A stretch of DNA of 64,000 bases from Verrucomicrobiota bacterium. Lineage in GTDB: Bacteria; Verrucomicrobiota; Verrucomicrobiia; Verrucomicrobiales; DEV007. How positions within the stretch are numbered: the first letter of the stretch is position 1; every line of letters starts with the position of its first letter. The notes under the pieces were generated by a model, which was given only the letters and a program-made list of their open reading frames with translations, ran no database searches and was not told where the DNA came from. Shown here piece by piece: positions 1-64,000 of the stretch. Made by a program: the position numbers and the translations under genes. The stretch spans positions 1 through 64,000 of the forward strand of contig JAGWVU010000008.1 in NCBI GenBank assembly GCA_018970725.1, given 5' to 3'.

Positions 1-42
1 CAAACACCCCAAGATGAATGGGAAAACTCCCTTCCTCCCCCT

Positions 43-76
43 GAACCCCCACCATCCCACGCCGACCGGTGACTCG
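43..76. repeat. 34-bp direct repeat, left copy
   Basis: This stretch matches 7324-7357 in the same orientation at 31 of 34 positions, including a perfect 20-bp core (52-71 against 7333-7352). The two copies bracket the accessory genes between 0.1 and 7.3 kb. It may be an attachment-type repeat of an island or simply a dispersed repeat. No integrase is visible beside either copy. Confidence 0.6.
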
Positions 77-94
77 TGGGCGGGCGGGCTCCAA

Positions 95-119
95 AAGGAA
101 AACCCTTTCAGTTTTCCTT
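95..119. repeat. 9-bp inverted repeat before the nSTAND gene
   Basis: AAGGAAAAC at 95-103 and GTTTTCCTT at 111-119 are perfect inverted arms around a 7-nt loop. It lies 42 bp before the preferred start of the nSTAND gene. It could be an operator or the hairpin of an upstream terminator, but no continuous T tract follows directly. The role is inferred only from position. Confidence 0.4.
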
Positions 120-161
120 GAATATTCCTTTTTCTCCTGCCTAATCTGCGTTCCGCAAGCT

Positions 162-2546
162 ATGGCGGATCCGGTCCTCAATGTTTTCCTTAGCGCGGTC
201 ACCAAGGAACTCGGTTCCTATCGAACGGAAGTGGCCCAAGCCCTGCGAGAGAAAGGGCTACACGTCAAAGTTCAGGAAGATTTCCACACAGGTCCCGGCA
301 CCCTCCTAGAAAAGCTCGACGCCTACATCCAGCAATGCCATGCCGTAGTCTGTCTCATGGGAGATCGCTATGGCGCGGAACCGCCCGATGCCGAACGCAT
401 CAAGATGGGCGGGCAACGCCACTCCTACACCCAGTGGGAATATCTCCTGGCCCGCAAACGGGGCAAATCGATCTACGTCTTCCGCCCCGCCTCGCCCGAG
501 ACCCCGCGCGATCCCGCACACCCCGCCGAGCTCGAGCCGGATGAACTGGCCATACTCCAAAGCGTGTTCTGGCAAACCCAGATCGTCGATCAGGGCACCG
601 ATCGGACTCCGTTCGCGAACCAGGCTGATCTGGTCCGCAAAGTCCTCGTCTGCGACTTCGTCGAAGCCAAACGCAAGTCCGAAGAGCGCCCGCTCCCGCC
701 CCTCAACACGACCAGCCCCTACGTGGGTTTGCGCCGGTTCGAGGAAAAGGACAAGGCGAATTTCTACGGCCGCAAAGCGCTCACTGGTCACCTCCTGGAT
801 CGCTCCGCTGCCATCCCGCTCCTCCTCATCACCGGAAATTCCGGCTCCGGCAAATCCTCCGTGGTCCGAGCTGGGATGATCCCGAAATGGCGCGATGCCC
901 ATCCGGGCGGACACGCCATCGTCTGCACGCCGAACACCAACCCCTTCGAAGGCCTCTTCATCGGCCTCGTCGCCGCCGGGATCGACGCAGAAAAGGCCGC
1001 CTTCCTCAAAACGCCCAGCCCCACCATCTTCCGCGATCTCGTAGCAAGGCTGGAGTCTGGAGAACGGAGGCTGGAGGGACCTTGGCTGATTTTTGTGGAT
1101 CAATTCGAAGAGCTCTTCACCCGCATCCCGGAGAAAGAGAAAAAGCTCCGCGAAACCTTCATCGCCGCCCTCGTCGACGCCGCGGACGCGAGCTTGCCGA
1201 ACCTCCGTATCGTCGTGGCGATGCGGGACGACTTCTTCGGCAACCTCCGGGACCACGAAGCCCTCTTCCGGATCACCGACAAGAACCTGGAGCGGGTGAT
1301 CGCCATGAAAGGCGCGGAACTCCGGGAAATCATCGAAGAACCCGCCTTCAGCCACGGCGTGCGCTTCCAAGAAGGCGTCGTCAAAGAGATCACCGAAGCG
1401 GTAGAAGGCCGGGCCGGGATGCTCCCGTTGCTCCAATACACCCTTGATAAACTCTGGAAACAGGAACGCGACACCACCGGCGGCGAATCCTCCTCATCCC
1501 GTAACGTGGGCATTCCTGCCCGCGATCAAAAACCCCCGCGCAGCGGCACTTCCTCCGCCGGAGGCTTAAGCGACGGCGTCTTAAGCCGCAAATCCTACGA
1601 AGCGATCGGCGGAGTGGAAGGCGCCCTGCAAAAACGCGTCACCCATTTTTACGAATCCAAAACCGTCGACCAACGCCGCGCCGTCCGGAACATCCTCCTC
1701 AGCTTGGTCGAGGTCAGCGAATCGTCCGGCGATTCCACCACCGTTTCCCGCGCCGCCCCGCGCGATGCCCTGGCCCAGGCGGGAAGCGAGGAGATCCTCA
1801 AGGAACTCCTCAACGAGGAACGGCTTCTCATCTCCATCGGTGGGGATGAGAACGAACCGCTCGTGGAACTGGCCCACGAAGCGCTGATCAAGGGATGGGA
1901 AGAATTCGAAACCTGGGTCCGGGAGAGTAAGGAATCGATTCAGATGCGCAACCGCCTCCGGGAGGATGCGAAGCGCTGGTCTGGTCTTAAGGGCAAAGCC
2001 GCCAAAGAGGAGCTTTGGCACGGTTCTCGATTGGAACGGGCCATTGAGTTGGAGCGGGAAGGCGAGTTTGGGCGGATCGGCGGGTTGGGGGATTTGGCGG
2101 GGAAGTTCGTCGAAGCCTGTCAAAAAGAGCGCAAAGCCAAGATCTTCCGATTGCAGATGGCGGTGATCTTCACGTCTCTTCTTTCCGTAGTAGCCACGTT
2201 GGCGACACTGGTCGCCTTGGCCGTCAGCCAAATCGCCCAAGAACAGCGGGGAGAAGCGGAGAAGCAAACGCAGGCTGCTCAAATCCAAGCTGGAAAAGCG
2301 CATGTCCTGCGCGGCGATATCCATCCGTTAAGCAACGACCGGGTCTTCTACCATGCGCGGGCGGTGGGGTTCGAAGGGCTAGGCAAACCCGCTTCTCTGA
2401 TTGAAGACGATGGCGACCGGGGAAAAGCCTCGGCTTGGTTTGCCCTGCGCGAAGTTAGGTTGGACATTCAGGTGGCATTTTTGGTGTCAGGCTCGATGCC
2501 CGCTGAACATCAGGAACTCACAATGATCCCAGGTCATTTTGCCTGA
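162..2546 (+). CDS. DUF4062-nSTAND NTPase, C-terminally truncated
   Basis: This is a predicted intracellular sensor or defence NTPase. A DUF4062 domain at about residues 6-120 (VFLSAVTKELGSYR start, VCLMGDRYG) is followed by a novel-STAND P-loop domain of the nSTAND1 type, entered through YVGLRRFEE. Walker A is GNSGSGKSS near residue 225 and Walker B is WLIFVDQFEELF near 308. A single hydrophobic helix lies at about 664-690. Relatives usually carry WD40 or other repeat sensors after the helix; here only about 100 residues follow, and the last 23 and the stop codon come from a 74-bp repeat inserted at 2480. The frame is open upstream to 69, but the DUF4062 homology begins at ATG 162. The domain calls are firm. 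A phage-defence role follows from family knowledge, and the truncation suggests reduced or no function. Confidence 0.75.
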   Translation: MADPVLNVFLSAVTKELGSYRTEVAQALREKGLHVKVQEDFHTGPGTLLEKLDAYIQQCHAVVCLMGDRYGAEPPDAERIKMGGQRHSYTQWEYLLARKRGKSIYVFRPASPETPRDPAHPAELEPDELAILQSVFWQTQIVDQGTDRTPFANQADLVRKVLVCDFVEAKRKSEERPLPPLNTTSPYVGLRRFEEKDKANFYGRKALTGHLLDRSAAIPLLLITGNSGSGKSSVVRAGMIPKWRDAHPGGHAIVCTPNTNPFEGLFIGLVAAGIDAEKAAFLKTPSPTIFRDLVARLESGERRLEGPWLIFVDQFEELFTRIPEKEKKLRETFIAALVDAADASLPNLRIVVAMRDDFFGNLRDHEALFRITDKNLERVIAMKGAELREIIEEPAFSHGVRFQEGVVKEITEAVEGRAGMLPLLQYTLDKLWKQERDTTGGESSSSRNVGIPARDQKPPRSGTSSAGGLSDGVLSRKSYEAIGGVEGALQKRVTHFYESKTVDQRRAVRNILLSLVEVSESSGDSTTVSRAAPRDALAQAGSEEILKELLNEERLLISIGGDENEPLVELAHEALIKGWEEFETWVRESKESIQMRNRLREDAKRWSGLKGKAAKEELWHGSRLERAIELEREGEFGRIGGLGDLAGKFVEACQKERKAKIFRLQMAVIFTSLLSVVATLATLVALAVSQIAQEQRGEAEKQTQAAQIQAGKAHVLRGDIHPLSNDRVFYHARAVGFEGLGKPASLIEDDGDRGKASAWFALREVRLDIQVAFLVSGSMPAEHQELTMIPGHFA

Positions 2547-2553
2547 CACCAAA
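2480..2553. repeat. 74-bp palindrome-ended repeat, copy 1
   Basis: The element starts TTTGGTGTCAGGC and ends GCCTGACACCAAA, which are perfect 13-bp terminal inverted repeats. It is inserted in the 3' part of the nSTAND gene, supplies its final codons and provides its TGA stop. It differs from copy 2 at a single base. Its size and architecture resemble a MITE or REP-like element. No transposase for it is in the window. Confidence 0.85.
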
Positions 2554-2558
2554 AGGTT

Positions 2559-2632
2559 TTTGGTGTCAGGCTCGATGCGCGCTGAACATCAGGAACTCAC
2601 AATGATCCCAGGTCATTTTGCCTGACACCAAA
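2559..2632. repeat. 74-bp palindrome-ended repeat, copy 2
   Basis: This is a direct copy of the element at 2480-2553, separated from it by only 5 bp (AGGTT). The 13-bp ends are intact. The 162 bp between this copy and copy 3 is an open frame without a recognisable domain and may be a leftover of the lost 3' end of the nSTAND gene. Confidence 0.85.
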
Positions 2633-2794
2633 CGGGGAAAGCCACGGTTGGCGACGGTCGTAACGATCCGAGCGCCAGGAATCAGGCAGATCTGACGCTC
2701 CCGGCGTTGGAGCGGGCACGGCATCCGGCCATGTCGAAGCCTCCCGGCGGGGGCGGGGTGAACTTCCTGGAATTCGATACCGCGGGCAAAGGTT

Positions 2795-2868
2795 TTTGGT
2801 GTCAGGCTCGATGCGCGCTGAACATCAGGAACTCACAATGATCTCAGGTCATTTTGCCTGACACCAAA
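2795..2868. repeat. 74-bp palindrome-ended repeat, copy 3
   Basis: This third copy in the same orientation differs from copy 2 at one base (ATCTCAGG against ATCCCAGG). It overlaps the 3' end of the convergent AAA/DUF4143 gene. Read on the minus strand it encodes that protein's last residues (FGVRQNDLRSL) and its stop codon. Confidence 0.85.
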
Positions 2869-4080
2869 CGCCACCATTTTTTCCAGGAGCGGGGAAAGGT
2901 CGTTCCACGGGAGGACGGTGGCTTTTTCCCGCCTCTGGAGACTGGTGCCACCGTGGACGAGCCAGGGCGTGATGGTCTGGCGGGTGAGCTTGGTGCGCCA
3001 ATAGTCGAGGCCGGAGAAGAAGTCGGAGGCGATGGTCTCACCGGACTTGATTTCGACGGCCTGGAAGGTGTCGGGCGCGGTTTCGATAAAGGCGTCCACT
3101 TCGTGGCCTTCCTTGTCGCGGAGAAAGTGCAGGGAGGGCTTGATGCCTTGATTCGTCTGTGCCTTGAGGAGTTCCGTCATGACCCAGTTTTCGAACAAGG
3201 CCCCGCGTTGGGGATGGGCGCTGATGTGGGCGGGGGTGCGCACGCCGAGGAACCAGGCGGCGAGGCCGGGATCACAGAAGTAGAGCTTGGGCGTTTTGAT
3301 GAGGCGCTTGTTGAGGTTGGTGAACCAAGGGCGCACCAGAAACACCAAGTGGCTGGCTTGGAGCACGGAGAGCCAGGACTCGGCGGTGATGCGGGTGATG
3401 CCCGTGTCCGCCGCGAGCGAGGTGATGTTGAGAAGCTGGCCGATGCGCCCGGCACAGAGCTGGACGAAGCGCTGAAAAGTGGCGAGATCCTGAATGTTGA
3501 GGATTTGCCGCACATCCCGCTCCAGATAGGTGCCGACGTAATCTTGAAGCCAGACGGTGGGATCGACCGGGCGGTCGTGAATCGGCGGGAACAAGCCCGC
3601 GTGGAGCAGGGCGTCCACCGAGTTCGGAGCGCGACCCGCCGCTTGAAGTTCCGCCAGGGAAAATGGCAGCAGCGTGAGCATCGAAGCCCGCCCGGCCAGG
3701 CTTTGGGTGATCGCTCCGATCAGCTCGAACTGACTCGATCCGGTCAGGATGAAACGGCCCATCCGACGGTCCGCATCGACGATGCCCTGGAGGTAGGAAA
3801 ACAGTTCCGGTGCGCGCTGGACCTCATCGAGGATGGCACCATCGGCCACCTGGCGGAGAAAAGCCCGCGGATCCTCGGTGGCGAAAGCACGGTTGTCCGG
3901 ATCTTCCAGCGAGAGGTAGGGAAGCTCCGGGGCGAGCAGGCGGGAGAGTGTGGTCTTGCCGGACTGACGGGGGCCGGTGATGGTCAAGATCGGGAACCCG
4001 GCGAGCCGTTCACGCGCCGCCGCCGCCGCGATTCGCGGGATGGGCTGCGTAGGAAGCGGCGGGCTGGCAACTGCGCTCAT
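2833..4080 (-). CDS. AAA family ATPase with DUF4143 domain
   Basis: This 415-residue protein belongs to the AAA_14/DUF4143 family. These are cytosolic ATPases often found in accessory regions, and their substrate is unknown. Walker A GPRQSGKTT lies at residues 36-44, Walker B with GAILDEVQR near 81-89, and a sensor-like FILTGSSQFEL near 111. The C-terminal half has the DUF4143 nuclease-like pattern, with HEVDAFIE and AVEIKSGE. The last 11 residues and the stop come from repeat copy 3, so the native C-terminus has been replaced; the core domains look complete. The ATG at 4080 fits the family start. It converges on the nSTAND gene. DUF4143 proteins are sometimes linked to toxin-antitoxin loci, but nothing here proves that role. 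Confidence 0.85.
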   Translation of the reverse strand: MSAVASPPLPTQPIPRIAAAAARERLAGFPILTITGPRQSGKTTLSRLLAPELPYLSLEDPDNRAFATEDPRAFLRQVADGAILDEVQRAPELFSYLQGIVDADRRMGRFILTGSSQFELIGAITQSLAGRASMLTLLPFSLAELQAAGRAPNSVDALLHAGLFPPIHDRPVDPTVWLQDYVGTYLERDVRQILNIQDLATFQRFVQLCAGRIGQLLNITSLAADTGITRITAESWLSVLQASHLVFLVRPWFTNLNKRLIKTPKLYFCDPGLAAWFLGVRTPAHISAHPQRGALFENWVMTELLKAQTNQGIKPSLHFLRDKEGHEVDAFIETAPDTFQAVEIKSGETIASDFFSGLDYWRTKLTRQTITPWLVHGGTSLQRREKATVLPWNDLSPLLEKMVAFGVRQNDLRSL

Positions 4081-4187
4081 GGCTGATTGTATAGTCTTGG
4101 ATGCACTTGGTCAACGAGAGAAGGGTGAAGGATGAAGTGATCGGTCAGCGCTTCGCGTTTTTTGCGCTGGAGGTTTCAATGTCCATG

Positions 4188-4424
4188 TCAGGAAACTTGG
4201 AAAAAGGATAGAATGGCGCTGCGGAGTGGGGCGGGTCGGAGGTTTCCTCCCACGGTGTTCTTGATCGCGCTGAGGATGGTGTCAACGATGTCCAGATCCC
4301 GGGTGGCCCGGAAGCTCATGCCGAGGTGGCTGAACCACTCGTCGCAGGCAGCTCCGCCAATCAGCACCAGGGAGTCCGGAAAACCTCGGAAGCGCTCGCG
4401 GAAAATGTCGATGCCTTTGATCAT
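4188..4424 (-). pseudogene. Truncated AbiEii-like nucleotidyltransferase toxin
   Basis: The first 46 residues match the start of AbiEii/DUF1814-type nucleotidyltransferases: a short helix, LVLIGGAACDEWF, then FRATRDLDIV, which is the metal-binding D-x-D segment. After that the expected continuation is lost and an unrelated tail of about 32 residues runs to the stop, giving 78 residues where the family usually has 200-300. The start ATG overlaps the stop of the upstream antitoxin-like gene by 4 bp (ATGA), as in a coupled toxin-antitoxin pair. The protein is very likely inactive as a toxin. An alternative is a genuinely short variant, but no such form is known to me. Confidence 0.6.
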
Positions 4425-5416
4425 GGGTGGTCGGAGAACGCCCCATCCAGCACGGTTTGAAGTTCACTTCGTACCCGGTCATCGCCGTCGCCGCGCAGGC
4501 AGAGGACGAGGGAGAGCGGGTCCACGCAGGGACCGTCGCTGAGGAGGCCGGGTTCATAGTTCCACTCCTCAAGGCGGGCGTTGGCTTCTTCGGGGCCGCT
4601 GACGGCTCGGAAGGTTCCCCTTTCGAGCAGGGAGTGGAAGGCCTTGCGTTGCAGCGCCCAGGTCGGGATGGGGTCGTCCTCGACCATGGTCATGCGGGCC
4701 AAGGCGGTGAAGCCCGCGACCAAAGCGGGCGCTCCCGGTTCGTCCCAGCGGATCCAATGGGATTTTCTGGCCGGGCTGGTGAAGAGTCCCTCGGCCATGT
4801 CCCAGAGCTTGCGCCCATCAGCGGCAAACTCGATCACCAACGAGCGGCCGCTCCGGGACGTCTGGCACAGATTATTGGCTTCCCACTCGTCCTTCACCTT
4901 GGTAGCCATCATCCCGGAGTAACCGGTGAGCTTGGCGATCTTCTGCAGCGGCATGCCCTGGAGTGGCCTGCGCAGCAGGTGGTAGATCAGGATGCACTGC
5001 GCGGCCGGCGTGAAGGGCTGGCCTGCCGCTGTGGCCGGTGAAGAGAAGCGCTCGCGCAGGTCCACCATCATGAAGGGCATGAAGAGCTGGCTGCCGGGCA
5101 CGATGAAAGGGATGCCGGCCTGAACCATCCGGTTTCTGGCGTAGGACGCCACCTGCGGGATCACCAGCGTGACTGGCTCGCAGAACTGGGCCTGCATCGT
5201 TTGGGCATGGGCGGCGTATTCCGCCGGGGAGCCGGTTTCCCACCCGGAGGTCTCCAGAGCCAGCAGGTACTCCTGGCCGAATAGTCCGGTGCTGCGGAGT
5301 TGGTAACGCTCCCGCAGGAACAGGGGCAAGCGGTTCTGAGCCGCATCGGGAGAAGCCCTGAGCACGGCAGAGCTTCCGAAGATCGACTCCAGATAACCGG
5401 TCAGGCGCTTTTCCAA
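4421..5416 (-). CDS. AbiEi-like antitoxin / winged-helix protein
   Basis: This 331-residue protein sits directly upstream of, and overlaps, an AbiEii-type toxin fragment. That is the position of the antitoxin/autorepressor in type IV AbiE systems. The middle part (about residues 130-200) reads like a winged helix, with LIYHLLRRPLQGMPLQKIA then LTGYSGMMATKVKDEWEA, consistent with DNA binding. Other parts are not recognisable. The start used is TTG at 5416; an in-frame stop lies a short way upstream and no ATG intervenes. A 31-bp palindrome at 5443-5473 lies just before the start and is a good operator candidate. The assignment rests on context plus the HTH-like segment. Confidence 0.55.
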   Translation of the reverse strand: MEKRLTGYLESIFGSSAVLRASPDAAQNRLPLFLRERYQLRSTGLFGQEYLLALETSGWETGSPAEYAAHAQTMQAQFCEPVTLVIPQVASYARNRMVQAGIPFIVPGSQLFMPFMMVDLRERFSSPATAAGQPFTPAAQCILIYHLLRRPLQGMPLQKIAKLTGYSGMMATKVKDEWEANNLCQTSRSGRSLVIEFAADGRKLWDMAEGLFTSPARKSHWIRWDEPGAPALVAGFTALARMTMVEDDPIPTWALQRKAFHSLLERGTFRAVSGPEEANARLEEWNYEPGLLSDGPCVDPLSLVLCLRGDGDDRVRSELQTVLDGAFSDHP

Positions 5417-5442
5417 GGCTGGTATGACTCTAAACTAATCTA

Positions 5443-5473
5443 CGCACGATAAAGCTGTCTAGTTTATCGTGCG
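5443..5473. promoter_or_regulatory. Palindromic operator candidate of AbiE-like pair
   Basis: CGCACGATAAA at 5443-5453 and TTTATCGTGCG at 5463-5473 are perfect 11-bp inverted arms with a 9-bp spacer. An overlapping TAAACTA/TAGTTTA pair (5431-5437 and 5460-5466) adds a second inverted repeat. The site is 27 bp upstream of the antitoxin-like gene's start. AbiEi-type antitoxins are known to repress their own promoter through inverted repeats, so autoregulation is a reasonable inference. Confidence 0.55.
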
Positions 5474-5532
5474 AAAATTGGTTTACTGCTGGTGCTTCTG
5501 ACCTCATCCTTCACCCCTCAATCTTCCTCCCT

Positions 5533-6316
5533 TCAAAAAACGCCTAGGCGATCTTGTAGTCTTCTTCCCGGTTGGCGAGGGCGAAGGTGACGGTGGAGCC
5601 GCCGGGGAGGTGGCCGGATTCCTGGCGCTGGCGGAGTTCTTCCCGGCCTTGGATCGGTCGTGTAGTCGTCCGGGTCGCTGATGGCGGTGGGATCCAAGAG
5701 GCTCATCAAGGAGGCGAAGCTCCGGGCCGAACCGTCATGAGGCGTGGCCGAGAGCAGGATCATCGAGTCTGACCTGCCCGACAGAAGCGGAGCCAACCTC
5801 GCACGGCGAGACAGGCCATCCTCATGACCGCGGGCCGCCACATTGTGGCACTCATCGATGATGATGATGTCCCACCAGGCGTTTTCGAGGTAGTTGCGAT
5901 ACTCCAGGTTGCTCGGAATGTTGTTCCTGACCCGCTGCAGGCCGACGGAATCCAAACGGACCAGAGGAATGGAGAACCGGCTCCAGAACTCCTTCTGGAA
6001 CTGGGTGAGCAGGCTCTTGAGGGTGATGCAGAGGATGCGCTCCCCGGGTTGGCGAAGGGCCTGGAGCGCCGGATCGAGCTGGTAGGGCACCAGGTTTATG
6101 ACCCCGCGATGACCCGGATGGATGGGGTCGTCATTCGTCCAGGACCACGATCTCGTCTTCCAGCTCGGTGAGGAACTGGGCCGAACGACCCCGGACCAGA
6201 TCGGAAACACCGTCGCATTCCAGAAGGTGGCCACCATCGCTGGAAGGATCGACACGCCGGACGAGCCATTCCTCGTCACGGACGACAACACGGGCACCGG
6301 GGGCGTAAGGGAGCAT
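5533..6316 (-). pseudogene. Broken DISARM DrmD-type SNF2 helicase
   Basis: Two fragments in different frames match the SNF2-like helicase of DISARM systems (DrmD/HepA-like). The first, from 6316, gives an intact N-terminus (YAPGARVVVRDEEWLVRRVD, then FLTELEDEIVVLDE) and stops at 6131. The second continues in another frame with HRGVINLVPYQLDPALQ, a DECHN box near 5850, and LLSATPHDGSARSFASL. The Walker A segment that should follow the QxP/RIL region is missing, as is the stretch between NNIPSN and EYRNYLENAW. A family member is about 1000 residues; here under 250 remain. Frame changes near 5660 lead into a third fragment ending in NREEDYKIA with a stop at 5544-5546, whose origin I cannot name. 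It cannot encode an active ATPase. Confidence 0.75.
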
Positions 6317-6791
6317 GGGTAGAAGTCCTGACCGGCTGACCAGATTCGAGTCGGTCAGGTGGTGAAAGTGAGAGGCATGCTCTCACAGGTCCTGGGTTTT
6401 TCTACGCGAAAACGCAGCGAATTTGGAGCCGACGATTCAAAGAACTGAGAAGCCTCGCCTGTGGTCTTCTCGAGAACTCCGGGAGTGCGGAGTCCTCACC
6501 ATCCGTCAGGAGATGGTAATGATGCCAGGGACGCTACCAGGAAAACCGTTTCAGTTGGATTCGGAACAAAAGCGCCCCAATGAACCGGAAACCAACTGCC
6601 CGGACGCCGAAAACCTTGATGAGACGGCTCCCTGCGGCGTATCCCGTGCCCCAATGAATTGGATCGCAGCCTTCTCCTCCCCAACGCTCCACCATGGCAC
6701 TCCGTCTCGCGCCTTGCAGGCGGGCGAACGCGAAGAACAGCTTCCATGCAGCGACGCGCCAATCAACTGGACAGGGAAACGGAGGAAGGAC
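6317..6791. other. 475-bp gap with structured, repeated motifs
   Basis: No recognisable gene lies here; an open frame on the plus strand has no domain-like composition. Three similar 12-mers recur: CCAATGAACCGG (6577), CCAATGAATTGG (6651, a perfect inverted repeat with a 2-bp centre) and CCAATCAACTGG (6759). CAGTTGG at 6552 and CCAACTG at 6592 are inverted arms around the first. The stretch may contain a folded attachment-like or regulatory DNA element. This is inference only. Confidence 0.3.
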
Positions 6792-6986
6792 ATGTGGCAT
6801 ATCAGCAGGGTCGTTCTTGCTTTGGTGATGGTGACGGCCATCGTCCCCGGAGGCGCGGCCGCGGCGGAGCCCGCCAACGACGAAAAGAGTGCCCAACCGC
6901 CATCGAAAAGCCGCTCTGGTGCGCTCCAAGCGCAACTCAAGGCGGCCGACCAGATCCTCGCGCCGTTGGCGAAGGTTGTAAAGTGA
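6792..6986 (+). CDS. Small exported protein, N-terminal part
   Basis: This 64-residue frame starts with a clear Sec signal peptide (MWHISRVVLALVMVTAIVPG, cleavage after AAAAA-like residues) and continues with a polar helical stretch ending APLAKVVK. A strong GGAGGAAGGA sits just before ATG 6792, one of the best ribosome binding sites in the window. The stop codon (6984-6986) overlaps a GTG start of the next frame as GTGA. The two frames together read like one helical periplasmic protein. They are therefore either a translationally coupled pair or one gene with a -1 frameshift at the AAAG just before the stop. The family is not recognised. Confidence 0.5.
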   Translation: MWHISRVVLALVMVTAIVPGGAAAAEPANDEKSAQPPSKSRSGALQAQLKAADQILAPLAKVVK

Positions 6987-7321
6987 TCAGCGCGATGAAT
7001 CGCGGCGCCGACCACCGGTCCGCCATTAAACAGGCTCTTGCCGGGGTTTCACAGATCCAAAGTCAATTGCCCGGCTTAAAAGCGGCGTTTGCGGAGGCGG
7101 AGCGCACAGTCGGATCCCGAGGCGGCGAAGAGGCTGTTGCCAGCTTGGAAACGCTCTTGGCCAAACTGATGCGGGAATTGAAAGAGGCGGAGGGGGAAGA
7201 CAAACTTGAATTCTCCGAAATTCAAGAATTGATGTCTGAATACAACCAGGCCGAGCAGATGGCGTCGAACCTGCTGAAGAAGCACGACGATACAAATAAC
7301 GCCATTAGCGGCAAGACGTGA
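6983..7321 (+). CDS. Helical coiled-coil protein, second part
   Basis: This frame of 112 residues from GTG 6983 (ATG 6995 is the alternative) is rich in Ala, Glu, Lys and Leu and predicted to be almost fully helical. Segments such as ASLETLLAKLMRELKEAEG and FSEIQELMSEYNQAEQMASN look like coiled coil. It has no signal peptide of its own. The preceding frame ends VVK exactly where this one begins with a smooth helical continuation, which favours a single ancestral exported protein of about 175 residues. It lies just inside the right copy of the 34-bp direct repeat. Function unknown. Confidence 0.5.
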   Translation: MISAMNRGADHRSAIKQALAGVSQIQSQLPGLKAAFAEAERTVGSRGGEEAVASLETLLAKLMRELKEAEGEDKLEFSEIQELMSEYNQAEQMASNLLKKHDDTNNAISGKT

Positions 7322-7323
7322 TT

Positions 7324-7357
7324 GAACCTCCGCCATCCCACGCCGACCGGTGTCTCG
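7324..7357. repeat. 34-bp direct repeat, right copy
   Basis: This copy matches 43-76 at 31 of 34 positions with a perfect 20-bp core. It begins 3 bp after the stop of the helical protein and touches the start of an IS66 transposase relic. It marks the right limit of the accessory block. Confidence 0.6.
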
Positions 7358-7379
7358 CAGGCTGGTTGGAAAGAAAGAT

Positions 7380-7538
7380 CCGGCGGTTTCAACCGCGAAG
7401 TTCAATTGGGTTCCGGTCCGATACGCGGACTCCGGAGACGGCGAAGTAGAGTTCGACAACCCCGGGTTGGAGAACGCGATCCGGCCCACGGCGATCGGGA
7501 AAAAGGACCGGCTTTTCGAGGCACCTTCGCCAGCGTGA
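7380..7538 (+). mobile_element. IS66-family transposase C-terminal relic
   Basis: The plus-strand frame ending at 7538 contains VEFDNPGLENAIRPTAIGKK followed by an LF pair. This matches the C-terminal catalytic-glutamate region of IS66 transposases, normally VEIDNN..VENAIRPTA.GKKNWLF. Only about 50 residues survive, with no N-terminal or DDE remainder, and the frame dissolves after LFEAPS. No terminal inverted repeats or target duplication were seen. It is a scar rather than a working element. Confidence 0.7.
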
Positions 7539-7622
7539 CCCGTTGCGCATGGACCAGGCATTCCTGTTGCACCGCGTCCGGCCACATCCGGCTCACCGCC
7601 TTGTGGAGGGCTTTGGCGTCGC
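7533..7622 (-). mobile_element. Second transposase fragment (mutator-like)
   Basis: The minus strand reads KALHKAVSRMWPDAVQQECL then VHAQR. This is the pattern of the DDE transposase segment in mutator/IS256-like families, where a W/F-P-x-A is followed by xRCxxHxxRN. It is out of frame with, and overlaps, the last codons of the prolyl oligopeptidase gene. Only about 30 residues remain. The family assignment is tentative. Confidence 0.4.
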
Positions 7623-9740
7623 CGGCCCGGCTTTCCATTCGATGCCGAGACGACTGGCGAGGAAGCCCCATTCGTCGGCGGTTTTTTCGATGGTCTTGTT
7701 CAGGGCGGTGCCTGCTCCGTGGCCGGCGCTGGTTTCGATGCGGATGAGGACGGGCGGACCGTCCTGGGCCTGACATTCCTGGAGACGGGAGGCGAATTTG
7801 AAGCTGTGGGCGGGCACGACGCGGTCGTCGTGATCACTGGTGACCACGAGGGTGGCCGGGTAACGAGTGCCCGGCTTCAAGTTGTGATAGGGGGAATATT
7901 GGAGGAGCGCCCGGAACTCCGCGCCGTCCTCCACACTTCCGTAATCACTACGCCAGCCCCAGCCGATGGTGAAGCGTTCGAAGCGCAGCATGTCGAGGAC
8001 GCCGACGGCGGGGAGTGCGGCAGCGTATAATTCCGGGCGCTGGGTCATGCAGGCCCCCACGAGGAGGCCGCCGTTGCTTCCGCCCTGGATCGCGAGTTTG
8101 TCGCTGCGGGTATATTGGTTCTCGATGAGCCATTCCGCGGACGCGATGAAGTCATCGAAGACATTCTGCTTGCGCAGCTTCGCCCCGGCAAGATGCCAGT
8201 CGCGGCCGTATTCCCCGCCACCGCGCAGGTTGGGCATTGCAAAGACGCCGCCCATCTCCAGCCAGACCGCCCGTGAGACGGAGAAGGACGGAGTGAGGCT
8301 GATGTGGAAACCTCCGTAACCATAGAGCAGCGTCGGATGAGAGCCGTCGAGCTTGAGCCCCTTTTGGTGAACGAGGAACATCGGCACCTTGGTCCCGTCC
8401 TTGCTGGTCACGAAAACCTGCCGGGTCTCGAAAGCAGTGCCGTCGAATGGCACCTCCGGCTTGCGCCAGAGGGTGCTCCTGCCGGTGTCGAGATCGAGGA
8501 GGTGGATGGATCCTGGTTCGGTGAAACTTGTGAAAGAATAGAACGTGCTCTTGTCCTGACGATGCCCTCTGAACCCGGCTGCGGAGCCGATCCCGGGGAG
8601 TATCACTTCGCGGATGAGGTTGCCCTCCAGATCGAAACACCTCACCTCCGTCTTCGCATCCCGGAGATACTGGCAGAACATCCGGCCCCCCACGGTGCTC
8701 ACCTCTTCCAGCGGAACGTGCGGCACCTCCGGCACGATGACGCGCCAATGATCGCGCCCGGGGTTGCGGATATCAATGGCGATCACTTGACCGCAGTCCG
8801 CGTTCAGGTCGGTCCGGAAGTAAAAAACCGGGCCGAGGTTGTCGATGAACTCGTAACGGGCATCGAAGTCGTTGAGCAATTCGACGACCGGTGCCCCGGG
8901 GGCGATCTTTTTATAGAACAAGCGGTTTTTCGGTTCCGTGCCAAGCCAGACGGGGATGATAAGATAGTCGCCGTCCTCGGTGACGATTCCGCCAAAGCCC
9001 CACTTCGGCTCGTCCTGACGTTCATAGACGAGGAGATCCTCTTGCTGGCCCGTGCCGAGCTTGTGGAAGTAGAGTTTGTGGAACTCGTTTTTGGCGGTGA
9101 GAGCCGCGCCGGGTTTCGGTGCATCGTAGCGGGCATAAAAGAAGCCGCTGCCGTCCTTCATCCAGGAGATGCCGCTGAACTTGACCCATTGGATGTGATC
9201 CCCAAGGTCCTGGCCGCTGGCGATTTCACGCACCCGGAGGGTCGTCCAATCGCTGCCCGCCTCCGACAGGCCATAGGCGAGGAGTTTGCCATCCTCGCTC
9301 GGTTGGTAGTGCGTGAGGGAAGTGGTGCCATCCGGCGACATCGTATTTGGATCGAGCAAGAGGGTCGCCTCGTTCTCCTGAGATTCGGAAGTCATGAGCA
9401 CGGACTGGTTCTGCAGGCCGCTGTTGTAGGAAAAAAACCAGCGCCCGCCGCGTTCAAAGGGCAGGCCGGTCCGTTCGTAGTTCCACAGCTCCTTGAGCCG
9501 GGCTTGGATCTCCGCCCGGTGCGGCAGTTTTTCGAGGAAGCCGAAGGTGACCGCATTCTGGGCCTTGACCCAGTTTCGGGTCTCTTCCGCGTTGTCGTCC
9601 TCCAACCAGCGGTAGGGATCGGCGACCTCCACCCCGTGCAACGTTTCCACGACGTCCTCCTTGCGGGTGGTCGGGTAGGTCACGGAGTCGGCGGAGGAGG
9701 AAAGCGTGGTCATGGTGAGCAAGAGAAGCAGGCGCATCAA
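7593..9740 (-). CDS. Prolyl oligopeptidase (S9A), exported
   Basis: This 715-residue serine peptidase cleaves short proline-containing peptides, here probably in the periplasm because residues 1-17 form a Sec signal (MMRLLLLLTMTTLSSSADS). The N-terminal PRWL-type motif (DPYRWLEDD) and a seven-bladed propeller precede the alpha/beta-hydrolase domain. The catalytic Ser is in GGSNGGLLV near residue 555, Asp in SDHDDRVVP near 639 and His in SAGHGAGT near 675, close to the numbering of classical enzymes. The length is normal. The last few residues (PATPKPSTRR) run into a transposase relic, so the extreme C-terminus may be altered, but the fold should be complete. It is monocistronic and divergent from htpG. 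Confidence 0.93.
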   Translation of the reverse strand: MMRLLLLLTMTTLSSSADSVTYPTTRKEDVVETLHGVEVADPYRWLEDDNAEETRNWVKAQNAVTFGFLEKLPHRAEIQARLKELWNYERTGLPFERGGRWFFSYNSGLQNQSVLMTSESQENEATLLLDPNTMSPDGTTSLTHYQPSEDGKLLAYGLSEAGSDWTTLRVREIASGQDLGDHIQWVKFSGISWMKDGSGFFYARYDAPKPGAALTAKNEFHKLYFHKLGTGQQEDLLVYERQDEPKWGFGGIVTEDGDYLIIPVWLGTEPKNRLFYKKIAPGAPVVELLNDFDARYEFIDNLGPVFYFRTDLNADCGQVIAIDIRNPGRDHWRVIVPEVPHVPLEEVSTVGGRMFCQYLRDAKTEVRCFDLEGNLIREVILPGIGSAAGFRGHRQDKSTFYSFTSFTEPGSIHLLDLDTGRSTLWRKPEVPFDGTAFETRQVFVTSKDGTKVPMFLVHQKGLKLDGSHPTLLYGYGGFHISLTPSFSVSRAVWLEMGGVFAMPNLRGGGEYGRDWHLAGAKLRKQNVFDDFIASAEWLIENQYTRSDKLAIQGGSNGGLLVGACMTQRPELYAAALPAVGVLDMLRFERFTIGWGWRSDYGSVEDGAEFRALLQYSPYHNLKPGTRYPATLVVTSDHDDRVVPAHSFKFASRLQECQAQDGPPVLIRIETSAGHGAGTALNKTIEKTADEWGFLASRLGIEWKAGPATPKPSTRR

Positions 9741-9863
9741 CGGAGAGCGTCATCCACGGGCTCGCGTTGATCAAGACCGGTGTTCCCGGAGCGGGGGATT
9801 TCCCGGGGCCGGCCGCCGGGCGGTTGAAGGGAGGGGGCGGGGTGAATGAAAGCCAAGGTGCGG

Positions 9864-9891
9864 TTGACTCCGGCGCCCGAATCCCTATCTT
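9864..9891 (+). promoter_or_regulatory. Sigma-70-like promoter of htpG
   Basis: TTGACT at 9864-9869 and TATCTT at 9886-9891 are separated by 16 bp and lie 37 bp before the htpG start. The match to consensus is 5/6 and 4/6. No CIRCE-type inverted repeat is visible in 9741-9927. Confidence 0.45.
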
Positions 9892-9927
9892 GCTCCCTCC
9901 TTTTTCCATTGACTTCACCCGACCATC

Positions 9928-11781
9928 ATGACGACCAACACTGATCAACATTCCTTTCAGGCCGAGGTCCGGCAGCTGCTGAACATCGTCATCAACTCCC
10001 TTTACACGGACAAGGAAATCTTCGTCCGGGAACTGGTGTCGAATGCCTCGGATGCCCTGGAAAAGCTGCGCCATCTGCAGCACACCGAGAAGGAAATCTT
10101 CGATCCCCAGCTCGGGTTGGAGATCCAAATCACGACCGACGACACGGCGGGCACGATCACGATTTCCGATTTCGGGATTGGCATGACCCGGGAGGAATTG
10201 ATTGAGAACCTGGGAACGATCGCGCATTCCGGCTCCCGCAAATTCTTTCAGGCGCTGGAGGAATCCCAGCAGAAGGAGTCCGCGTTGATCGGGCAGTTCG
10301 GGGTCGGCTTCTACAGTGTGTTCATGGTGGCGGAAGAGGTGAAAGTCTACACCCACAGCTGGCGCGAGGAGGGCGGGCACCTTGTCTGGACGAGCGACGG
10401 GCAGAGCGGATACACGATCGAGGAAGCGCCCGGGCAGCGCCGCGGCTGCAAGATCGTGGCCAGGTTGCGCGAGGATTGCAAGGAGTTCGCCGGGGCGAGC
10501 CGGGTCGAGGGGATTCTCAAGAAGTATTCCAACTTCGTTCCCTTTCCGATCCACCTCAACGGCAAGCGGATCAACACGGTGGAAGCCCTTTGGTTGAAGC
10601 CGAAGGCCGAGGTGAAGGAGGAGGAATACGAGGAGTTCTACAAGTTTGTCGCCAAGGCCTGGGACAAACCGCGCTATCAATACCACCTCAGCGTGGACGC
10701 CCCGATCGCCATCAACTCCCTGCTCTTCGTCCCGGGGACCAACAAGGAGAAGCTCTTTGGTGTCGGTCAGTTGGAGTCGTCCGTGGCGCTCTATTGCAAG
10801 AAGGTTTTGATCGACCCGAACCCCAAGGGTTTACTTCCCGAGTGGTTGCGTTTCCTCTCCGGCGTGATCGACAGCGCGGATCTGCCGCTCAACATTTCCC
10901 GCGAGAGCATGCAGGACAGCCAGTTGGTGCAGAAGTTGAACCGGGTGGTGACCAAGCGGTTTCTCGGCTTCCTCGACAAGCAGGCGACAGCGGACTCCGG
11001 GAAATACCTCGAATTCTTCAAAGACTTCAGCCGCTTCCTCAAGGAGGGCATCTGCACCGACTCCGAGCACAAGGAGGCGCTCGCCAAGCTCCTGCGCTTC
11101 GAGTCGTCCCTGACGAACGCCGGGGAATTCACCGGTCTGGATGCTTACCTCACCCGGATGAAAGAGGGGCAGGAGGAGATTTATTATCTGGTCGGACCGA
11201 ACCGGAAGTCGCTCGAGTCCGGTCCCTATCTGGAAGCCTTCAAAGCGCGCGGCCTCGAGGTGATCTTCCTCTTTGAGAGCATCGACGATTACATGCTGGG
11301 GAATCTTTCCGAGTTCGGGAACAAGAAGCTGGTGCCGGCGAGTCGTGCCGGGCTTGATTTGGGCGAGGCCATCGATGCGGGGGAGGAGGAACCCCTTTCC
11401 GAAGACGACGCCCGGGCGCTCTGTGATTTCCTGAAGGAGCACCTGGGGGAGCGGGTTGAGGACGTGTCCGCGAGCAAGCGTCTCACGGAATCCCCGGCTG
11501 CCGCGCTGACGCCGGAAGACATGATGTCCGCCCAGATGCGCCGGATGTATCAGGCGATGAGTCCGGACAGTCCGATGGAGGTGAAGGTGAACCTCGAGAT
11601 CAACCCGCGTCACGCCCTGATCAAGCGGCTCGCGGCGGTCCGTGAAAGCGAACCCGGACTGGCCCAATTGGTGGCCACCCAACTCTTTGAGAGCACGCTC
11701 ATGGCCGCCGGCTTGCTCGACAGCGAGATGCCGCTGGTGAATCGCGGTTACGAGATCATGGCCGCGGCTCTGGAGAAATGA
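9928..11781 (+). CDS. htpG: Molecular chaperone HtpG (Hsp90)
   Basis: This 617-residue cytosolic Hsp90 folds and remodels client proteins with ATP. The N-terminal GHKL ATPase shows LVSNASDALEKLR near residues 36-48, DFGIGMTREEL near 82 and GQFGVGFYSVFMVA near 123-136. The middle domain includes the NISRES catalytic-arginine region (SADLPLNISRESMQDSQ), and the C-terminal dimerisation domain ends LLDSEMPLVNRGYE. The length is close to E. coli HtpG (624). The ATG at 9928 starts directly at the conserved N-terminus (FQAEVRQLLNIVINSLY). It is transcribed alone from the intergenic promoter. Confidence 0.98.
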   Translation: MTTNTDQHSFQAEVRQLLNIVINSLYTDKEIFVRELVSNASDALEKLRHLQHTEKEIFDPQLGLEIQITTDDTAGTITISDFGIGMTREELIENLGTIAHSGSRKFFQALEESQQKESALIGQFGVGFYSVFMVAEEVKVYTHSWREEGGHLVWTSDGQSGYTIEEAPGQRRGCKIVARLREDCKEFAGASRVEGILKKYSNFVPFPIHLNGKRINTVEALWLKPKAEVKEEEYEEFYKFVAKAWDKPRYQYHLSVDAPIAINSLLFVPGTNKEKLFGVGQLESSVALYCKKVLIDPNPKGLLPEWLRFLSGVIDSADLPLNISRESMQDSQLVQKLNRVVTKRFLGFLDKQATADSGKYLEFFKDFSRFLKEGICTDSEHKEALAKLLRFESSLTNAGEFTGLDAYLTRMKEGQEEIYYLVGPNRKSLESGPYLEAFKARGLEVIFLFESIDDYMLGNLSEFGNKKLVPASRAGLDLGEAIDAGEEEPLSEDDARALCDFLKEHLGERVEDVSASKRLTESPAAALTPEDMMSAQMRRMYQAMSPDSPMEVKVNLEINPRHALIKRLAAVRESEPGLAQLVATQLFESTLMAAGLLDSEMPLVNRGYEIMAAALEK

Positions 11782-11795
11782 GAGGGCTCCCGGGG

Positions 11796-11831
11796 CGGCG
11801 ATTTCCGGTTTTGCATTTTGGGAAATCGCCG
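11796..11831. repeat. 11-bp inverted repeat after htpG
   Basis: CGGCGATTTCC (11796-11806) and GGAAATCGCCG (11821-11831) flank a 14-nt loop, 15 bp after the htpG stop. It could form a hairpin at the htpG mRNA end, but there is no T tract, so intrinsic termination is uncertain. Confidence 0.5.
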
Positions 11832-11848
11832 TAGACGGAGGCAACGCC

Positions 11849-12103
11849 ATGGGCCCAGGGAAACGTGTGACGGACGAGCCGTTGCAAGCTTACGTGCTCC
11901 TTGCGGGAACAGATGAAAAACGGCCCCGTGCCGAGCAAGCCAGGGCGGAAGCAAGGCGGGCCGATGCCGCAGTGGAGCGGGTTCGCGCGCTGACCGTGCG
12001 CCTGCGGGAACCGGGGATCGATCCCGGCCCGGCGGACGATCGCGCCACGAAGAATTTGCTCGACCTTGCCGCGGACGAGCGGCAGGATCGTCGCACGGCA
12101 TGA
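11849..12103 (+). CDS. Short protein with Uma2-like C-terminal tail
   Basis: This 84-residue frame starts at ATG 11849 after GGAGG with good spacing and overlaps the next small gene by ATGA. The centre is a charged helix (RAEQARAEARRADAAVERVR) leading to LREPGIDPGP. It resembles the tail of Uma2-family endonucleases, which end in an Ala/Glu/Arg helix and LRxLGIDPE. The nuclease domain is absent. It may be a remnant of such a gene or an unrelated small protein. The evidence for real expression is the ribosome binding site and the coupling only. Confidence 0.35.
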   Translation: MGPGKRVTDEPLQAYVLLAGTDEKRPRAEQARAEARRADAAVERVRALTVRLREPGIDPGPADDRATKNLLDLAADERQDRRTA

Positions 12104-12243
12104 GAGTGAAAGTGATGATCTGCTGGCTTCTGGTCGCCCTTCCCTTGGGATGGGGCGTGACCCAGTCCGTGAAAAAAGCGCTGCCCCTGTTCAGCCCCGG
12201 AGCGCCCCCAGCAGATACTCCGAAGGCCGGAAGTGTTCGATGA
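12100..12243 (+). CDS. 47-residue single-helix membrane protein
   Basis: The frame begins MRVKVMICWLLVALPLGWGV and continues TQSVKKALPLFSP, then a short polar tail. The pattern W-x2-V-x2-PL-x-WGV-x-(S/T)-x7-LF is the one seen in small subunits or companions of MFS transporters. No transporter gene is adjacent. The ATG overlaps the stop of the preceding small gene (ATGA), which supports translation. The 3' end overlaps the convergent M29-like gene by 53 bp. Partner and role unknown. Confidence 0.5.
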   Translation: MRVKVMICWLLVALPLGWGVTQSVKKALPLFSPGAPPADTPKAGSVR

Positions 12244-13393
12244 GGATTTCCTCCTGAGACCCGCGTTTCATGCGGACTTGGACGAGGTCGAAGTTGGGGG
12301 TCTTGTGGGGAGCGAAGAGGATGTCGTCGTGGGTCGAATTCTCATGGCGCTTGAACAAGCCGGGAACGATGTCGCCCCCGAGGTGATCATCCCGTCCGGT
12401 GGCGAGGTGACAGGTGCCGAGAATTTTCTCGTCCTGGATGTCCGCGCCGGAGACAGGCAAGACCTGGGTGCCGAACCCGAGTTCCCCCAGGGTGCCGGTC
12501 ATGGGGTCGTCTTGGAGCCGGGCATTGTGAGCATCGATCGTGGCCTGGCTGCCTTGGAGCAGGGTGGAAGAGATGATGTTGCGGTGGCGGACCTCGAGGA
12601 GACCGAGCGTGCCATCGCTGTATTTCATGGGGAATTGTCCGTTGGCATCGACCGGGACAAAATAGACTTCACCGGCCGGGAGATTGGCGACATCGGGTTG
12701 GGTGCCGGGGCAGAGGCCGTGGCTTTTCTGGGCTTCCTGGCCACCGAGGTCGAGCGAAGCGGTCAGGATGGTGCCGTCTTCGAGGCCGAAATCGATTTCG
12801 ATTTGGTCCGCCCGGGTCATGGCGAGACGGAGACGTTCCGCATCCGCGCTGACCTGGTGATAATCCACGGAGAGACCGGTGGCGAGGATGACGTCATTGA
12901 CGCCATGAAGAGTGGCTCCGCGGAAGCCGAAGGTCTTGCATTTGGCCGTGAGCGGGGCAGTGGCGGAAAACGTGGAGATGCAGAGGATGATGTCGTAGAC
13001 GGCGTAGACGTCGCGGTCGAGGCTGAGTTCGCGTCCGGCCATGTCCCGGCATTCGTCGGAGAGATCGAGGTTTGAGCCGCTGGTCATGCGGTAAGCGAAC
13101 ATTTCGCCACCGGAAAGACCGAGGTCGGCCATCGCGCCGTCGCGGAGTCCGAGATAAAAGTGTTCATGGGCCCGCTTCTGGATTTCATGGCCGGGGGCTT
13201 CGAGGAACGCGAAGTTCCCCGCCAGATCGAGATCCTCGAGGTCGATGAGGATGCAGATCCGGCAACCACGGGTCGGTTCGAAGACGGTGCCGAGGAGACG
13301 GGTCAGGGAGAATTCGGGGAAGGTGCGCGCGGCAGGATCAAGAATCATCCCGGGAGGGTGGTCGGGGTGGGGCAGGGTCAAGAGCGTGGGCAT
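12191..13393 (-). CDS. M29-like aminopeptidase (thermophilic type)
   Basis: This 400-residue cytosolic protein resembles aminopeptidase T/AmpS metallopeptidases. The best marker is PDVANLPAGEVYFVP near residues 230-245, where M29 enzymes carry the first catalytic Glu. Later come GELGFGTQ (second Glu) and a DDHLGGDI segment that fits the His/Asp metal ligands. The earlier RMTSGSNLDLSDECRDMAG region also looks family-like. The frame is open far upstream (to 14446), but ATG 13393 is where conserved-looking sequence begins and the upstream part covers the divergent SDR and MoaD genes. Substrate unknown. Divergent from the SDR gene with a 123-bp gap. Confidence 0.65.
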   Translation of the reverse strand: MPTLLTLPHPDHPPGMILDPAARTFPEFSLTRLLGTVFEPTRGCRICILIDLEDLDLAGNFAFLEAPGHEIQKRAHEHFYLGLRDGAMADLGLSGGEMFAYRMTSGSNLDLSDECRDMAGRELSLDRDVYAVYDIILCISTFSATAPLTAKCKTFGFRGATLHGVNDVILATGLSVDYHQVSADAERLRLAMTRADQIEIDFGLEDGTILTASLDLGGQEAQKSHGLCPGTQPDVANLPAGEVYFVPVDANGQFPMKYSDGTLGLLEVRHRNIISSTLLQGSQATIDAHNARLQDDPMTGTLGELGFGTQVLPVSGADIQDEKILGTCHLATGRDDHLGGDIVPGLFKRHENSTHDDILFAPHKTPNFDLVQVRMKRGSQEEILIEHFRPSEYLLGALRG

Positions 13394-13516
13394 GAGGTGG
13401 GTGGGTTCGGGTTGTGAACTTCTCCTCTCATTACGGAGGGGAGGGCGGAGTGGTTGGCAAGAAGGTTTTGCAACGGTGCTTGCATCTGCCGACACCGCAC
13501 GTAAGGCTTTTCTCCG

Positions 13517-14233
13517 GTGCCGCCCTCCAACATCATCACGCTCTCCACGGAGCGCAAGCGCGTCGTGATCACCGGATGCACGCGCGGGCTGGGGCGTGCC
13601 CTGGTGGAAGGATTCGTGGCCCGGGGGGATCTGGTGGCTGCCTGTGGGAGATCGCTCAAGGCGTTGCGGGCCATGGGGCGGCAGTTGGGGCCGGCGCACC
13701 ACTTTCATCAGGCGGACGTTTCCGACGACGGGCAGGTGGCGGCCTTCCGGGATCTGGTTCTGGAGAAGATGGGGGTGCCCAACCTGATCCTGAACAACGC
13801 GGCGGTGATCAATCGCTCGGGCCCGATCTGGGAGGTCGGCCCCGGGGAGTTCGGCGAACTCATGGCCACCAATGTGGGCGGGGTGGCCTCGGTGATGCGT
13901 CATTTCCTGCCCGCATTGATCGAGGCTGGGGAACCGGCGGTGATCGTGAATTTCAGTTCGGGGTGGGGACGTTCGACCGCGCCGGAGGTGGCGCCCTACT
14001 GTGCTTCCAAGTGGGCGGTGGAAGGATTGAGCCAAGCCGTGTCCCAGGAGGTTCCGCCGTTCATCGGGGTCGTCGCCTTGAACCCGGGCGTGATCCACAC
14101 CGCCATGTTGGAGAGTTGTTTCGGGCGCGGTGCCGCCAGTTATCCGGAGCCGCACGATTGGGCCCGGAGCGCCGTCCCTTTTCTGGCCAACCTGCGCCCT
14201 TCTGACAACGGCAAGGCGCTGACCGCACCCTGA
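13517..14233 (+). CDS. SDR-family NAD(P)-dependent oxidoreductase
   Basis: This 238-residue classical short-chain dehydrogenase has TGCTRGLG for dinucleotide binding near residue 20, NNAAV near 92, the catalytic Ser in NFSSGWG near 143 and YCASK (Tyr/Lys) near 156-160. PGVIHTAM is the usual post-catalytic motif. The substrate cannot be deduced. The start is GTG 13517. It is the first gene of a tight cluster, with the MoaD-like gene following after 6 bp, so it may provide a redox step to that pathway or merely share the promoter. Confidence 0.88.
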   Translation: MPPSNIITLSTERKRVVITGCTRGLGRALVEGFVARGDLVAACGRSLKALRAMGRQLGPAHHFHQADVSDDGQVAAFRDLVLEKMGVPNLILNNAAVINRSGPIWEVGPGEFGELMATNVGGVASVMRHFLPALIEAGEPAVIVNFSSGWGRSTAPEVAPYCASKWAVEGLSQAVSQEVPPFIGVVALNPGVIHTAMLESCFGRGAASYPEPHDWARSAVPFLANLRPSDNGKALTAP

Positions 14234-14239
14234 CCGGCG

Positions 14240-14527
14240 ATGGCCCTGCGTATCCAGATGCATTTCACCGGGCAGTTGGCCCGTGCCGCCGGGGAACGGG
14301 AGCGGGTTTTGGAGGTACCGGACGGCTCGACCTTGGGCGATCTCATCCTCGCTCTGGCGCGAGGTGAGGGCGGGGAGTTCGCCTCCTTGTTGCTCGATGC
14401 CGGCGGCCGGCCCCGGTCCACCACGCTGCGGGTGGTCGATGGCCAACAGATTCCCCCCGGTGCGGATGGGTTGGCGCTCGAGGACGGGGCCGAGGTGATG
14501 CTCATGACCCCGATCGCCGGAGGATGA
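14240..14527 (+). CDS. MoaD/ThiS-like sulfur carrier protein
   Basis: This 95-residue protein has a ubiquitin-like fold and ends in Gly-Gly (MTPIAGG), the signature of MoaD/ThiS carriers that are adenylated and thiocarboxylated at the C-terminus. LEVPDGSTLGDLI and LEDGAEVMLMTPIAGG are typical. Its stop overlaps the E1-like gene start (ATGA), so carrier and activating enzyme are made together. Whether it serves molybdopterin, thiamine, tungstopterin or another sulfur transfer is not clear. Confidence 0.8.
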   Translation: MALRIQMHFTGQLARAAGERERVLEVPDGSTLGDLILALARGEGGEFASLLLDAGGRPRSTTLRVVDGQQIPPGADGLALEDGAEVMLMTPIAGG

Positions 14528-15294
14528 ACCCCGAGGATATGCTCTCCGCGGCGGACCGGGCCGTTTATGCCTGGCAACTCGATTTGCCCGGGTTCGGCGA
14601 GTCGGCCCAGGTCAAGCTGAGGCGGTCGACCGCGCTGGTGTCGCGCTGCGGCGGGGTGGGCGGGCAGATCGCGCTCTCGCTGGCTGCGGCGGGGATCGGC
14701 AAACTCGTGGTCGCCCATGCGGGGGACCTGCGGCCGGACGATCTGAACCGCCAGACCCTGATGCGTCACGAGGGGATCGGCCATCCCCGGACGGAGAGTC
14801 TCGCGGCCACGTTGCGGGCCTTCAACCCCGGGATCGAGGTGGAGGCCGTGGCCGAAAACGCGGGGGCGGACAATGCCCCGGCGCTGGTGGCGGCGGCCGA
14901 TATCGTCTTCTCCGCGGCTCCGCTGTTCGAAGAGCGGTTTCACCTCAACCGGGCCGCCGTGCGGCAGGGGAAACCGATCGTGGATTGTGCGATGTATGGG
15001 ATGGAGGGGCAGGTCATCCCGGTGATCCCGGGACGGACGGCTTGCCTGGCCTGTCTTTACCCGGAGATTCCGCCTCATTGGCGACGCCGGTTTCCGGTGC
15101 TGGGCGCGGTCGCGGCGCTGACGGGGAACCTGGGGGTGATCGAGGGCATCAAGCTGCTGACCGGTCTGGGGACATCGATGGCGGGCCGGATGATTTATTT
15201 CGACGCCGCGGAGATGCGATGGCAGACGATCGGACTGCGTCGGGAGGAGAGCTGTGCGGTGTGCGGGAGTGGAAACGGGGAGGTGGGGGCATGA
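14524..15294 (+). CDS. ThiF/MoeB/HesA-family E1-like adenylyltransferase
   Basis: This 256-residue enzyme should adenylate the C-terminal Gly of the overlapping MoaD-like protein. The nucleotide-binding loop is VSRCGGVGGQIALSLAAAGI near residues 41-60, which is the GxGGxG pattern. DLNRQTLM with the conserved Asn/Arg near 77 and DCAMYGMEGQV follow. Two CxxC pairs (CLACLY near 178 and CAVCG near 247) make the structural zinc site. There is no rhodanese domain, so the sulfur donor must be separate. It overlaps both neighbours by ATGA. Confidence 0.87.
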   Translation: MNPEDMLSAADRAVYAWQLDLPGFGESAQVKLRRSTALVSRCGGVGGQIALSLAAAGIGKLVVAHAGDLRPDDLNRQTLMRHEGIGHPRTESLAATLRAFNPGIEVEAVAENAGADNAPALVAAADIVFSAAPLFEERFHLNRAAVRQGKPIVDCAMYGMEGQVIPVIPGRTACLACLYPEIPPHWRRRFPVLGAVAALTGNLGVIEGIKLLTGLGTSMAGRMIYFDAAEMRWQTIGLRREESCAVCGSGNGEVGA

Positions 15295-15929
15295 TCCGGG
15301 TGGAAGATCTTTCGATTGAGGCGGGAGCGTTCCGGATTGGCGGGATTTCCTTCGAGATCCCCTCCGGCACCTACGGCGTGCTCATGGGGCGGACGGGGAG
15401 CGGCAAGACCACCATTCTGGAGGCCATCTGCGGCTTGCGGACGGTCCGCGCCGGACGGATTTGGCTGAAGGCCGGAGAGGTTACGGCGCTGCCTCCCGGG
15501 CAACGGGATGTCGGGTTTGTTCCTCAGGAGGGTACTTTGTTCGGGACCAAAACGGTGCGGCAACATCTCGCCTTCGGGCCCGCCCTGCGCCGGTGGCCGG
15601 CTCCCGAGATCGAGCAACGGGTGGAGGAACTCGCGGCTGCGCTCGGCTTGGAACGGCTTCTGGACCGCAAGCCGGAGGGGTTGAGCGGGGGGGAACGCCA
15701 GCGCGTGGCCTTGGGGCGGGCACTGGCGGCGCGCCCCGCCGTCCTCTGCCTGGACGAACCGCTGAGCGCGCTGGACGACTGCTCCCGCGCTGAAGTCAGC
15801 GAGGTCATTCACCGCCTGGCGCGGGAACATGCGCTGACGGCGCTGCACATCACGCACAACCGGGACGAAGCGCGCCGGTTCGCGGACCAGCTGCTCGTTC
15901 TCGAAAACGGGAAGATCGGGCCCGCCTGA
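15291..15929 (+). CDS. ABC transporter ATP-binding protein, orphan
   Basis: This 212-residue ATPase has Walker A GRTGSGKTT near residue 33, a Q-loop at FVPQEG, the signature LSGGERQRVALGRALA, Walker B VLCLDEPLSALD and the switch His in ITHNRDEA. The sequence is closest in style to ModC/PotA-like importers, but the C-terminal regulatory domain is absent. No permease or binding-protein gene is adjacent, so the transmembrane partner must be elsewhere. Coupling to the MoaD/E1 pair by ATGA suggests molybdate/tungstate uptake, which is an inference from context. Confidence 0.88.
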   Translation: MIRVEDLSIEAGAFRIGGISFEIPSGTYGVLMGRTGSGKTTILEAICGLRTVRAGRIWLKAGEVTALPPGQRDVGFVPQEGTLFGTKTVRQHLAFGPALRRWPAPEIEQRVEELAAALGLERLLDRKPEGLSGGERQRVALGRALAARPAVLCLDEPLSALDDCSRAEVSEVIHRLAREHALTALHITHNRDEARRFADQLLVLENGKIGPA

Positions 15930-15939
15930 GGGTCGGAAG

Positions 15940-15959
15940 TTCTCACCTTTGAGAATTTT
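15940..15959 (+). terminator. Weak intrinsic terminator candidate
   Basis: TTCTCA and TGAGAA form a 6-bp stem with a CCTT loop, followed by TTTT at 15956-15959. It starts 10 bp after the stop of the ABC ATPase. A second small stem (AGTGC at 15966, GCACT at 15982) encloses a run of six T. Low stability makes the call tentative. Confidence 0.35.
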
Positions 15960-16064
15960 GCGACAAGTGCGAGAATTTTTTGCACTGTTTATCGACATTC
16001 GCTTGCGAGTTATTCACATGATTGATATATTTGTACGGGTTAGAGGAAGAATTTGGGTGCAGAA

Positions 16065-16094
16065 TTGACAAATTTATTTGATTTGAGCAATAAT
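16065..16094 (+). promoter_or_regulatory. Sigma-70-like promoter of zinc ribbon-priA
   Basis: TTGACA (perfect) at 16065-16070 and AATAAT (5/6) at 16089-16094 are separated by 18 bp. The surrounding 15940-16113 is strikingly AT-rich against a GC-rich genome. The spacing to the ATG at 16114 leaves a short leader. Confidence 0.6.
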
Positions 16095-16113
16095 TTTGAT
16101 AATTTTTAGAGAT

Positions 16114-16353
16114 ATGGCCGATTACGAAAAGAAAACCCTCCTAGACCGGGCTCGGCGCGCTCAAAAAATCGTCGAGAATCCGGGTAAATATAAGATTTGT
16201 GAAGGTTGCGATTCGATCGTTGCTTCCAAGGTCAATCTCTGCCCCAACTGCCACAGTTACCGGTTCGAAGAAGCCGAGCATCTGGTGGTGGCCCAAGCCC
16301 GGGCGCTGGGATCCCGGGAGCAACAGTCCGTCGTTTCCGAAGACTTGATCTGA
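16114..16353 (+). CDS. Small zinc-ribbon protein, Verrucomicrobiota type
   Basis: This 79-residue protein begins MADYEKKTLLDRARRAQKI and carries CEGC...CPNC, two CxxC knuckles 11 residues apart that should bind one zinc. The type is widespread in Verrucomicrobiota and is a useful taxonomic hint. The function is unknown; a role in RNA or ribosome binding is a guess from fold and charge. ATG 16114 is preferred over the upstream TTG at 16096 because conservation starts there. The priA start follows after 10 bp, so the two are likely cotranscribed. Confidence 0.75.
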   Translation: MADYEKKTLLDRARRAQKIVENPGKYKICEGCDSIVASKVNLCPNCHSYRFEEAEHLVVAQARALGSREQQSVVSEDLI

Positions 16354-16363
16354 TTCGTTCCTG

Positions 16364-18664
16364 TTGTCCGGTTCCTCCCGTCTCCAACAGGGCCATCTGG
16401 CCGGTCTGGCCAGCTCGGCCGCCCTCAAGTGCCTTGTCCTGGTCGACGAGGCTCCGGACCTCGAGTTGTGGTATGCGGTTCCCGACGCCTTGATCGGGAT
16501 GGAACTCCGCGGGTGCCGCGTGAGCGTTCCCTTGAGACGCCGCAAGGTTCAGGGCACGGTGATCCTGGTGGCCCCCGTCGAGGGGCAGGAAGGATTTGCC
16601 CTGCGGCCGCTCGCCGCGTTGCTGCACCCCAAGCCGCTCGTTCCGTCGGCCCTTTTGGATTTGGCGGGTTGGATGGCCGAATATTATGCCTGCCGGCTCG
16701 AGGTGGTGGTGCGCGGCATGATCCCGGAAATGATCCGGACCGGTTCCTCCGGTTTCAAGACCCGGAAAGCGGTGCGGCTGAAAAAAGAGATCACGGCGGA
16801 GGAATTGGAGGCGATGCGCCGCAAGGCTCCGCGGCAGGCGGCCATCCTCGAGGAGTTGAGTCCGGGGAGCGAGGTTCTCCTGTCGGCCCTCTCCTCCCAG
16901 CAGACCAGCGCGGCGCAGGCGATCAAACGGTTGGAGGAAGACGGTTGGATCGAGGTCGTCGACCGGATCCAAACGCGTGATCCGTCCGGGGCCGAGCAAT
17001 TTTTGCCCAGTCAACCCTTGGCGTTGACCGATGAACAGGCGGAGGCGTTGCGGGTCATCGAGCTCGATCTGGAAGCGGATCCGGCCGACCGGAAACCGAT
17101 TTTGCTCAAGGGGGTGACCGGGTCCGGGAAGACCGAGGTCTATTTGCAGGCGATCGCGAAAGTCATCGACCAGGGGTGGAACGTGATCGTGCTGGTGCCG
17201 GAAATCTCGCTCACCCCGCAGACCACGGAACGCTTCAAGCGGCGTTTTGCCCTGATTCAGGACCGGGTGGCCATCCTCCACAGCCATCTCTCGGAGGGGG
17301 AGCGGCACGACGAGTGGCGGAAGATCCTCGATGGCAAGGCCCGGATCACGATCGGGGCGCGCAGTGCCATTTTCGCGCCGATGGAGAAGGTGGGGTTGAT
17401 CGTGGTGGACGAGGAGCATGAAAACACCTACAAGCAGGACAGCCTGCCGCGTTACCAGGGGAGGGATGTGGCCGTGGTCCGGGGGCGGATCGAAGGGGCC
17501 ACGGTCTTGCTGGGCAGCGCCACGCCTTCCCTCGAATCCTGGCAAAACACCCGGAACGGGAAATACAAGTTGGTGGAGTTGACGCGGCGCGCCGATGACC
17601 AGCGGATGCCGGTGACGCGGGTGATCGACATGCGTTCCGAGGGCCGCCTCCGCCGGGCCGGGCAGAAAGAGGTGGCCACGATCATTTCCGAGCCGTTGCG
17701 GATCGCGATCGACCAGCGGATCGCGCGGGGGGAGCAGACGATTCTCTTTCTCAACCGGCGTGGGTTCTCCCCTTCGGTTCTCTGTCAGGACTGCGGGCAT
17801 CGGGTGGAGTGCCCGCATTGCAGCGTGACCTTGACCTACCATGAGGCGGACAGTCGTCTGGTCTGTCACCTCTGCGGATTCCAACGGGTGCCGCTGAAAA
17901 AATGCCCGGAGTGCAAGAGCGGCACCATCTTTTTGGCCGGGTTCGGAACGGAACGGGTGGAGCAAATCCTCCGCAAGGTGTTTCCCAAGGCGCGCGTCGC
18001 CCGGATCGATACCGATTCGATGAAGCGGAAGACGCAGTTGGAGGACACGCTCAACGATTTCAAGGCGCAGAAGTATGATCTGCTCATCGGCACGCAGATG
18101 ATCGCCAAAGGTCTGCACTTTCCGAACGTCACCCTCGTGGGGGTTTTGAATGCGGACCTCGGGCTGCACATTCCGGATTTCCGGGCCGGGGAACGCACCT
18201 TCCAGCTCTTGACCCAGGTGGCGGGCCGGGCGGGCCGGGGGCATCTTCTCGGGGAAGTGCTGGTGCAGACCTTCACGCCCCACAATCCTTCCATCCAGTA
18301 TGCGCGGCATCACGACTTCGAAGGCTTTGCGACGCAGGAGATGGAGGCGCGGCGGACCCTGAATTTCCCTCCCTTCGTCCACGTGACCCTGATCACGGCC
18401 CGGTCCGAGCACGAGCGGCGCGCCCAGTTCTGCGCGGAGACGTTGCACAAGCGCCTTGTCTCGGACTTGCCGGCGGAGTTCCTCATCAGTGATCCGATGC
18501 CTTCGCCCCTGGTGCGGATGGCCAATCAATTCCGGTTCCAGTTGCTCATGCGGGCGAAGAACCCGCGCCGCATGGTGGCGCACATCCGCAAGCACCTTGA
18601 CGCCCTGACGTTCCCCGAAGACGTCATTGTCACGGTGGATATCGATGCCTACAACCTCTCTTGA
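16364..18664 (+). CDS. priA: Primosomal helicase PriA
   Basis: This 766-residue 3'-5' helicase restarts stalled replication forks by loading the primosome and DnaB. The N-terminal DNA-binding part (about 1-220) is followed by Walker A GVTGSGKTE near 251, DEEH near 348 and GSATPSLES near 384. Eight zinc-binding cysteines follow (CQDCGH, CPHC, CHLC, CPEC, residues about 475-515), then the helicase C-domain with TQMIAKGLHFPNV and GRAGRG. The start is TTG 16364; no ATG is available near the conserved N-terminus. Its 3' end overlaps the convergent kinase gene by 16 bp. Confidence 0.95.
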   Translation: MSGSSRLQQGHLAGLASSAALKCLVLVDEAPDLELWYAVPDALIGMELRGCRVSVPLRRRKVQGTVILVAPVEGQEGFALRPLAALLHPKPLVPSALLDLAGWMAEYYACRLEVVVRGMIPEMIRTGSSGFKTRKAVRLKKEITAEELEAMRRKAPRQAAILEELSPGSEVLLSALSSQQTSAAQAIKRLEEDGWIEVVDRIQTRDPSGAEQFLPSQPLALTDEQAEALRVIELDLEADPADRKPILLKGVTGSGKTEVYLQAIAKVIDQGWNVIVLVPEISLTPQTTERFKRRFALIQDRVAILHSHLSEGERHDEWRKILDGKARITIGARSAIFAPMEKVGLIVVDEEHENTYKQDSLPRYQGRDVAVVRGRIEGATVLLGSATPSLESWQNTRNGKYKLVELTRRADDQRMPVTRVIDMRSEGRLRRAGQKEVATIISEPLRIAIDQRIARGEQTILFLNRRGFSPSVLCQDCGHRVECPHCSVTLTYHEADSRLVCHLCGFQRVPLKKCPECKSGTIFLAGFGTERVEQILRKVFPKARVARIDTDSMKRKTQLEDTLNDFKAQKYDLLIGTQMIAKGLHFPNVTLVGVLNADLGLHIPDFRAGERTFQLLTQVAGRAGRGHLLGEVLVQTFTPHNPSIQYARHHDFEGFATQEMEARRTLNFPPFVHVTLITARSEHERRAQFCAETLHKRLVSDLPAEFLISDPMPSPLVRMANQFRFQLLMRAKNPRRMVAHIRKHLDALTFPEDVIVTVDIDAYNLS

Positions 18665-20457
18665 TCAGGGCGCCGGTGGGGGCGGCGGGCGCGGATCGAG
18701 GGTCCGATGTCCTGAAGATCGACCGGTCCCAGATTCTCCAAGCGGATTTCCCGGAGGCTCGCTCCCGGGATGTTGGCAAAGACCAGGGCGAGGCGGCGCG
18801 GCGGATCGGCAAACCCGCCTTCCTTGAAGGTGACCAACGCGGCGCGAACCCCGTTGACGAAGAGGGCGGCCCGTCCGTCCTTGCCGCTGAGCACGAGTTC
18901 CAGGTCGTTGTCCTCCCCGGTTTTCCAGAAGGAACGGTCGAAGCCGGTGTTTTTCTTGCGGAACCCCTGTTCGTGCAGGCTCCCGCTCCCCGGCACCCCG
19001 GCCTTGTCCCCGGACACGTGAACCCAGCCCGCCAAATCGTCGTCACTCACCGCCGGGGCCTCCCGGTCCGTGAAGCCGATCCCGAACCAACCCGGCGTCG
19101 GATTTTTCAAGCCGGAAACCACCAGCCGGATCGTGTCAGAGGGAACCGCAGCCCCGGTGAGGTCGAACGTGGCCAATTGGCGACCCCCCTCCGCCCGCAG
19201 TTCCCGGCCGGTGCATTGCAAACCCGGCGTGGCGGACCATGCCCGGCCACGGAGCGGGCCGGCAGCGTCCGTCACCGATGACGCGTGGAGGTGGCCCGCG
19301 CTGCGGGAATGGAACGGGGCCGCGAAGCGGGCCGGGCCGCCGGACCCGATGCCCGCCGTGGTGGCAAGATGGAGCGCGGCGGCGATTGCCGGAAGGAGGA
19401 GGGCCAGAAGCAACGCCGGGGGAAGCGGGAGCCGGGTCGGCACCGGCCCTTGGGGGGGCGCGGAGACCGGGGCGCGGGGTATCGGTGTGGCCGGTTTGGG
19501 GCGGGTGGAGCGCGGCGCCTTCCCGTCAAGTTCGGCCGGACGGATCACCGGGACTTTCCCGGTTAAGTTCCCGCCTGGGGCGGGGACTTCGGGGGGGAGC
19601 GGCTCGATCACGAGGACCTCCCCGTCCTGGTCGGTGGTCAACGGAAGCCGTTCCAGCGCCTCTTGCGCGGTTTGGGGGCGGTGTCGGCTGTCCCGGTTCA
19701 TGAGCCACATGACCCATTGGCAAAGGTGATAAGGCAGGTCGGGCCGGAGCCGGTCCAACGGTTCGTAGGTTCCGTCGAGGTGGGCGGTCATGACCCGGGC
19801 CACGGAAGGGCCATCGAACGGGTAGCGCCCGGTCAGGCAAAAGTAATAGACGCAGCCCATCGCGTAGAGATCCGTCGCCTGGGAGAGTTCGCGCAGTTCA
19901 AACTGCTCCGGTGCCATGAAATAGATCGTGCCGACGATCGAGCGGTCGTGCCGCACGGTTTGCAGGCTGGGTTGGGCGCTGATTTTGGCCAGCCCGAAGT
20001 CGAGCACCTTGATCTGGAACCTGCCTGAGGGAAGCCAGACCAGCATGATGTTGGCCGGCTTCAGGTCTCGGTGCAGCATGTCCTGTTCCCCCGCGGCGAT
20101 GAGGGCCTCGAGCGTCTGCTGGGCCACGGCGTGGAAATCCTCGAGGGTCAGGACATTCCGTTGGACGACCGCGTGCAAGGTTTCCCCGTGGAGGAGTTCC
20201 ATCACCACGAATCCGCCCTCTGCATCCTGCTGGATATCGAAGATGGAAACGATGTTGGGGTGGTTCAGCGCGGACATGGCCGTGGCCTCTTTCATCAAGG
20301 CCTGCCGCACCATCTCGATCTGTTCCGCGGTGGCTCCCGGATCGACGAGGATCCGCTTGATGGCCACTTCCCGGTTGAGACGGGTGTCCAAGGCGCGGTA
20401 GACTTGGCCCCGCCCCCCTTGACCGATCTTTTCGCGGATTTCGTAGCGCTCGCCCAT
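18649..20457 (-). CDS. Ser/Thr protein kinase with extracytoplasmic C-domain
   Basis: This 602-residue Hanks-type kinase has the glycine loop IGQGGRGQVY (11-20), K34 in VAIKRI, catalytic HRDLKPANIM near 129, DFGLAK near 150 and MAPEQ near 175, so the kinase domain (about 1-270) looks active. A Pro-rich linker (about 290-340) and one transmembrane helix (about 343-365) lead to a C-terminal domain of about 230 residues. It resembles a laminin-G/concanavalin-like sandwich (LELVLSGKDGRAALFVNG) and probably sits in the periplasm. It lacks the PASTA repeats usual in peptidoglycan-sensing kinases. The ligand is unknown. Convergent with priA. Confidence 0.9.
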   Translation of the reverse strand: MGERYEIREKIGQGGRGQVYRALDTRLNREVAIKRILVDPGATAEQIEMVRQALMKEATAMSALNHPNIVSIFDIQQDAEGGFVVMELLHGETLHAVVQRNVLTLEDFHAVAQQTLEALIAAGEQDMLHRDLKPANIMLVWLPSGRFQIKVLDFGLAKISAQPSLQTVRHDRSIVGTIYFMAPEQFELRELSQATDLYAMGCVYYFCLTGRYPFDGPSVARVMTAHLDGTYEPLDRLRPDLPYHLCQWVMWLMNRDSRHRPQTAQEALERLPLTTDQDGEVLVIEPLPPEVPAPGGNLTGKVPVIRPAELDGKAPRSTRPKPATPIPRAPVSAPPQGPVPTRLPLPPALLLALLLPAIAAALHLATTAGIGSGGPARFAAPFHSRSAGHLHASSVTDAAGPLRGRAWSATPGLQCTGRELRAEGGRQLATFDLTGAAVPSDTIRLVVSGLKNPTPGWFGIGFTDREAPAVSDDDLAGWVHVSGDKAGVPGSGSLHEQGFRKKNTGFDRSFWKTGEDNDLELVLSGKDGRAALFVNGVRAALVTFKEGGFADPPRRLALVFANIPGASLREIRLENLGPVDLQDIGPSIRARRPHRRPDQERL

Positions 20458-20548
20458 GGTCGCAGTTGCCTTTCAGCAAACAGGGCGGCCCGCTTGTCTG
20501 GCAACCACAAACTTTCGCCCGCCGCGGCGGGACCTAGAGAAACGCGGG

Positions 20549-21073
20549 TCAGGCCCGGTTCCAGGGCATGCGGGCCAGCAGCAGGCCCATGCCGCACCAA
20601 TCCGTGATTCCGGCGAAGACCAACCCCGCTCCGATGAATGCGGAGAGAAAAATGAAGGCGGGATGCACAAAATGCGCCAGGAGCACCCCGGTCAGGACCA
20701 GGGAACCGGCAGCGATGCGGACCTGACGCTCCAACGGGATCACTTTGCCCGGGCCGCGGGTCACCGGCAGCCCGGCCTCTTCCCAAGCCAGGGTGCCGCC
20801 GGTGAGGACGTGGCACTCGTGGAAGCCGTTCTCTTCCAATCGCTTCGCGGCTTCCGTCGCGCGCCCTCCGCCGCGGCAGACCAGGTAGAGCGGGGTATCG
20901 GCCGCGCAACCGGAGGCCCGCAGCCGGGCGGGGTCGAGCCGGTCCAACGGCATCAATTCGACACCGGGAATGTGAATCTGCGCATGTTCCGCCGGCGTCC
21001 TGACATCGATGACGCGGAGTGGTTGTCCAGCTTGGCGGAGCTGCTCGAGGTCATGAGGGGCGATGGTCTGCAT
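20549..21073 (-). CDS. Rhodanese-like protein with DUF2892 membrane tail
   Basis: This 174-residue protein combines a rhodanese domain (about 1-100; RVIDVRTPAEHAQ, then the active-site loop CRGGGRA with the persulfide Cys) with a C-terminal pair of hydrophobic helices of DUF2892 type (about 110-165). The arrangement is the same as in YgaP, a membrane-anchored sulfurtransferase. The ATG at 21073 gives the canonical rhodanese start; the frame stays open to 21319 without domain-like sequence. The sulfur acceptor is unknown. Confidence 0.85.
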   Translation of the reverse strand: MQTIAPHDLEQLRQAGQPLRVIDVRTPAEHAQIHIPGVELMPLDRLDPARLRASGCAADTPLYLVCRGGGRATEAAKRLEENGFHECHVLTGGTLAWEEAGLPVTRGPGKVIPLERQVRIAAGSLVLTGVLLAHFVHPAFIFLSAFIGAGLVFAGITDWCGMGLLLARMPWNRA

Positions 21074-21401
21074 GAGGAGGATGCCTTCTACCGCCGGCTG
21101 CGATCTGTCCAATGAAACTGGCGAATGAGAGTTGAAGGGATTGAGGGTTGGACAGGTTTGTTTTTTGGCAAGGGAGTGGGTGAGGGTGAGGCGGGCCAGG
21201 GGTTTGATCTCTTGTTGCCCATCGCCCATGAACTTTTGCATCCGGCTTGGATTGGGGCAGATCCCGGTGCGGCAGGATGTTGCCGGGCTTTGCCAACTGG
21301 GGCTCGACTTGCTTGCCAACGGCTGGAAGTGGAGCGGGCTACGGCATGACTGCCAGCAAACTCCATTCCCCCGTGCCCTCGGGATGAGGGACTTGCGAAA
21401 G
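21074..21401. other. 328-bp gap without supported gene
   Basis: I see no protein with recognisable features in this stretch on either strand, only short GC-driven frames. It holds the upstream region of the rhodanese gene and the downstream flank of tRNA-Glu. Confidence 0.4.
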
Positions 21402-21473
21402 CGACCCGTACGGGAATCGAACCCGTGTTACTGCCGTGAAAGGGCGGTGTCCTAACCGCTAGACGAACGGGTC
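21402..21473 (-). tRNA. tRNA-Glu(TTC)
   Basis: A complete cloverleaf of 72 nt: acceptor GACCCGT/ACGGGTC, anticodon stem CGCCC with loop containing TTC (CTTTCAC), and T-arm ACGGG-TTCGATT-CCCGT. CCA is not encoded. Its 5' 15 nt are shared with the 3' end of waaA. Confidence 0.96.
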
Positions 21474-22895
21474 ATTGCTGACCGTGCGGCTTTCGCGTTG
21501 CGGGCTGGAAACTTCGTCATTCGGGGGGCGGGTGCAAGGGAAAAATCGATCTTTGTCGTTTCCGGTTGCGGCGAGGTAGGGGGCGAGGGCGGCGACGGTG
21601 CGGGCGGCGGCACCTTGATCCTGTTCGACCACGCGGCGTCCGGCGGCGACGATGGCGGCGGCGCGCTCCGGGTTTTCGAGGAGACCGGCCATGATTTCCG
21701 GGAGTTCGGCGGGATTCTGGATGCGGGCCCAGCCGCCGGCGGCGTCGAGTCTGGCCGCGAGGCTGGCGAAATTTTTCAGTTCGGGCCCGGCGACGACCGG
21801 GGTTCCGGCGAGGATGGGTTCGATCGGGTTCTGGCCTTCGTCGGAGAGGAAGCTTTTGCCGATGAGGACGAGGGCCGCGAGGTGATACCAGGCCCAGAGT
21901 TCCCCGGTGGTGTTGACCACGAGGCAACGGCCGGCGGAGGGTGGGGGCAGGGAGGCCGGAGCCGCGTCCAGTTCGGTTTTGAGGACTGGATCGAGGCCGA
22001 GGTCGCGCAAGTCCCGGCGCACCGCTTCCCCGCGTTCAAAGTGCCGCGGCACGGCGATGAGGAAGGCATCCGGGAGGCGGTCGCGGAGTTTGAGGAAGGC
22101 CCGTCCGATGAGCTTTTCCTCCCCCGGATGGGTGCTCCCGGCGAGGACGACGGGGCCGGTGGCGGAGCCGCGGAGGGCGTCGAGAAGTTCCCGGAAACGG
22201 GTGATCATGGCCTCCGGGACCGGTTGGGCGGATTGATCGTATTTGATGCTGCCGGGGCAGGAGATCCGTTCCGGCGGGATGCCGAGCGCGGCCCAGCGGG
22301 TGGCGTCGTCCGGTGTCTGGACGAGGACCCGGGTGAGTTCTCCGAAGAGCGGGCGGGTGAGAGGGGCGAAGGTGCGGTAGCGTCGCTCGGAGCGGGGGGA
22401 GAGGCGGGCATTGACGAGGACGACCGGGACCGCGTTGCGGCGGGCATGGACGAGGAGATTGGGCCAGAGTTCGGCCTCGACGAGGACCAGGAGTCCCGGT
22501 TGGAGGAGGGAGAAGGCGGAAGCGACGGCCCAGGGGAGGTCGAGCGGATGGTAGAGCACTTCACAGAGGTCCTGGCACCGGGTGAGGGCGAGTTCGTGGG
22601 CGGTGGAGGTGGTGCAGGAGAGGATGACGGGGAGACCGGGGTGGGCCTGGCGGAGTGCTTGGATGAATTTGAGGGCCACGAGCACTTCGCCCACGCTGAC
22701 GGCCTGCACCCAGACCGGGCGGGTGGTTCCCCTGAGCCGGGCCCGGGCAGCGGGGGAGTAGAGGCCGAAGCGCTGGAAAAAATCGCGCCCGTAATTGCCG
22801 CGCCGGAACATTTTGGCGAGGTAAGCCGGGGACGTCAGCAGGATGCCGGGAGGGAGGAGGAGATTGTAGAGGAGCGAGACGGCGCGCAGATTCAT
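21459..22895 (-). CDS. waaA: 3-deoxy-D-manno-octulosonic acid transferase
   Basis: This 478-residue GT30 enzyme adds Kdo to lipid A precursor at the inner membrane. An N-terminal hydrophobic anchor (MNLRAVSLLYNLLLPPGILL) precedes VWVQAVSVGEVLVALKFI (the acceptor-side Glu), LVEAELWPNLL, VLVNARLSPRSERRY, VVLAGSTHPGEE and the donor-side SFLSDEGQNPIEP. The protein is longer than the usual 420-430 residues because the frame continues about 45 residues past the fold and ends inside tRNA-Glu (stop TAG is part of the tRNA). The gene is third in an operon with rhomboid and rsmD (10-bp gap to rsmD). Confidence 0.93.
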   Translation of the reverse strand: MNLRAVSLLYNLLLPPGILLTSPAYLAKMFRRGNYGRDFFQRFGLYSPAARARLRGTTRPVWVQAVSVGEVLVALKFIQALRQAHPGLPVILSCTTSTAHELALTRCQDLCEVLYHPLDLPWAVASAFSLLQPGLLVLVEAELWPNLLVHARRNAVPVVLVNARLSPRSERRYRTFAPLTRPLFGELTRVLVQTPDDATRWAALGIPPERISCPGSIKYDQSAQPVPEAMITRFRELLDALRGSATGPVVLAGSTHPGEEKLIGRAFLKLRDRLPDAFLIAVPRHFERGEAVRRDLRDLGLDPVLKTELDAAPASLPPPSAGRCLVVNTTGELWAWYHLAALVLIGKSFLSDEGQNPIEPILAGTPVVAGPELKNFASLAARLDAAGGWARIQNPAELPEIMAGLLENPERAAAIVAAGRRVVEQDQGAAARTVAALAPYLAATGNDKDRFFPCTRPPNDEVSSPQRESRTVSNDPFV

Positions 22896-22905
22896 GGGCG
22901 GCGGT

Positions 22906-23487
22906 TCAGGCGGTGGGGGCCGGGGCGCGCGGTTGGAAGAACTGGATCATGTTGGTGCCATAATTGCGGGCCTCCACCAGCTCCCAAAGCGGGCTTTGGG
23001 GATCCGGGGTATCCCGCGGGGCTTCGAGAATGAGCACGCCGAGCGGGGCCACGATCCGCGGCAAATTCGGGGAGGCGATGAGCGCGGCGCCGAAATCGGT
23101 ATCGCCGGGGCGGGTCGCATACGGAGGATCCGCGAAGACGAGGTCATACTGGAGGGAGCCGGCTTGGGCCTGGCCGGAGAGGAAGGCCTCCACGGATTGG
23201 CGCACCACGCGGCCGGCGGTGAGACCGGCCCGGCGCAAGTTGTCCTCGATGCAGCTGCAGGCTTCCTTGCGGGCCTCCACGAAAACGGCGGAGGCGGCGC
23301 CCCGGCTGAGGGACTCGATGCCGAGGGTGCCGCTTCCGGCGAATAGATCGAGCACCGAGGCCCTGGCGACGCGGTCACCGAGGATGGAGAAGATGGAAGA
23401 GCGGACGCGGTCGGTGGTGGGTCGGGTCAAGTCGCCCTTGGGGGCGCGGAGGGAGACGCCGCTGGCGGAGCCGGAGATGACGCGCAT
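22906..23487 (-). CDS. rsmD: 16S rRNA m2G966 methyltransferase RsmD
   Basis: This 193-residue SAM-dependent enzyme methylates G966 of 16S rRNA during 30S assembly. It starts MRVISG, as the family does, with the SAM loop VLDLFAGSGTLGIESLSRGA near residues 45-64, the acidic VEARKEA motif and the catalytic FADPPY near 119-124. Size and order are normal. It begins 11 bp after the rhomboid stop. Confidence 0.93.
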   Translation of the reverse strand: MRVISGSASGVSLRAPKGDLTRPTTDRVRSSIFSILGDRVARASVLDLFAGSGTLGIESLSRGAASAVFVEARKEACSCIEDNLRRAGLTAGRVVRQSVEAFLSGQAQAGSLQYDLVFADPPYATRPGDTDFGAALIASPNLPRIVAPLGVLILEAPRDTPDPQSPLWELVEARNYGTNMIQFFQPRAPAPTA

Positions 23488-23498
23488 GGAGGGATCGG

Positions 23499-24395
23499 TC
23501 AGTCGTTGCGACGGCCGAGATTTTCACTGGCGCGTTCGAGGATGCGGCGTTCCGCCGGGGTGAGAGAGCCGATGCCCTCCCGGTTGATTTTGTCGAGGAC
23601 CTCGTTGTAATCCGCCTTGGGATCGCTGAACTGGGCATCGATCACGTTGGGTTGGCCGGGCCGGGGGCGGTAAGGCGCGGAGGGGGAGGAGCGCGGGGAA
23701 GGAGAGGGCTTGCGCTTTTTGGAGGACCGGGTGAACCGGATGGCGGGGAGGGTGATGCGCTGGCGGAAGAACTTGCCGTGGACGATGCCGTAGAGGGCTC
23801 CGCCGAGGTGGGCGAGGTAGGCGGTTCCGCCGCTGGAGACGGGTGAGGTGAGGGACATGAGGCCGAGGAGGCCGTTGAGGATGACGAAGCCCCAGGCGAG
23901 CCGCACGAGGGTGAAGGAGAAGGGAAAGGGGAAAATCCGGACCATGAGGCGGGGCTCGATGGTGACGAAGACGAACATGAGGGCGGAGATGGAGGCGGAG
24001 GCGCCGACGATGGCGCAGGGACGACCGGCGGCGGATTGGAGGAGCCACTCGAAGAGCGCGCCGCAAACGCCGCCCGCCAGATAGATGAGGGCGAACTGGG
24101 TGGCCCCGAGGGCCGAGACCACGGTGCGGCCGACGAAGTGGAGCCCGAGCATGTTCAGGAGCACGTGCAGGAAGCCTCCGTGGATGAACTGGTAGGTCAC
24201 GAGGCGCCACACTTCGCCCCGGGCGAGGGCGCGGGAGCTGAACGCGCCCCATTCCCCGGCGCCAGGGAGAAGGAAGAGGAGCGTCGATAGGGCGATAAAC
24301 ACCCAGACGATCCGCTCCGGGTCCGACCAAAACGCGGCGTTCGCGCCGCTCCAACCGGAGTCGCGCCGCATGTAGTCCCTGTCGTTTGCTCCCAT
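23499..24395 (-). CDS. Rhomboid-family intramembrane serine protease
   Basis: This 298-residue protein has six or so hydrophobic helices. The catalytic Ser is in GASASISALM near residue 132 (GxSx, where GxSG is common) and the His in AHLGGALYG near 195. FIHGGFLHVLLNMLGLHFVG is the conserved HxxxN segment. A soluble tail of about 80 residues (a basic linker then KADYNEVLDKINREGIGSL and LTPAERRILERASE) resembles the tail found in related bacterial rhomboids. Substrates are unknown. First gene of the rhomboid-rsmD-waaA operon. Confidence 0.9.
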   Translation of the reverse strand: MGANDRDYMRRDSGWSGANAAFWSDPERIVWVFIALSTLLFLLPGAGEWGAFSSRALARGEVWRLVTYQFIHGGFLHVLLNMLGLHFVGRTVVSALGATQFALIYLAGGVCGALFEWLLQSAAGRPCAIVGASASISALMFVFVTIEPRLMVRIFPFPFSFTLVRLAWGFVILNGLLGLMSLTSPVSSGGTAYLAHLGGALYGIVHGKFFRQRITLPAIRFTRSSKKRKPSPSPRSSPSAPYRPRPGQPNVIDAQFSDPKADYNEVLDKINREGIGSLTPAERRILERASENLGRRND

Positions 24396-24503
24396 CGCTT
24401 GCGGTCAGTGAAAAGAGATCATACGCCGGGAGTTCGCTCTTGGCAAAAAGGCGTCGACAAGATCGTTCGCGGGCGGAAGGTGAAAGGGAAACCGGAAGGA
24501 CGG

Positions 24504-26255
24504 ATGGCCATGACTCGAGAAGACTTCGCGGAGGTTCTCCGCCGCATCGCCCTCTTGTTGGAACTCAAAGGAGAGAACCCGTTCAAGATCCGTGCCTATC
24601 GGAATGCCGCGGAGACGGTGGAGACCTTTTCCGGGGACATCGTCGCCATGGCCCGGGAGAACCGGTTGGAGGGGATCAAGGGGATTGGCGAGGCCATCGC
24701 CGGGAAGCTCCATGAGCTGGCCGCGACCGGCCGGATGGAGTTTTGGGAGAAATTGCGGGTGGATTTTCCCGACTCCATTTTCGAGCTTTTCGAGATCACC
24801 GGGCTCGGGCCCAAGAAGATCAAGGCGTTGCACGATGCCTTTGGCGTGGATTCGGTCGCCCGGCTCAAGGAGGTGTGCGCTTCCGGGGTGGCGGCGGCCC
24901 TGCCGGGGTTCGGGGAGAAGTCGGTGGCCAAAATCGTCGAGGGAATCGCCTACCGGGAGAGCCACGCGGGGGTTTGGCGTTTGGGGGATGTGGCGGCGAT
25001 GGCGGCGGAGATCCTCGAGATGTTGCGGGCGCATCCGGCCACGAGCCGGGCCGAGGCGGCGGGCAGCTTCCGCCGGGGCAAGGAGACCGTGCGGGATCTG
25101 GACTTCGTGGTGGCGACGAAACATCCGGGGGAGATCGTGGAGTATTTCGCCACGGCGCCGTGGGTGGCGGAGGTTTTAGCGCGGGGGGAGACCAAGTGTT
25201 CGATCCGTTTGGAAGAGGGAATCCAGTGTGATTTGCGGGCGGTATCGAACGCGAGCTATCCCTTTGCGTTGAATTATTTCACCGGCTCCAAGGAGCACAA
25301 CGTGGCGCTGCGGGCGCGGGCTTTGAAGCGCGGGTATTCGCTGAACGAGTATGGGCTGACGCCGCTCGAGGGGGACGGGGGCGCGGTTCCGGAGGTCTTC
25401 GAGGAGGGCGATCTTTACCGGGCGCTGGGGTTGGACGCGATCGATCCGGCGCTCCGGGAGAACACGGGAGAGATCGAGGCGGCCGGGGAGGGGGAGTTGC
25501 CGGTGTTGGTGGAGTTGGCGAATCTGCGGGGCACCTTCCACAATCACACCACGGCGAGCGACGGGCGGGACAGCCTTGAAGCGATGGCCGAGGCGGCCCG
25601 GGACCTGGGGCTGCAGTATCTGGGGATCGCGGATCACAGCAAGAGTTCCTTTCAGGCCAACGGGTTGGATGAAGATCGGTTGCGGGCCCAGATCGCCGAG
25701 ATCCGGCGCCTCAACGGGACCTACGAGGACGGGTTCCGGATTTTCGCGGGGTCGGAGGTGGATATTTTGCGGGACGGATCCCTGGATTTCGACGACGCGC
25801 TGCTGGGGGAATTGGATTATGTGGTGGCCAGCGTGCACAACGCCTTCCAACTGCCTGAAGAGGAGATGACGGAGCGGATTCTGCAAGCGGTGGAGCATCC
25901 CCGGGTCACCATGTTGGGGCATCTCACCGGCCGGCTCTTGTTGCAGCGCGAGGCCTATGCGGTCAACATCGAGCGGGTCATCGAAGCCTGTGCGCGGACC
26001 GGGACCTGGATCGAACTGAACGCCAACCCATGGCGCCTGGACCTGGACTGGCGCTGGTGGAAACTGGCGCGCGACCGGGGCGTCAAGTGCGTGATCAATC
26101 CGGACGCGCACCGCCGGGCGGACTTGCAGTTTCTCCACTTCGGGGTTCTTCAGGCGCGCAAGGGTTGGTTGCGGCGCGAGGATGTCGTCAATTGCCTTTC
26201 TCTGGAAACGATGCGAGAAAGGCTCGCGGCCAAGCATTCCGGCCGAACGCTCTGA
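24504..26255 (+). CDS. polX: DNA polymerase/3'-5' exonuclease PolX
   Basis: This 583-residue family X polymerase fills gaps in DNA repair. Helix-hairpin-helix segments (GIKGIGEAIAGKL, ITGLGPKKIKAL, LPGFGEKSVAKI) occupy residues about 50-145. The polymerase motif GSFRRGKETVRDLDFV with catalytic Asp pair lies near 187-203, and the C-terminal PHP nuclease domain begins at FHNHTTASDG near 344 with later HNAFQ and NPDAHR metal ligands. ATG 24504 is used; 24510 is equally possible given GGAAGGA at 24494. plsY follows after 8 bp. Confidence 0.93.
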   Translation: MAMTREDFAEVLRRIALLLELKGENPFKIRAYRNAAETVETFSGDIVAMARENRLEGIKGIGEAIAGKLHELAATGRMEFWEKLRVDFPDSIFELFEITGLGPKKIKALHDAFGVDSVARLKEVCASGVAAALPGFGEKSVAKIVEGIAYRESHAGVWRLGDVAAMAAEILEMLRAHPATSRAEAAGSFRRGKETVRDLDFVVATKHPGEIVEYFATAPWVAEVLARGETKCSIRLEEGIQCDLRAVSNASYPFALNYFTGSKEHNVALRARALKRGYSLNEYGLTPLEGDGGAVPEVFEEGDLYRALGLDAIDPALRENTGEIEAAGEGELPVLVELANLRGTFHNHTTASDGRDSLEAMAEAARDLGLQYLGIADHSKSSFQANGLDEDRLRAQIAEIRRLNGTYEDGFRIFAGSEVDILRDGSLDFDDALLGELDYVVASVHNAFQLPEEEMTERILQAVEHPRVTMLGHLTGRLLLQREAYAVNIERVIEACARTGTWIELNANPWRLDLDWRWWKLARDRGVKCVINPDAHRRADLQFLHFGVLQARKGWLRREDVVNCLSLETMRERLAAKHSGRTL

Positions 26256-26263
26256 ATCCGACC

Positions 26264-26893
26264 ATGCACTACCTCTGGATCCTTCTCGGTTACCTCGTGG
26301 GCGCGACCCCGTTTGGATACATCGCCGGACGGATGAAAGGGATCGACATCCGCGAGCACGGCAGCAAGAACATCGGCAGCACGAACGTGCTCCGGGTGCT
26401 CGGCAAGGGGATCGGTTACCCGGTCTTTGCCTTGGACGTGCTCAAGGGCGTGGTCCCGGTGCTCCTGGCCCGGCTCTACGCGCAGCAGGCGGAACCCGAG
26501 GGGCTCGTGCCGGCGCTGACCTGTGTCGCCACCATCCTCGGACACAACTACACGTTCTGGCTCGGGTTCAAGGGCGGGAAGGGGATCGCCACCTCGGCCG
26601 GCGCCTTGCTCCCCATCATGCCGTTCACCATCGTGGCGGCGGTGACCCTGTGGATCGTGACGTTTCTGACCACCCGGTATGTGTCACTGGGCTCCATCGT
26701 GGCCGCCCTCACCTTGCCCGCCTCCTTCCTGTTCCAAGGCTTGTCCACGGGGGAATGGAACTGGCCGCTGCTGGGGCTGGCGAGCTTGATCGGCGGTCTG
26801 GCGGTGTTCAAGCACCGGGCCAATATCGAGCGTCTCCGAAAGGGGACGGAGAACAGGTTCGAGCGCAAGAAAAAGAACGCCGGGGCTGCATGA
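26264..26893 (+). CDS. plsY: Glycerol-3-phosphate acyltransferase PlsY
   Basis: This 209-residue inner-membrane enzyme transfers an acyl group from acyl-phosphate to glycerol-3-phosphate. Family motifs are present: the GYLVGATPFGYI start, GSKNIGSTNVLRVLG near 38-52, GHNYTFWLGFKGGKGIATS near 96-114, and FKHRANIERLRKGTE near 186. Five hydrophobic helices are visible. Its stop overlaps the gpsA start (ATGA), so the enzyme making glycerol-3-phosphate and the one using it are coupled. Confidence 0.95.
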   Translation: MHYLWILLGYLVGATPFGYIAGRMKGIDIREHGSKNIGSTNVLRVLGKGIGYPVFALDVLKGVVPVLLARLYAQQAEPEGLVPALTCVATILGHNYTFWLGFKGGKGIATSAGALLPIMPFTIVAAVTLWIVTFLTTRYVSLGSIVAALTLPASFLFQGLSTGEWNWPLLGLASLIGGLAVFKHRANIERLRKGTENRFERKKKNAGAA

Positions 26894-27885
26894 ACCATCT
26901 TGTCATCATCGGTGCGGGCAGTCTTGGCACGGCGTTTGCCGCCGCCTTGTCCCAGACGGGCCGGCGTGTTTCGCTTTGGGGACGGGACCCGCGGACCATC
27001 CATGAAATCAACGGGCAGCGGACCTGTGAAGCTTACCTGCCGGGGGTGCGTTTGCCGGAAGGATTTGAGGCGACCACGGACCGGGCGGTCTGCCGGGAGG
27101 CGGACCTTCTGGTGATGGCGGTGCCCTCGCGGGCTTTCCGTTCCGTGTGCGGGGAGATCCGGGAAGCCGGACTGAAGCCCGGCTGCATCACCCTTTCCGG
27201 CACCAAGGGGATCGAGCTGGAGAGCGGCTTGCGCATGACCGAGGTGCTCGGGGAGATCTTCCCGGAGCATCAGGCGGCGGTGATTTCCGGACCGTCCCAT
27301 GCCGAGGAGGTGGCGCGCGGCGTGGCCACGGCACTCGTCATCGGCTGCGCGGATGAAGCGGTCGCCCTGACCTTGCAGGAGATTTTCACCCTGCCCTGGT
27401 TGCGGAGTTACACCTCGAATGACGTGGTCGGCATCGAAATCGGCGGGACCGTCAAAAACATTGTGGCGATCGCGGGCGGGATTGTCGACGGACTCGGGTT
27501 GGGGGACAACGCCAAGGCGGCGCTGGTGACGCGCGGTTTGGCGGAGATGGTGCGCATCGGCGTATCGATGGGGGCGCGGGCGGAAACGTTCATGGGATTG
27601 AGCGGGGTTGGCGACCTGATGGTGACCTGCTTCAGCCACCACAGCCGCAACACCCGGTTCGGCCGGATGCTCGGTCAGGGCCTGAGCCTGGCGGAAGCCC
27701 GGGACCGCATGAACATGGTGGCCGAGGGAATCCCGAACAGCGAGAGCGTCTATCACTTCGCCCGCAAGCACCAGATCCGCACTCCAGTCACCGACCTCCT
27801 CCACGACCTGATCCAAGGCCGTTTGGAAGTGCACGATGCCGCCCGTTGTCTGCTTTCCCGCAGTCCCCGGGCGGAACTGGATTGA
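26890..27885 (+). CDS. gpsA: Glycerol-3-phosphate dehydrogenase [NAD(P)+]
   Basis: This 331-residue cytosolic enzyme reduces dihydroxyacetone phosphate to glycerol-3-phosphate for phospholipid synthesis. The dinucleotide loop is IIGAGSLGTAFA near residues 6-17. SGTKGIELESG, ISGPSHAEEVARG near 135-147, the catalytic Lys in GGTVKNIVAIAGGIVDGL, and GLSGVGDLMVTC are canonical. It is the last gene of the polX-plsY-gpsA unit and stops 3 bp before the convergent ATPase gene stop. Confidence 0.96.
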   Translation: MNHLVIIGAGSLGTAFAAALSQTGRRVSLWGRDPRTIHEINGQRTCEAYLPGVRLPEGFEATTDRAVCREADLLVMAVPSRAFRSVCGEIREAGLKPGCITLSGTKGIELESGLRMTEVLGEIFPEHQAAVISGPSHAEEVARGVATALVIGCADEAVALTLQEIFTLPWLRSYTSNDVVGIEIGGTVKNIVAIAGGIVDGLGLGDNAKAALVTRGLAEMVRIGVSMGARAETFMGLSGVGDLMVTCFSHHSRNTRFGRMLGQGLSLAEARDRMNMVAEGIPNSESVYHFARKHQIRTPVTDLLHDLIQGRLEVHDAARCLLSRSPRAELD

Positions 27886-27888
27886 TGC

Positions 27889-29754
27889 TTAAGCGTGAAC
27901 GGCCCGCTCCATCCTGCGGCCCGTGAGTTCTTCCGGCCGCCGGGTGAGCTGCTTCCAGAAGAAATCCAGTTCCCGGGCGAGAAAGCCGGAAAGCCGCGCT
28001 TCCGAAAGGCCTCCCGCGCCGCGCGCGCCGGCCTGCAAGAGTTCATCCGCCGCGTGCAAGGTGGCAGCGAGATCGGCATCGATCGTCACCACCTCCACCG
28101 CCGCCCCGCCAGGCTCCTCCGCGCCAGCGTCCCGGACCACCGTTTCCCCAGCCGGGGTGAGCCTGACCACTTTGCGTAGTTTCCGGCTGCCCGGCCGGGA
28201 GGCCAGTTCGGTCAGGGAGCGCCAGAAACCATCGTTTCCGGGCGGGGCGAAGCCGATGAAAATTTCGCGGTCGGCGATGGCCCAGCAGAGGGCTTCCCCC
28301 CCGGTTCCGGGCCCGGGATCCACCCGATGCTGATGGATGGAGGGAAACCGTTGGCCGACGGTCGAGACGAGCCGTTGGATCCGTTTCCAGTCCGGGGCGG
28401 GATTCCGTGCCGCGAGCTGGCGCAAGCGGATCTCCTGGAACAGCTCCGCCAAGGGCATCGGCGCGGACGGGGAAGGGTTCCCGACGAGCGGTTGGACCTC
28501 GCCGCGGCCCGGTCCGCTCTGGCCGCGCAGGGCTTCCGCCACGGCGTGGAGCTTTTCCCGGGCTTTTTGGGTGGAGAGAGGATCGGAGTCGTCGGCGGGT
28601 TGGGGGACCGGTTCCGGCAAGGTTTCGCGCAGATCCCATGCCGCGGCGGCCCAACGGAGAATGGCCCGGGGCGTGAGACCGCCGGAAGCGGGAATCCGCT
28701 GGAAGTCGAGCCGCCGTAGGAAGGCGCGGCTTTCCTCATCCGCCCGGGCCACCGTGAGAAGGCGGTGGGCCACCAGTTCCTCGGCCTGCTGCGGGGAGAT
28801 TGGTCCGAGATGGATGGAGCCGGAGGTGAGGCGGTCCTGGATGGCGCCCGGAACGCCGGGAACCAGGACCTGTTGCCAGAGATCCTGGTTGGCGGACAGG
28901 ATGAGGAGGCTGCGGGGCGCCAGAGCGGGGATTTCGCTCAGCTGGGAGAGGAGCCGGCGGGACGCCTGGGGAGCGGAAAAGAATCGGTCGAGGTGATCCG
29001 TCGTCCAGACGAGCGGAGCCACGCCGCTGGCGAACCGGGCCAGGACCTTGAAGCGTTCCTTCCAAGCGCGCTCCCCGCCCCCGGCTTTCTCCAGACGGAT
29101 GGCGAGCCGTTCCCAACGGTTGGCCCGATCCTTGCCCGGCTTGGGTGCGGCGTAAGCGAGGAACCACCGCAACCAACCCGCGACCGTCTCCCGTTCCCCT
29201 CCGACGGCGGTCGCGCAGGTCGTTGCGCAGGACGCGAGCAGGGAGCCGGCGGTTCCGGCGAACCAGTGGAAGCGGCTCTCCGGTTCTCCCGGGGCGAAGA
29301 TCTCGCGGAACCGGGTCTCGAGCTGTTCCCTGGCCGACGGAAGATCCTCCGCGATCACCTTGCCTTCATCCAGACCGGCTTGCACCAGGCGGGCAAAGGC
29401 GAACCAGGCGACTTCCTCCAATCTGGAAACCCCGCGCACGCGGGTGGAGTGAAGATGTGAGGCGAGGGCGAGCGTCCATTCCTTCCAACCCAGATCCTGT
29501 TCCGGTTCGAGATGGAGGGGAACCCAGAGACCGTGGTCGGCGGTGAGGGTTTGGCAACGGGCGAGGAGATGCGTTTTGCCGGCCCCGGCCCGGGAGGCGG
29601 TGAGCAGCAGGGTATCGCCCGGGGCGGAGGAGGCGGGGGGAAGGGTGGTGAGGGCGTGGACTCTGGTGGCGAGGGCATCCAGCTCGTTTTGATGGAGCGA
29701 GGGCAGGGTGGGCGATCCATGTTCGAAAATTGAGGAGGTGAAAGGATTTTTCAT
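27889..29754 (-). CDS. Large P-loop ATPase of unknown role (STAND/AAA-like)
   Basis: This 621-residue cytosolic protein has a P-loop SRAGAGKTHLL near 53-63 (Ser where Gly/Ala is usual), a Walker B-like LVWTTDHLDRFF near 243-255 and a sensor-like SLLILSANQDLW near 285. The layout is that of STAND or AAA_16 ATPases. The C-terminal third (from about 430) includes GGEALCWAIADREIFIGFAP and a helical tail ending GFLARELDFFWKQLT; I do not recognise it. ATG 29754 is taken as start. The gene is divergent from a membrane coiled-coil protein and a Ycf46-like AAA+ ATPase, which suggests a common process. Confidence 0.65.
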   Translation of the reverse strand: MKNPFTSSIFEHGSPTLPSLHQNELDALATRVHALTTLPPASSAPGDTLLLTASRAGAGKTHLLARCQTLTADHGLWVPLHLEPEQDLGWKEWTLALASHLHSTRVRGVSRLEEVAWFAFARLVQAGLDEGKVIAEDLPSAREQLETRFREIFAPGEPESRFHWFAGTAGSLLASCATTCATAVGGERETVAGWLRWFLAYAAPKPGKDRANRWERLAIRLEKAGGGERAWKERFKVLARFASGVAPLVWTTDHLDRFFSAPQASRRLLSQLSEIPALAPRSLLILSANQDLWQQVLVPGVPGAIQDRLTSGSIHLGPISPQQAEELVAHRLLTVARADEESRAFLRRLDFQRIPASGGLTPRAILRWAAAAWDLRETLPEPVPQPADDSDPLSTQKAREKLHAVAEALRGQSGPGRGEVQPLVGNPSPSAPMPLAELFQEIRLRQLAARNPAPDWKRIQRLVSTVGQRFPSIHQHRVDPGPGTGGEALCWAIADREIFIGFAPPGNDGFWRSLTELASRPGSRKLRKVVRLTPAGETVVRDAGAEEPGGAAVEVVTIDADLAATLHAADELLQAGARGAGGLSEARLSGFLARELDFFWKQLTRRPEELTGRRMERAVHA

Positions 29755-29867
29755 GGGGATGGTTGGGGTTGATGAGAGAGCACCAGATTTAGAATAATTT
29801 CCACTACCAAATTTTGTTTTGCGAGAGCCCTTTCCGGCATTCGGAGTTGCGCAAGCGGGCGCCAACG
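29755..29867. promoter_or_regulatory. Divergent promoter region of the ATPase module
   Basis: This 113-bp gap separates two divergent transcription units. Its centre (29781-29820) is AT-rich, with TTTAGAATAATTT and AAATTTTG, which contrasts with the flanks. A TTGATG/TAGAAT pair (29769 and 29790) exists but with a short 15-bp spacer, so no exact promoter is claimed. Confidence 0.4.
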
Positions 29868-30383
29868 ATGAACATCCTTGCCATGGACTTTTTGGAACCG
29901 ATCCTCAAATCGCCGTTCACCTGGGGCCTCTTGGTGGGACTCTTTTTCACGGGGATGGCGCTGTGGAGCCATTTCAAGACGCAGATGGAGTTCCGCCGCT
30001 ACAAGAAACTCTTGGGCGACAAGATGGAGCTGGAGGCGGACCAGTATCGGAAGCTGAAGGAGGAGCGGGAAAGGCTCGGTCAGGAAAACGAAAACCTGCG
30101 GCTCAAGGTGGGCAGCAGCAAGGAGAATCCGACCCGTGATTTGGAGCGTGAGCTGGAGATTTTCGCCCGGGCCGAGAAGCGCATGATGATCAATGCGCCC
30201 GGGTTCGCGGCGGCTTGGGAATCGGCGAAGGCGGCGTCCCATGACGAGCTGGTGGAGGAAGAGCGGGGCAAGAGCTTGCCCAAGAAGATCTTCCGCAAAT
30301 TCTTCCGCAGTGAGGGGACCCCGGTGGGCAATCTGGCGGCGCTCGAGACCAAGGCCGCCGGGAGCGCGGATCCGGCCGGTTGA
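29868..30383 (+). CDS. Single-pass membrane protein with coiled coil
   Basis: This 171-residue protein has one N-terminal transmembrane helix (about residues 11-32, FTWGLLVGLFFTGMALWSHF), then a long charged helix (MELEADQYRKLKEERERLGQ) that should form a coiled coil in the cytoplasm. A basic segment (GKSLPKKIFRKFFRS) follows. It belongs to no family I can name. ATG 29868 is used; ATG 29883 is possible. The AAA+ gene follows after 58 bp on the same strand, so it may anchor or scaffold that ATPase. Confidence 0.65.
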   Translation: MNILAMDFLEPILKSPFTWGLLVGLFFTGMALWSHFKTQMEFRRYKKLLGDKMELEADQYRKLKEERERLGQENENLRLKVGSSKENPTRDLERELEIFARAEKRMMINAPGFAAAWESAKAASHDELVEEERGKSLPKKIFRKFFRSEGTPVGNLAALETKAAGSADPAG

Positions 30384-30441
30384 AACGTCCGGAAGCTGCA
30401 GGGTGAAGCCCGACGGGATCGTCGGTTGACAATCAAGATGC

Positions 30442-31959
30442 TTGAAGCAACGATGGCGGCCGTTGGCCTCCACCCTCCGTTCGCTTTTCCTATCCGCCCA
30501 TCCGCTGATTCTCCTCGAGACCGCTGAGGAGGACCGTGCCTTGGGGGTTCTCCGGGAGACTGCCGGGGACTTGGGCCTCACCCCGTTTGAATGGAGCGTG
30601 ACGGACGGGCTCCGCCATCTCGGGGCGGAGTCTTCCCTCGACGGCCGGACGACGAATGCCCGGCAGGCGCTGCAGCACGCCATGGATTTGCAGATGCCCG
30701 CCGTCTTCGTCTTCAAGGACCTCGCCGCGTTCTGGGACGAGCCCCCGGTGGCCCGCGCGCTGAAGGACTTCGGCCATCGTTTTGCGCAGGGGCCCTCCGT
30801 GTTGGTGGTGATCGGGAGTCCCGGTTTGGAATTGCCTTCCACCCTGGCCCCGGTGGTTTTCCGTCACGGGCTCGCGTTGCCCGATCCCACGGAACTGGCC
30901 CAAGTCTTGGATCAGACCCTGCGCGGATTGGCCCTGCGCGTCCCGTTGCAGGTGGATCTCACTCCGGAGGATCGCGGACGTTTGCTTCAGGCGCTGACCG
31001 GACTGACCGCGAATCAGGCCCGGCAAGCCATCGCCCGCGCCATTCTGGAAGATGGCCGGCTCGATGGGGCGGACATTGCCGATACCCAACGGCGCAAGGC
31101 GGCCGCCCTTCGCGATGGCGGGTTGTTGGAATATTACCCGGCGGAAGACAACCCGGGGGAAGTCGGTGGCTTTGAGAATCTGCAAAACTGGCTCAACCGC
31201 GCCGCCCTCGGCTTTTCCGCCGAAGCCAGGGCCATGCGGCTCGACCCGCCCCGCGGCGTGCTCCTCGTCGGAGTCCCCGGTTGCGGAAAATCGTTGGCCG
31301 CCAAGACGATTGCCCGCCAATGGGACTTGCCGCTTCTCAAGCTGGATGCCGGGCGTCTCTACGACAAATACATCGGCGAGAGCGAGAAGAACTTCCTTCG
31401 CGCCACCAAGATGGCGGAGTCGATGGCGCCGTGCGTCCTCTGGATCGACGAGATGGAAAAGGCCTTTGCCACCGGGGGGGAAGGGGGCAGCGATGGCGGG
31501 ACGACGCAGCGCACCCTTGGTCTCTTTTTGACCTGGTTGCAGGAGAAGAAGGAAACCGTCTTTCTCGCTGCCACCGCGAACCAAGTCGACCGCCTGCCGC
31601 CGGAGTTGCTCCGCAAAGGCCGGTTCGACGAAATTTTCTTCATTGATCTCCCCACGGCTGCGGAGCGGCTGGCGATCCTCGAAATCCATCTCCGCCAGCG
31701 CAATCAGGAGCCGGGCCGGGTTGATTTGGCTCGGTTCGCGGGGGAGGCGGAGTCATTCAGCGGGGCGGAAATCGAACAGGTGGTCATCTCCGGTCTCTAC
31801 CAATGTTTGGAGCGGCGCTGCCCGTTGAGCACGGAGATCCTGCTGGAGGAACTCCGCCGCACGGTTCCGTTGGCTGTTTCCCGGGAGGAAGAGATCACCC
31901 GGCTCCGAGCCTTCGCCGTCGGCCGCTTCGTGCCCGCCAGCTCCGTGCCGCAACCTTGA
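30442..31959 (+). CDS. Ycf46-like AAA+ ATPase
   Basis: This 505-residue protein matches the Ycf46/CDC48-like group. An N-terminal domain of about 200 residues ([19 protein letters not shown], ending [19 protein letters not shown]) precedes one AAA+ module with Walker [10 protein letters not shown] near 277, [10 protein letters not shown] near 312, Walker [12 protein letters not shown] near 332-342, sensor-1 ATAN and the Arg-finger-like [10 protein letters not shown] near 391. The start is TTG 30442, since neighbouring ATGs are out of frame. Cyanobacterial Ycf46 has been tied to carbon limitation, but the function in this phylum is unknown. It is probably cotranscribed with the membrane coiled-coil gene. 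Confidence 0.85.
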
Positions 31960-32077
31960 GAGGGGCCGGAGCTCGTCCCCGTCCCCGCCTCTGGCGCGTG
32001 AAATTTTGGGAATTCGCATTTTCTTTGTCCGAATCGATCGCTTCCCTTCGTGTAGGATCGACATTCTTCCACCGCGC

Positions 32078-35000
32078 ATGAAACGCACCCTCTTCATCCT
32101 GATTGCCAGCCTCTCTTTCGCGACCGCCGCGCCCTTGGTTTTTGAGGGCACGGACGGGCCCGGCAAGGGGAAGCACATCGTTTTCCTGGCTGATGACCAT
32201 GAGTATCGCTCGGAGGAGTCGCTGCCCGGTCTGGCGCGGATTCTGGCGAAGCATCAGGGGTTCAAATGCACCGTGCTCTTCGGGATCGATAAGGAGTCGG
32301 GGGAAATCGTGGCGGGCGACGCCTCGAACCTGCCGGGGATCGAGGTGCTGGACACGGCGGACCTCGCCGTGGTGTTCCTGCGTTTCCAGAACTTCCCGCC
32401 GGAGCAGATGAAGCACTTCGATGACTACCTGAAGCGCGGCGGACCGGTGGTGGGATTGCGCACGGCGACGCACGGTTTCAAAATTCCGTCGGACTCGCCC
32501 TACGCGAAGTATTCCTTTGATTACAAGGGGAGCGACTACGAGCTCGGCTTCGGGCATCAGGTGCTCGGTCAGACCTGGGTGGGACACTACGGCAAAAATC
32601 ACGCGCAAAGCACGCGCATCTCCATCGTGCCGGACAAGGCCGCCCATCCCATCCTGCGCGGCGTGAAGGACGTTTGGGTGCAAGCGGGTGGTTATGTCGG
32701 TAAACCGGTCTCCGGAGAAATACTGACCCTCGCCCAGCCGCTCAATGGAATGACGCCGGATTCCCCTGCCGACCCCACCAAACCGCCGATGCCAAGCGAG
32801 TGGACGCGCAGCTACCGTTCGCCCTCGGGCAAGGAAGGCCGCGTGTTCACCTCCCTCTATGGCACGTCGGAAGATATCACCAATGAAGGGTATCGGCGCT
32901 TGCTCGTGAACGGCATCTTCTGGGCGCTGGGTTTGGAGGATAAAATCCAAGCGGATCTCCAGATCGCTTTCGTCGGCCCGTTCAAGCCGAACACCTTCGC
33001 CGGCGGCGCCTATGCCCGTGGCATCAAACCGGAGATGTATGCCGGTTGGGAATCGCCGATTCCGGCGAATGCGAACACGAGCAAACCCGCGGAACCGAAG
33101 AAGGACGAAAAACCGGCCGCCGCGACCCCGATGGAGCCAAAACCGACCCTCGCCACGGGCAAGCCGGCGCGCTTTGTCCGGATCGAGATTCCGGGGGAGC
33201 GCCAGTGCCTCCAGATTGCGGAGATTGAAATCCTCGGTGGTGGGAAAAACCTCGCGCCGGAGGGCAAGGCGACCCAATCGACGACGGGGCACGGCGGGGA
33301 AGCGAATCGCGCGATGGATGGTGACAAATCGCGCACTTACGGCAAGGGCATGACGCACACGATCGAGAACAAACCGAATCCATGGTGGGAGATCGATCTG
33401 GGCGCAGCGCGGGCGATCGACTCGATCCGTTTGTGGAGCCGCGAGGGCTTTCCGGAGCGTCTGGGGGGCTTCACGCTGAGTTTGCTCGATGCATCGCGCC
33501 AGGCGGTGTTTGCAATCAAAAACGTCGCGGCGGGAGAATCGCTCACTCTGGATGTCAAGGGCGGCGGAAAGATCGTTTACCTGACGTTCGAGGGCAAGCC
33601 GGGCAAACCGGCCGTGAAGGGCCCGGGCGGCGGCGGGCAGCCGGCGGCGAGGGAACCCGCGCTCGTCGAGGTGCCCGCGGACTACAAGGACAGCTTGCCC
33701 TTTGCCTTCAGCCAGGGCGACACCGTGGCGATCCTCGGCAACGGGCTGCCGGACCGGATGCAGCACGACGGCTGGATGGAGACCCTGCTGCAAAGCGCGC
33801 TGCCGGATCTCAAGGTGCGCTTCCGCAACATGAGCGCGAGCGGCGACCGCCCCAATTCCTTCCCGCGCAGCAGCGGCCACCTCCACATGACGGATTATCT
33901 GCGTCACGTGAAGCCGGATGTCGTCTTCGCTTTCTTCGGTTACAACGAGTCCTTCGAGAACAAACCGGACGACTTCCGCAAACAGCTTGTCGATTTCGTG
34001 AAATATGTGCGCGGTACCCAGCCGAACGGCAAGACCTTCCCGCGCATCGTGCTCTTCAGCCCCATCGCGCATGAGGACACGAAGAATCCGAACCTGCCGG
34101 ATGGCGCGGAACACAATCCGCGCCTCGAGGCCTATACGATGGCCACCGGGGCGGCCGCAAAGGAGGCGGGCGTGGGTTTTGTCGATCTCTTCCATCCCTC
34201 GCTCGAGTTGTTCAAGGCGGCGAAAGAGCCGTTGACGATCAACGGGGTGCATCTCAGCGCCGAAGGCAATCGCCAGCTCGCGGAGGTGATCGCGAAGGCG
34301 TTGCTCGGCACGGAAGTGATCGCGTCCGCCTCACTCGAGGATTTGCGCGGGGCCGTGATGGAGAAGGATCTGTATTGGAATGCCCGCTACCGGGCGCGCG
34401 ATGGGAATGACGTTTGGGGCGGACGCTCGACGCTGGCCTTCACCGATGATCAAACCAACGCCGTGGTGCTGCAGCACGAGCTGAAGATGTTTGATGTGAT
34501 GACCGGCAATCGTGACCCCAGGATCTGGGCGAGGGCCAAGGGCGGTGACCTCAAGGTCGATGACAGCAACGTGCCCGCGCCCGTGCCGGTGATTTCCAAT
34601 GTCGGTGGGAAGTCGAAGTCGTCCAGCGCGATGAAGGAGGGCCGCACGGAGTATATCAGTGGTGAGGAAGCCATCAAGCACATGGCCTTTGATCCGCGCT
34701 TCGAGGTGAGCCTCTTCGCCGATGAGGCGCGCTTTCCCCAGCTGGTCAATCCGGTGCAGCTTCAGGTCGATGGCAAAGGCCGGCTGTGGGCCGCCGTCTG
34801 GCATACCTACCCGATGTGGGAACCGCTCAAGGAGATGAAGGACGCCCTTGTCATCTGCCACGATGACGACAAGGACGGCAAGTGCGACCGCATGACGGAG
34901 TTCGCCCGGGTGCAGAATCCGCTCGGTTTTGAGTTTTGGAACGGCGGCGTCATCGTCACCTGCGCCCCGGACATTCTTTTCCTCAAGGACACCGATGGCG

Positions 35001-36538
35001 ACGACGTGGCGGACGTGCGGAAGATCCTGCTGCAGGGGGTCGATTTCGCCGACACGCATCACGGGGCGAACAATCTCGTGATGGGACCGGACGGCGGCAT
35101 TTACTGGCAGAGCGGCGTCTTCATGGTGCACAATCACGAGCATCCGTGGGGGCCCTCGCTGCAGACCGGCGCGAGCGCGATGTATCGCTTCGATCCCCGC
35201 CGTTTCACCATTGCGAAGCACGCTGACAACTCGCCCAATCCGCATGGCATTGCCTTTGATTCCTGGGGGTATCATTACGCCACCGACGGCACCGGCGGTC
35301 GTGCCTATCAAGTGCGTCCCGAGGGCAACGGATTCAAAATGTATGAGCTGCTCAAGAAGGAGGTCCGCCCTGTGACCGCGAGCGAGGTCGTCAGCAGCAC
35401 GCACTTCCCCGCGGATATGCAGGGTGATTTCCTGATCTGCAATGTGATCGGCTTTCTCGGCATCAAGCATTACGATCTGGCCCGCAACGCGGAGAACGCG
35501 ACCGTCTGGGGTGAGCCCGCCGGCGCCGAACTCACCGTGAAGGTCATGCAGGCCGACGGTTCCGTCACCGAGGACAAATCACGCGGCCTGATCATGAGCG
35601 GTGACAAGAACTTTCGTCCCAGCGATGCCATCTTTGGCGAGGACGGTTCCCTCTATATTGCCGACTGGCACAATGTCATTATCGGGCACATGCAGCACAA
35701 TGTGCGGGACCCGAACCGGGACCACAAACACGGTCGCATCTACCGCATGACCGCGAAGGGACGGGAGTTGCAGAAACCGGTCGCCATCGACGGCCAGCCC
35801 CTCCCTGCGTTGCTCAAAAATCTGGAGCACCCGACCGACGGCGTGCGCCATCGCACCCGCGTGGAATTGAGCGAACGCCCCACCGCCGAAGTCATCGCCG
35901 CCACGAAGGAATGGATGCAGTCATTCGACGCCACCAAAAAAGAGGACGCGCATCACTTGCTTGAAGCGCTCTGGGTTCACCAGCAGCACAATGTGCGCGA
36001 CACGGAATTGCTCGCCGCCCTGCAGAAATCCCCGGAACTGCATGCCCGCCAGGCCGCCAACGTGGTCCAGCACCTTTGGTTCAATGTGGAGGCCAGTATG
36101 AAGGGCGGCGTCATTGCCGGCGAGGCCGAGCAAAAGGCGCAAAAGTCCGGGATTCTCAGCGATACCGCCGACCTCACCACGATCCGCGTGGGCACGATCC
36201 GGGAGCGCCTCATGTATGATGTGAAGGAGCTCAAGGTGAAGGCCGGGAAGAAGATCAGGCTCACCTTCGCCAACACGGACGTGATGCCGCACAACCTCCT
36301 CGTCACCAAGCCGGGCAAGGCGGACGACGTGATGAACGCCGCAATCGCCATGGGCGCCGCCGGATTTGAGAAGGGTTTCATCCCCGGGGGTTCGGATGTC
36401 CTCCACCACACCAAGCTGCTCGACATGAGCAAGGAGGAAGTCCTCGAGTTCACTTTGCCTGGCCCCGGTGAATATCCCTTCATCTGTTCCTTCCCCGGTC
36501 ACGGGATCCTCATGCGCGGCATGCTGAGAGCGGAATAA
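32078..36538 (+). CDS. Exported ThuA/discoidin/SGNH/PVC-dehydrogenase/cupredoxin fusion
   Basis: This 1486-residue exported protein has a Sec signal ([17 protein letters not shown]). In order: a ThuA-like glutamine-amidotransferase fold (about 25-290), an F5/8-type discoidin-like module (about 364-510, ending LTFEGKPGK), an SGNH-hydrolase-like domain (about 545-740, with FAFFGYNES and [10 protein letters not shown]), a PVC-type dehydrogenase beta-propeller (about 860-1225) with calcium-type DDDKDGKCD and DTDGDDVAD loops, a helical HEAT-like stretch, and a C-terminal cupredoxin (about 1371-1486) with copper ligands in MPHN and [10 protein letters not shown]. The SGNH nucleophile is missing (LGNG replaces GDS), and no CxxCH heme site exists. 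A role in periplasmic sugar oxidation with copper electron transfer is inferred. Confidence 0.88.
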
Positions 36539-36572
36539 GGCTCTTCGCAGTGCCTCCTCCCCAGTCGGGCCA

Positions 36573-37241
36573 CTAGCGGTTGAGGCGGCGCCGGGTGCGG
36601 AGGTGGCGGTAGGGGATGGTGAGGAGAATGAAGAGGGTCGCGAGCAGGGCAAACGAGGGGAGCGGGAGGACGCCGATCCGCGGCCAGCGGGCGGGGTGAA
36701 ACCAGTGGCTGAAGAGGCGCCCGGCCCCCTCGTTCCCGCCAAGGACAAGGACGTGGCCCAGGGCGAGGTAGAGTCCCCAGGCGCCGAGCCACTGCCAGCG
36801 CAGCCAGGACTGGGGCGTGATGGTTGATTTGATGCCGGGCACCGAGACGAAAGCGGCGAGGGCGTAGCAGGCGAGACAAAGGCAACCGAAAAGGAGGCTG
36901 GTCTCGCCGACCCAGTTGGGGCGGCCGGTGGCGGACTCGAAAAGGTCCGGATAGTTTTCCGGGGAGAAAAGAAGGAGGGAGGCGAGCGCATGCAAGGCGC
37001 TCAGACCGAAGCCTGAAAAGCCGAAGTAGCGCGGCCAGCTTCGTGGATTGGGGAGTCTGCTGGTGATGTAGGAGAGGCAGATCATGACCAGCCCGCCCAG
37101 AGCCATCGCCTTGTTCGAGGTCCAGAGAGGCAGATGGGCCCAGGAAACGCCCTGCGCGATCTGGCAGCGGAGGATGCCATAGGCGAGGCAGGTCCCCATG
37201 ACAAGGGCTGTGGCGCGCCAATTCGGTTTCCCTTGGGCCAT
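36573..37241 (-). CDS. Ferric-reductase-like transmembrane protein
   Basis: This 222-residue integral membrane protein has about six hydrophobic helices. LSALHALASLLLF and LYLALGHVLVLGG place histidines inside helices as expected for heme-ligating ferric-reductase/YedZ-like domains. It has no FAD or NAD domain, so it would be only a membrane electron conduit. ATG 37241 is used; the frame continues far upstream over the divergent protease gene without support. The gene converges on the large fusion with a 34-bp gap. Confidence 0.6.
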   Translation of the reverse strand: MAQGKPNWRATALVMGTCLAYGILRCQIAQGVSWAHLPLWTSNKAMALGGLVMICLSYITSRLPNPRSWPRYFGFSGFGLSALHALASLLLFSPENYPDLFESATGRPNWVGETSLLFGCLCLACYALAAFVSVPGIKSTITPQSWLRWQWLGAWGLYLALGHVLVLGGNEGAGRLFSHWFHPARWPRIGVLPLPSFALLATLFILLTIPYRHLRTRRRLNR

Positions 37242-37397
37242 GAGATCCGGATAGCAGCAACTGCCCGGCGAGCAAGCGGAACCATCGGGAAGCTGGGCCG
37301 GGAAAAGAAACCGCAGCAAATCATTGCAAATTTTATAATTTGAATAAATTATCGAACTTGCGAAGCATTTCCGAGAAACTCCGTCCAACGATCGCCC

Positions 37398-38243
37398 ATG
37401 AGTGCCGTCCCCCGATCCTCCTTGTGTTTTCCGGCGGTTTTGCTTTTCTGCGCGCTCCTGCCGGGCCCGGCCTCCGGACTGATTTCGTTGGGCGACACCG
37501 AGGCATCGCAAAGCGAGAACGCTTTGCAGGAGACCTTGCGGCGCTCCGGTTACCCGGAACGTTTTCCCTATTGGCGCCACGTGGGGCAGATCGAGCGGTC
37601 GACCGGCTTTTACTTGGGGGCGGGGTGTGTTTTGACCGCGGCACACGTGGGAGCGGGCGATTTCCGGACGAGCGACGGTTCCGTGTATGCGGCGGTGCGG
37701 AATTCCGTGCGGTATTTTCGCAACCGGGACGGTTCCACGGCGGATCTCTGCTTGTTCCGCGTGGAGATGTTGGAAGACGATCCGTTGGCCAAACTGCCGG
37801 CGATCCCGTTGGCGACGCTTCCCCCCCGCCGCGGCCGGGAGTTGTTGTTGATCGGTGGGGGCGCGAGTTGGAAAAAAGGAACACCCGGGAAGCCGGGCTT
37901 CCCCTGGGGGGATGACTACCGGGTGCGATGGGGGATGAACGCGATCCAGGAGATTTACTCGGTTCCGATGCCGACCCATGAGTTCTCCAGTTACGGGTTC
38001 GCGACGCGGTTCAGTTCCAGCCGGCAATGCCAAGCGGCCCCCGGGGATTCCGGAGGGGCAGCCTTTCACTACAATCCCCGGGAAAAGCGATGGGAGTTGG
38101 CGGGGGTGATCGTGGCCGTGGACAGTGAATTTGGAGCGGCCAGCTTCGGCAATCAGACCTACCTTGCGGATCCGGTGCTGTTCCGCCGGGATTTGGCGAT
38201 GGAGCAAGGTGGCAGGGTCTCGATGTTCGCCCTGCGGCCTTGA
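37398..38243 (+). CDS. Exported trypsin-like serine protease (S1)
   Basis: This 281-residue protease carries a signal peptide (residues 1-27, ending GPASG). The catalytic triad is visible: His in CVLTAAHVG near 83, Asp in TADLCLFRV near 115 and Ser in APGDSGGAAF near 217. There are few Cys and no extra domains. It probably acts in the periplasm or outside the cell. A predicted lipoprotein gene follows closely on the same strand. Confidence 0.88.
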   Translation: MSAVPRSSLCFPAVLLFCALLPGPASGLISLGDTEASQSENALQETLRRSGYPERFPYWRHVGQIERSTGFYLGAGCVLTAAHVGAGDFRTSDGSVYAAVRNSVRYFRNRDGSTADLCLFRVEMLEDDPLAKLPAIPLATLPPRRGRELLLIGGGASWKKGTPGKPGFPWGDDYRVRWGMNAIQEIYSVPMPTHEFSSYGFATRFSSSRQCQAAPGDSGGAAFHYNPREKRWELAGVIVAVDSEFGAASFGNQTYLADPVLFRRDLAMEQGGRVSMFALRP

Positions 38244-38299
38244 TGAGTTTCCGCCGGGATTTGTTGAAGCCGGAGGCGACTCCTGACACAGTGAGCGCC

Positions 38300-38749
38300 A
38301 TGAGGTCCCGATGGATTTGTTTGTTGGTGGTCGCTTGTTTGACCGCGTCCTGCCAGTCGCCGGCTCCGAAGGTGCGCCTGGTGCCGGGGGCATCGGTCGC
38401 CGGGCGCGAGTTGGTGCTCTTTGAATTCGATAACGCCTGGCTCGCGAATCATTCCATGGTGCGGGCGTTGCATCAGGAATTGGCGCGGCGCGGCATGGCG
38501 GTGAAGTTGGAGCTGGGGCCCGGGGAGAGTTTGCGCGAGGACGCGCTCATCCTCCGTTTGGAGCAGGCGGGCGACACCCGGGAGCCGGGGGGCGGGCGGA
38601 TTGATTTTCTCTCTTTCCTGCGGTTCACCTTGCGGGATGCCGCGGGGCGCGAGGTGGCCGAAGTGACGTATTCCGGGCGGGACCTGGACAAGTTGGAGCA
38701 AAAAGCTCTGGCCAGGGAAATTCTGGATCGTCTTCTGGCCGGGGCGTGA
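38300..38749 (+). CDS. Predicted lipoprotein, unknown function
   Basis: This 149-residue protein begins MRSRWICLLVVACLTASCQS, a type II signal with lipobox LTASC and the acylated Cys at residue 18. The mature part (FEFDNAWLANHSMVRALHQE and later LILRLEQAGD) alternates short strands and helices. It could be a DUF4136-like outer-membrane lipoprotein, but no motif proves it. ATG 38300 is chosen over the upstream start at 38240 because it places the signal peptide at the N-terminus. Confidence 0.65.
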   Translation: MRSRWICLLVVACLTASCQSPAPKVRLVPGASVAGRELVLFEFDNAWLANHSMVRALHQELARRGMAVKLELGPGESLREDALILRLEQAGDTREPGGGRIDFLSFLRFTLRDAAGREVAEVTYSGRDLDKLEQKALAREILDRLLAGA

Positions 38750-38839
38750 GACCGGGGGCGAGGGCCCGGTTACCCCGGCTTTTTTGCTTTCCGAGCTTCG
38801 GCCTTTGCCAAATGGCCCGCGTTTGGCTAGCCTCGGGGG

Positions 38840-39952
38840 ATGCAATGGTCCATCCGTGCCCTGCCCTGGCTTGCTGCCGCTTTTCTCGCCGGCTCCTTGA
38901 GTGCGTCCACCACCGTGTATATCGGGAATTACACCGAGGGGGACGGAGCGGGAATCTATCGGGCGGAGCTGAACGAGGCGACGGGAGAACTCGGCCAACC
39001 CGTTCTGGCCGGTGCGGCGCGGAGTCCGTCCTTTCTGGCGGTGCATCCGATGCTGCCAAGACTTTACGCGGTCTCGGAAATCGCGGAGGGGCGGGTGACC
39101 TCGTTCGCCATCGAACCGGATGGTTCGCTCCGGTCGATGGGGGCGCAATCGACCCGCGGCGCGGGGCCCTGCCACATTTGCGTCGATCCCTCGGGGGGCG
39201 CAGCCGTGGTGGCCAACTACGGTGGCGGGAGCAGTGCCTCGTATCCGGTCTTGCCGGACGGGTCGCTGGGGCCCGCCGCGAGTTTCATTCCGCACAGCGG
39301 TTCCGGACCCGACCCGGGGCGGCAGGCCGGGCCGCACGCGCATTGCGCCATGACCGATCCCGCGGGGCATCGGGTCTTCCTGGCCGATCTGGGGGCCGAT
39401 CGCATCTTCATTTTCCAACTCGATTCGGGCAGCGGGGAGATGGTCCCCAACGACCCCGCCGCCGTTTTCACCCCGTCCGGAGGCGGGCCGCGCCATCTGT
39501 CGTTTCATCCCAAGGGGAAGTTCGCTTACACCAATCTCGAGTTGTCCTCCGAAATCTCGCAGCTCGGCTACAACGCTGAATCCGGGGAACTGCGGGTCCT
39601 CGAAACGCTTTCGACCCTGCCGGCCGGTTTCGACAAGCCCAACAGCACGGCTGAGACCCTCGTCCACCCGGGCGGCAACTTCGTTTACGTTTCCAATCGC
39701 GGGCACAACACCATCGCCGCGTTCCGGATCGCCGGGAACGGCCGCCTCTCCTCCATCGGTCATTACCCCACCGGAGGCGAGGTGCCGCGCGGGTTCGGGA
39801 TCACCCCGGACGGGCGGTTTCTGATCGTCGGGAACCAGAAATCGGACAGCCTGGTCGTGTTGCGGATCAACGGGGAGAGTGGAGCGCTGGAGGCGACTGG
39901 ATTCAGTGCCCGGGCGCCGAGCCCGGTTTGCGTCCGGTTTTTCCGGAAATGA
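38840..39952 (+). CDS. Exported lactonase-family beta-propeller
   Basis: This 370-residue protein belongs to the seven-bladed lactonase (YbhE/6-phosphogluconolactonase) family. It has a signal peptide (ending SLSAS), then VYIGNYTEGDGAGIY, SPSFLAVHPMLPRLYAVSE, GPCHICVDPSGGAAVVANYG, GPHAHCAMTDPAGHRVFLAD and GGGPRHLSFHPKGKFAYTNLE. The exported location argues against a role in the pentose phosphate pathway and for a periplasmic sugar lactone or a structural propeller. It is transcribed on its own. Confidence 0.9.
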   Translation: MQWSIRALPWLAAAFLAGSLSASTTVYIGNYTEGDGAGIYRAELNEATGELGQPVLAGAARSPSFLAVHPMLPRLYAVSEIAEGRVTSFAIEPDGSLRSMGAQSTRGAGPCHICVDPSGGAAVVANYGGGSSASYPVLPDGSLGPAASFIPHSGSGPDPGRQAGPHAHCAMTDPAGHRVFLADLGADRIFIFQLDSGSGEMVPNDPAAVFTPSGGGPRHLSFHPKGKFAYTNLELSSEISQLGYNAESGELRVLETLSTLPAGFDKPNSTAETLVHPGGNFVYVSNRGHNTIAAFRIAGNGRLSSIGHYPTGGEVPRGFGITPDGRFLIVGNQKSDSLVVLRINGESGALEATGFSARAPSPVCVRFFRK

Positions 39953-39994
39953 GGGGGCTCGATTTCCCGCCACCCCGGCGTTTCCAACGGTGGT

Positions 39995-40753
39995 TCAGGC
40001 CGGGCTCCGGCTTCGGGCTTCGTCCCCGAGAATGAGCGGGCAGGGGGCTTCCACCGCCCATGGGTGCAGCAGGCCGGGACGCGTCCTCCGCGGGCGGATC
40101 GGTTGGAGGAGGAGCCGCTCCGGCGCGGGAACCGGGGGAGGGAGGCGACGGGATGTTTCCGGGGGACCGCCGACGCGCAAATGAAACCGGCTGTTAAGGC
40201 AGGGTTGCAGAAGCCGGGAGCGCTGGCAATGCTCCAGCTTCCGGGTATCGAGGACGAAAAGGACGCAGGTGGACCGGAGGCCGGCCATGGTGGTCAACTG
40301 ATGGAGAAACTGGCCGCGCTCCCTTTCACCGACATGCGGCTCCCACAACTCGTCAAAGGGGTCCACGACCAGGAGATGGCGCGGCACGGTGGCTCGTGCC
40401 ATCAGGGTCCGTGAAATCGCGCCCGGCCAACCGCTCGGCGGGATCTGCCTCAGCTTGCGCCGCGTCAGGCCGGGATGCAGGGCTTCGATGGCCTCGGCCA
40501 AGGCGGCGAGGACGCCCTCCGGATGCCCCGGGGAAAAGATCACGGAACGGGTATCGGGATGTTGGCGATGCAGGATCGCGATGCCGCGCTCCATCGCGGC
40601 GGAAAGTTTCAAGGAATCCGGGCCCGAAAAGACCCGGGGAAGCCGGGCCGGGATTTCCTGATCCAGCAGCCTCGCGAGAAGAACCTCGGCTGGCTCAACG
40701 GGGGCGGAACAGTCGGATGAGTTCTTGTTTTCCAAATCGAAGGAAAAATACAA
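39995..40753 (-). CDS. Degenerate STAND/AAA-like ATPase of unknown role
   Basis: This 252-residue protein has the layout of a RecA-like ATPase half: SVIFSPGHPEGVLAALAEA sits where a P-loop is expected but lacks GK(S/T), HLLVVDPFDELWEP looks like Walker B, and CVLFVLDTRKL looks like sensor 1. It may be a pseudo-ATPase or a distant relative of the ATPase at 27889-29754. The N-terminal start is TTG 40753, from an AT-rich region shared with the divergent cyclic-nucleotide-binding gene. The C-terminal third is Pro/Arg-rich. No further recognition. Confidence 0.5.
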   Translation of the reverse strand: MYFSFDLENKNSSDCSAPVEPAEVLLARLLDQEIPARLPRVFSGPDSLKLSAAMERGIAILHRQHPDTRSVIFSPGHPEGVLAALAEAIEALHPGLTRRKLRQIPPSGWPGAISRTLMARATVPRHLLVVDPFDELWEPHVGERERGQFLHQLTTMAGLRSTCVLFVLDTRKLEHCQRSRLLQPCLNSRFHLRVGGPPETSRRLPPPVPAPERLLLQPIRPRRTRPGLLHPWAVEAPCPLILGDEARSRSPA

Positions 40754-40866
40754 TATTTTGAATAATTCATCAAGTCTGTGATTCTCAGGATCAATAGAGA
40801 ATCGGATTGTGTCTTTCCGTTGTTTTGACTTCTCGTTTGGCCGAAGAAGGTTTACTGTTTTTCCGT

Positions 40867-41400
40867 ATGCGCGAGTTTGCCTATATCCACGAGGAGGGAG
40901 CCGTTCCTAAGGGGCTCAAAGGCATCCCGTTTCTCGCTCATTTCGAGCGGTCGCACCTCGACGATATCCTGTATTCGAGTTCGATCATCGAGTGTGAACC
41001 GGGTGATGCGGTGATTGAGGAGGGCGGAAGCGGATCCCGGATCTACATCCTGACCTCCGGGGAGGTGGAGATTTCGAAGAAGGGCGAGCGTCTGGCCGTC
41101 CTCAACACGGTCGGCGATATCTTTGGCGAGTTGGCGGCCTTGGGGGACGAGGTGCGTTCCGCCACGGTCCGGGCGATCAAGCCGACCCTGCTTCTGGCGG
41201 TGGATCAGAAGTTTCTCCAGGACATCAAGCCCCGGCAGGAGAATCCAGAGTTTTACGCCTCGTTTTTCGAATTCCTCGGTCGATTGACCGCGCAAAGACT
41301 GAAATCCACCTCGGATGCCTTGAGCCGGATGGAAGCGCGGGTCGCTGCGCTGGAGTCGGAGCTGGAAGAACTGCGGGCGCAGCGTCTTACCACGGTTTGA
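40867..41400 (+). CDS. Cyclic-nucleotide-binding coiled-coil protein
   Basis: This 177-residue protein has a Crp-type cNMP-binding domain (about residues 20-130: VIEEGGSGSRIYILTSGEVE, GDIFGELAAL, RSATVRAIKPTLLLAVD). It then has a C-terminal helix with heptads (SRMEARVAALESELEELRAQ) in place of the HTH of Crp/Fnr factors, so it is not a classical transcription factor. GELAAL followed by RSATV fits the phosphate-binding cassette. It probably senses cAMP or a similar ligand and signals by protein contact. Divergent from the degenerate ATPase. Confidence 0.82.
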   Translation: MREFAYIHEEGAVPKGLKGIPFLAHFERSHLDDILYSSSIIECEPGDAVIEEGGSGSRIYILTSGEVEISKKGERLAVLNTVGDIFGELAALGDEVRSATVRAIKPTLLLAVDQKFLQDIKPRQENPEFYASFFEFLGRLTAQRLKSTSDALSRMEARVAALESELEELRAQRLTTV

Positions 41401-41454
41401 GCCGGAGGAAGCGCTCCACGGCGCCGCCAGGGGCGGGACGTTTCACCCCGTCGC

Positions 41455-42948
41455 TCACTCGTCAAATTCGTCCCGGGCACGACTTTCGAAACGCATCAGC
41501 TCGGCGCGGAAGGTGAGGGGGACGTCACCGGTGGCTCCGTTCCGGTTTTTGCCGACGATGAGCGTGGCCCGTCCCTCCATTTCGGCCCGTTGTTCCTCGT
41601 TTTCGGCGTAGTAAATGTCCCGGTGCAGGAGGGTGACGATGTCGGCGTCCTGTTCGATGGAGCCGGATTCCCGGAGATCGGATACACGGGGACGGTTGTT
41701 GCTGCCGGTTCGCGTTTCCGGACCACGGTTGAGCTGGGCCAGAACGATGACGGGAAGTTTCAGTTCCTTGGCGAGGGCCTTCACCCCTTGGGAGATTTCA
41801 GCGACTTCCTGCTGGCGGCTGTCCTGCGCCTTGCGGGATTCGGACCGCATGAGCTGGAGGTAGTCGATCATGATGAGTTCGATGCCGAACTGCTTTTTCA
41901 TCCGGCGCGCCTTGGCCCGGAGAGCCATGATGGAGAGGCTCGGGGTATCGTCGATGTAAATCCGGCATTCCGCCAGTTTCGCGGCCGCCGTTTGGATCTT
42001 GGCAAAATCCCGGTTTTGCGAAAGCTCGCCCTTCATGATTTTGCTCATCCCGATCCCGGCCTGGGAGGCGAGAAGTCGTTGCGTGAGCTGGTCCGCCCCC
42101 ATTTCCAAGGAGAAAACGCCAATCGGTCGCTGATCCCGGATCGCCACATTCTCCACGATGTTCAAGCCGAAAGACGTTTTGCCCATCGAGGGGCGGGCGG
42201 CGACGACGATCATCTGCCCCGCCTGCATGCCGTTGGTTTTTTCATCGAAGTCCTGGAATCCGGTGGGAATCCCGACGGTCTTTCCCTTGTTGGTGATCAA
42301 ACTCTCGATCTGCTGGAGGGTCTCCATCAAGTGGTCGCGCAGCGGCTTGATCTCGTCCTTCTGCTCCAATCCCTCCCGGATCGCCAGAACGTCCGCTTCG
42401 TAGCTGTCGAGGAGGCCATCCACGGTTTCCTGCCCCTCGAAGCAGTCTTCCATCGTCTTCTGGGACGTGTCGATGATCTGCCGCAGCACGAACTTGTTGC
42501 GCAGGATTTTGGCATACCAAGTGAACTCCCGCGCGGAGGGTGCGTAGGAGTTGAGGCTCATGATTTCGGCGGCCCCGCCGACCTTGTCGAGCTGCTTCCG
42601 GTCCTTCAGCAATGACGACAGGGTGATGACATCGACCGGCTGCCCGCCGTCGTGCATCTCCACCATGGTGGCGAACAGAATGGAGCGGCCCGGGTCGTAG
42701 AATTGGCGGGCGCCGATCTTGATGGTCGCCTCCCCGATGATGTTCGCCGGATCCTGCATCATGCAGCTGAGGACGCCCCGCTCTGCCTCCGGGCTGTGCG
42801 GAACGACCCGGGTCACCTCGCCCCCCCCGGTTTTGAATGGACCCCGTTGCAGCGAAGGGGAGGGAACGTCATCGTTGGTGGGAACGGCGGGCGACGTCAA
42901 ACCATCGTCATCGGAGGAATCATCGGGCTGGCTTGGACCTTTGGGCAT
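41455..42948 (-). CDS. dnaB: Replicative DNA helicase DnaB
   Basis: This 497-residue helicase unwinds DNA at the fork as a hexamer. After a disordered acidic N-terminus of about 45 residues come PHSPEAERGVLSCMMQDP, the N-domain, GIPTGFQDFDEKTNGMQAGQ, Walker A ARPSMGKTSF near 250, FSLEMGADQLTQRLLAS, Walker B IELIMIDYLQLM and SDLRESGSIEQDAD. No intein is present. The length is slightly above normal because of the N-terminal extension. It is alone in its unit. Confidence 0.96.
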   Translation of the reverse strand: MPKGPSQPDDSSDDDGLTSPAVPTNDDVPSPSLQRGPFKTGGGEVTRVVPHSPEAERGVLSCMMQDPANIIGEATIKIGARQFYDPGRSILFATMVEMHDGGQPVDVITLSSLLKDRKQLDKVGGAAEIMSLNSYAPSAREFTWYAKILRNKFVLRQIIDTSQKTMEDCFEGQETVDGLLDSYEADVLAIREGLEQKDEIKPLRDHLMETLQQIESLITNKGKTVGIPTGFQDFDEKTNGMQAGQMIVVAARPSMGKTSFGLNIVENVAIRDQRPIGVFSLEMGADQLTQRLLASQAGIGMSKIMKGELSQNRDFAKIQTAAAKLAECRIYIDDTPSLSIMALRAKARRMKKQFGIELIMIDYLQLMRSESRKAQDSRQQEVAEISQGVKALAKELKLPVIVLAQLNRGPETRTGSNNRPRVSDLRESGSIEQDADIVTLLHRDIYYAENEEQRAEMEGRATLIVGKNRNGATGDVPLTFRAELMRFESRARDEFDE

Positions 42949-43208
42949 GAATCGAAGGACAGTGGGTGAGGTTTGGGGTGGTGTCAGGAGTTGGTGGGTC
43001 CGCTAGGAAAACCCGGCAGGATATCTCCATGGATTGTGACGGTTTCGCAACAAAGATTTGTCAGGAATCCCGGGTCTTCGGGTGAAACTTTTTGAAACAC
43101 GGGCCTTTGGTCGCATCTTGGTCCGATGTCCAGAACCGCACCGTTGCATGGAAAAGCAAGGTGGGCGTCGCGCCGTCCGGACCGTTCCCCCGCGTAGCCT
43201 TACTCTCC

Positions 43209-44612
43209 ATGGTTCCCGATCCTTCCCCAGTCGACGCCGTTCCCGATCGCCCGGGGGCGCAGCATGCTTCCCTCGGCGACGCCGTGCGGGGCGCTCCGAG
43301 CCCCTCCGCCGATCCGGATGAGGCGACCGGCGCGGGCAATTACTTCGTGGCCAACTACCCGCCTTTCAGTTTCTGGCAGCGGGAGCAGGCCGGGCGGGTC
43401 GAGTCCGTGTTGGAGGGGCCCAGGGGCGAGGCGGACCTCGGGGTCTATTTCCACATCCCGTTCTGCCGCAAGCGCTGCCATTTCTGTTACTTCAGGGTCT
43501 ACACCGACCGCAATGCCGCCGAAATCAACGGTTACCTCCAGGCCGGGTTGCGCGAATTCCGGCTTTACGCGGGGAAGACGTATCTGGCGGGTAGGAAGCC
43601 CAAATTCGTCTACTTCGGGGGCGGCACCCCCAGCTATCTCTCAGTGGCCCAACTCACGGAGCTGACGACCGGAATGCGGGATCTTTTCCCGTGGGACGAG
43701 GCCGAGGAAGTGGCGTTCGAGGCGGAGCCGGGCACCCTCACCGAAAAAAAACTGGAGGCAATCCGCAACCTCGGCATCACCCGCCTCAGCCTCGGGGTGG
43801 AAAATTTCGACGACCACATTCTTGAACTCAACGGGCGCGCCCACCGCTCGAAGGAGCTTCATCGCGCCATCGCTGTCGCCAAGGAACTGGCCTTCCCCCA
43901 GATCAACATCGACCTCATCGCGGGCATGGTCGATGAGACCGAGGAAAATTGGAAGCGCTGCGTGGAGCAGGCGATCGCCTATCAGCCCGAAAGCGTGACG
44001 ATTTACCAGATGGAGGTGCCCTACAACACCACCATCTACCAGGAGATGAAGGCGGCTGGCCAGCTCACCGCCCCCGTGGCCGGGTGGGCGACGAAACGGC
44101 AGTGGGTCAGCTATGCCTTCGATGCCTTCGAGGCCGCCGGATACACCGTGACGAGCGCGACCACGGTGGTGAAGGATCCTGCCAAGACGAAATTCGTCTA
44201 CCGGGACAGTCTCTGGGCCGGGGCTGATCTTCTCTCCGCCGGGGTGGCTTCGTTCGGCCACTTCGCCGGAATGCATTACCAGAATAACGCGGATATCGGT
44301 CCTTACATGATGGCGTTGGACGAGGGAAAGCTCCCGGTTTACCGGGCCTACCAAACCAACGCGGACGAGCGGTTGCTCCGGGAATTCATCCTGCGCCTGA
44401 AACTCGGCAGGGTCACGGCTTCCTATTACCTCGCGAAATACGGGGTGGATCCCCGGGAACGCTTCGCCCAACCGCTCGCCTATCTCCAGTCCGAAGGTTT
44501 CCTCAGCCTCGCGGGGGATGAGATTTCCCTCAGCCGGGAGGGGTTGCTTCAGGTCGACCGCCTTCTCCACGAGTTCTTCCTGCCCCAGCATCGCCATGCG
44601 CGCTACACCTGA
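43209..44612 (+). CDS. HemN/HemW-like radical SAM protein
   Basis: This 467-residue enzyme belongs to the coproporphyrinogen III oxidase-like radical SAM group. The cluster motif is FCRKRCHFCYF near 84-94, with cysteines at about 85, 89 and 92. VYFGGGTPSYLS, EAEPGTLTEKKLEAIRNLGI, RLSLGVENF and INIDLIAGMVDET follow in normal order. The fourth residue after the cluster (Tyr-Phe in place of Asp-Phe) differs from HemW. The start is uncertain between ATG 43209 and 43092. It overlaps the next gene by 17 bp. Substrate unknown; true coproporphyrinogen oxidase activity is not shown. Confidence 0.85.
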   Translation: MVPDPSPVDAVPDRPGAQHASLGDAVRGAPSPSADPDEATGAGNYFVANYPPFSFWQREQAGRVESVLEGPRGEADLGVYFHIPFCRKRCHFCYFRVYTDRNAAEINGYLQAGLREFRLYAGKTYLAGRKPKFVYFGGGTPSYLSVAQLTELTTGMRDLFPWDEAEEVAFEAEPGTLTEKKLEAIRNLGITRLSLGVENFDDHILELNGRAHRSKELHRAIAVAKELAFPQINIDLIAGMVDETEENWKRCVEQAIAYQPESVTIYQMEVPYNTTIYQEMKAAGQLTAPVAGWATKRQWVSYAFDAFEAAGYTVTSATTVVKDPAKTKFVYRDSLWAGADLLSAGVASFGHFAGMHYQNNADIGPYMMALDEGKLPVYRAYQTNADERLLREFILRLKLGRVTASYYLAKYGVDPRERFAQPLAYLQSEGFLSLAGDEISLSREGLLQVDRLLHEFFLPQHRHARYT

Positions 44613-45177
44613 TCCGACCTCGCCGGAGGTGGACGAAGCCACCGCGCTCTATTGGCTCATGCCGTTGCGGTATTTCTATGAACGCCGCGGGTTGCCTCTG
44701 CCCCCCGTCCGCTTCATCGACCCACCCAGCGTGCCCGAACCGGACCGGTCGCTCCTGGTTCACGATCGCGACATGACCCCGACCCTTGCGGCCTACCACG
44801 GATCGGAACTCCGGCTCGAGGTGCTGGATCTCGACCGGACGGAGAACTATCTCCTCCGCCTCGTGATCTTGCGCCGCAAGGACAACCTCAAGCCGGTCGA
44901 GTGCGGGGCCATCGGCATCCAACTGGACCGCTTTCCCCCGGGCGCCCGTGAATTGATTGTCGACGGAGTGGTGCCCCTCGGAGCCATCCTGGCCCGGGAA
45001 AACGTCCCGCACCAGGGAGCACCCCGCGGCTTTTTCGAGGTGGAGGCCGATGAACTCGTCGCCCACGCGTTGGGTCAGCAAAAAGGGGATCTCCTTCATG
45101 GTCGCTGCAACGAGTTGAGCTATCCGGACGGCGAGGCCTTCGCGGATATCGTTGAAATCCTGCCGCAACTCCCTTGA
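44596..45177 (+). CDS. Chorismate-lyase-like (UbiC/DUF98-type) protein
   Basis: This 193-residue protein looks like the UbiC fold: [20 protein letters not shown], then [20 protein letters not shown] with the central Arg, and [15 protein letters not shown], as in lyases that release pyruvate from chorismate. Sequence agreement is partial, and a substrate other than chorismate is likely. It lies between, and overlaps, the radical SAM gene and the metal ATPase gene, so its product may be used with theirs. Confidence 0.55.
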
Positions 45178-47021
45178 AGCCGTCGCGCCCGCTCTGGTTG
45201 ACCGCGGAACTCGGCATCGCCTCCGGATCCTTGCTGGCCATCGCCTCCCACCTCGTGCTCCGGGGGGCGGGGCTCCCGGCGGATCTCCCGCTGTTCTTCG
45301 GCCTGGCGCTCGGTGGCGGACCGTTGGTGTGGACGCTGGCGGGTAAGGCGTGCCGGCTCGAATTCAGCTCCGATCTCCTCGCCGGTCTCTCCATCGTGAC
45401 CGCGGTCATCCTTCACGAATACCTCGCGGGAACCTTGGTCGTCCTCATGCTTTCCGGCGGGCAGGCGTTGGAAGGGTTCGCCGTGCGGCGGGCTTCCTCA
45501 GCCTTGCTGGCTTTGTCCAAGCGGATGCCTTCGGTCGCGCATCGCAAGGAGAACGGCACCTTGGCGGATCTCCCGCTGGATCAGGTGCGGATCGGTGATT
45601 TGCTGGTAGTCCTGCCTCATGAAACCTGCCCGGTCGATGGCGTCGTGGTGGAGGGCCGCGGCTCCATGGACGAGTCCTATCTCACCGGTGAGCCCTACGT
45701 GCTCTCGAAATCCGTGGGATCGATGGTTCTATCAGGCGCGATCAACGGGGAGGGAGCCTTGACGATCCGCGCCGAGAAAGCCGTGGCCGATTCGCGCTAC
45801 GCCAAGATCATGGAGGTGATGCGGGAGTCCGAGCAACGGCGCCCCAAGTTGCGCCGGCTCGGGGACCAGCTCGGCGCCTTTTACACTCCGGTTGCCGTGG
45901 GCATCGCCCTCGCCGCCTGGACGGTGAGCGCAGACCCGATGCGGTTTCTCGCCGTGCTGGTGGTGGCCACGCCCTGCCCCCTGCTGATCGCGATTCCCGT
46001 GGCTATCATCGGCTCCATTTCCCTGGCGGCCCGGCGCGGGATCATCATCAAGGATCCAGCCGTTCTCGAGAAGATCGATACCTGCCACACCGCGATTTTC
46101 GACAAGACCGGGACGCTGACCTACGGGGAGCCGCACGTCACGGAAATCCTGACGGACGGGCCGTTCACTCCGGACGAGGTGCTGACCCATGTGGCTTCAC
46201 TGGAACGTTATTCCCGGCATCCGCTTTCGGCTGCCGTGATCAAGGCCTCCGCCGCGGCGGGGCTGCCACTGCGGGAGGCCTCCGAGGTGAGCGAACGGGC
46301 GGGCGAGGGGCTCAAAGGTTGCATCGGGGGCCGGAAGGTGGAGGTGACCAGCCGCAAAAAGTGTGTCGCCGGAAGACCGGAAACCGCTTCCCGAATGCCC
46401 GAAGTCTCCGGCGGGCTCGAGTGCGTCATCCTGATCGACGACCACTATGCCGCCACCATTCGTTTCCGGGACGAACCGCGGGCCGAAGGACAGGCTTTCA
46501 TCCGTCATTTGCGACCGAATCACGGCTTCCGGCGGATCCTTCTCGTTTCCGGCGACCGGGAATCGGAAGTCCGTTATCTGGCGACCAAGGTGGGGATCGC
46601 CGATGTCCACGCCAGCCAAAGCCCGGAGCAAAAGCTCGCCTTGGTCCGCGAGGAAACCGCTCGGGATGGCACGGTGTTCATGGGGGATGGAATCAACGAT
46701 GCCCCGGCGCTCACCGCGGCGACTGTCGGCATCGCCTTCGGGCAGGCAAGCGATGTCACCGCGGAGGCCGCCGGTGTCGTGGTTCTGGACAGCTCCCTGC
46801 AGCGGGTGGACGAGATCCTTCACATCGGGCGCCGCATGCGACGCATCGCCTTGGAATCCGCGGTGGGCGGGATGTTGTTCAGTGTCGGGGGCATGATGCT
46901 CGCCGCCGTCGGTCTTCTCCCGCCGGTGGCCGGAGCCTTGGCGCAGGAATTGATCGATGTCCTCGCCGTGATCAACGCGCTCCGGGCCTCGTTGACTCCC
47001 AGGGTGCTGACCGACTATTGA
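45174..47021 (+). CDS. Heavy-metal P1B-type ATPase
   Basis: This 615-residue inner-membrane pump has the P-type core: the LTGEP actuator near 164, the membrane metal motif [10 protein letters not shown] near 263 (TPC instead of CPC), the phosphorylation site DKTGTLT near 310, HPLSAAVI near 346 and [10 protein letters not shown] near 504. There is no N-terminal HMA domain. TPC-type pumps are not copper-specific; Co, Zn, Fe or Mn export are options. TTG 45174 overlaps the stop of the upstream gene (TTGA), linking it to the radical SAM/UbiC-like operon. Confidence 0.9.
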
Positions 47022-47136
47022 GCGGGCATCGCGGAGGGTGCGGGACTCGGGGGATGGAGGGAGGATGGTGATGTTCTGGTGAATTTTGTTCAAAAAGCCA
47101 TTTGCGGATTTTTTGATCACGTGTTCATATGATACC

Positions 47137-47745
47137 ATGAACTCCCACACGAAATCACGGTTGCAGCGTTTCTCTGAGAAAAGCGCCCGCAAGGAACAGG
47201 AAGACAGGGTCCGGGATCTCAGCCAAAGACTGAGGCTGCCGTTCGCGGAGCACGTTGCGGAATACACCCGGAAGGATCTGGACGCCACGGAGGGTTTTCT
47301 GCGCTATCTCCTCATGCTGGAGAGCGAGCCGACCTCCACCCTGGCCAGGCAGTTGCTTGGAAGGGGCATTGAACTTCCGGAACCGGACTCGCTGGACGAG
47401 CCCGGGGTCTCGCGGAAATTGGATGAAGTCATCGAGGGGCTGGCGGGACTCCGCACCTACCTCGTGCACACGGATCACCTGAGCGACCGTGAACTCTACG
47501 AGCGTCTCTGGACGGAAACGCTCAACGAGGACGAGTATGAGTTCGATGAGGGAATGGGGCAATACCAGACCACCATCGACTTGATCGAGGATGGAAGCCT
47601 TGAGTCCATGGAGATCTACCATCGGTTCTATGCGAACGAACTGGACCGGAGATCGTGGAACCGGGAGCACCCCGGGCATGTGGTTCCCGGCGTGGAACCC
47701 GCGCCCTATGACCGGGACCGCCACTTGCCCAAACCGGGATTCTGA
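47137..47745 (+). CDS. Unrecognised acidic protein, 202 residues
   Basis: The protein is hydrophilic and mainly helical, with acidic tracts (TETLNEDEYEFDEGMGQYQT) and a C-terminal ENxHxG-like run (NREHPGHVVPGVEPAPYDRD). There are no signal peptide, membrane helix or cysteines. The start ATG 47137 follows an AT-rich leader; a longer TTG start at 47086 is possible but adds a hydrophobic piece unlike the rest. It lies alone between the metal ATPase and an MBL-fold hydrolase. I cannot place it in a family. Confidence 0.55.
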   Translation: MNSHTKSRLQRFSEKSARKEQEDRVRDLSQRLRLPFAEHVAEYTRKDLDATEGFLRYLLMLESEPTSTLARQLLGRGIELPEPDSLDEPGVSRKLDEVIEGLAGLRTYLVHTDHLSDRELYERLWTETLNEDEYEFDEGMGQYQTTIDLIEDGSLESMEIYHRFYANELDRRSWNREHPGHVVPGVEPAPYDRDRHLPKPGF

Positions 47746-48105
47746 GGCGGCGGCTCTGCGGACCCTCCGGCCATGATCCGAAACCATCGCCGGAGGGCGG
47801 ACTTTCAGGCAGTTGGCAACCGCCGACAATTGACCCGCATTCCTCAAGGATCGCGTTGCGAGGCGCCGCCAAATGGCATTGCCTGCCAGGAGCGCGAAGA
47901 AATTCAGGATGAGCGGTATGCCGACATACCGCGAAACCTGAAATTCGAGTGGAACGCAGCAGGAATGGGATTGGGCAAGCCGCAGCAGCGGGGGCTTGAG
48001 GGATTTGGGTTAACCACAATCAGCAAAAAAACTTCCGCTGCTCCTCACCGGGGCGCAGCTTTTCTGGCCGGTTTGGAACGGGCGTTCCCTTCACGCTTCA
48101 CGCCT
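47746..48105. other. 360-bp gap containing a long inverted repeat
   Basis: There is no supported gene in this stretch. The only structure found is the inverted repeat at 47901-47945, annotated separately. The rest is GC-rich, unstructured to the eye, and shared by the 3' ends of the convergent unknown protein and MBL hydrolase. Confidence 0.4.
47901..47945. repeat. 45-bp two-tier inverted repeat (REP-like)
   Basis: The inner stem GCGGTATG (47913-47920) and CATACCGC (47925-47932) is perfect with a 4-nt loop. The outer arms AATTCAGG (47901-47908) and CCTGAAATT (47937-47945) pair with one bulged base. Together they could form a long hairpin between two convergent genes. There is no T tract, so it could be a REP-type element or a structured RNA end rather than a terminator. 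Confidence 0.6.
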
Positions 48106-49017
48106 TCACGCGGACGGGCCCTTTTTCTTCAATCCCTCGCACCACAGGCGGACGCCTTCGGCGCACATCGTGGAGTCATTGGCCGTTTCGTATCGTTCCC
48201 AAGTCGCGTCGTCGATCCCTTCCTGCCGGGCCCGGTCCCGGCAAAAGGACCGGAAAGCGGCGAGGAAGCCGGCTCGGTTTTCCCCGGTCACCAAGGAGAG
48301 GGCCAGTGCCCTGATTTCCCGGATGAGGCCGGCGTAGCGGCCAAGATGCTCCGTCACGGCGGTCCCGCCTTCGATGGCTCCGAAATGGGTCGGATGGATC
48401 CGGTCCAACCCGGCGGCCGCTAACCGTTCCAAGGTAGCCAGCAGGGCATCCGGATCGAACTGGGAGGGAGCGGTCGCCGGGGAAATGTAGCGGAAACCGG
48501 GGAGCCGCACTCCGGCGTTGTCCCCGGTGAAGGCCATTCCGTGGCCGACCAGCATCACGTGGTGCCGGGCATGGCCCGGGGCGTCCCATACCGCAAACCG
48601 GCTGGACCCGATGGTGAACGCATCGCCCTCGCGGAGGGCGGTCAGTTGCGATTCCGGGACCGGCAGGATTTCCCCCCAAAGCCGTTCCATGTCGTCACCG
48701 TAAACGGCGCGGGCCCCTTCGATCAGCTTTCCCGGGTCCGCGAGATGCCGGGCTCCGCGTTCATGCACGAAAATCGTCACGCCCCGTCGGGCCCAGTGTC
48801 CGGCCGCTCCCGCATGATCGAGGTGGATATGGGTCACACAGACCTTGCGGATCGCCGCAGGCTCGAACCCGGCTTGGCGAATGCCCTCGTCAAGAGCCGG
48901 AAGACAGGGGGAAGGGCCGGTTTCGATCAAGGCCAACTCGCCTTCGGATTCGATGAGATAGGCCGCGATGAGGTGCGGTTGGTCCTGAAAGCGCAGGTCG
49001 ATCGTGTGGAGGTGCAT
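48106..49017 (-). CDS. MBL-fold metallo-hydrolase
   Basis: This 303-residue metallo-beta-lactamase-fold enzyme has THIHLDHAGA near 62-71 (HxHxDH), a later metal His in APGHARHHV, TGDNAGV with the bridging Asp, and HPTHFGA near 210. A helical C-terminal segment of about 80 residues (HLGRYAGLIREIRALALSL onwards) follows, as in the DUF-type subgroup next to lactonases and glyoxalase-II-like proteins. The substrate is not predictable. Monocistronic, divergent from the isomerase operon. Confidence 0.85.
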   Translation of the reverse strand: MHLHTIDLRFQDQPHLIAAYLIESEGELALIETGPSPCLPALDEGIRQAGFEPAAIRKVCVTHIHLDHAGAAGHWARRGVTIFVHERGARHLADPGKLIEGARAVYGDDMERLWGEILPVPESQLTALREGDAFTIGSSRFAVWDAPGHARHHVMLVGHGMAFTGDNAGVRLPGFRYISPATAPSQFDPDALLATLERLAAAGLDRIHPTHFGAIEGGTAVTEHLGRYAGLIREIRALALSLVTGENRAGFLAAFRSFCRDRARQEGIDDATWERYETANDSTMCAEGVRLWCEGLKKKGPSA

Positions 49018-49084
49018 GGCGGAATTGCCTCTTGCATCGGAAATCTTTGGATTTCAAATGAAGGGATCCCTATGTTCGGGAATC

Positions 49085-50038
49085 ATGCCAAGCAGTCCAC
49101 CCACTCCCATGTCGCGCCGAACGCTCCTCGGCTCCGGTCTGGCCTCCGGAGCTTCCGCTCTCGCCCTTTCCGGAGATCCCGCCTCCGCCGCGCCGGAAAC
49201 CCCTTTCCGGTTCTGTCTGAACATGAGCACCATCCGCGGCCAGAACCTGGACGCCGCGGGGGAGATCGAGGTCGCGGGCAAGGCGGGTTACGACGCCATT
49301 GAACCATGGTTCCGCAAGATCGAGGAATATCTTCAGGCCGGCGGCAAACTGGAGGATCTCCGCAAACGGATCGAAGACCATGGCTTGGTCGTGGCCAGCG
49401 CGATCGGATTCGCCAACTGGATTGTCGATGACGACTCCGAACGGGCCGCCGGCTTGGAAACCGCAAGGAAGGACATGGATACGATCGCGCGGCTCGGCGG
49501 CGTGCGTTTGGCCGCCCCTCCCGCCGGAGCCAAGGGACCGGTCGACCTCGACCGCGCTGCCGAGCGTTACCGCGCTTTGCTTGAGCTCGGCGACCGCATG
49601 GGAGTGGTTCCCCAAATCGAGATGTGGGGGCACAGTCCGGCCATCGGCACGGTGGAGAAAGCGCTCTACATCGCAATCCGGGCGGATCATCCTTCCGCCT
49701 GTTTTCTCGGTGACACGTATCACATCTACAAAGGCGGTTCCGGTATCGAGGGACTCCGCCTGTTGGGGCCCAAGGCCTTGCTCAACTTTCATATGAACGA
49801 TTATCCTGCCGATCCACCGCGCGCGGACATCAAGGATGAGCACCGGGTCTATCCGGGAGATGGCGTGGGCCAGGTGGTGGAAACCCTCCGGATTTTCCAG
49901 GAGATCGGGGCCCGGCCGTTCCTTTCCTTGGAGTTGTTCAACAAATCCTATTGGGCGCAACCCGCCGAACTGGTGGCCCGGACCGGTCTGGAGAAAATGA
50001 AGGCAGTCGTGGCCAAATCCCTGCAAATTCCCTCATGA
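49085..50038 (+). CDS. TAT-exported sugar phosphate isomerase/epimerase-like
   Basis: This 317-residue protein has a twin-arginine signal (MSRRTLLGSGLASGASALAL) and an AP-endonuclease-2/xylose-isomerase-like TIM barrel (FRFCLNMSTIRGQNLDAAGE start). VPQIEMWGHSPAIGTVEKAL, CFLGDTYHIYKGGSG, LNFHMNDYPADPP and SLELFNKSYW supply the usual Glu/Asp/His metal ligands. Export by TAT suggests that it folds with metal in the cytoplasm. The substrate is unknown. The YceH-like gene overlaps its stop (ATGA). ATG 49109 is an alternative start directly at the RR motif. Confidence 0.85.
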   Translation: MPSSPPTPMSRRTLLGSGLASGASALALSGDPASAAPETPFRFCLNMSTIRGQNLDAAGEIEVAGKAGYDAIEPWFRKIEEYLQAGGKLEDLRKRIEDHGLVVASAIGFANWIVDDDSERAAGLETARKDMDTIARLGGVRLAAPPAGAKGPVDLDRAAERYRALLELGDRMGVVPQIEMWGHSPAIGTVEKALYIAIRADHPSACFLGDTYHIYKGGSGIEGLRLLGPKALLNFHMNDYPADPPRADIKDEHRVYPGDGVGQVVETLRIFQEIGARPFLSLELFNKSYWAQPAELVARTGLEKMKAVVAKSLQIPS

Positions 50039-50754
50039 TCGAAGACGACGACCTGCCGCCATCACATCCCGACGCGGGAGTGGAAGGGGATTCCGGCCTC
50101 CGCCTCACGTTCGCGGAGGCCCGGGTGCTCGGCTGCCTCTGGGAGAAGGAAGCCACCACGCCGGATTATTATCCCATGACGCTGAACGGCTTGCAGACCG
50201 CCTGCAACCAGAAGTCCAACCGGGACCCTGTATCCGAGTTCGACGAAGCCACCGTCGAACGGGCGGTCGAGGGGTTGCGGGAGAAACATCTCGCCGCCAA
50301 GGTGCATCTGGCCGGGTCCCGCTCCCCGAAATACAAGCACACCGCGGAGCGCGTCTTGAACCTCGATCCCGCGCAACGGGCCGTCCTCACGGTGCTGCTT
50401 CTCCGGGGCGTGCAAACTTCCGGGGAATTGAACCCGCGCACGGAACGGCTCCACAAATTCTCCGGCACCCCCGCCGTGGAGCATGTTCTCGGAACGCTGA
50501 TCGACTTTCCCGCCGGAGCCTTGGTGCGCCGCTTTCCGGCCGGATCCGGACGTCGGGTGGAGACCTTCGCCCATCTGCTGAGCGGGGAGCCCTCTCCCTT
50601 GACGGGGGGCGTAGCGGCGGCTTCCGCGGAGCAAATCGTCTTGGAAGAAGAGGCTTCATGGCGACGCAAGCTCGAGGATGAAGTGTCCTCCCTGCGCCGG
50701 GAAGTGGAAGAGCTTCGTTCCGCGCTGGACGAATTCCGCGCCATGCTCGGGTAG
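50035..50754 (+). CDS. YceH-like DUF480 protein
   Basis: This 239-residue cytosolic protein matches the DUF480/YceH family of paired winged helices. LTFAEARVLGCLWEKEATTP, then YYPMTLNGLQTACNQKSNRD and ERVLNLDPAQRAVLTVLLLRG, then QTSGELNPRTERLHKF are canonical. A C-terminal coiled coil (about 200-239, EDEVSSLRREVEELRSAL) is present. The biochemical function of the family is unknown. The start overlaps the stop of the isomerase gene by ATGA. Confidence 0.93.
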   Translation: MIEDDDLPPSHPDAGVEGDSGLRLTFAEARVLGCLWEKEATTPDYYPMTLNGLQTACNQKSNRDPVSEFDEATVERAVEGLREKHLAAKVHLAGSRSPKYKHTAERVLNLDPAQRAVLTVLLLRGVQTSGELNPRTERLHKFSGTPAVEHVLGTLIDFPAGALVRRFPAGSGRRVETFAHLLSGEPSPLTGGVAAASAEQIVLEEEASWRRKLEDEVSSLRREVEELRSALDEFRAMLG

Positions 50755-50773
50755 CTTGATCGACTGCATGGCA

Positions 50774-50806
50774 AAAAGCCTAAGAACCACGGCTTTTATG
50801 TTTTCT
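50774..50806 (+). terminator. Intrinsic terminator candidate after yceH-like gene
   Basis: AAAAGCC (50774-50780) and GGCTTTT (50791-50797) form a 7-bp stem around a 10-nt loop, followed by ATGTTTTCTT. The T tract is interrupted, so efficiency is uncertain. It lies 19 bp after the stop. Confidence 0.4.
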
Positions 50807-50851
50807 TGATCTTCTGGTATTTGCGGCGATACTTCCCAACTTCAAGCCGTT

Positions 50852-51361
50852 ATGCCACTTCCGATCTCAGAGTTTCAGGATTTGATCCGCCAACAGGGAT
50901 TGGCTGCCACCGTCTCCACGCTGGTGCGGCGCTTGCCTCCATCCCTGTTGCAGTTGGTCAAGTATGGATTCTTCGGGGTGTGCTCCGTTTGCATTTATCA
51001 GTCGATCTTCGGCGTGCTAGGGCACTCGTTCCTCCCCCATTTCGATGACCTGTCGGGCCTCTCGGCCGGTGCACGGAAAGTGAACTTCATTCTGTCCAGC
51101 GCGATCGGTTTCTTTTGTGCCAACGGCTTCGCCTATCTGACGAATGTCCGGTGGGTCTTCCAAAGCGGTCGTCATGACCGGTGGACGGAGTTTTTTCTGT
51201 TCAGTGGCGTCTCGTTCCTCGGATGGGTGGTCGGCATGGTGCCCGGCTATCTTGCCTTTGATGACGGCCATGCCAGCAGCTGGGTGGCGAGCGCGGTGGT
51301 GACCGTGGTCTCCGTGGTCGTGAACTTCATTTGTCGCAAGGTGTTCATCTTCCTGCCATGA
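50852..51361 (+). CDS. GtrA-like membrane protein
   Basis: This 169-residue membrane protein of the GtrA family has four hydrophobic helices: LVKYGFFGVCSVCIYQSIF, INFILSSAIGFFCANGFAYL-like, FLFSGVSFLGWVVGMV and VASAVVTVVSVVVNFICRKV. The motif FxxxRxWVF-like segment (NVRWVF) is typical. GtrA proteins help flip or deliver lipid-linked sugars for cell-surface glycans. Its stop overlaps the start of the glycosyltransferase (ATGA). Confidence 0.85.
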   Translation: MPLPISEFQDLIRQQGLAATVSTLVRRLPPSLLQLVKYGFFGVCSVCIYQSIFGVLGHSFLPHFDDLSGLSAGARKVNFILSSAIGFFCANGFAYLTNVRWVFQSGRHDRWTEFFLFSGVSFLGWVVGMVPGYLAFDDGHASSWVASAVVTVVSVVVNFICRKVFIFLP

Positions 51362-52902
51362 CCTCCCTTTCCCATGGCCGCTCATGGCAAAGGTTCGGCC
51401 GGTGGGAATGGAAGGAGTCTTGGCCTCTGCTGGCGCATCTGTCCTTGACGGTGCCGCTGTGCTTTGGGCTCAACTTGTGGCTGGACGAGGCCTATACCCT
51501 CGACACCACCGCCAATGGGCCGGGCCGGGCGCTTTCCCAGGCGATCCGGTTTGAACTGCAGGCTCCTCTTTACTTCGTTCTGTTGTCTTTGTGGCGATGG
51601 TTCGGGGATGGTTATGTCTGGGCCAGGATGTTCTCCGTCTGTTGCGCCGGCGGTCTGGTTTTTCTGGCCCCGGTTTTGGGCCGTCGTTGGTTGCCGGAGC
51701 GGGTGCGTCCGTGGTTTCCCTGGATGATGGCCTTGCATCCGACCGTGATCTGGGCGGCGGTGGAGACGAGAAACTACGCCCTGACCATGCTGCTGGCCGG
51801 CGCTCTGCTCGCCGTGTGGCCGGACCGGCGCCGGCCGGAAGCAGGCGGGAAAACGGATCCGAAGCTCGTGGGGCTGGCCCTGAGCGGGCTCTATACGAAC
51901 TATTTTTTCGGGTTCTTCCTTGCCGCGATGTTTTCGATGGACTGGTGGCGTGGTGAGGCGCGGTTCAGATGGCGGCTCGTGAGGCAAGCCGCGTGGATCC
52001 TGTTGGGGTTGATGCCTCTCGCTTTTTGTCTTCCAGAGCAAATGCGCATCCGGGACGCGGCCATCCACCTGGTGTCGGCTCCCGAGGACGCGAGCTATCG
52101 CGAGGATCCGGGGCTTGTGGGGGAGGTGAAGTTTGCGCTGTTCAAGGCAGTGGGTTCGCTGTCCCATCACCTTTTCCCCGCGCCCTCATCCTCGGAATGG
52201 ATTCCGGCCCGGTTGCTGGCTCTTGCGGTCTGGCTCGCTTGCCTGGTTTGGCCCGGATCCGCGGGCGCAAGGATTCGCGGTGAGCCTTCGGTCCTCTGGA
52301 ACATCGGTTGGACCGCTTGGTTTTTTGTGGCCGCCCTGCTGATAGGCGATTCCGGTCTGCGCCATGCCAGCCTGTTCGTGCCGGTGGTCCTGCTCATGGT
52401 GGGCTTCCTGTTGGATCAGATACCCCGGGCCGGTCGACCGTGGGGCTTCGCCATGCTCTTCGTGATTTACGGGGCCTGTTTGGGGGCGCGTTACCATACG
52501 GGGGCGAAGAACGGCGATTTCGTCCGGGTGGCCCGGTGGATACAAACAGAGGAAAAACCGGGGCAGCCGGTCTTTGTCTACGACCTGATGGATGCGGAAG
52601 CCTTTCGTTATCACTATCACGGCGTGAACCGGGTTGAAGCGCTTCCCGAGCCCGCCACCTTTATTGTCTATCACGTGGACAATTCCCGGCTTCCTCCCCT
52701 TGAAGGCTTGGAGCGGAGGCTCGCTGAAGTGCCCGGGAACGGTTCCCTTTGGCTTGTGGTGGACACGGGCCCGATCCGGGGCATCCCGGAACTGACCTCC
52801 AGCTTCCGGCGTTTGGAGGAAATCATGAAGAGCCGCTTCACGGTGCGTCAGGAACGAACCTTCCACGGATCCAAGGTCTATCTTCTGGATTGGAAGAAGT
52901 GA
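51358..52902 (+). CDS. GT-C fold glycosyltransferase (GT39-like)
   Basis: This 514-residue polytopic membrane protein has LDEAYTLDTTANG near 42, the acidic loop that marks GT39/ArnT-like transferases using polyprenyl-phosphate sugars. About ten helices follow, then a soluble C-terminal domain of about 130 residues (PVFVYDLMDAEAFRYHYHGV). The donor is probably a polyprenyl-linked sugar delivered with the GtrA protein. The gene overlaps the GtrA gene by ATGA. Confidence 0.83.
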   Translation: MTSLSHGRSWQRFGRWEWKESWPLLAHLSLTVPLCFGLNLWLDEAYTLDTTANGPGRALSQAIRFELQAPLYFVLLSLWRWFGDGYVWARMFSVCCAGGLVFLAPVLGRRWLPERVRPWFPWMMALHPTVIWAAVETRNYALTMLLAGALLAVWPDRRRPEAGGKTDPKLVGLALSGLYTNYFFGFFLAAMFSMDWWRGEARFRWRLVRQAAWILLGLMPLAFCLPEQMRIRDAAIHLVSAPEDASYREDPGLVGEVKFALFKAVGSLSHHLFPAPSSSEWIPARLLALAVWLACLVWPGSAGARIRGEPSVLWNIGWTAWFFVAALLIGDSGLRHASLFVPVVLLMVGFLLDQIPRAGRPWGFAMLFVIYGACLGARYHTGAKNGDFVRVARWIQTEEKPGQPVFVYDLMDAEAFRYHYHGVNRVEALPEPATFIVYHVDNSRLPPLEGLERRLAEVPGNGSLWLVVDTGPIRGIPELTSSFRRLEEIMKSRFTVRQERTFHGSKVYLLDWKK

Positions 52903-53132
52903 CCTTGGGAACCGGGTTCCCGATTCAGCCTGGATCCGGCAATGACTCGGCCTCGAGCAGAGACGCGGAGGCGCAGCGCCGCGGAGGATTGGGGGCTTTG
53001 ATTGACGGAATGTCTCTTCACCCTTCAATCTCCGGGAGGTGACGGCAGGATCTCAACCAAAACCAGTGTCCGCCAGGTTTCTCCACGCTCTCTAGCGGCT
53101 CTGGGCGAGGTATACCACCTCCGTCTCTTGGT
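52903..53132. other. 230-bp convergent gap with GC-rich repeat
   Basis: No gene is seen. The stretch AGAGACGCGGAGGCGCAGCG (from about 52959) continues into GCCGCGGAGG and resembles the 'gacgcggaggcgcag' dispersed sequence found between genes in several bacterial phyla. That this is the same repeat is an inference. No terminator is evident. Confidence 0.3.
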
Positions 53133-54494
53133 TTAGACCTGCACGGTCGCCGGAACGCGTTCCGGAGTGCGCTCCACCATGCCCGTTTCCATGTGGGCCA
53201 GCAGGGTCCCGGCGACTTCCTTGGCGAGGCGGACGCTGGAGTTCCATGCAGTGATCTTGGGATAGACCTGCGCGGACGTGGCGAGGAAGATCCGGGACTG
53301 GCCATCATGGATCAAGGGTTTCAGTTCCGAGTATCCGAGGGGGTAGGCCGGTTCCACGAACGGTGCCTTGAAAACCTGGACATCGACCACGTCCGAAGGC
53401 TGGAGGTTCAGATCCGGATAGAGCGCCAGAAGTTGTCCTTTCCAGCGGGCCGCGATCCTTTCGGAATCTTCCTGGAACAAGGCGCTGGAGCGGTCGCAAT
53501 ATTTCATGACATACGCCACGTGGTGCCCACCGTAATGACTGGTTTCCACCAACTCGGTCATTTCCACGATTCCATCAAACTCGGTGCCGGAATCCACCAC
53601 CGGCGCCCAGTAGAAATTGTCGAGCGGGCGACGCAGGAAAAACATCGCGTTGACCACGCCTTGATAGGGAACATCCGGCGACTTGATGCGTTGGGCCAAC
53701 GGAGTGTCCCCGAGGCAGTGGCGCAAGACCGGCAGGGGGAGGGTGGAGACGCACCAGTCCGCTTCGATGCGGGTGGACCCGGCATCGATCTGAAGCGTCC
53801 GGCCGGTCTCATGAATCCGGTCGACCCGCGTCTCGAGCCTCAGGTCCACCTTGCGGTTCCGCAAGTCGTCGACCAAGGTGTCGAGGAAGAGCTTCAGCCC
53901 TCCCCGCAGATACCCTCTGGAAACCGTGTTTTTCTCGCGGCCGAGGCGCTCCCAAATATACAAGGCCGGCATGTCCCCCGCCGCGGGGCCGAACTTGCTG
54001 GTGAAGAGGGGGCGGAGAATCTTTTGCCATACCGCCCGGCCGTAACAGGAGACGAGCCAATCCTCGATCCGGGTCCGGTCCAGATCTTTCCCGAGACCGA
54101 GGCGCCGCAGGAGCAGGCTGATCACGCCGAAACGGATGCGCTCGGGAAAGGTCAACGGATTGAAGCGAAGCAGGTCCATCGGCCCGTTGAAGGCGTAACG
54201 CCGCCCTCCCACCACAAACCCCATGCGGGTCGGTTTCCAGTAGAGGGAATCGCCCAAGCCAAGGTCCCGGATCAGTTCCAGAAGATCGGCGTCCGAAGGC
54301 ATCTGGCAGTGGTAAAACTGGTCGAGCGCATGACCGCGCCAGTTGAACCAGGTGCCGAGACCACCCCATCGATCCCCGGATTCCAGCACGGTCACGGAAT
54401 GTCCCTTGCGGGCCAGTTCGCGCGCGGCCGTGAGACCGGCGATGCCGCCACCGAGGACGACCACCTTTTGGGAGGATGATTCAGCAGGAGGCAT
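53133..54494 (-). CDS. FAD-dependent amine-oxidase/UGM-like oxidoreductase
   Basis: This 453-residue flavoprotein begins with the Rossmann loop VVVLGGGIAGLTAARELARK and the ESGDRWGGLGTWF segment. It resembles protoporphyrinogen-oxidase-like and UDP-galactopyranose-mutase-like NAD(P)/FAD enzymes found in polysaccharide clusters. The C-terminal FAD motif (QSRIFLATSAQVYPKITAWN) is intact. It is the last gene of the wecB operon and overlaps the GT2 gene by 14 bp, so it probably modifies a sugar or lipid carrier of the same glycan. Confidence 0.82.
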   Translation of the reverse strand: MPPAESSSQKVVVLGGGIAGLTAARELARKGHSVTVLESGDRWGGLGTWFNWRGHALDQFYHCQMPSDADLLELIRDLGLGDSLYWKPTRMGFVVGGRRYAFNGPMDLLRFNPLTFPERIRFGVISLLLRRLGLGKDLDRTRIEDWLVSCYGRAVWQKILRPLFTSKFGPAAGDMPALYIWERLGREKNTVSRGYLRGGLKLFLDTLVDDLRNRKVDLRLETRVDRIHETGRTLQIDAGSTRIEADWCVSTLPLPVLRHCLGDTPLAQRIKSPDVPYQGVVNAMFFLRRPLDNFYWAPVVDSGTEFDGIVEMTELVETSHYGGHHVAYVMKYCDRSSALFQEDSERIAARWKGQLLALYPDLNLQPSDVVDVQVFKAPFVEPAYPLGYSELKPLIHDGQSRIFLATSAQVYPKITAWNSSVRLAKEVAGTLLAHMETGMVERTPERVPATVQV

Positions 54495-55275
54495 AACGAA
54501 CTTCGCGGGGGATGGGGGTCACGGCGTTGCGGATCGCCAGTTGCATGTATTGGCGCAGGGTGCGCATCAGTTTCAGTTTGCTGACGCTCAATTTGCGGTC
54601 GTAGCGGAGCACCATGGGCACTTCGGAGAGCACCGGTCCCCAGTAACGCAGCTTGAGGAGGAGTTCCACCATGCAGGCGAAGCCGTCTTCCTCGATCAAC
54701 CGGTTGCCCCAGTGGCGGACGGCGCTCTGCACGAGGGAACCGCGATACATGCGGTAACCGCTGGTGAAATCACCGATGGATTCCAAGGGAAAAATCGTCC
54801 GGAAGACCACCGCGGCCCCGCGGCTGAGCAGCCGGCGGAAGGGCGGGGCGGTGCGGTCGCAACCTCCTTTGACAAAGCGCGAGGCGATGGCCACATCGGC
54901 CCCCTGGGCAAGGCGTTCCGCCATGACCGGGATGAGGTTCACGTCATGGGTATCGTCCGCGTCCATGGCCACGATGACATCCCCGGGTTCCAGGTTGGCG
55001 ACCGTGCGCTGCAATCCGGTGAGCATGGCTTGTCCCAGGCCCATGTTGCGTTCGTGGTTGTGCAAGGTCACCGCGAGGCTTCCGTAGGGGCGGGTGGCCG
55101 CTTCCGCCGTGCCATCAGCGGAGCCGTCGTTGACCACGAGGACGCTGAGTTGCAGTTCCGGGCGGGCGGCATCGAGTTCCGCAAAGCGGCCGAGAAGCCC
55201 GGGAAGGGAGTCGGCCTCGTTGTAGGCGGGAAGAATGACGTGGACACGTCCTGTCAGGCTGGATGGAGGATTCAT
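54481..55275 (-). CDS. GT2 glycosyltransferase, DPM1-like
   Basis: This 264-residue family 2 transferase has VILPAYNEADSLPGLLGRF, LVVNDGSADGTAEAA, NMGLGQAMLTGL and AMDADDTHD (the DxD metal motif), followed by a polyprenyl-phosphate-type acceptor region (SGYRMYRGSLVQ). Like dolichol-phosphate mannosyltransferases it should load a sugar onto a polyprenyl phosphate, which would feed the GtrA/GT39 pair. Its start overlaps the deacetylase stop (ATGA). Confidence 0.9.
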   Translation of the reverse strand: MNPPSSLTGRVHVILPAYNEADSLPGLLGRFAELDAARPELQLSVLVVNDGSADGTAEAATRPYGSLAVTLHNHERNMGLGQAMLTGLQRTVANLEPGDVIVAMDADDTHDVNLIPVMAERLAQGADVAIASRFVKGGCDRTAPPFRRLLSRGAAVVFRTIFPLESIGDFTSGYRMYRGSLVQSAVRHWGNRLIEEDGFACMVELLLKLRYWGPVLSEVPMVLRYDRKLSVSKLKLMRTLRQYMQLAIRNAVTPIPREVRYASC

Positions 55276-56297
55276 AGGGATGGATTGGCTGTGTTGGTTT
55301 GAAAGAGAGGGGAAGAGGCCGTCGCATCCGCCCCGGAGCCGGGAAGCGGAAGGGAACGAAGCGCGGCCCCTTGAAGCGAGGCGGCCAGGGATCCGAGGGG
55401 GACGACCTCGAAGGATTGGGTCAGGCGGGCAAGGTAATCGCGCGTCCGCTTCTCCTTGGTGGCTCCGCTCGCGGTCATCCCGGGGAAATATTTCAGTTCC
55501 GGCACGTCCTCCCCTCCGAGGAAATCGGTGGGGTGCAGAAGGAAGGAAGGCGGGACCCCGGCTCCCCTGCACAGCGTCAGGGCGCTGGTCAGATAGGCCC
55601 GGGCCGCGGGCTCGGAGAACGTGGCCAGGTAGTGCAGATAACTCGCATGGAACGGAGCCCGCACCCCGGGAACGGTGGTGACCGGAATTTCAAGAAGGCG
55701 GGAGCCGTCACCCAAGGCCCACCGGAAGGGACGGTTCGGGCGGAATCCGTTGGCGAGACCACCGAAAAGGTCCGAGCGCTCCTGACGCTCCTGCCGGGAG
55801 AGCTTTGACGTGGCGAAAAAGTAGAGGCGGGCTAAAGGGCCAAGAAACGTCGGGAAAATGGTGGCGTCATACGCGTAACCCCGCGCCGCCAGGGTCTCGA
55901 CCAACGCCGTACTGAAGCTGAAGGAAGGTCCTCGCCAACCCGTTGGACGCACCCCGGTCGCCGTCAGGATGGCGTTCTCCGCCATTTCGATTTCCCGAAT
56001 GGTTTCCGAGCGGTCGAGGGAGGGAAAATGCGGCACGTGCCAGTGCGAGTGGCTGGCGATCTCGTGGCCCGCGTCGGCAATGGCGCGCAACGCCGCCGCG
56101 TTCTTCTCCAGCGCGGCATCTTTGCCCACGAGGAAAAAGGTGATCCGCAGATTCATGCTTCCCAGCAGGGGCAGAATCCGTTCCGTGGCCCGGTCGAGGA
56201 AACTCGGGAAGGACTCCCATCCCGGATCCCCGTGGGTCTTGAGATAGGACCAGAGGTTATCCAGATCGAGCGACAGGGTGGCGGGCGGGCGGTTCAT
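55272..56297 (-). CDS. Polysaccharide deacetylase (NodB-type)
   Basis: This 341-residue protein belongs to the CE4 NodB-homology family. LSLDLDNLW carries the catalytic Asp/metal Asp near 9-13, HEIASHSHWHVPHF the two metal His near 78-91, and WRGPSFSFSTALVETLAARG the RxPxF-type Arg motif. No signal peptide, so it acts in the cytoplasm, perhaps on a lipid-linked intermediate made after WecB. The GT2 gene follows with an ATGA overlap. Confidence 0.87.
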   Translation of the reverse strand: MNRPPATLSLDLDNLWSYLKTHGDPGWESFPSFLDRATERILPLLGSMNLRITFFLVGKDAALEKNAAALRAIADAGHEIASHSHWHVPHFPSLDRSETIREIEMAENAILTATGVRPTGWRGPSFSFSTALVETLAARGYAYDATIFPTFLGPLARLYFFATSKLSRQERQERSDLFGGLANGFRPNRPFRWALGDGSRLLEIPVTTVPGVRAPFHASYLHYLATFSEPAARAYLTSALTLCRGAGVPPSFLLHPTDFLGGEDVPELKYFPGMTASGATKEKRTRDYLARLTQSFEVVPLGSLAASLQGAALRSLPLPGSGADATASSPLFQTNTANPSL

Positions 56298-56324
56298 GAG
56301 AGCGCTTGGGCAGGAAACCGGGAT

Positions 56325-57488
56325 TCAGACTCCTTTCGTGGTCCGGGTGGCGAGGGCGGAGGCCACGATATCGATGATCCGGACCGCGCTCCGGCCATCG
56401 CCAAAGGGATTCGCCACCGGGGCTCCCGCGGCCCCCGAGGCCAGCGTCTCCAGATGGGCGGCCAGTACTTTCGGGTCTTCTCCAATGAGTCGGGCCGCCC
56501 CGCAATCGATCGATTCCGGGCGCTCGGTGTTCTCCCGGATGATGAGCAACGGCACGCCGAGCGTCGGAGCCTCTTCCTGGATGCCGCCGGAATCGCTGAC
56601 AATGAGCCAGGCCCGCGACAGGAGTTTCATGAAGGCCGGGTAGGGCATCGGCTCCAGCAGGTGAATCCGCTCCCTGCCCTCCAGATGCCGGGCGGCCAGC
56701 TCGCGGACGTTCGGGTTGGGGTGGACCGGGAAGATCAGGCTGACGTCCGGACGCTGCTCCACGAAGTTCCGCAACACCTTGAAATAGCCTTCCAGATTCG
56801 AGGCAAAATTCTCCCGGCGATGCGCCGTCAGCACAATCCGGCGGGTGCCTTCCGTTGCCCGGAGGATCGGGTGATCGACTTCCTCCGTCTCGGTCAACAC
56901 CTGTTGCAGGGCGTCGACAATCGGATTTCCAGTCACAAAAATGGAACCCTCCGCCACCCCTTCCGCCAGCAACGCCTTCCGATTCCGCTCCGTGGCCGCG
57001 AAGTGGACCGTGGCCAACCGGCTGATGAGGCGGCGGTTCATTTCCTCGGGAAAAGGGGAGCGGGGATCGCCCGAGCGGAGCCCGGCCTCAATGTGGCCCA
57101 CCGGAATGTCCCGTTGGAACGCGGCCATCGCACCGGCCAGCGCACTCGTCGTGTCGCCTTGGACCAAAAGGAAATCCGGCCTCTCCTTCTCCAGAATGCC
57201 GTCCAACCCCGCCAGCACGCGCGACGCGAGCAGGTTGAGCGATTGCCCGGGCCGCATCACCTGTAGGTCATGATGCAACTCCAGTCCGAAGCCCGCCAGA
57301 AACGGAAGGGCGAGGTCGGTGTGCTGCGAGGTGCAGATGTTGAGCGGAGCCAAATCATCCCGCCGCCGCAACTCCTGGATGACCGGAGCGAACTTGATGA
57401 TCTCGGGACGGGTCCCAAAAACACAGGCGACGCGAAAGCGTTCTGAGACTGGCGTGGCGGCTGGATTGGTGGACTGAAGATGCTGCAC
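56325..57488 (-). CDS. wecB: UDP-N-acetylglucosamine 2-epimerase
   Basis: This 387-residue non-hydrolysing enzyme interconverts UDP-GlcNAc and UDP-ManNAc for surface glycans. FGTRPEIIKFAPVIQELRRR near 25-44, QGDTTSALAGAMAAF, HIEAGLRSGD, PFPEEMNRRLIS, LTAHRRENF, SDSGGIQEEAPTLGVPLL and RENTERPESI are all canonical. GTG 57488 gives a normal family start; the frame is open to 57734 but that part is AT-rich and not conserved-looking. First gene of the four-gene operon. Confidence 0.95.
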   Translation of the reverse strand: MQHLQSTNPAATPVSERFRVACVFGTRPEIIKFAPVIQELRRRDDLAPLNICTSQHTDLALPFLAGFGLELHHDLQVMRPGQSLNLLASRVLAGLDGILEKERPDFLLVQGDTTSALAGAMAAFQRDIPVGHIEAGLRSGDPRSPFPEEMNRRLISRLATVHFAATERNRKALLAEGVAEGSIFVTGNPIVDALQQVLTETEEVDHPILRATEGTRRIVLTAHRRENFASNLEGYFKVLRNFVEQRPDVSLIFPVHPNPNVRELAARHLEGRERIHLLEPMPYPAFMKLLSRAWLIVSDSGGIQEEAPTLGVPLLIIRENTERPESIDCGAARLIGEDPKVLAAHLETLASGAAGAPVANPFGDGRSAVRIIDIVASALATRTTKGV

Positions 57489-57666
57489 GCGGCAAGTATT
57501 TAATTTATGGAAATTCTCGCAACATCTTTTTGCAAAAACTATAATTTCATAAATCAGCAGCCCGCGGCTCTTCCCTGGGAGGTTGCCTGTTCCGCCGCCC
57601 CGGGCGGGCACTGGTCGGGAGGCGCAGGGGATGGCATCTCCCTGGAGCGGTGGTCCTTGAAAGGAT

Positions 57667-58425
57667 TTGGAACCGGGTTTACTCTTTTCCATAGCCTCCG
57701 CGTTTCTCACCGCCCAGTGGTCCTCCCTCCTCATGATGAACTACCGGGTGGATCCCGGCAGGGTTGCTCCCTTTGTGCCCATGGGTTGCGAGGTGGACTT
57801 CCATCAAGAGGAAACCTACGTGAGTGTGGTGGGGTTCCTCTTCCAGAACACCCGCCTGAAGGGATTTCCGGTCCCTTGGCACCAGAACTTCGAGGAGGTG
57901 AACCTCCGGTATTACATCCGGCGGAAAGACGATCCGGAGCGGAGGGCGGTGGGATTCATCCAGGAGATCGTGCCCCGTTGGGCCGTCGCCGCGGTGGCCC
58001 GGCTGGTTTATCAGGAAAACTACGTGGCTCTCCCGATGCGGCATCAGCTGGATTTGCCGGAAGGACGCCTCTCTCCGGGATCCGGAGTGGCCTACGGATG
58101 GAAAAAGGGGGGGCGTTGGCACGAGATGTCCGCCCGGATTTCAGGCCCCCTCATCCCGCTGGCGCCCGGTTCGCATCCGGAGTTCATCGCGGAGCACTAC
58201 TGGGGCTACGTCTCGCGGCGGGATGGAAGCACCACCGAGTATCAGGTGGAGCATCCTCCTTGGAAGATCTGGCCGGTGGAGGAGGCCCGTCTGGACATGG
58301 ACGTCCGGACCGTCTACGGGGAGGAGTGGGCGGAGGTCTTCGCCCAACCGCCGGTGTCCGCCTTCGTGGCGCAAGGGTCCAAGGTGACGGTCTACGAAGG
58401 CAGGCGCCTGAAGCCCCTGCCGTAG
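57667..58425 (+). CDS. DUF2071 (YqjF-like) protein
   Basis: This 252-residue protein has LLMMNYRVDPGRVAPFVPMG near 22-41 and YVSVVGFLFQNTRLKGFPVP, which mark the DUF2071/YqjF family with an acetoacetate-decarboxylase-like fold. The molecular function is unknown. The start is TTG 57667. It is a lone gene between the wecB operon and an integrase remnant. Confidence 0.85.
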   Translation: MEPGLLFSIASAFLTAQWSSLLMMNYRVDPGRVAPFVPMGCEVDFHQEETYVSVVGFLFQNTRLKGFPVPWHQNFEEVNLRYYIRRKDDPERRAVGFIQEIVPRWAVAAVARLVYQENYVALPMRHQLDLPEGRLSPGSGVAYGWKKGGRWHEMSARISGPLIPLAPGSHPEFIAEHYWGYVSRRDGSTTEYQVEHPPWKIWPVEEARLDMDVRTVYGEEWAEVFAQPPVSAFVAQGSKVTVYEGRRLKPLP

Positions 58426-58564
58426 ATCGAGGATCACGTGGCCCCGCCGCCCGCTTTTTCCTTCCGGATCCCGGACCCGTGAGCCGGTCGTGGAAGGGGC
58501 AAAGAGAACCATCATCCCGCTTTACTGAGTCCTTAGTCCGGGTCGGGTCGATCCATGAGCCCTG

Positions 58565-59317
58565 CTAGCAAGTCTGGGTGAAGCGGCATGGCCACGCCAG
58601 CAGAATCGCACCTTGCCAGTCTTCCGGCGCGGCCTCGATAAGGCGAGCAACGTCCTCCGGTGCAAACACGGCGCGGACGGTCTCATTCTCCCTCAACGTT
58701 TCAAGCACCTCGGCGACGTTCGCCAACAGGATCCCCTTCCGGCGTGCGGTGGCTAGGGCCGTTCGCACCGTCTTTACGGCGTCGTTACACGTGGCGGCGC
58801 TTCTTCCTCCGGCACGCAGTCCATCGCGCCATCGGCGAAGGTCATCGGCCGTCAGGGTCAAGAGGTCACCGTCCAACTTTTCCGGCGGGAGGTCTTCCAG
58901 GAGTTGCCCGATTACTCCTCTGTAGCGGAGGAATGTCGCGCGGGAAAAGCCCCGGGTTGCGCCCTTGCCTCCCGGCTTTGCCACTTCTGGCCGCTTGGAG
59001 TCCAGCCACTCGGCGAACCACCCCCTCACGGTGTAGCGCTTGAACTCCCCAGATCCGGCGGCCTCGATCATTCGACCGAGCAATTCACGCCCGACGGCGA
59101 CGGTCAGCTTGCCCGCTTCGGCGATTTTCGCGGCTTCGGACAGAATGGCGTAGACTTTGCGGGCGTTCGCGGTCCCCGCCCCGGCTTCGCCCATGGCGGC
59201 TTCGACAATGGCCACGGCTGCCTTATGGGCTTCCGTCTTCGTCTCCTGCTTGGTGCTTCGGGTCCGCTGGGTGAACTTACCGGGCTTCTGCGGGTCAGGC
59301 GTTCGAAACGACACCAA
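58565..59317 (-). pseudogene. Truncated tyrosine integrase (no catalytic domain)
   Basis: This 250-residue frame matches the N-terminal and SAM-like core-binding part of a phage-type tyrosine recombinase: a basic N-domain, TVRGWFAEWLDSKRPEVAKP, TFLRYRGVIGQLLEDLPPEK and LTADDLRRWRDGL. It stops at AILLAWPCRFTQTC, exactly where the catalytic domain with the R-HxxR-Y residues should begin. It cannot recombine DNA. Its 5' end faces tRNA-Gly 174 bp away, a classic integration site, so it is probably the remnant of an island or prophage. Confidence 0.7.
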
Positions 59318-59491
59318 CTAACTGCGCGAATTCTTGCGACGGTGTAGACTGAAAGCGGTTGCCATCGGATGCGAGGAAATTCCTACAACATTCCAAGAAA
59401 GCCCAACAGAATCCAGCGGTGTTCAAACTTCGCCCTTAATCCTCTATTCATCGGGCTTTTACGCCTCGAAATTAGGCTTTCTGAACAGCTC

Positions 59492-59562
59492 TACGGGCGG
59501 AGGGAATCGAACCCTCGACTCAAGCTTGGGAAGCTCACGTTTTACCATTAAACCACGCCCGC
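59492..59562 (-). tRNA. tRNA-Gly(CCC)
   Basis: A 71-nt cloverleaf with anticodon loop TTCCCAA (CCC), D-arm GTTTAATGGTAAAAC and T-arm GAGGG-TTCGATT-CCCTC. The acceptor is GCGGGCG/CGCCCGT, so position 1-72 is a G-U wobble in place of the usual G-C. CCA is not encoded. The 3' end may have been rewritten by the neighbouring integration event. Confidence 0.93.
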
Positions 59563-59643
59563 GGAAGAAACCGGAGGGCATCGTAGGCTTTGGGGGCGGG
59601 CTTGGCAAGTGCAAAGACTTGGAGCCGTTTTCCCGGGGGCGGG

Positions 59644-60702
59644 TCAGCTGCCGACGGCTTGGAGCTGGGGTGGTTCCTCGGTGTTGAGGGAGCGGTAGTC
59701 TTCCATGGTGTAGGCTTCCTCGTCGATGAGGCAGCGGGAGATCCATTGGTAGAGTTCGGCGAACTCCTCGTTGTCCGAGCGGTAACGGTTCACGAGATCC
59801 CAATCGAGTTGTCCGCGATCCCGCGGCAGGCTGATGCGGCGGATGGAGAACAGGGATTGGAGCGATTCAAACTCGCGGGCCGACATGTTTTCGATGGCGG
59901 CGGCTTCGGGGAGGTCGTCGAGTTTCTGGGAGGAGAGACCGAGGGTGGTGACGCCGATGCCGAAGATGTCGGAGAGTTTGCGGACTTCGGTAACGAGTTG
60001 TTCGTCGGCCATTTCGGCGGCGATGACCAGTTCGGCGGAGTTGGACCAGAGGGCGGAGCTGAGGGCCTTGAAGAGGTGTTCCCTGACGACGCCGTAATGG
60101 GTTTCCAGCTTGAGGGTGATGGCGGAGATGCGGAAGGCGGAGCCGCCCATGCGGCGGCGGACTTCGATGCTTTTGGGATCGAGGTGCATGCCGTCGTCGT
60201 AAGCCTCGCCGATGAGCCATTCGACCGTGGCGAGGTCAGGGTAACGCCACTGGTTTTCGAGGGGGGCGCCGTGGGAGAAGGAGCGCTCGAAGGAGAAGGG
60301 GAATTTGTGGGCGAGGAGCTGGTAGCGGGCGACGATGACGCGGAATTTGTTGGCTCGGGTGAGCACGACATCGACTTCATCACCGCCGTAGGGATCTCCG
60401 AAGAGCGAGCCAGGACCGGAGTAGTTGAAAAAGTTCCGGGCACTCTCGAGAGAGTGGATGGTGGTGCTGCGGAGGTAGTAACCCTGTCCTTGTTCCACCT
60501 TGGCGATCGGTGAGGAGGGATCGCACGACATGATGGAGAAGTGGTAGCGCAGGGTGGCGTCGGAGTAATTGGAGTGAAGACTGTACTTCACGAGTTGGAT
60601 CAACTCGGTTCCCTTGATCGCATCCGCCGGATTCTTTGGCAGAATGCCGGGGAGGATTTTTTTGAGCTGTTCTCTGAGATTTAATCCTGAGGCCACGGAC
60701 AA
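59644..60702 (-). CDS. HrgA/COG2958-like HTH-nuclease-like protein
   Basis: This 352-residue protein has an N-terminal winged-helix region (about 1-100; IQLVKYSLHSNYSDATLRYH). A C-terminal part follows that resembles HrgA/COG2958 proteins: WRYPDLATVEWL, then AITLKLETHYGVVREHLFKA, LSSALWSNSAELVIAAEM and LSDIFGIGVTTL. These relatives are tied to restriction loci, and the fold is thought to be PD-(D/E)xK-like; here the E-x-K is degenerate (TLKLE). It may be a defence-related regulator or nuclease. Start TTG 60702. It lies beside tRNA-Gly and the integrase remnant. Confidence 0.55.
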   Translation of the reverse strand: MSVASGLNLREQLKKILPGILPKNPADAIKGTELIQLVKYSLHSNYSDATLRYHFSIMSCDPSSPIAKVEQGQGYYLRSTTIHSLESARNFFNYSGPGSLFGDPYGGDEVDVVLTRANKFRVIVARYQLLAHKFPFSFERSFSHGAPLENQWRYPDLATVEWLIGEAYDDGMHLDPKSIEVRRRMGGSAFRISAITLKLETHYGVVREHLFKALSSALWSNSAELVIAAEMADEQLVTEVRKLSDIFGIGVTTLGLSSQKLDDLPEAAAIENMSAREFESLQSLFSIRRISLPRDRGQLDWDLVNRYRSDNEEFAELYQWISRCLIDEEAYTMEDYRSLNTEEPPQLQAVGS

Positions 60703-60809
60703 CTTGAAGAACAGGGAATGGTCAGGGTCAAGGTGATTCTTGTCTTGCTAGAGTCAGCCCCTACGATTTTGTACGGAATCCGCAGGTGGGGGAGGGCGAT
60801 GGGCGGGGA

Positions 60810-61988
60810 TTAAAAAAAGGCCCGCTCGACCATCCACCAAATTCCGAGGGCGGCGATGAGGAGGGAGCCCGGGATGACGACGAAGCGGCGGTAACGGGCT
60901 TCGTCCCGGATCCAGACGGTGAGGAGGAAGGCGGCGGCGATGACCGAGAGTTGCCCGAACTCGACGCCGAGGTTGAAGCCGAGCAGGCCGGTGACGAGGG
61001 AGGCCTGGTTGAGACCGAGACCGGCGAGGGCACCGGCGAAGCCGAGGCCATGAATCAAGCCGAAGACGAAGACGACGAGGAGACGCCAGTGGTTGTAGGC
61101 GGGTTGGAAGACATTCTCGAGGGCGACCACGGCGATGCTGCCGGCGATGACGGGTTCGACGATGGAAGCCGGGGCTTCGACGAGGCCGAGGGTGGCGAGT
61201 CCGAGGGTGAGGGTGTGGGCGACGGTGAACGTGCTCACCTGCCAGACGAGAGGTTTCCAGCGACGGCTCAGCAAAAAGACGCCGAGAACGAAGAGGACGT
61301 GATCCGGGCCGTCCGGGACCACGTGGAGGAAGCCCTGGCGGAGCAGGTTGATGAAGGTGGCCCCGGCTCCTCCGGTGACGCCGACGGCTCCGGGTTGCGG
61401 TGCGGTGGGGGCGGCGGCGGTCAGTCCGGTCAGGTCCAGGAGGTAGCTGGTCTCGTTCGGAAACAAGACGTGGATGCGTTCGACCGGGCGGCCCCGCAGG
61501 TGGTTGACGACGACGATGCTCAACTTGCCACCGGGCAGGGATTTGACGCGGTATCCCTCGATTCCGGCCGGGACCTTGGTGCGCCATTCTCCGGTGAGCA
61601 TGACGGGGTCCTCGGTTCCCGCCAGCGGTTTCCCGGCGTGTCCGGTGAAGGAGAAGGTGAACTCCGGCTGCACCTTGCCGAGGGGTTCGAAACGGAGTTC
61701 CACGGAGCGGGCAAGCAGGTCGCGCGCCTGGGCGAGGGACGCGTCTTTTTCCGGTTGGGTCATTCTTTGGAGGACCCAATGTTGGAGGAACGGCTCTTTC
61801 TCGGGATCCGCCGCGAAACAGCGGGGATCGACCTCCACGCGGAGGAGGCAACTGCCATCCGCCTCGAAAAATGCTTGGACTGGAATGTCCGGGACGGGAT
61901 GGGCCGAGGCGGTGTGGGGCCCGGCGCAGAGCCAGAGCAGGGCGAGGGTGAACGGGGGAAGAAAGGGGCGCGGGATGTTGAGGGGCAC
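60810..61988 (-). CDS. HupE/UreJ-family membrane protein
   Basis: This 392-residue protein has a signal peptide (ending TASA), an extracytoplasmic N-domain of about 190 residues beginning HPVPDIPVQAF, and a C-terminal membrane domain of six to seven helices with the family markers FLHVVPDGPDHVLFVLGVFL, TFTVAHTLTLGLA, VVALENVF and FGLIHGLGFAGALAGLGL. His-rich helices suggest nickel or another metal ion, as in HupE/UreJ. Start GTG 61988. No urease or hydrogenase gene is nearby, so the metal is unknown. Confidence 0.9.
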   Translation of the reverse strand: MPLNIPRPFLPPFTLALLWLCAGPHTASAHPVPDIPVQAFFEADGSCLLRVEVDPRCFAADPEKEPFLQHWVLQRMTQPEKDASLAQARDLLARSVELRFEPLGKVQPEFTFSFTGHAGKPLAGTEDPVMLTGEWRTKVPAGIEGYRVKSLPGGKLSIVVVNHLRGRPVERIHVLFPNETSYLLDLTGLTAAAPTAPQPGAVGVTGGAGATFINLLRQGFLHVVPDGPDHVLFVLGVFLLSRRWKPLVWQVSTFTVAHTLTLGLATLGLVEAPASIVEPVIAGSIAVVALENVFQPAYNHWRLLVVFVFGLIHGLGFAGALAGLGLNQASLVTGLLGFNLGVEFGQLSVIAAAFLLTVWIRDEARYRRFVVIPGSLLIAALGIWWMVERAFF

Positions 61989-62168
61989 GGGTGGGAGCGT
62001 TGGGGTTGTGATTCCGCTTACACGCGGCAGAGCGGCCCTGCATTACCCAATTTGCGCAAAAAAGGATCTTGCACGCCTGATAGAAGCGCGAATAGTCTGG
62101 CGTGTCGGGGTTGGGAGGCTTTTCAGCCAACCGCTCTCCAAACAAAACGACATTCCATCAAACATCCC

Positions 62169-62450
62169 ATGAAAAAAATCCTCGCGATCTTCGCTTCTCT
62201 CGCCATCGCCGGTGCCGCTCACGCGGGCTGCGGCAAAACCGTTGAAAACAAGGGCAGCCTGAGCAAGTATGACGCCGCCGCCAAGACCATCGTCGTGAAG
62301 GACGGCAGCAAGGAAGCCACCCTCACGCTGACCCCGACCTCCACCGTGTCCGGCAAGGACGGCAAGCCCGTCGCCATCGAGTCCCTCGAAGGCAAGGACG
62401 TCGTGGTCGTCAGCGAGCACAACAAGATCCAGAGCGTCAAGGCTTCCTGA
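62169..62450 (+). CDS. Small exported beta-rich protein
   Basis: This 93-residue protein has a Sec signal (MKKILAIFASLAIAGAAHAG) and a mature part of about 73 residues. The mature part alternates short strands (KYDAAAKTIVVKDGSKEATL, EGKDVVVVSEHNK), compatible with an OB- or DUF1344-like small barrel. A single cysteine follows the cleavage site (GCGK) but no lipobox is present. A strong terminator ends the unit, suggesting abundant monocistronic mRNA. Function unknown. Confidence 0.75.
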   Translation: MKKILAIFASLAIAGAAHAGCGKTVENKGSLSKYDAAAKTIVVKDGSKEATLTLTPTSTVSGKDGKPVAIESLEGKDVVVVSEHNKIQSVKAS

Positions 62451-62479
62451 GCCGCGATCCGCATCTTTGATTCTTTCGG

Positions 62480-62509
62480 CCCGGGGAGGTTTCTCCCCGG
62501 GTTTTTTTT
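62480..62509 (+). terminator. Strong rho-independent terminator
   Basis: CCCGGGGAG (62480-62488) and CTCCCCGGG (62493-62501) form a perfect 9-bp GC-rich stem with a 4-nt loop, followed by eight T (62502-62509). It is the clearest intrinsic terminator in the window and lies 29 bp after the small exported protein's stop. Confidence 0.93.
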
Positions 62510-62561
62510 GTGCCTTTTTCTCGCAAGTTCCCGCTCGCGGAGTCGGTGATCATGGGGTCGC

Positions 62562-64000
62562 ATGCCCGCTCGATTTGTTTCCCTTGCCATCTTGCTGGCG
62601 TCCGCCTCCGCCGCGGAGATTGATTTCCAAGGGGAGGTCCAGCCGATTTTTGCCGAGTATTGTCTGGAGTGCCACGGGCCGAACCAAGCGAAAGGCGGGC
62701 TGAACCTGACGACCCGGGAGGGTTTCCTCAAAGCCCTGAAGAGCGGGGCGCATGCCGTCGTCCCCGGTCGTCCGGAGGCGAGCGCGATGCTCGGGCGGAT
62801 GCGTGCGACGGATCCCGACGAGGTCATGCCGCCGGCGTCCAAGGCGAAGCGGCCCTCGGAGCCGGAGATGGAGATCCTCCGGCGTTGGATTGAGCAGGGG
62901 GCCGCTTGGGAACCGCATTGGGCGTATCGTGCCATCGTCCGTCCCGATTTGCCGGCCGGTCCGGAGACGCATCCGGTGGATCGGTTTGTCGGGGCGAAGC
63001 GGAGAAAAATCGGGCTGGAGCCCTCGCCCGAAGCGGACCGGGCGACCTTGGTGAAGCGGGTCTATGCCGATCTGCTCGGACTGCCGCCTAGTCCGGAAGA
63101 GGTGGAGGCCTTTCTGCGGGATGCTTCGCCGGGGGCCTACGAGTCCTTGGTGGAACGGGCGCTCGCCTCGCCGCATTTCGGGGAGCGTTGGGGACGCCAC
63201 TGGCTCGACCAGGCCCGATACGCGGACAGTGACGGTTACGAGAAAGACCGGCCGCGTCCCGATGCCTGGCGTTACCGGGACTGGGTCATCGAGGCCTGCA
63301 ACTCGGATCTTCCGATCGACCGATTCACCATCGAGCAACTGGCCGGCGACCTCCTTCCCGAACCGCGACCCGAGCAAATCCTGGCCACGGCGTTTCATCG
63401 GCAGACCCTGACGAACACCGAGGGCGGGGTCGATCAGGAACAATACCGGGTGGAGGCGGTGTTCGACCGGACGGAGACGACCGGAACGGTGTGGCTGGCG
63501 CACACGGTGGGATGTGCGCGGTGCCACACGCACAAGTATGACCAGATCTCGCATCGCGAATATTTCGGGTTGTATGCCTTCTTCAACAACGCGGACGAGG
63601 CCAACGCGCGGGTGGGGACTTCCGCCGGAGCCTTGGCGACCTTCGAGCGGGAGAATGCCGTCCATGCGGGCCGGTTGAGGGCGCTGGAGAAGAAGTTGCG
63701 CGCCGCCCGCGCCGGACTCTCGGAGCAGTTTCCCTCATGGGAGAAGGAGACGGCGGCCCGGATGGCGACCTTGGAGGGGCGGCAGCCGGAAGCCGTCCCC
63801 CTGGCCTTGACCGGGGTCAAGGCCCGGAGCGGTGCCCAGTTCAGCGGGCAGGCGGACGGTTCCTGGCTGGTGTCCGGCGCGGAGGCGGACACGGAGGTGG
63901 TCACGTTTGCGGTCGAATTGCCGCCCGGGCCGATCGGCGGGATGCGGTTGGAGGTGATCCCGGATGCCTCGTTGCCCGCGCAAGGGCCGGGCCGCAGTCC
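62562..64000 (+). CDS. Cytochrome c/DUF1549 protein, runs off window
   Basis: At least 479 residues of an exported PVC-type protein; no stop is reached before the window end. A short signal peptide (MPARFVSLAILLASASAAE) is followed by a planctomycete cytochrome-c-like domain with heme motif CLECH near 36-40 and MPP near 92. DUF1549 begins near 139 (PVDRFVGAKRRKIGLEPSP) and contains GERWGRHWLDQARYADSDGY and the second heme-like motif CARCHTHKYD near 321. DUF1553 is expected further on. Such proteins often pair with a DUF1501 protein and act in polysaccharide (for example sulfated glycan) degradation. Confidence 0.88.
   Translation, partial: MPARFVSLAILLASASAAEIDFQGEVQPIFAEYCLECHGPNQAKGGLNLTTREGFLKALKSGAHAVVPGRPEASAMLGRMRATDPDEVMPPASKAKRPSEPEMEILRRWIEQGAAWEPHWAYRAIVRPDLPAGPETHPVDRFVGAKRRKIGLEPSPEADRATLVKRVYADLLGLPPSPEEVEAFLRDASPGAYESLVERALASPHFGERWGRHWLDQARYADSDGYEKDRPRPDAWRYRDWVIEACNSDLPIDRFTIEQLAGDLLPEPRPEQILATAFHRQTLTNTEGGVDQEQYRVEAVFDRTETTGTVWLAHTVGCARCHTHKYDQISHREYFGLYAFFNNADEANARVGTSAGALATFERENAVHAGRLRALEKKLRAARAGLSEQFPSWEKETAARMATLEGRQPEAVPLALTGVKARSGAQFSGQADGSWLVSGAEADTEVVTFAVELPPGPIGGMRLEVIPDASLPAQGPGRS

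Follow-up and report, generated by a model that had tools for sequence, protein, structure and literature searches.

What are the three short, palindrome-ended repeats that separate two convergent genes near one end of this window – 64,000 nucleotides of contig JAGWVU010000008.1 from a Verrucomicrobiota bacterium – and how have they come to supply the ends of both genes? The copies are 74 bp long, 97–100% identical and in one orientation (+): copy a occupies 2480..2553, copy b follows in tandem at 2559..2632, and copy c lies at 2795..2868. Each unit is bounded by 13-nt arms, TTTGGTGTCAGGC and GCCTGACACCAAA, that are perfectly complementary and have 48 nt between them. The coordinates, orientation and perfect inverted ends of the original prediction were all reproduced. 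Exact end motifs occur six times in the window, and motifs with up to two mismatches occur seven times against 1.4 expected. A TTTTT run at 2478..2482 (+), immediately before GGTGTCAGGC, marks the fixed left end of copy a, and a T-run also precedes copies b and c. Folded as single-stranded DNA, both strands form an arm-to-arm hairpin (z −2.8 and −3.4), which is the sole conserved helix of the unit; the 74-mer contains no GT[AG]G-type foot tetranucleotide, and we saw no hairpin within either arm.

The family extends beyond these three copies. The genome of the window (G000) is assembled into 108 contigs totalling 4.9 Mb and is fragmented, so copy numbers are lower bounds. It contains eight full copies at 97–100% identity – the three on C20, which are those of the window, and five more on C94, C60, C39, C11 and C14 – as well as two left-end fragments, both on C42, that break off within the unit. 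The further copies and fragments all keep the conserved ends, so both outcomes named in advance as refuting the original prediction are excluded. In aligned flanks the outer end is constant, reading TTTTTGG and in most cases preceded by GG; this T-run end is identical in nearly all copies, and the DNA outside it is unrelated. The inner end is variable. The copies on C94 and C60 and window copy c terminate just past CCAAAC and have nothing in common outside the unit, and elsewhere common sequence continues past the inner end, for 16 bp on C14, about 95 bp on C39 and 155 bp after window copy b. This 155-bp segment (2633..2787, +), which the inner end of copy b faces, had been overlooked in the original prediction. 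It matches the 3′ flank of a RAYT gene on C11, where it comes after the copy that neighbours the transposase gene, and it shows partial synteny with the RAYT 3′ flank on contig C27 of G001, a genome of the same genus. A reading of the segment as a vapC remnant, based on its translation alone, was dropped. We saw neither an empty site nor movement of the unit.

On C11 the common flank leads toward the 3′ end of an ORF that is cut by the contig end and whose last 100 amino acids read ...VRHFTEGMAIGGKVFLEAMF...GGLMAMRDLRG*. The C11 copy lies 224 bp from this transposase-gene fragment, in the same orientation. A complete gene is present in G001 (C27:24–1049, 341 amino acids), with 81% identity to the last 100 residues on C11. 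Its product matches PF01797 Y1_Tnp (7e-14, above the Pfam cut-off) and the NCBIfam REP-associated tyrosine transposase model REP_Tyr_transpos (1.4e-15, below the curated cut-off), and it contains the motifs GNHWHLL (HxH) and YIELNP; a search of solved structures with the transposase matched nothing. Past the stop of the G001 gene we found two tandem diverged units, at ~180 and ~270 bp (spanning 180–350 bp), that are oriented as on C11 and separated from the gene by DNA partly alignable with the C11 flank. The unit is therefore found just 3′ of the same Y1 (HUH) transposase gene in two genomes, and it is this position that bears out the original suggestion of a RAYT-type transposase. Another Y1 gene, on C29, was rejected as a partner of the 74-bp unit, as its flanks bear a different inverted repeat.

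The 5′ side of the transposase gene carries an inverted end, GGGGTCAGGC, that is related to the unit: on C77, TTGATGGGGTCAGGCAATTTGC... precedes the transposase start and aligns with the unit with a score of 45 (the best of 2000 shuffles scored 34). We identified seven copies of this upstream end in G000, with six distinct chromosomal flanks (C77, C66, C19, C6, C90 and C75). All six are no more than ~250 bp from a contig end, the pattern that a collapsed multicopy element should give. Given at least six different flanks, the transposase element is probably multicopy – though G000 has six such 5′ ends and only one 3′ end, and some of the former may be 5′ fragments. In G001 the upstream end is CGTGCCAGGCAATTTGC, with the species-specific GTGCCAGGC, and both element ends carry the species-specific base. 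On C14 the downstream unit and its 16 bp of flank are joined to the upstream end (TTACGTGCAAATTGCCTGACCCTATCAA) and the gene is absent; judged from its sequence, the C14 copy is a transposase-less deletion derivative that keeps both ends. The 3′ unit was seen on C11 and on G001 C27, and the 5′ end on C77 and five other contigs, never both beside the gene on one contig. A complete element, with the gene between its two ends, is thus present on none of the contigs; those of G000 break inside the gene, and G001 C27 starts at the gene. C11 has a 26-bp end duplication that is absent from the flank-carrying copies, so C11 itself is not necessarily their direct source.

The 74-bp repeats are most likely miniature, non-autonomous units derived from the 3′ terminus of a multicopy element of the RAYT/TIRYT type, a reading to which we assign a probability of roughly 0.8. 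It is based on where the unit lies, on the flank that it shares with the transposase gene, on the relatedness of the two ends and on the derivative that lacks the gene. The element would consist of a REP-associated HUH/Y1 transposase gene between inverted ends, with GGGGTCAGGC upstream and a TTTTTGGTGTCAGGC...GCCTGACACC unit downstream. In the mechanism we propose, the transposase would recognize the inverted ends as single-stranded structures and copy or move the unit, with an exact cut at the outer T-run end and an imprecise one at the inner end; the imprecise cut would sometimes carry along variable flank, and tandem duplications could form at the boundary. A unit landing in or next to a gene would end the reading frame with its stops, either adding or replacing a C-terminal tail, as for the DUF4143 protein of the window, or leaving a truncated protein, as probably for the nSTAND protein. 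It is possible, though we hold this only tentatively, that the element is still active and operates by a one-ended process, with an exact cut at one terminus and a loose cut at the other, such that the 3′ end and variable adjacent DNA spread and gene ends are rewritten. If so, a RAYT would be acting as a transposon and not as a single-copy domesticated gene.

We built a profile from 14 copies and searched it against G001 and 36 other relatives. G001 yielded ten clear copies (E < 1e-9) plus weaker ones, and the 36 other relatives yielded two marginal matches only (E ~0.03). Nearly all clear G001 copies retain a 66-bp core, with mostly identical spacing, despite 20–30% divergence. Stem pair 8–67 is T–A in G000 and C–G in all six G001 copies aligned – a compensatory change that keeps the stem – and sliding the partner strand lowered the proportion of paired cells from 90% to 24–46%. 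With two species only, the change amounts to a single event or a small number of them; it is compatible with a hairpin that is required or with recognition of both ends by one protein. Among 57 genomes the paired-end pattern was found in G000 only, and it was missed in G001 because the ends there are GTGCCAGGC. An exact 20-nt match on a Burkholderiales contig (L029) was taken as chance, as the query stretch alone matches and the second arm is absent.

We examined how the copies affect adjacent genes. A gene encoding DUF4062/TIR-like and nSTAND1 NTPase domains (69..2546, +) ends in copy a. The original prediction that the repeat provides its C-terminus and stop codon (2544–2546) held, and the 23 residues attributed to the repeat proved to be 21 whole residues (LVSGSMPAEHQELTMIPGHFA) and one shared codon. 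The nSTAND homologue in G001 runs well beyond the last aligned residue (699 of 825), and the window protein is probably truncated, though its last ~80 residues ahead of the element lack a homologue that would confirm this. On the other strand, a gene for an AAA_14/DUF4143 ATPase (2833..4080, −) ends in copy c, which supplies the last 11 residues, FGVRQNDLRSL, and the stop at 2833–2835, exactly as predicted. A DUF4143 homologue in G085 (85% identical) matches the window protein up to the element and has its own stop there (...LVEKLTS* / ...ATVLPWNHLAPLVEKLTS*). Because homologues stop natively at that point, a few codons from the window stop, the comparison supports rewriting, and the alignment indicates that copy c replaced or extended the last residues of the DUF4143 protein only. 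Elsewhere, the C60 unit abuts an amine-oxidase remnant of 61 C-terminal residues (profile positions 384–442 of 443), the C14 unit ends an ORF with weak LamG/3-keto-disaccharide hydrolase similarity, the C39 unit lies ~270 bp from a short-chain dehydrogenase gene, and the C94 unit is upstream of a GntR gene. Counts of ORF overlaps were not used as statistics, as spurious ORFs abound at this G+C content. The C-terminus of a recognizable gene is capped by two of the eight copies. The original view that capping is unusual for a REP or MITE is not supported. Most REPs are reported to sit between convergent genes or downstream of them, stop codons are often provided by REPs, and REPs also occur inside ORFs, with GTAG repeats being most often intragenic in O. 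terrae (PMC3733652).

Could the unit instead be a functional gene-end cassette, kept by selection as a two-strand stop for the translation or transcription of convergent genes? All eight G000 copies have stops in six frames, and two genes end inside copies. However, stops in six frames occur in none of 14 same-genus G001 sequences and in 11% of shuffles, implying that capping is not a conserved property; we conclude that it is a by-product. The element also lacks an intrinsic terminator, with neither strand showing a T-run after the stem, and matches no known RNA family in Rfam, and other copies lie in the amine-oxidase remnant, in an ORF that is cut or at a distance from the 3′ ends of genes. 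A cassette function is thus the least probable of the alternatives that we weighed, and highly unlikely. A classical MITE – derived by deletion from an insertion sequence with a DDE transposase, bearing 13-bp terminal inverted repeats and moved as double-stranded DNA – would be consistent with the short size and perfect ends of the unit. We consider this very improbable, as the target-site duplication that flanks DDE-type MITEs is absent from the aligned flanks of every copy, the inner boundary is variable, the gene beside the element in two genomes is Y1 and not DDE, and the upstream end of that Y1 gene is related to the repeat.

An alternative without transposition of the unit, in which the copies spread among remnants of the transposase by gene conversion or segmental duplication, would accommodate the tandem copies, the boundary duplications, the 155-bp flank common to the window and C11, and the degraded transposase pieces found elsewhere in the genome. 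This account is unlikely, in our estimation, given that nearly all copies begin at the same T-run end with unrelated DNA outside it and that the C94, C60 and window c copies have only the unit in common. We also considered an integron attC site; on inspection, the ends did not fit the R-box consensus.

Derivation from a RAYT-type element places the repeats closest to TIRYTs/TIRtrons, described by Di Nocera and colleagues as Y1 transposases between long inverted repeats with a GGGGWSAS motif, the ends of which form moderately abundant dispersed families (PMC3733652). Most TIRYTs belong to subclass 2.1, which has long C-terminal domains and no typical REPs (PMC6006769). The system described here likewise has a RAYT-related Y1 transposase with a long C-terminal extension and dispersed families of ends that are also clustered (eight full and two partial units, seven upstream ends); its upstream end GGGGTCAG fits GGGGWSAS, and there is one mismatch to the motif in the element arms GGTGTCAG. 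It departs from TIRYTs/TIRtrons in that what is dispersed is a fixed, two-armed unit of 66–74 bp originating from the 3′ end, that flank of the transposase gene accompanies some copies, and that the gene seems to be multicopy. The 74-bp repeat is not named in the TIRYT/RAYT literature that we examined; the family is new, and its kind and its effect on gene ends are already known.

REPINs (PMC3116915) and their RAYTs offer a second parallel: a short inverted doublet whose conserved ends enclose a more variable middle, copies that adjoin a RAYT gene, tandem clusters, and units that are probably non-autonomous and mobilized in trans. In contrast to REPINs, the unit has no GTAG/GGAG foot, its arms do not form hairpins of their own, copies number about ten and not hundreds, and transposase flank is carried over. 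Rickettsia palindromic elements and intragenic REPs (PMC3733652) are similarly palindromic repeats that lie within ORFs or at their ends and change the protein product, but the unit has no CGTC/GTAG tag, and it ends frames without being read through. IS200/IS605 elements have subterminal hairpins and no terminal inverted repeats, whereas the unit has perfect 13-bp ones.

These observations bear on how RAYT-type transposases spread short repeats, within a TIR-associated branch that is scarcely studied. G000 and G001 provide snapshots of a transposase-adjacent unit, units with 16–155 bp of flank, a gene-less two-ended derivative and bare units, as well as matching changes in both element ends between two species – a combination that makes the substrate of the enzyme directly testable. 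The rewriting of gene ends is a clean but ordinary example of repeats altering protein termini.

Several other repeats were observed in the same genomes. End-exact partial tandem duplications are present on C66 (L099), C19 (L100), C11 (L016:6390–6432) and G001 C80 (L040); they include a repeated TTGATGGGGTCA, or 26 bp on C11, and are possible traces of end processing. The C29 Y1 transposase gene (L019) is bracketed by an inverted repeat at 4309–4414 and 4883–4981 (76% over 106 bp), implying that G000 holds several transposase-repeat pairs. Tandem CCTGTCCCCGTCCAAA repeats on C68 (L043, 2530–2672) lie just upstream of another RAYT-like gene and reach the contig end. C46 (L076, 43–947) and C60 (L014, 1–921) have ~940 bp in common at 79%; the stretch joins a transposase fragment (~residues 29–62) to downstream sequence present on both contigs, which looks like duplication of an already broken transposase. 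A second, unrelated family of ~72 bp (CCCCCACCATCCCACGCCGACCGGTGACTCGTGGGCGGGCGGG...) occurs in the window at 42–113 and 7323–7365 and elsewhere at C94:156 and 4010, C60:922, C42:1105 and C11:46847, with several contigs carrying both this family and the 74-bp unit. One copy of this ~72-bp repeat contains the GTG listed as the start of the nSTAND ORF, so translation probably begins at the ATG at 162.
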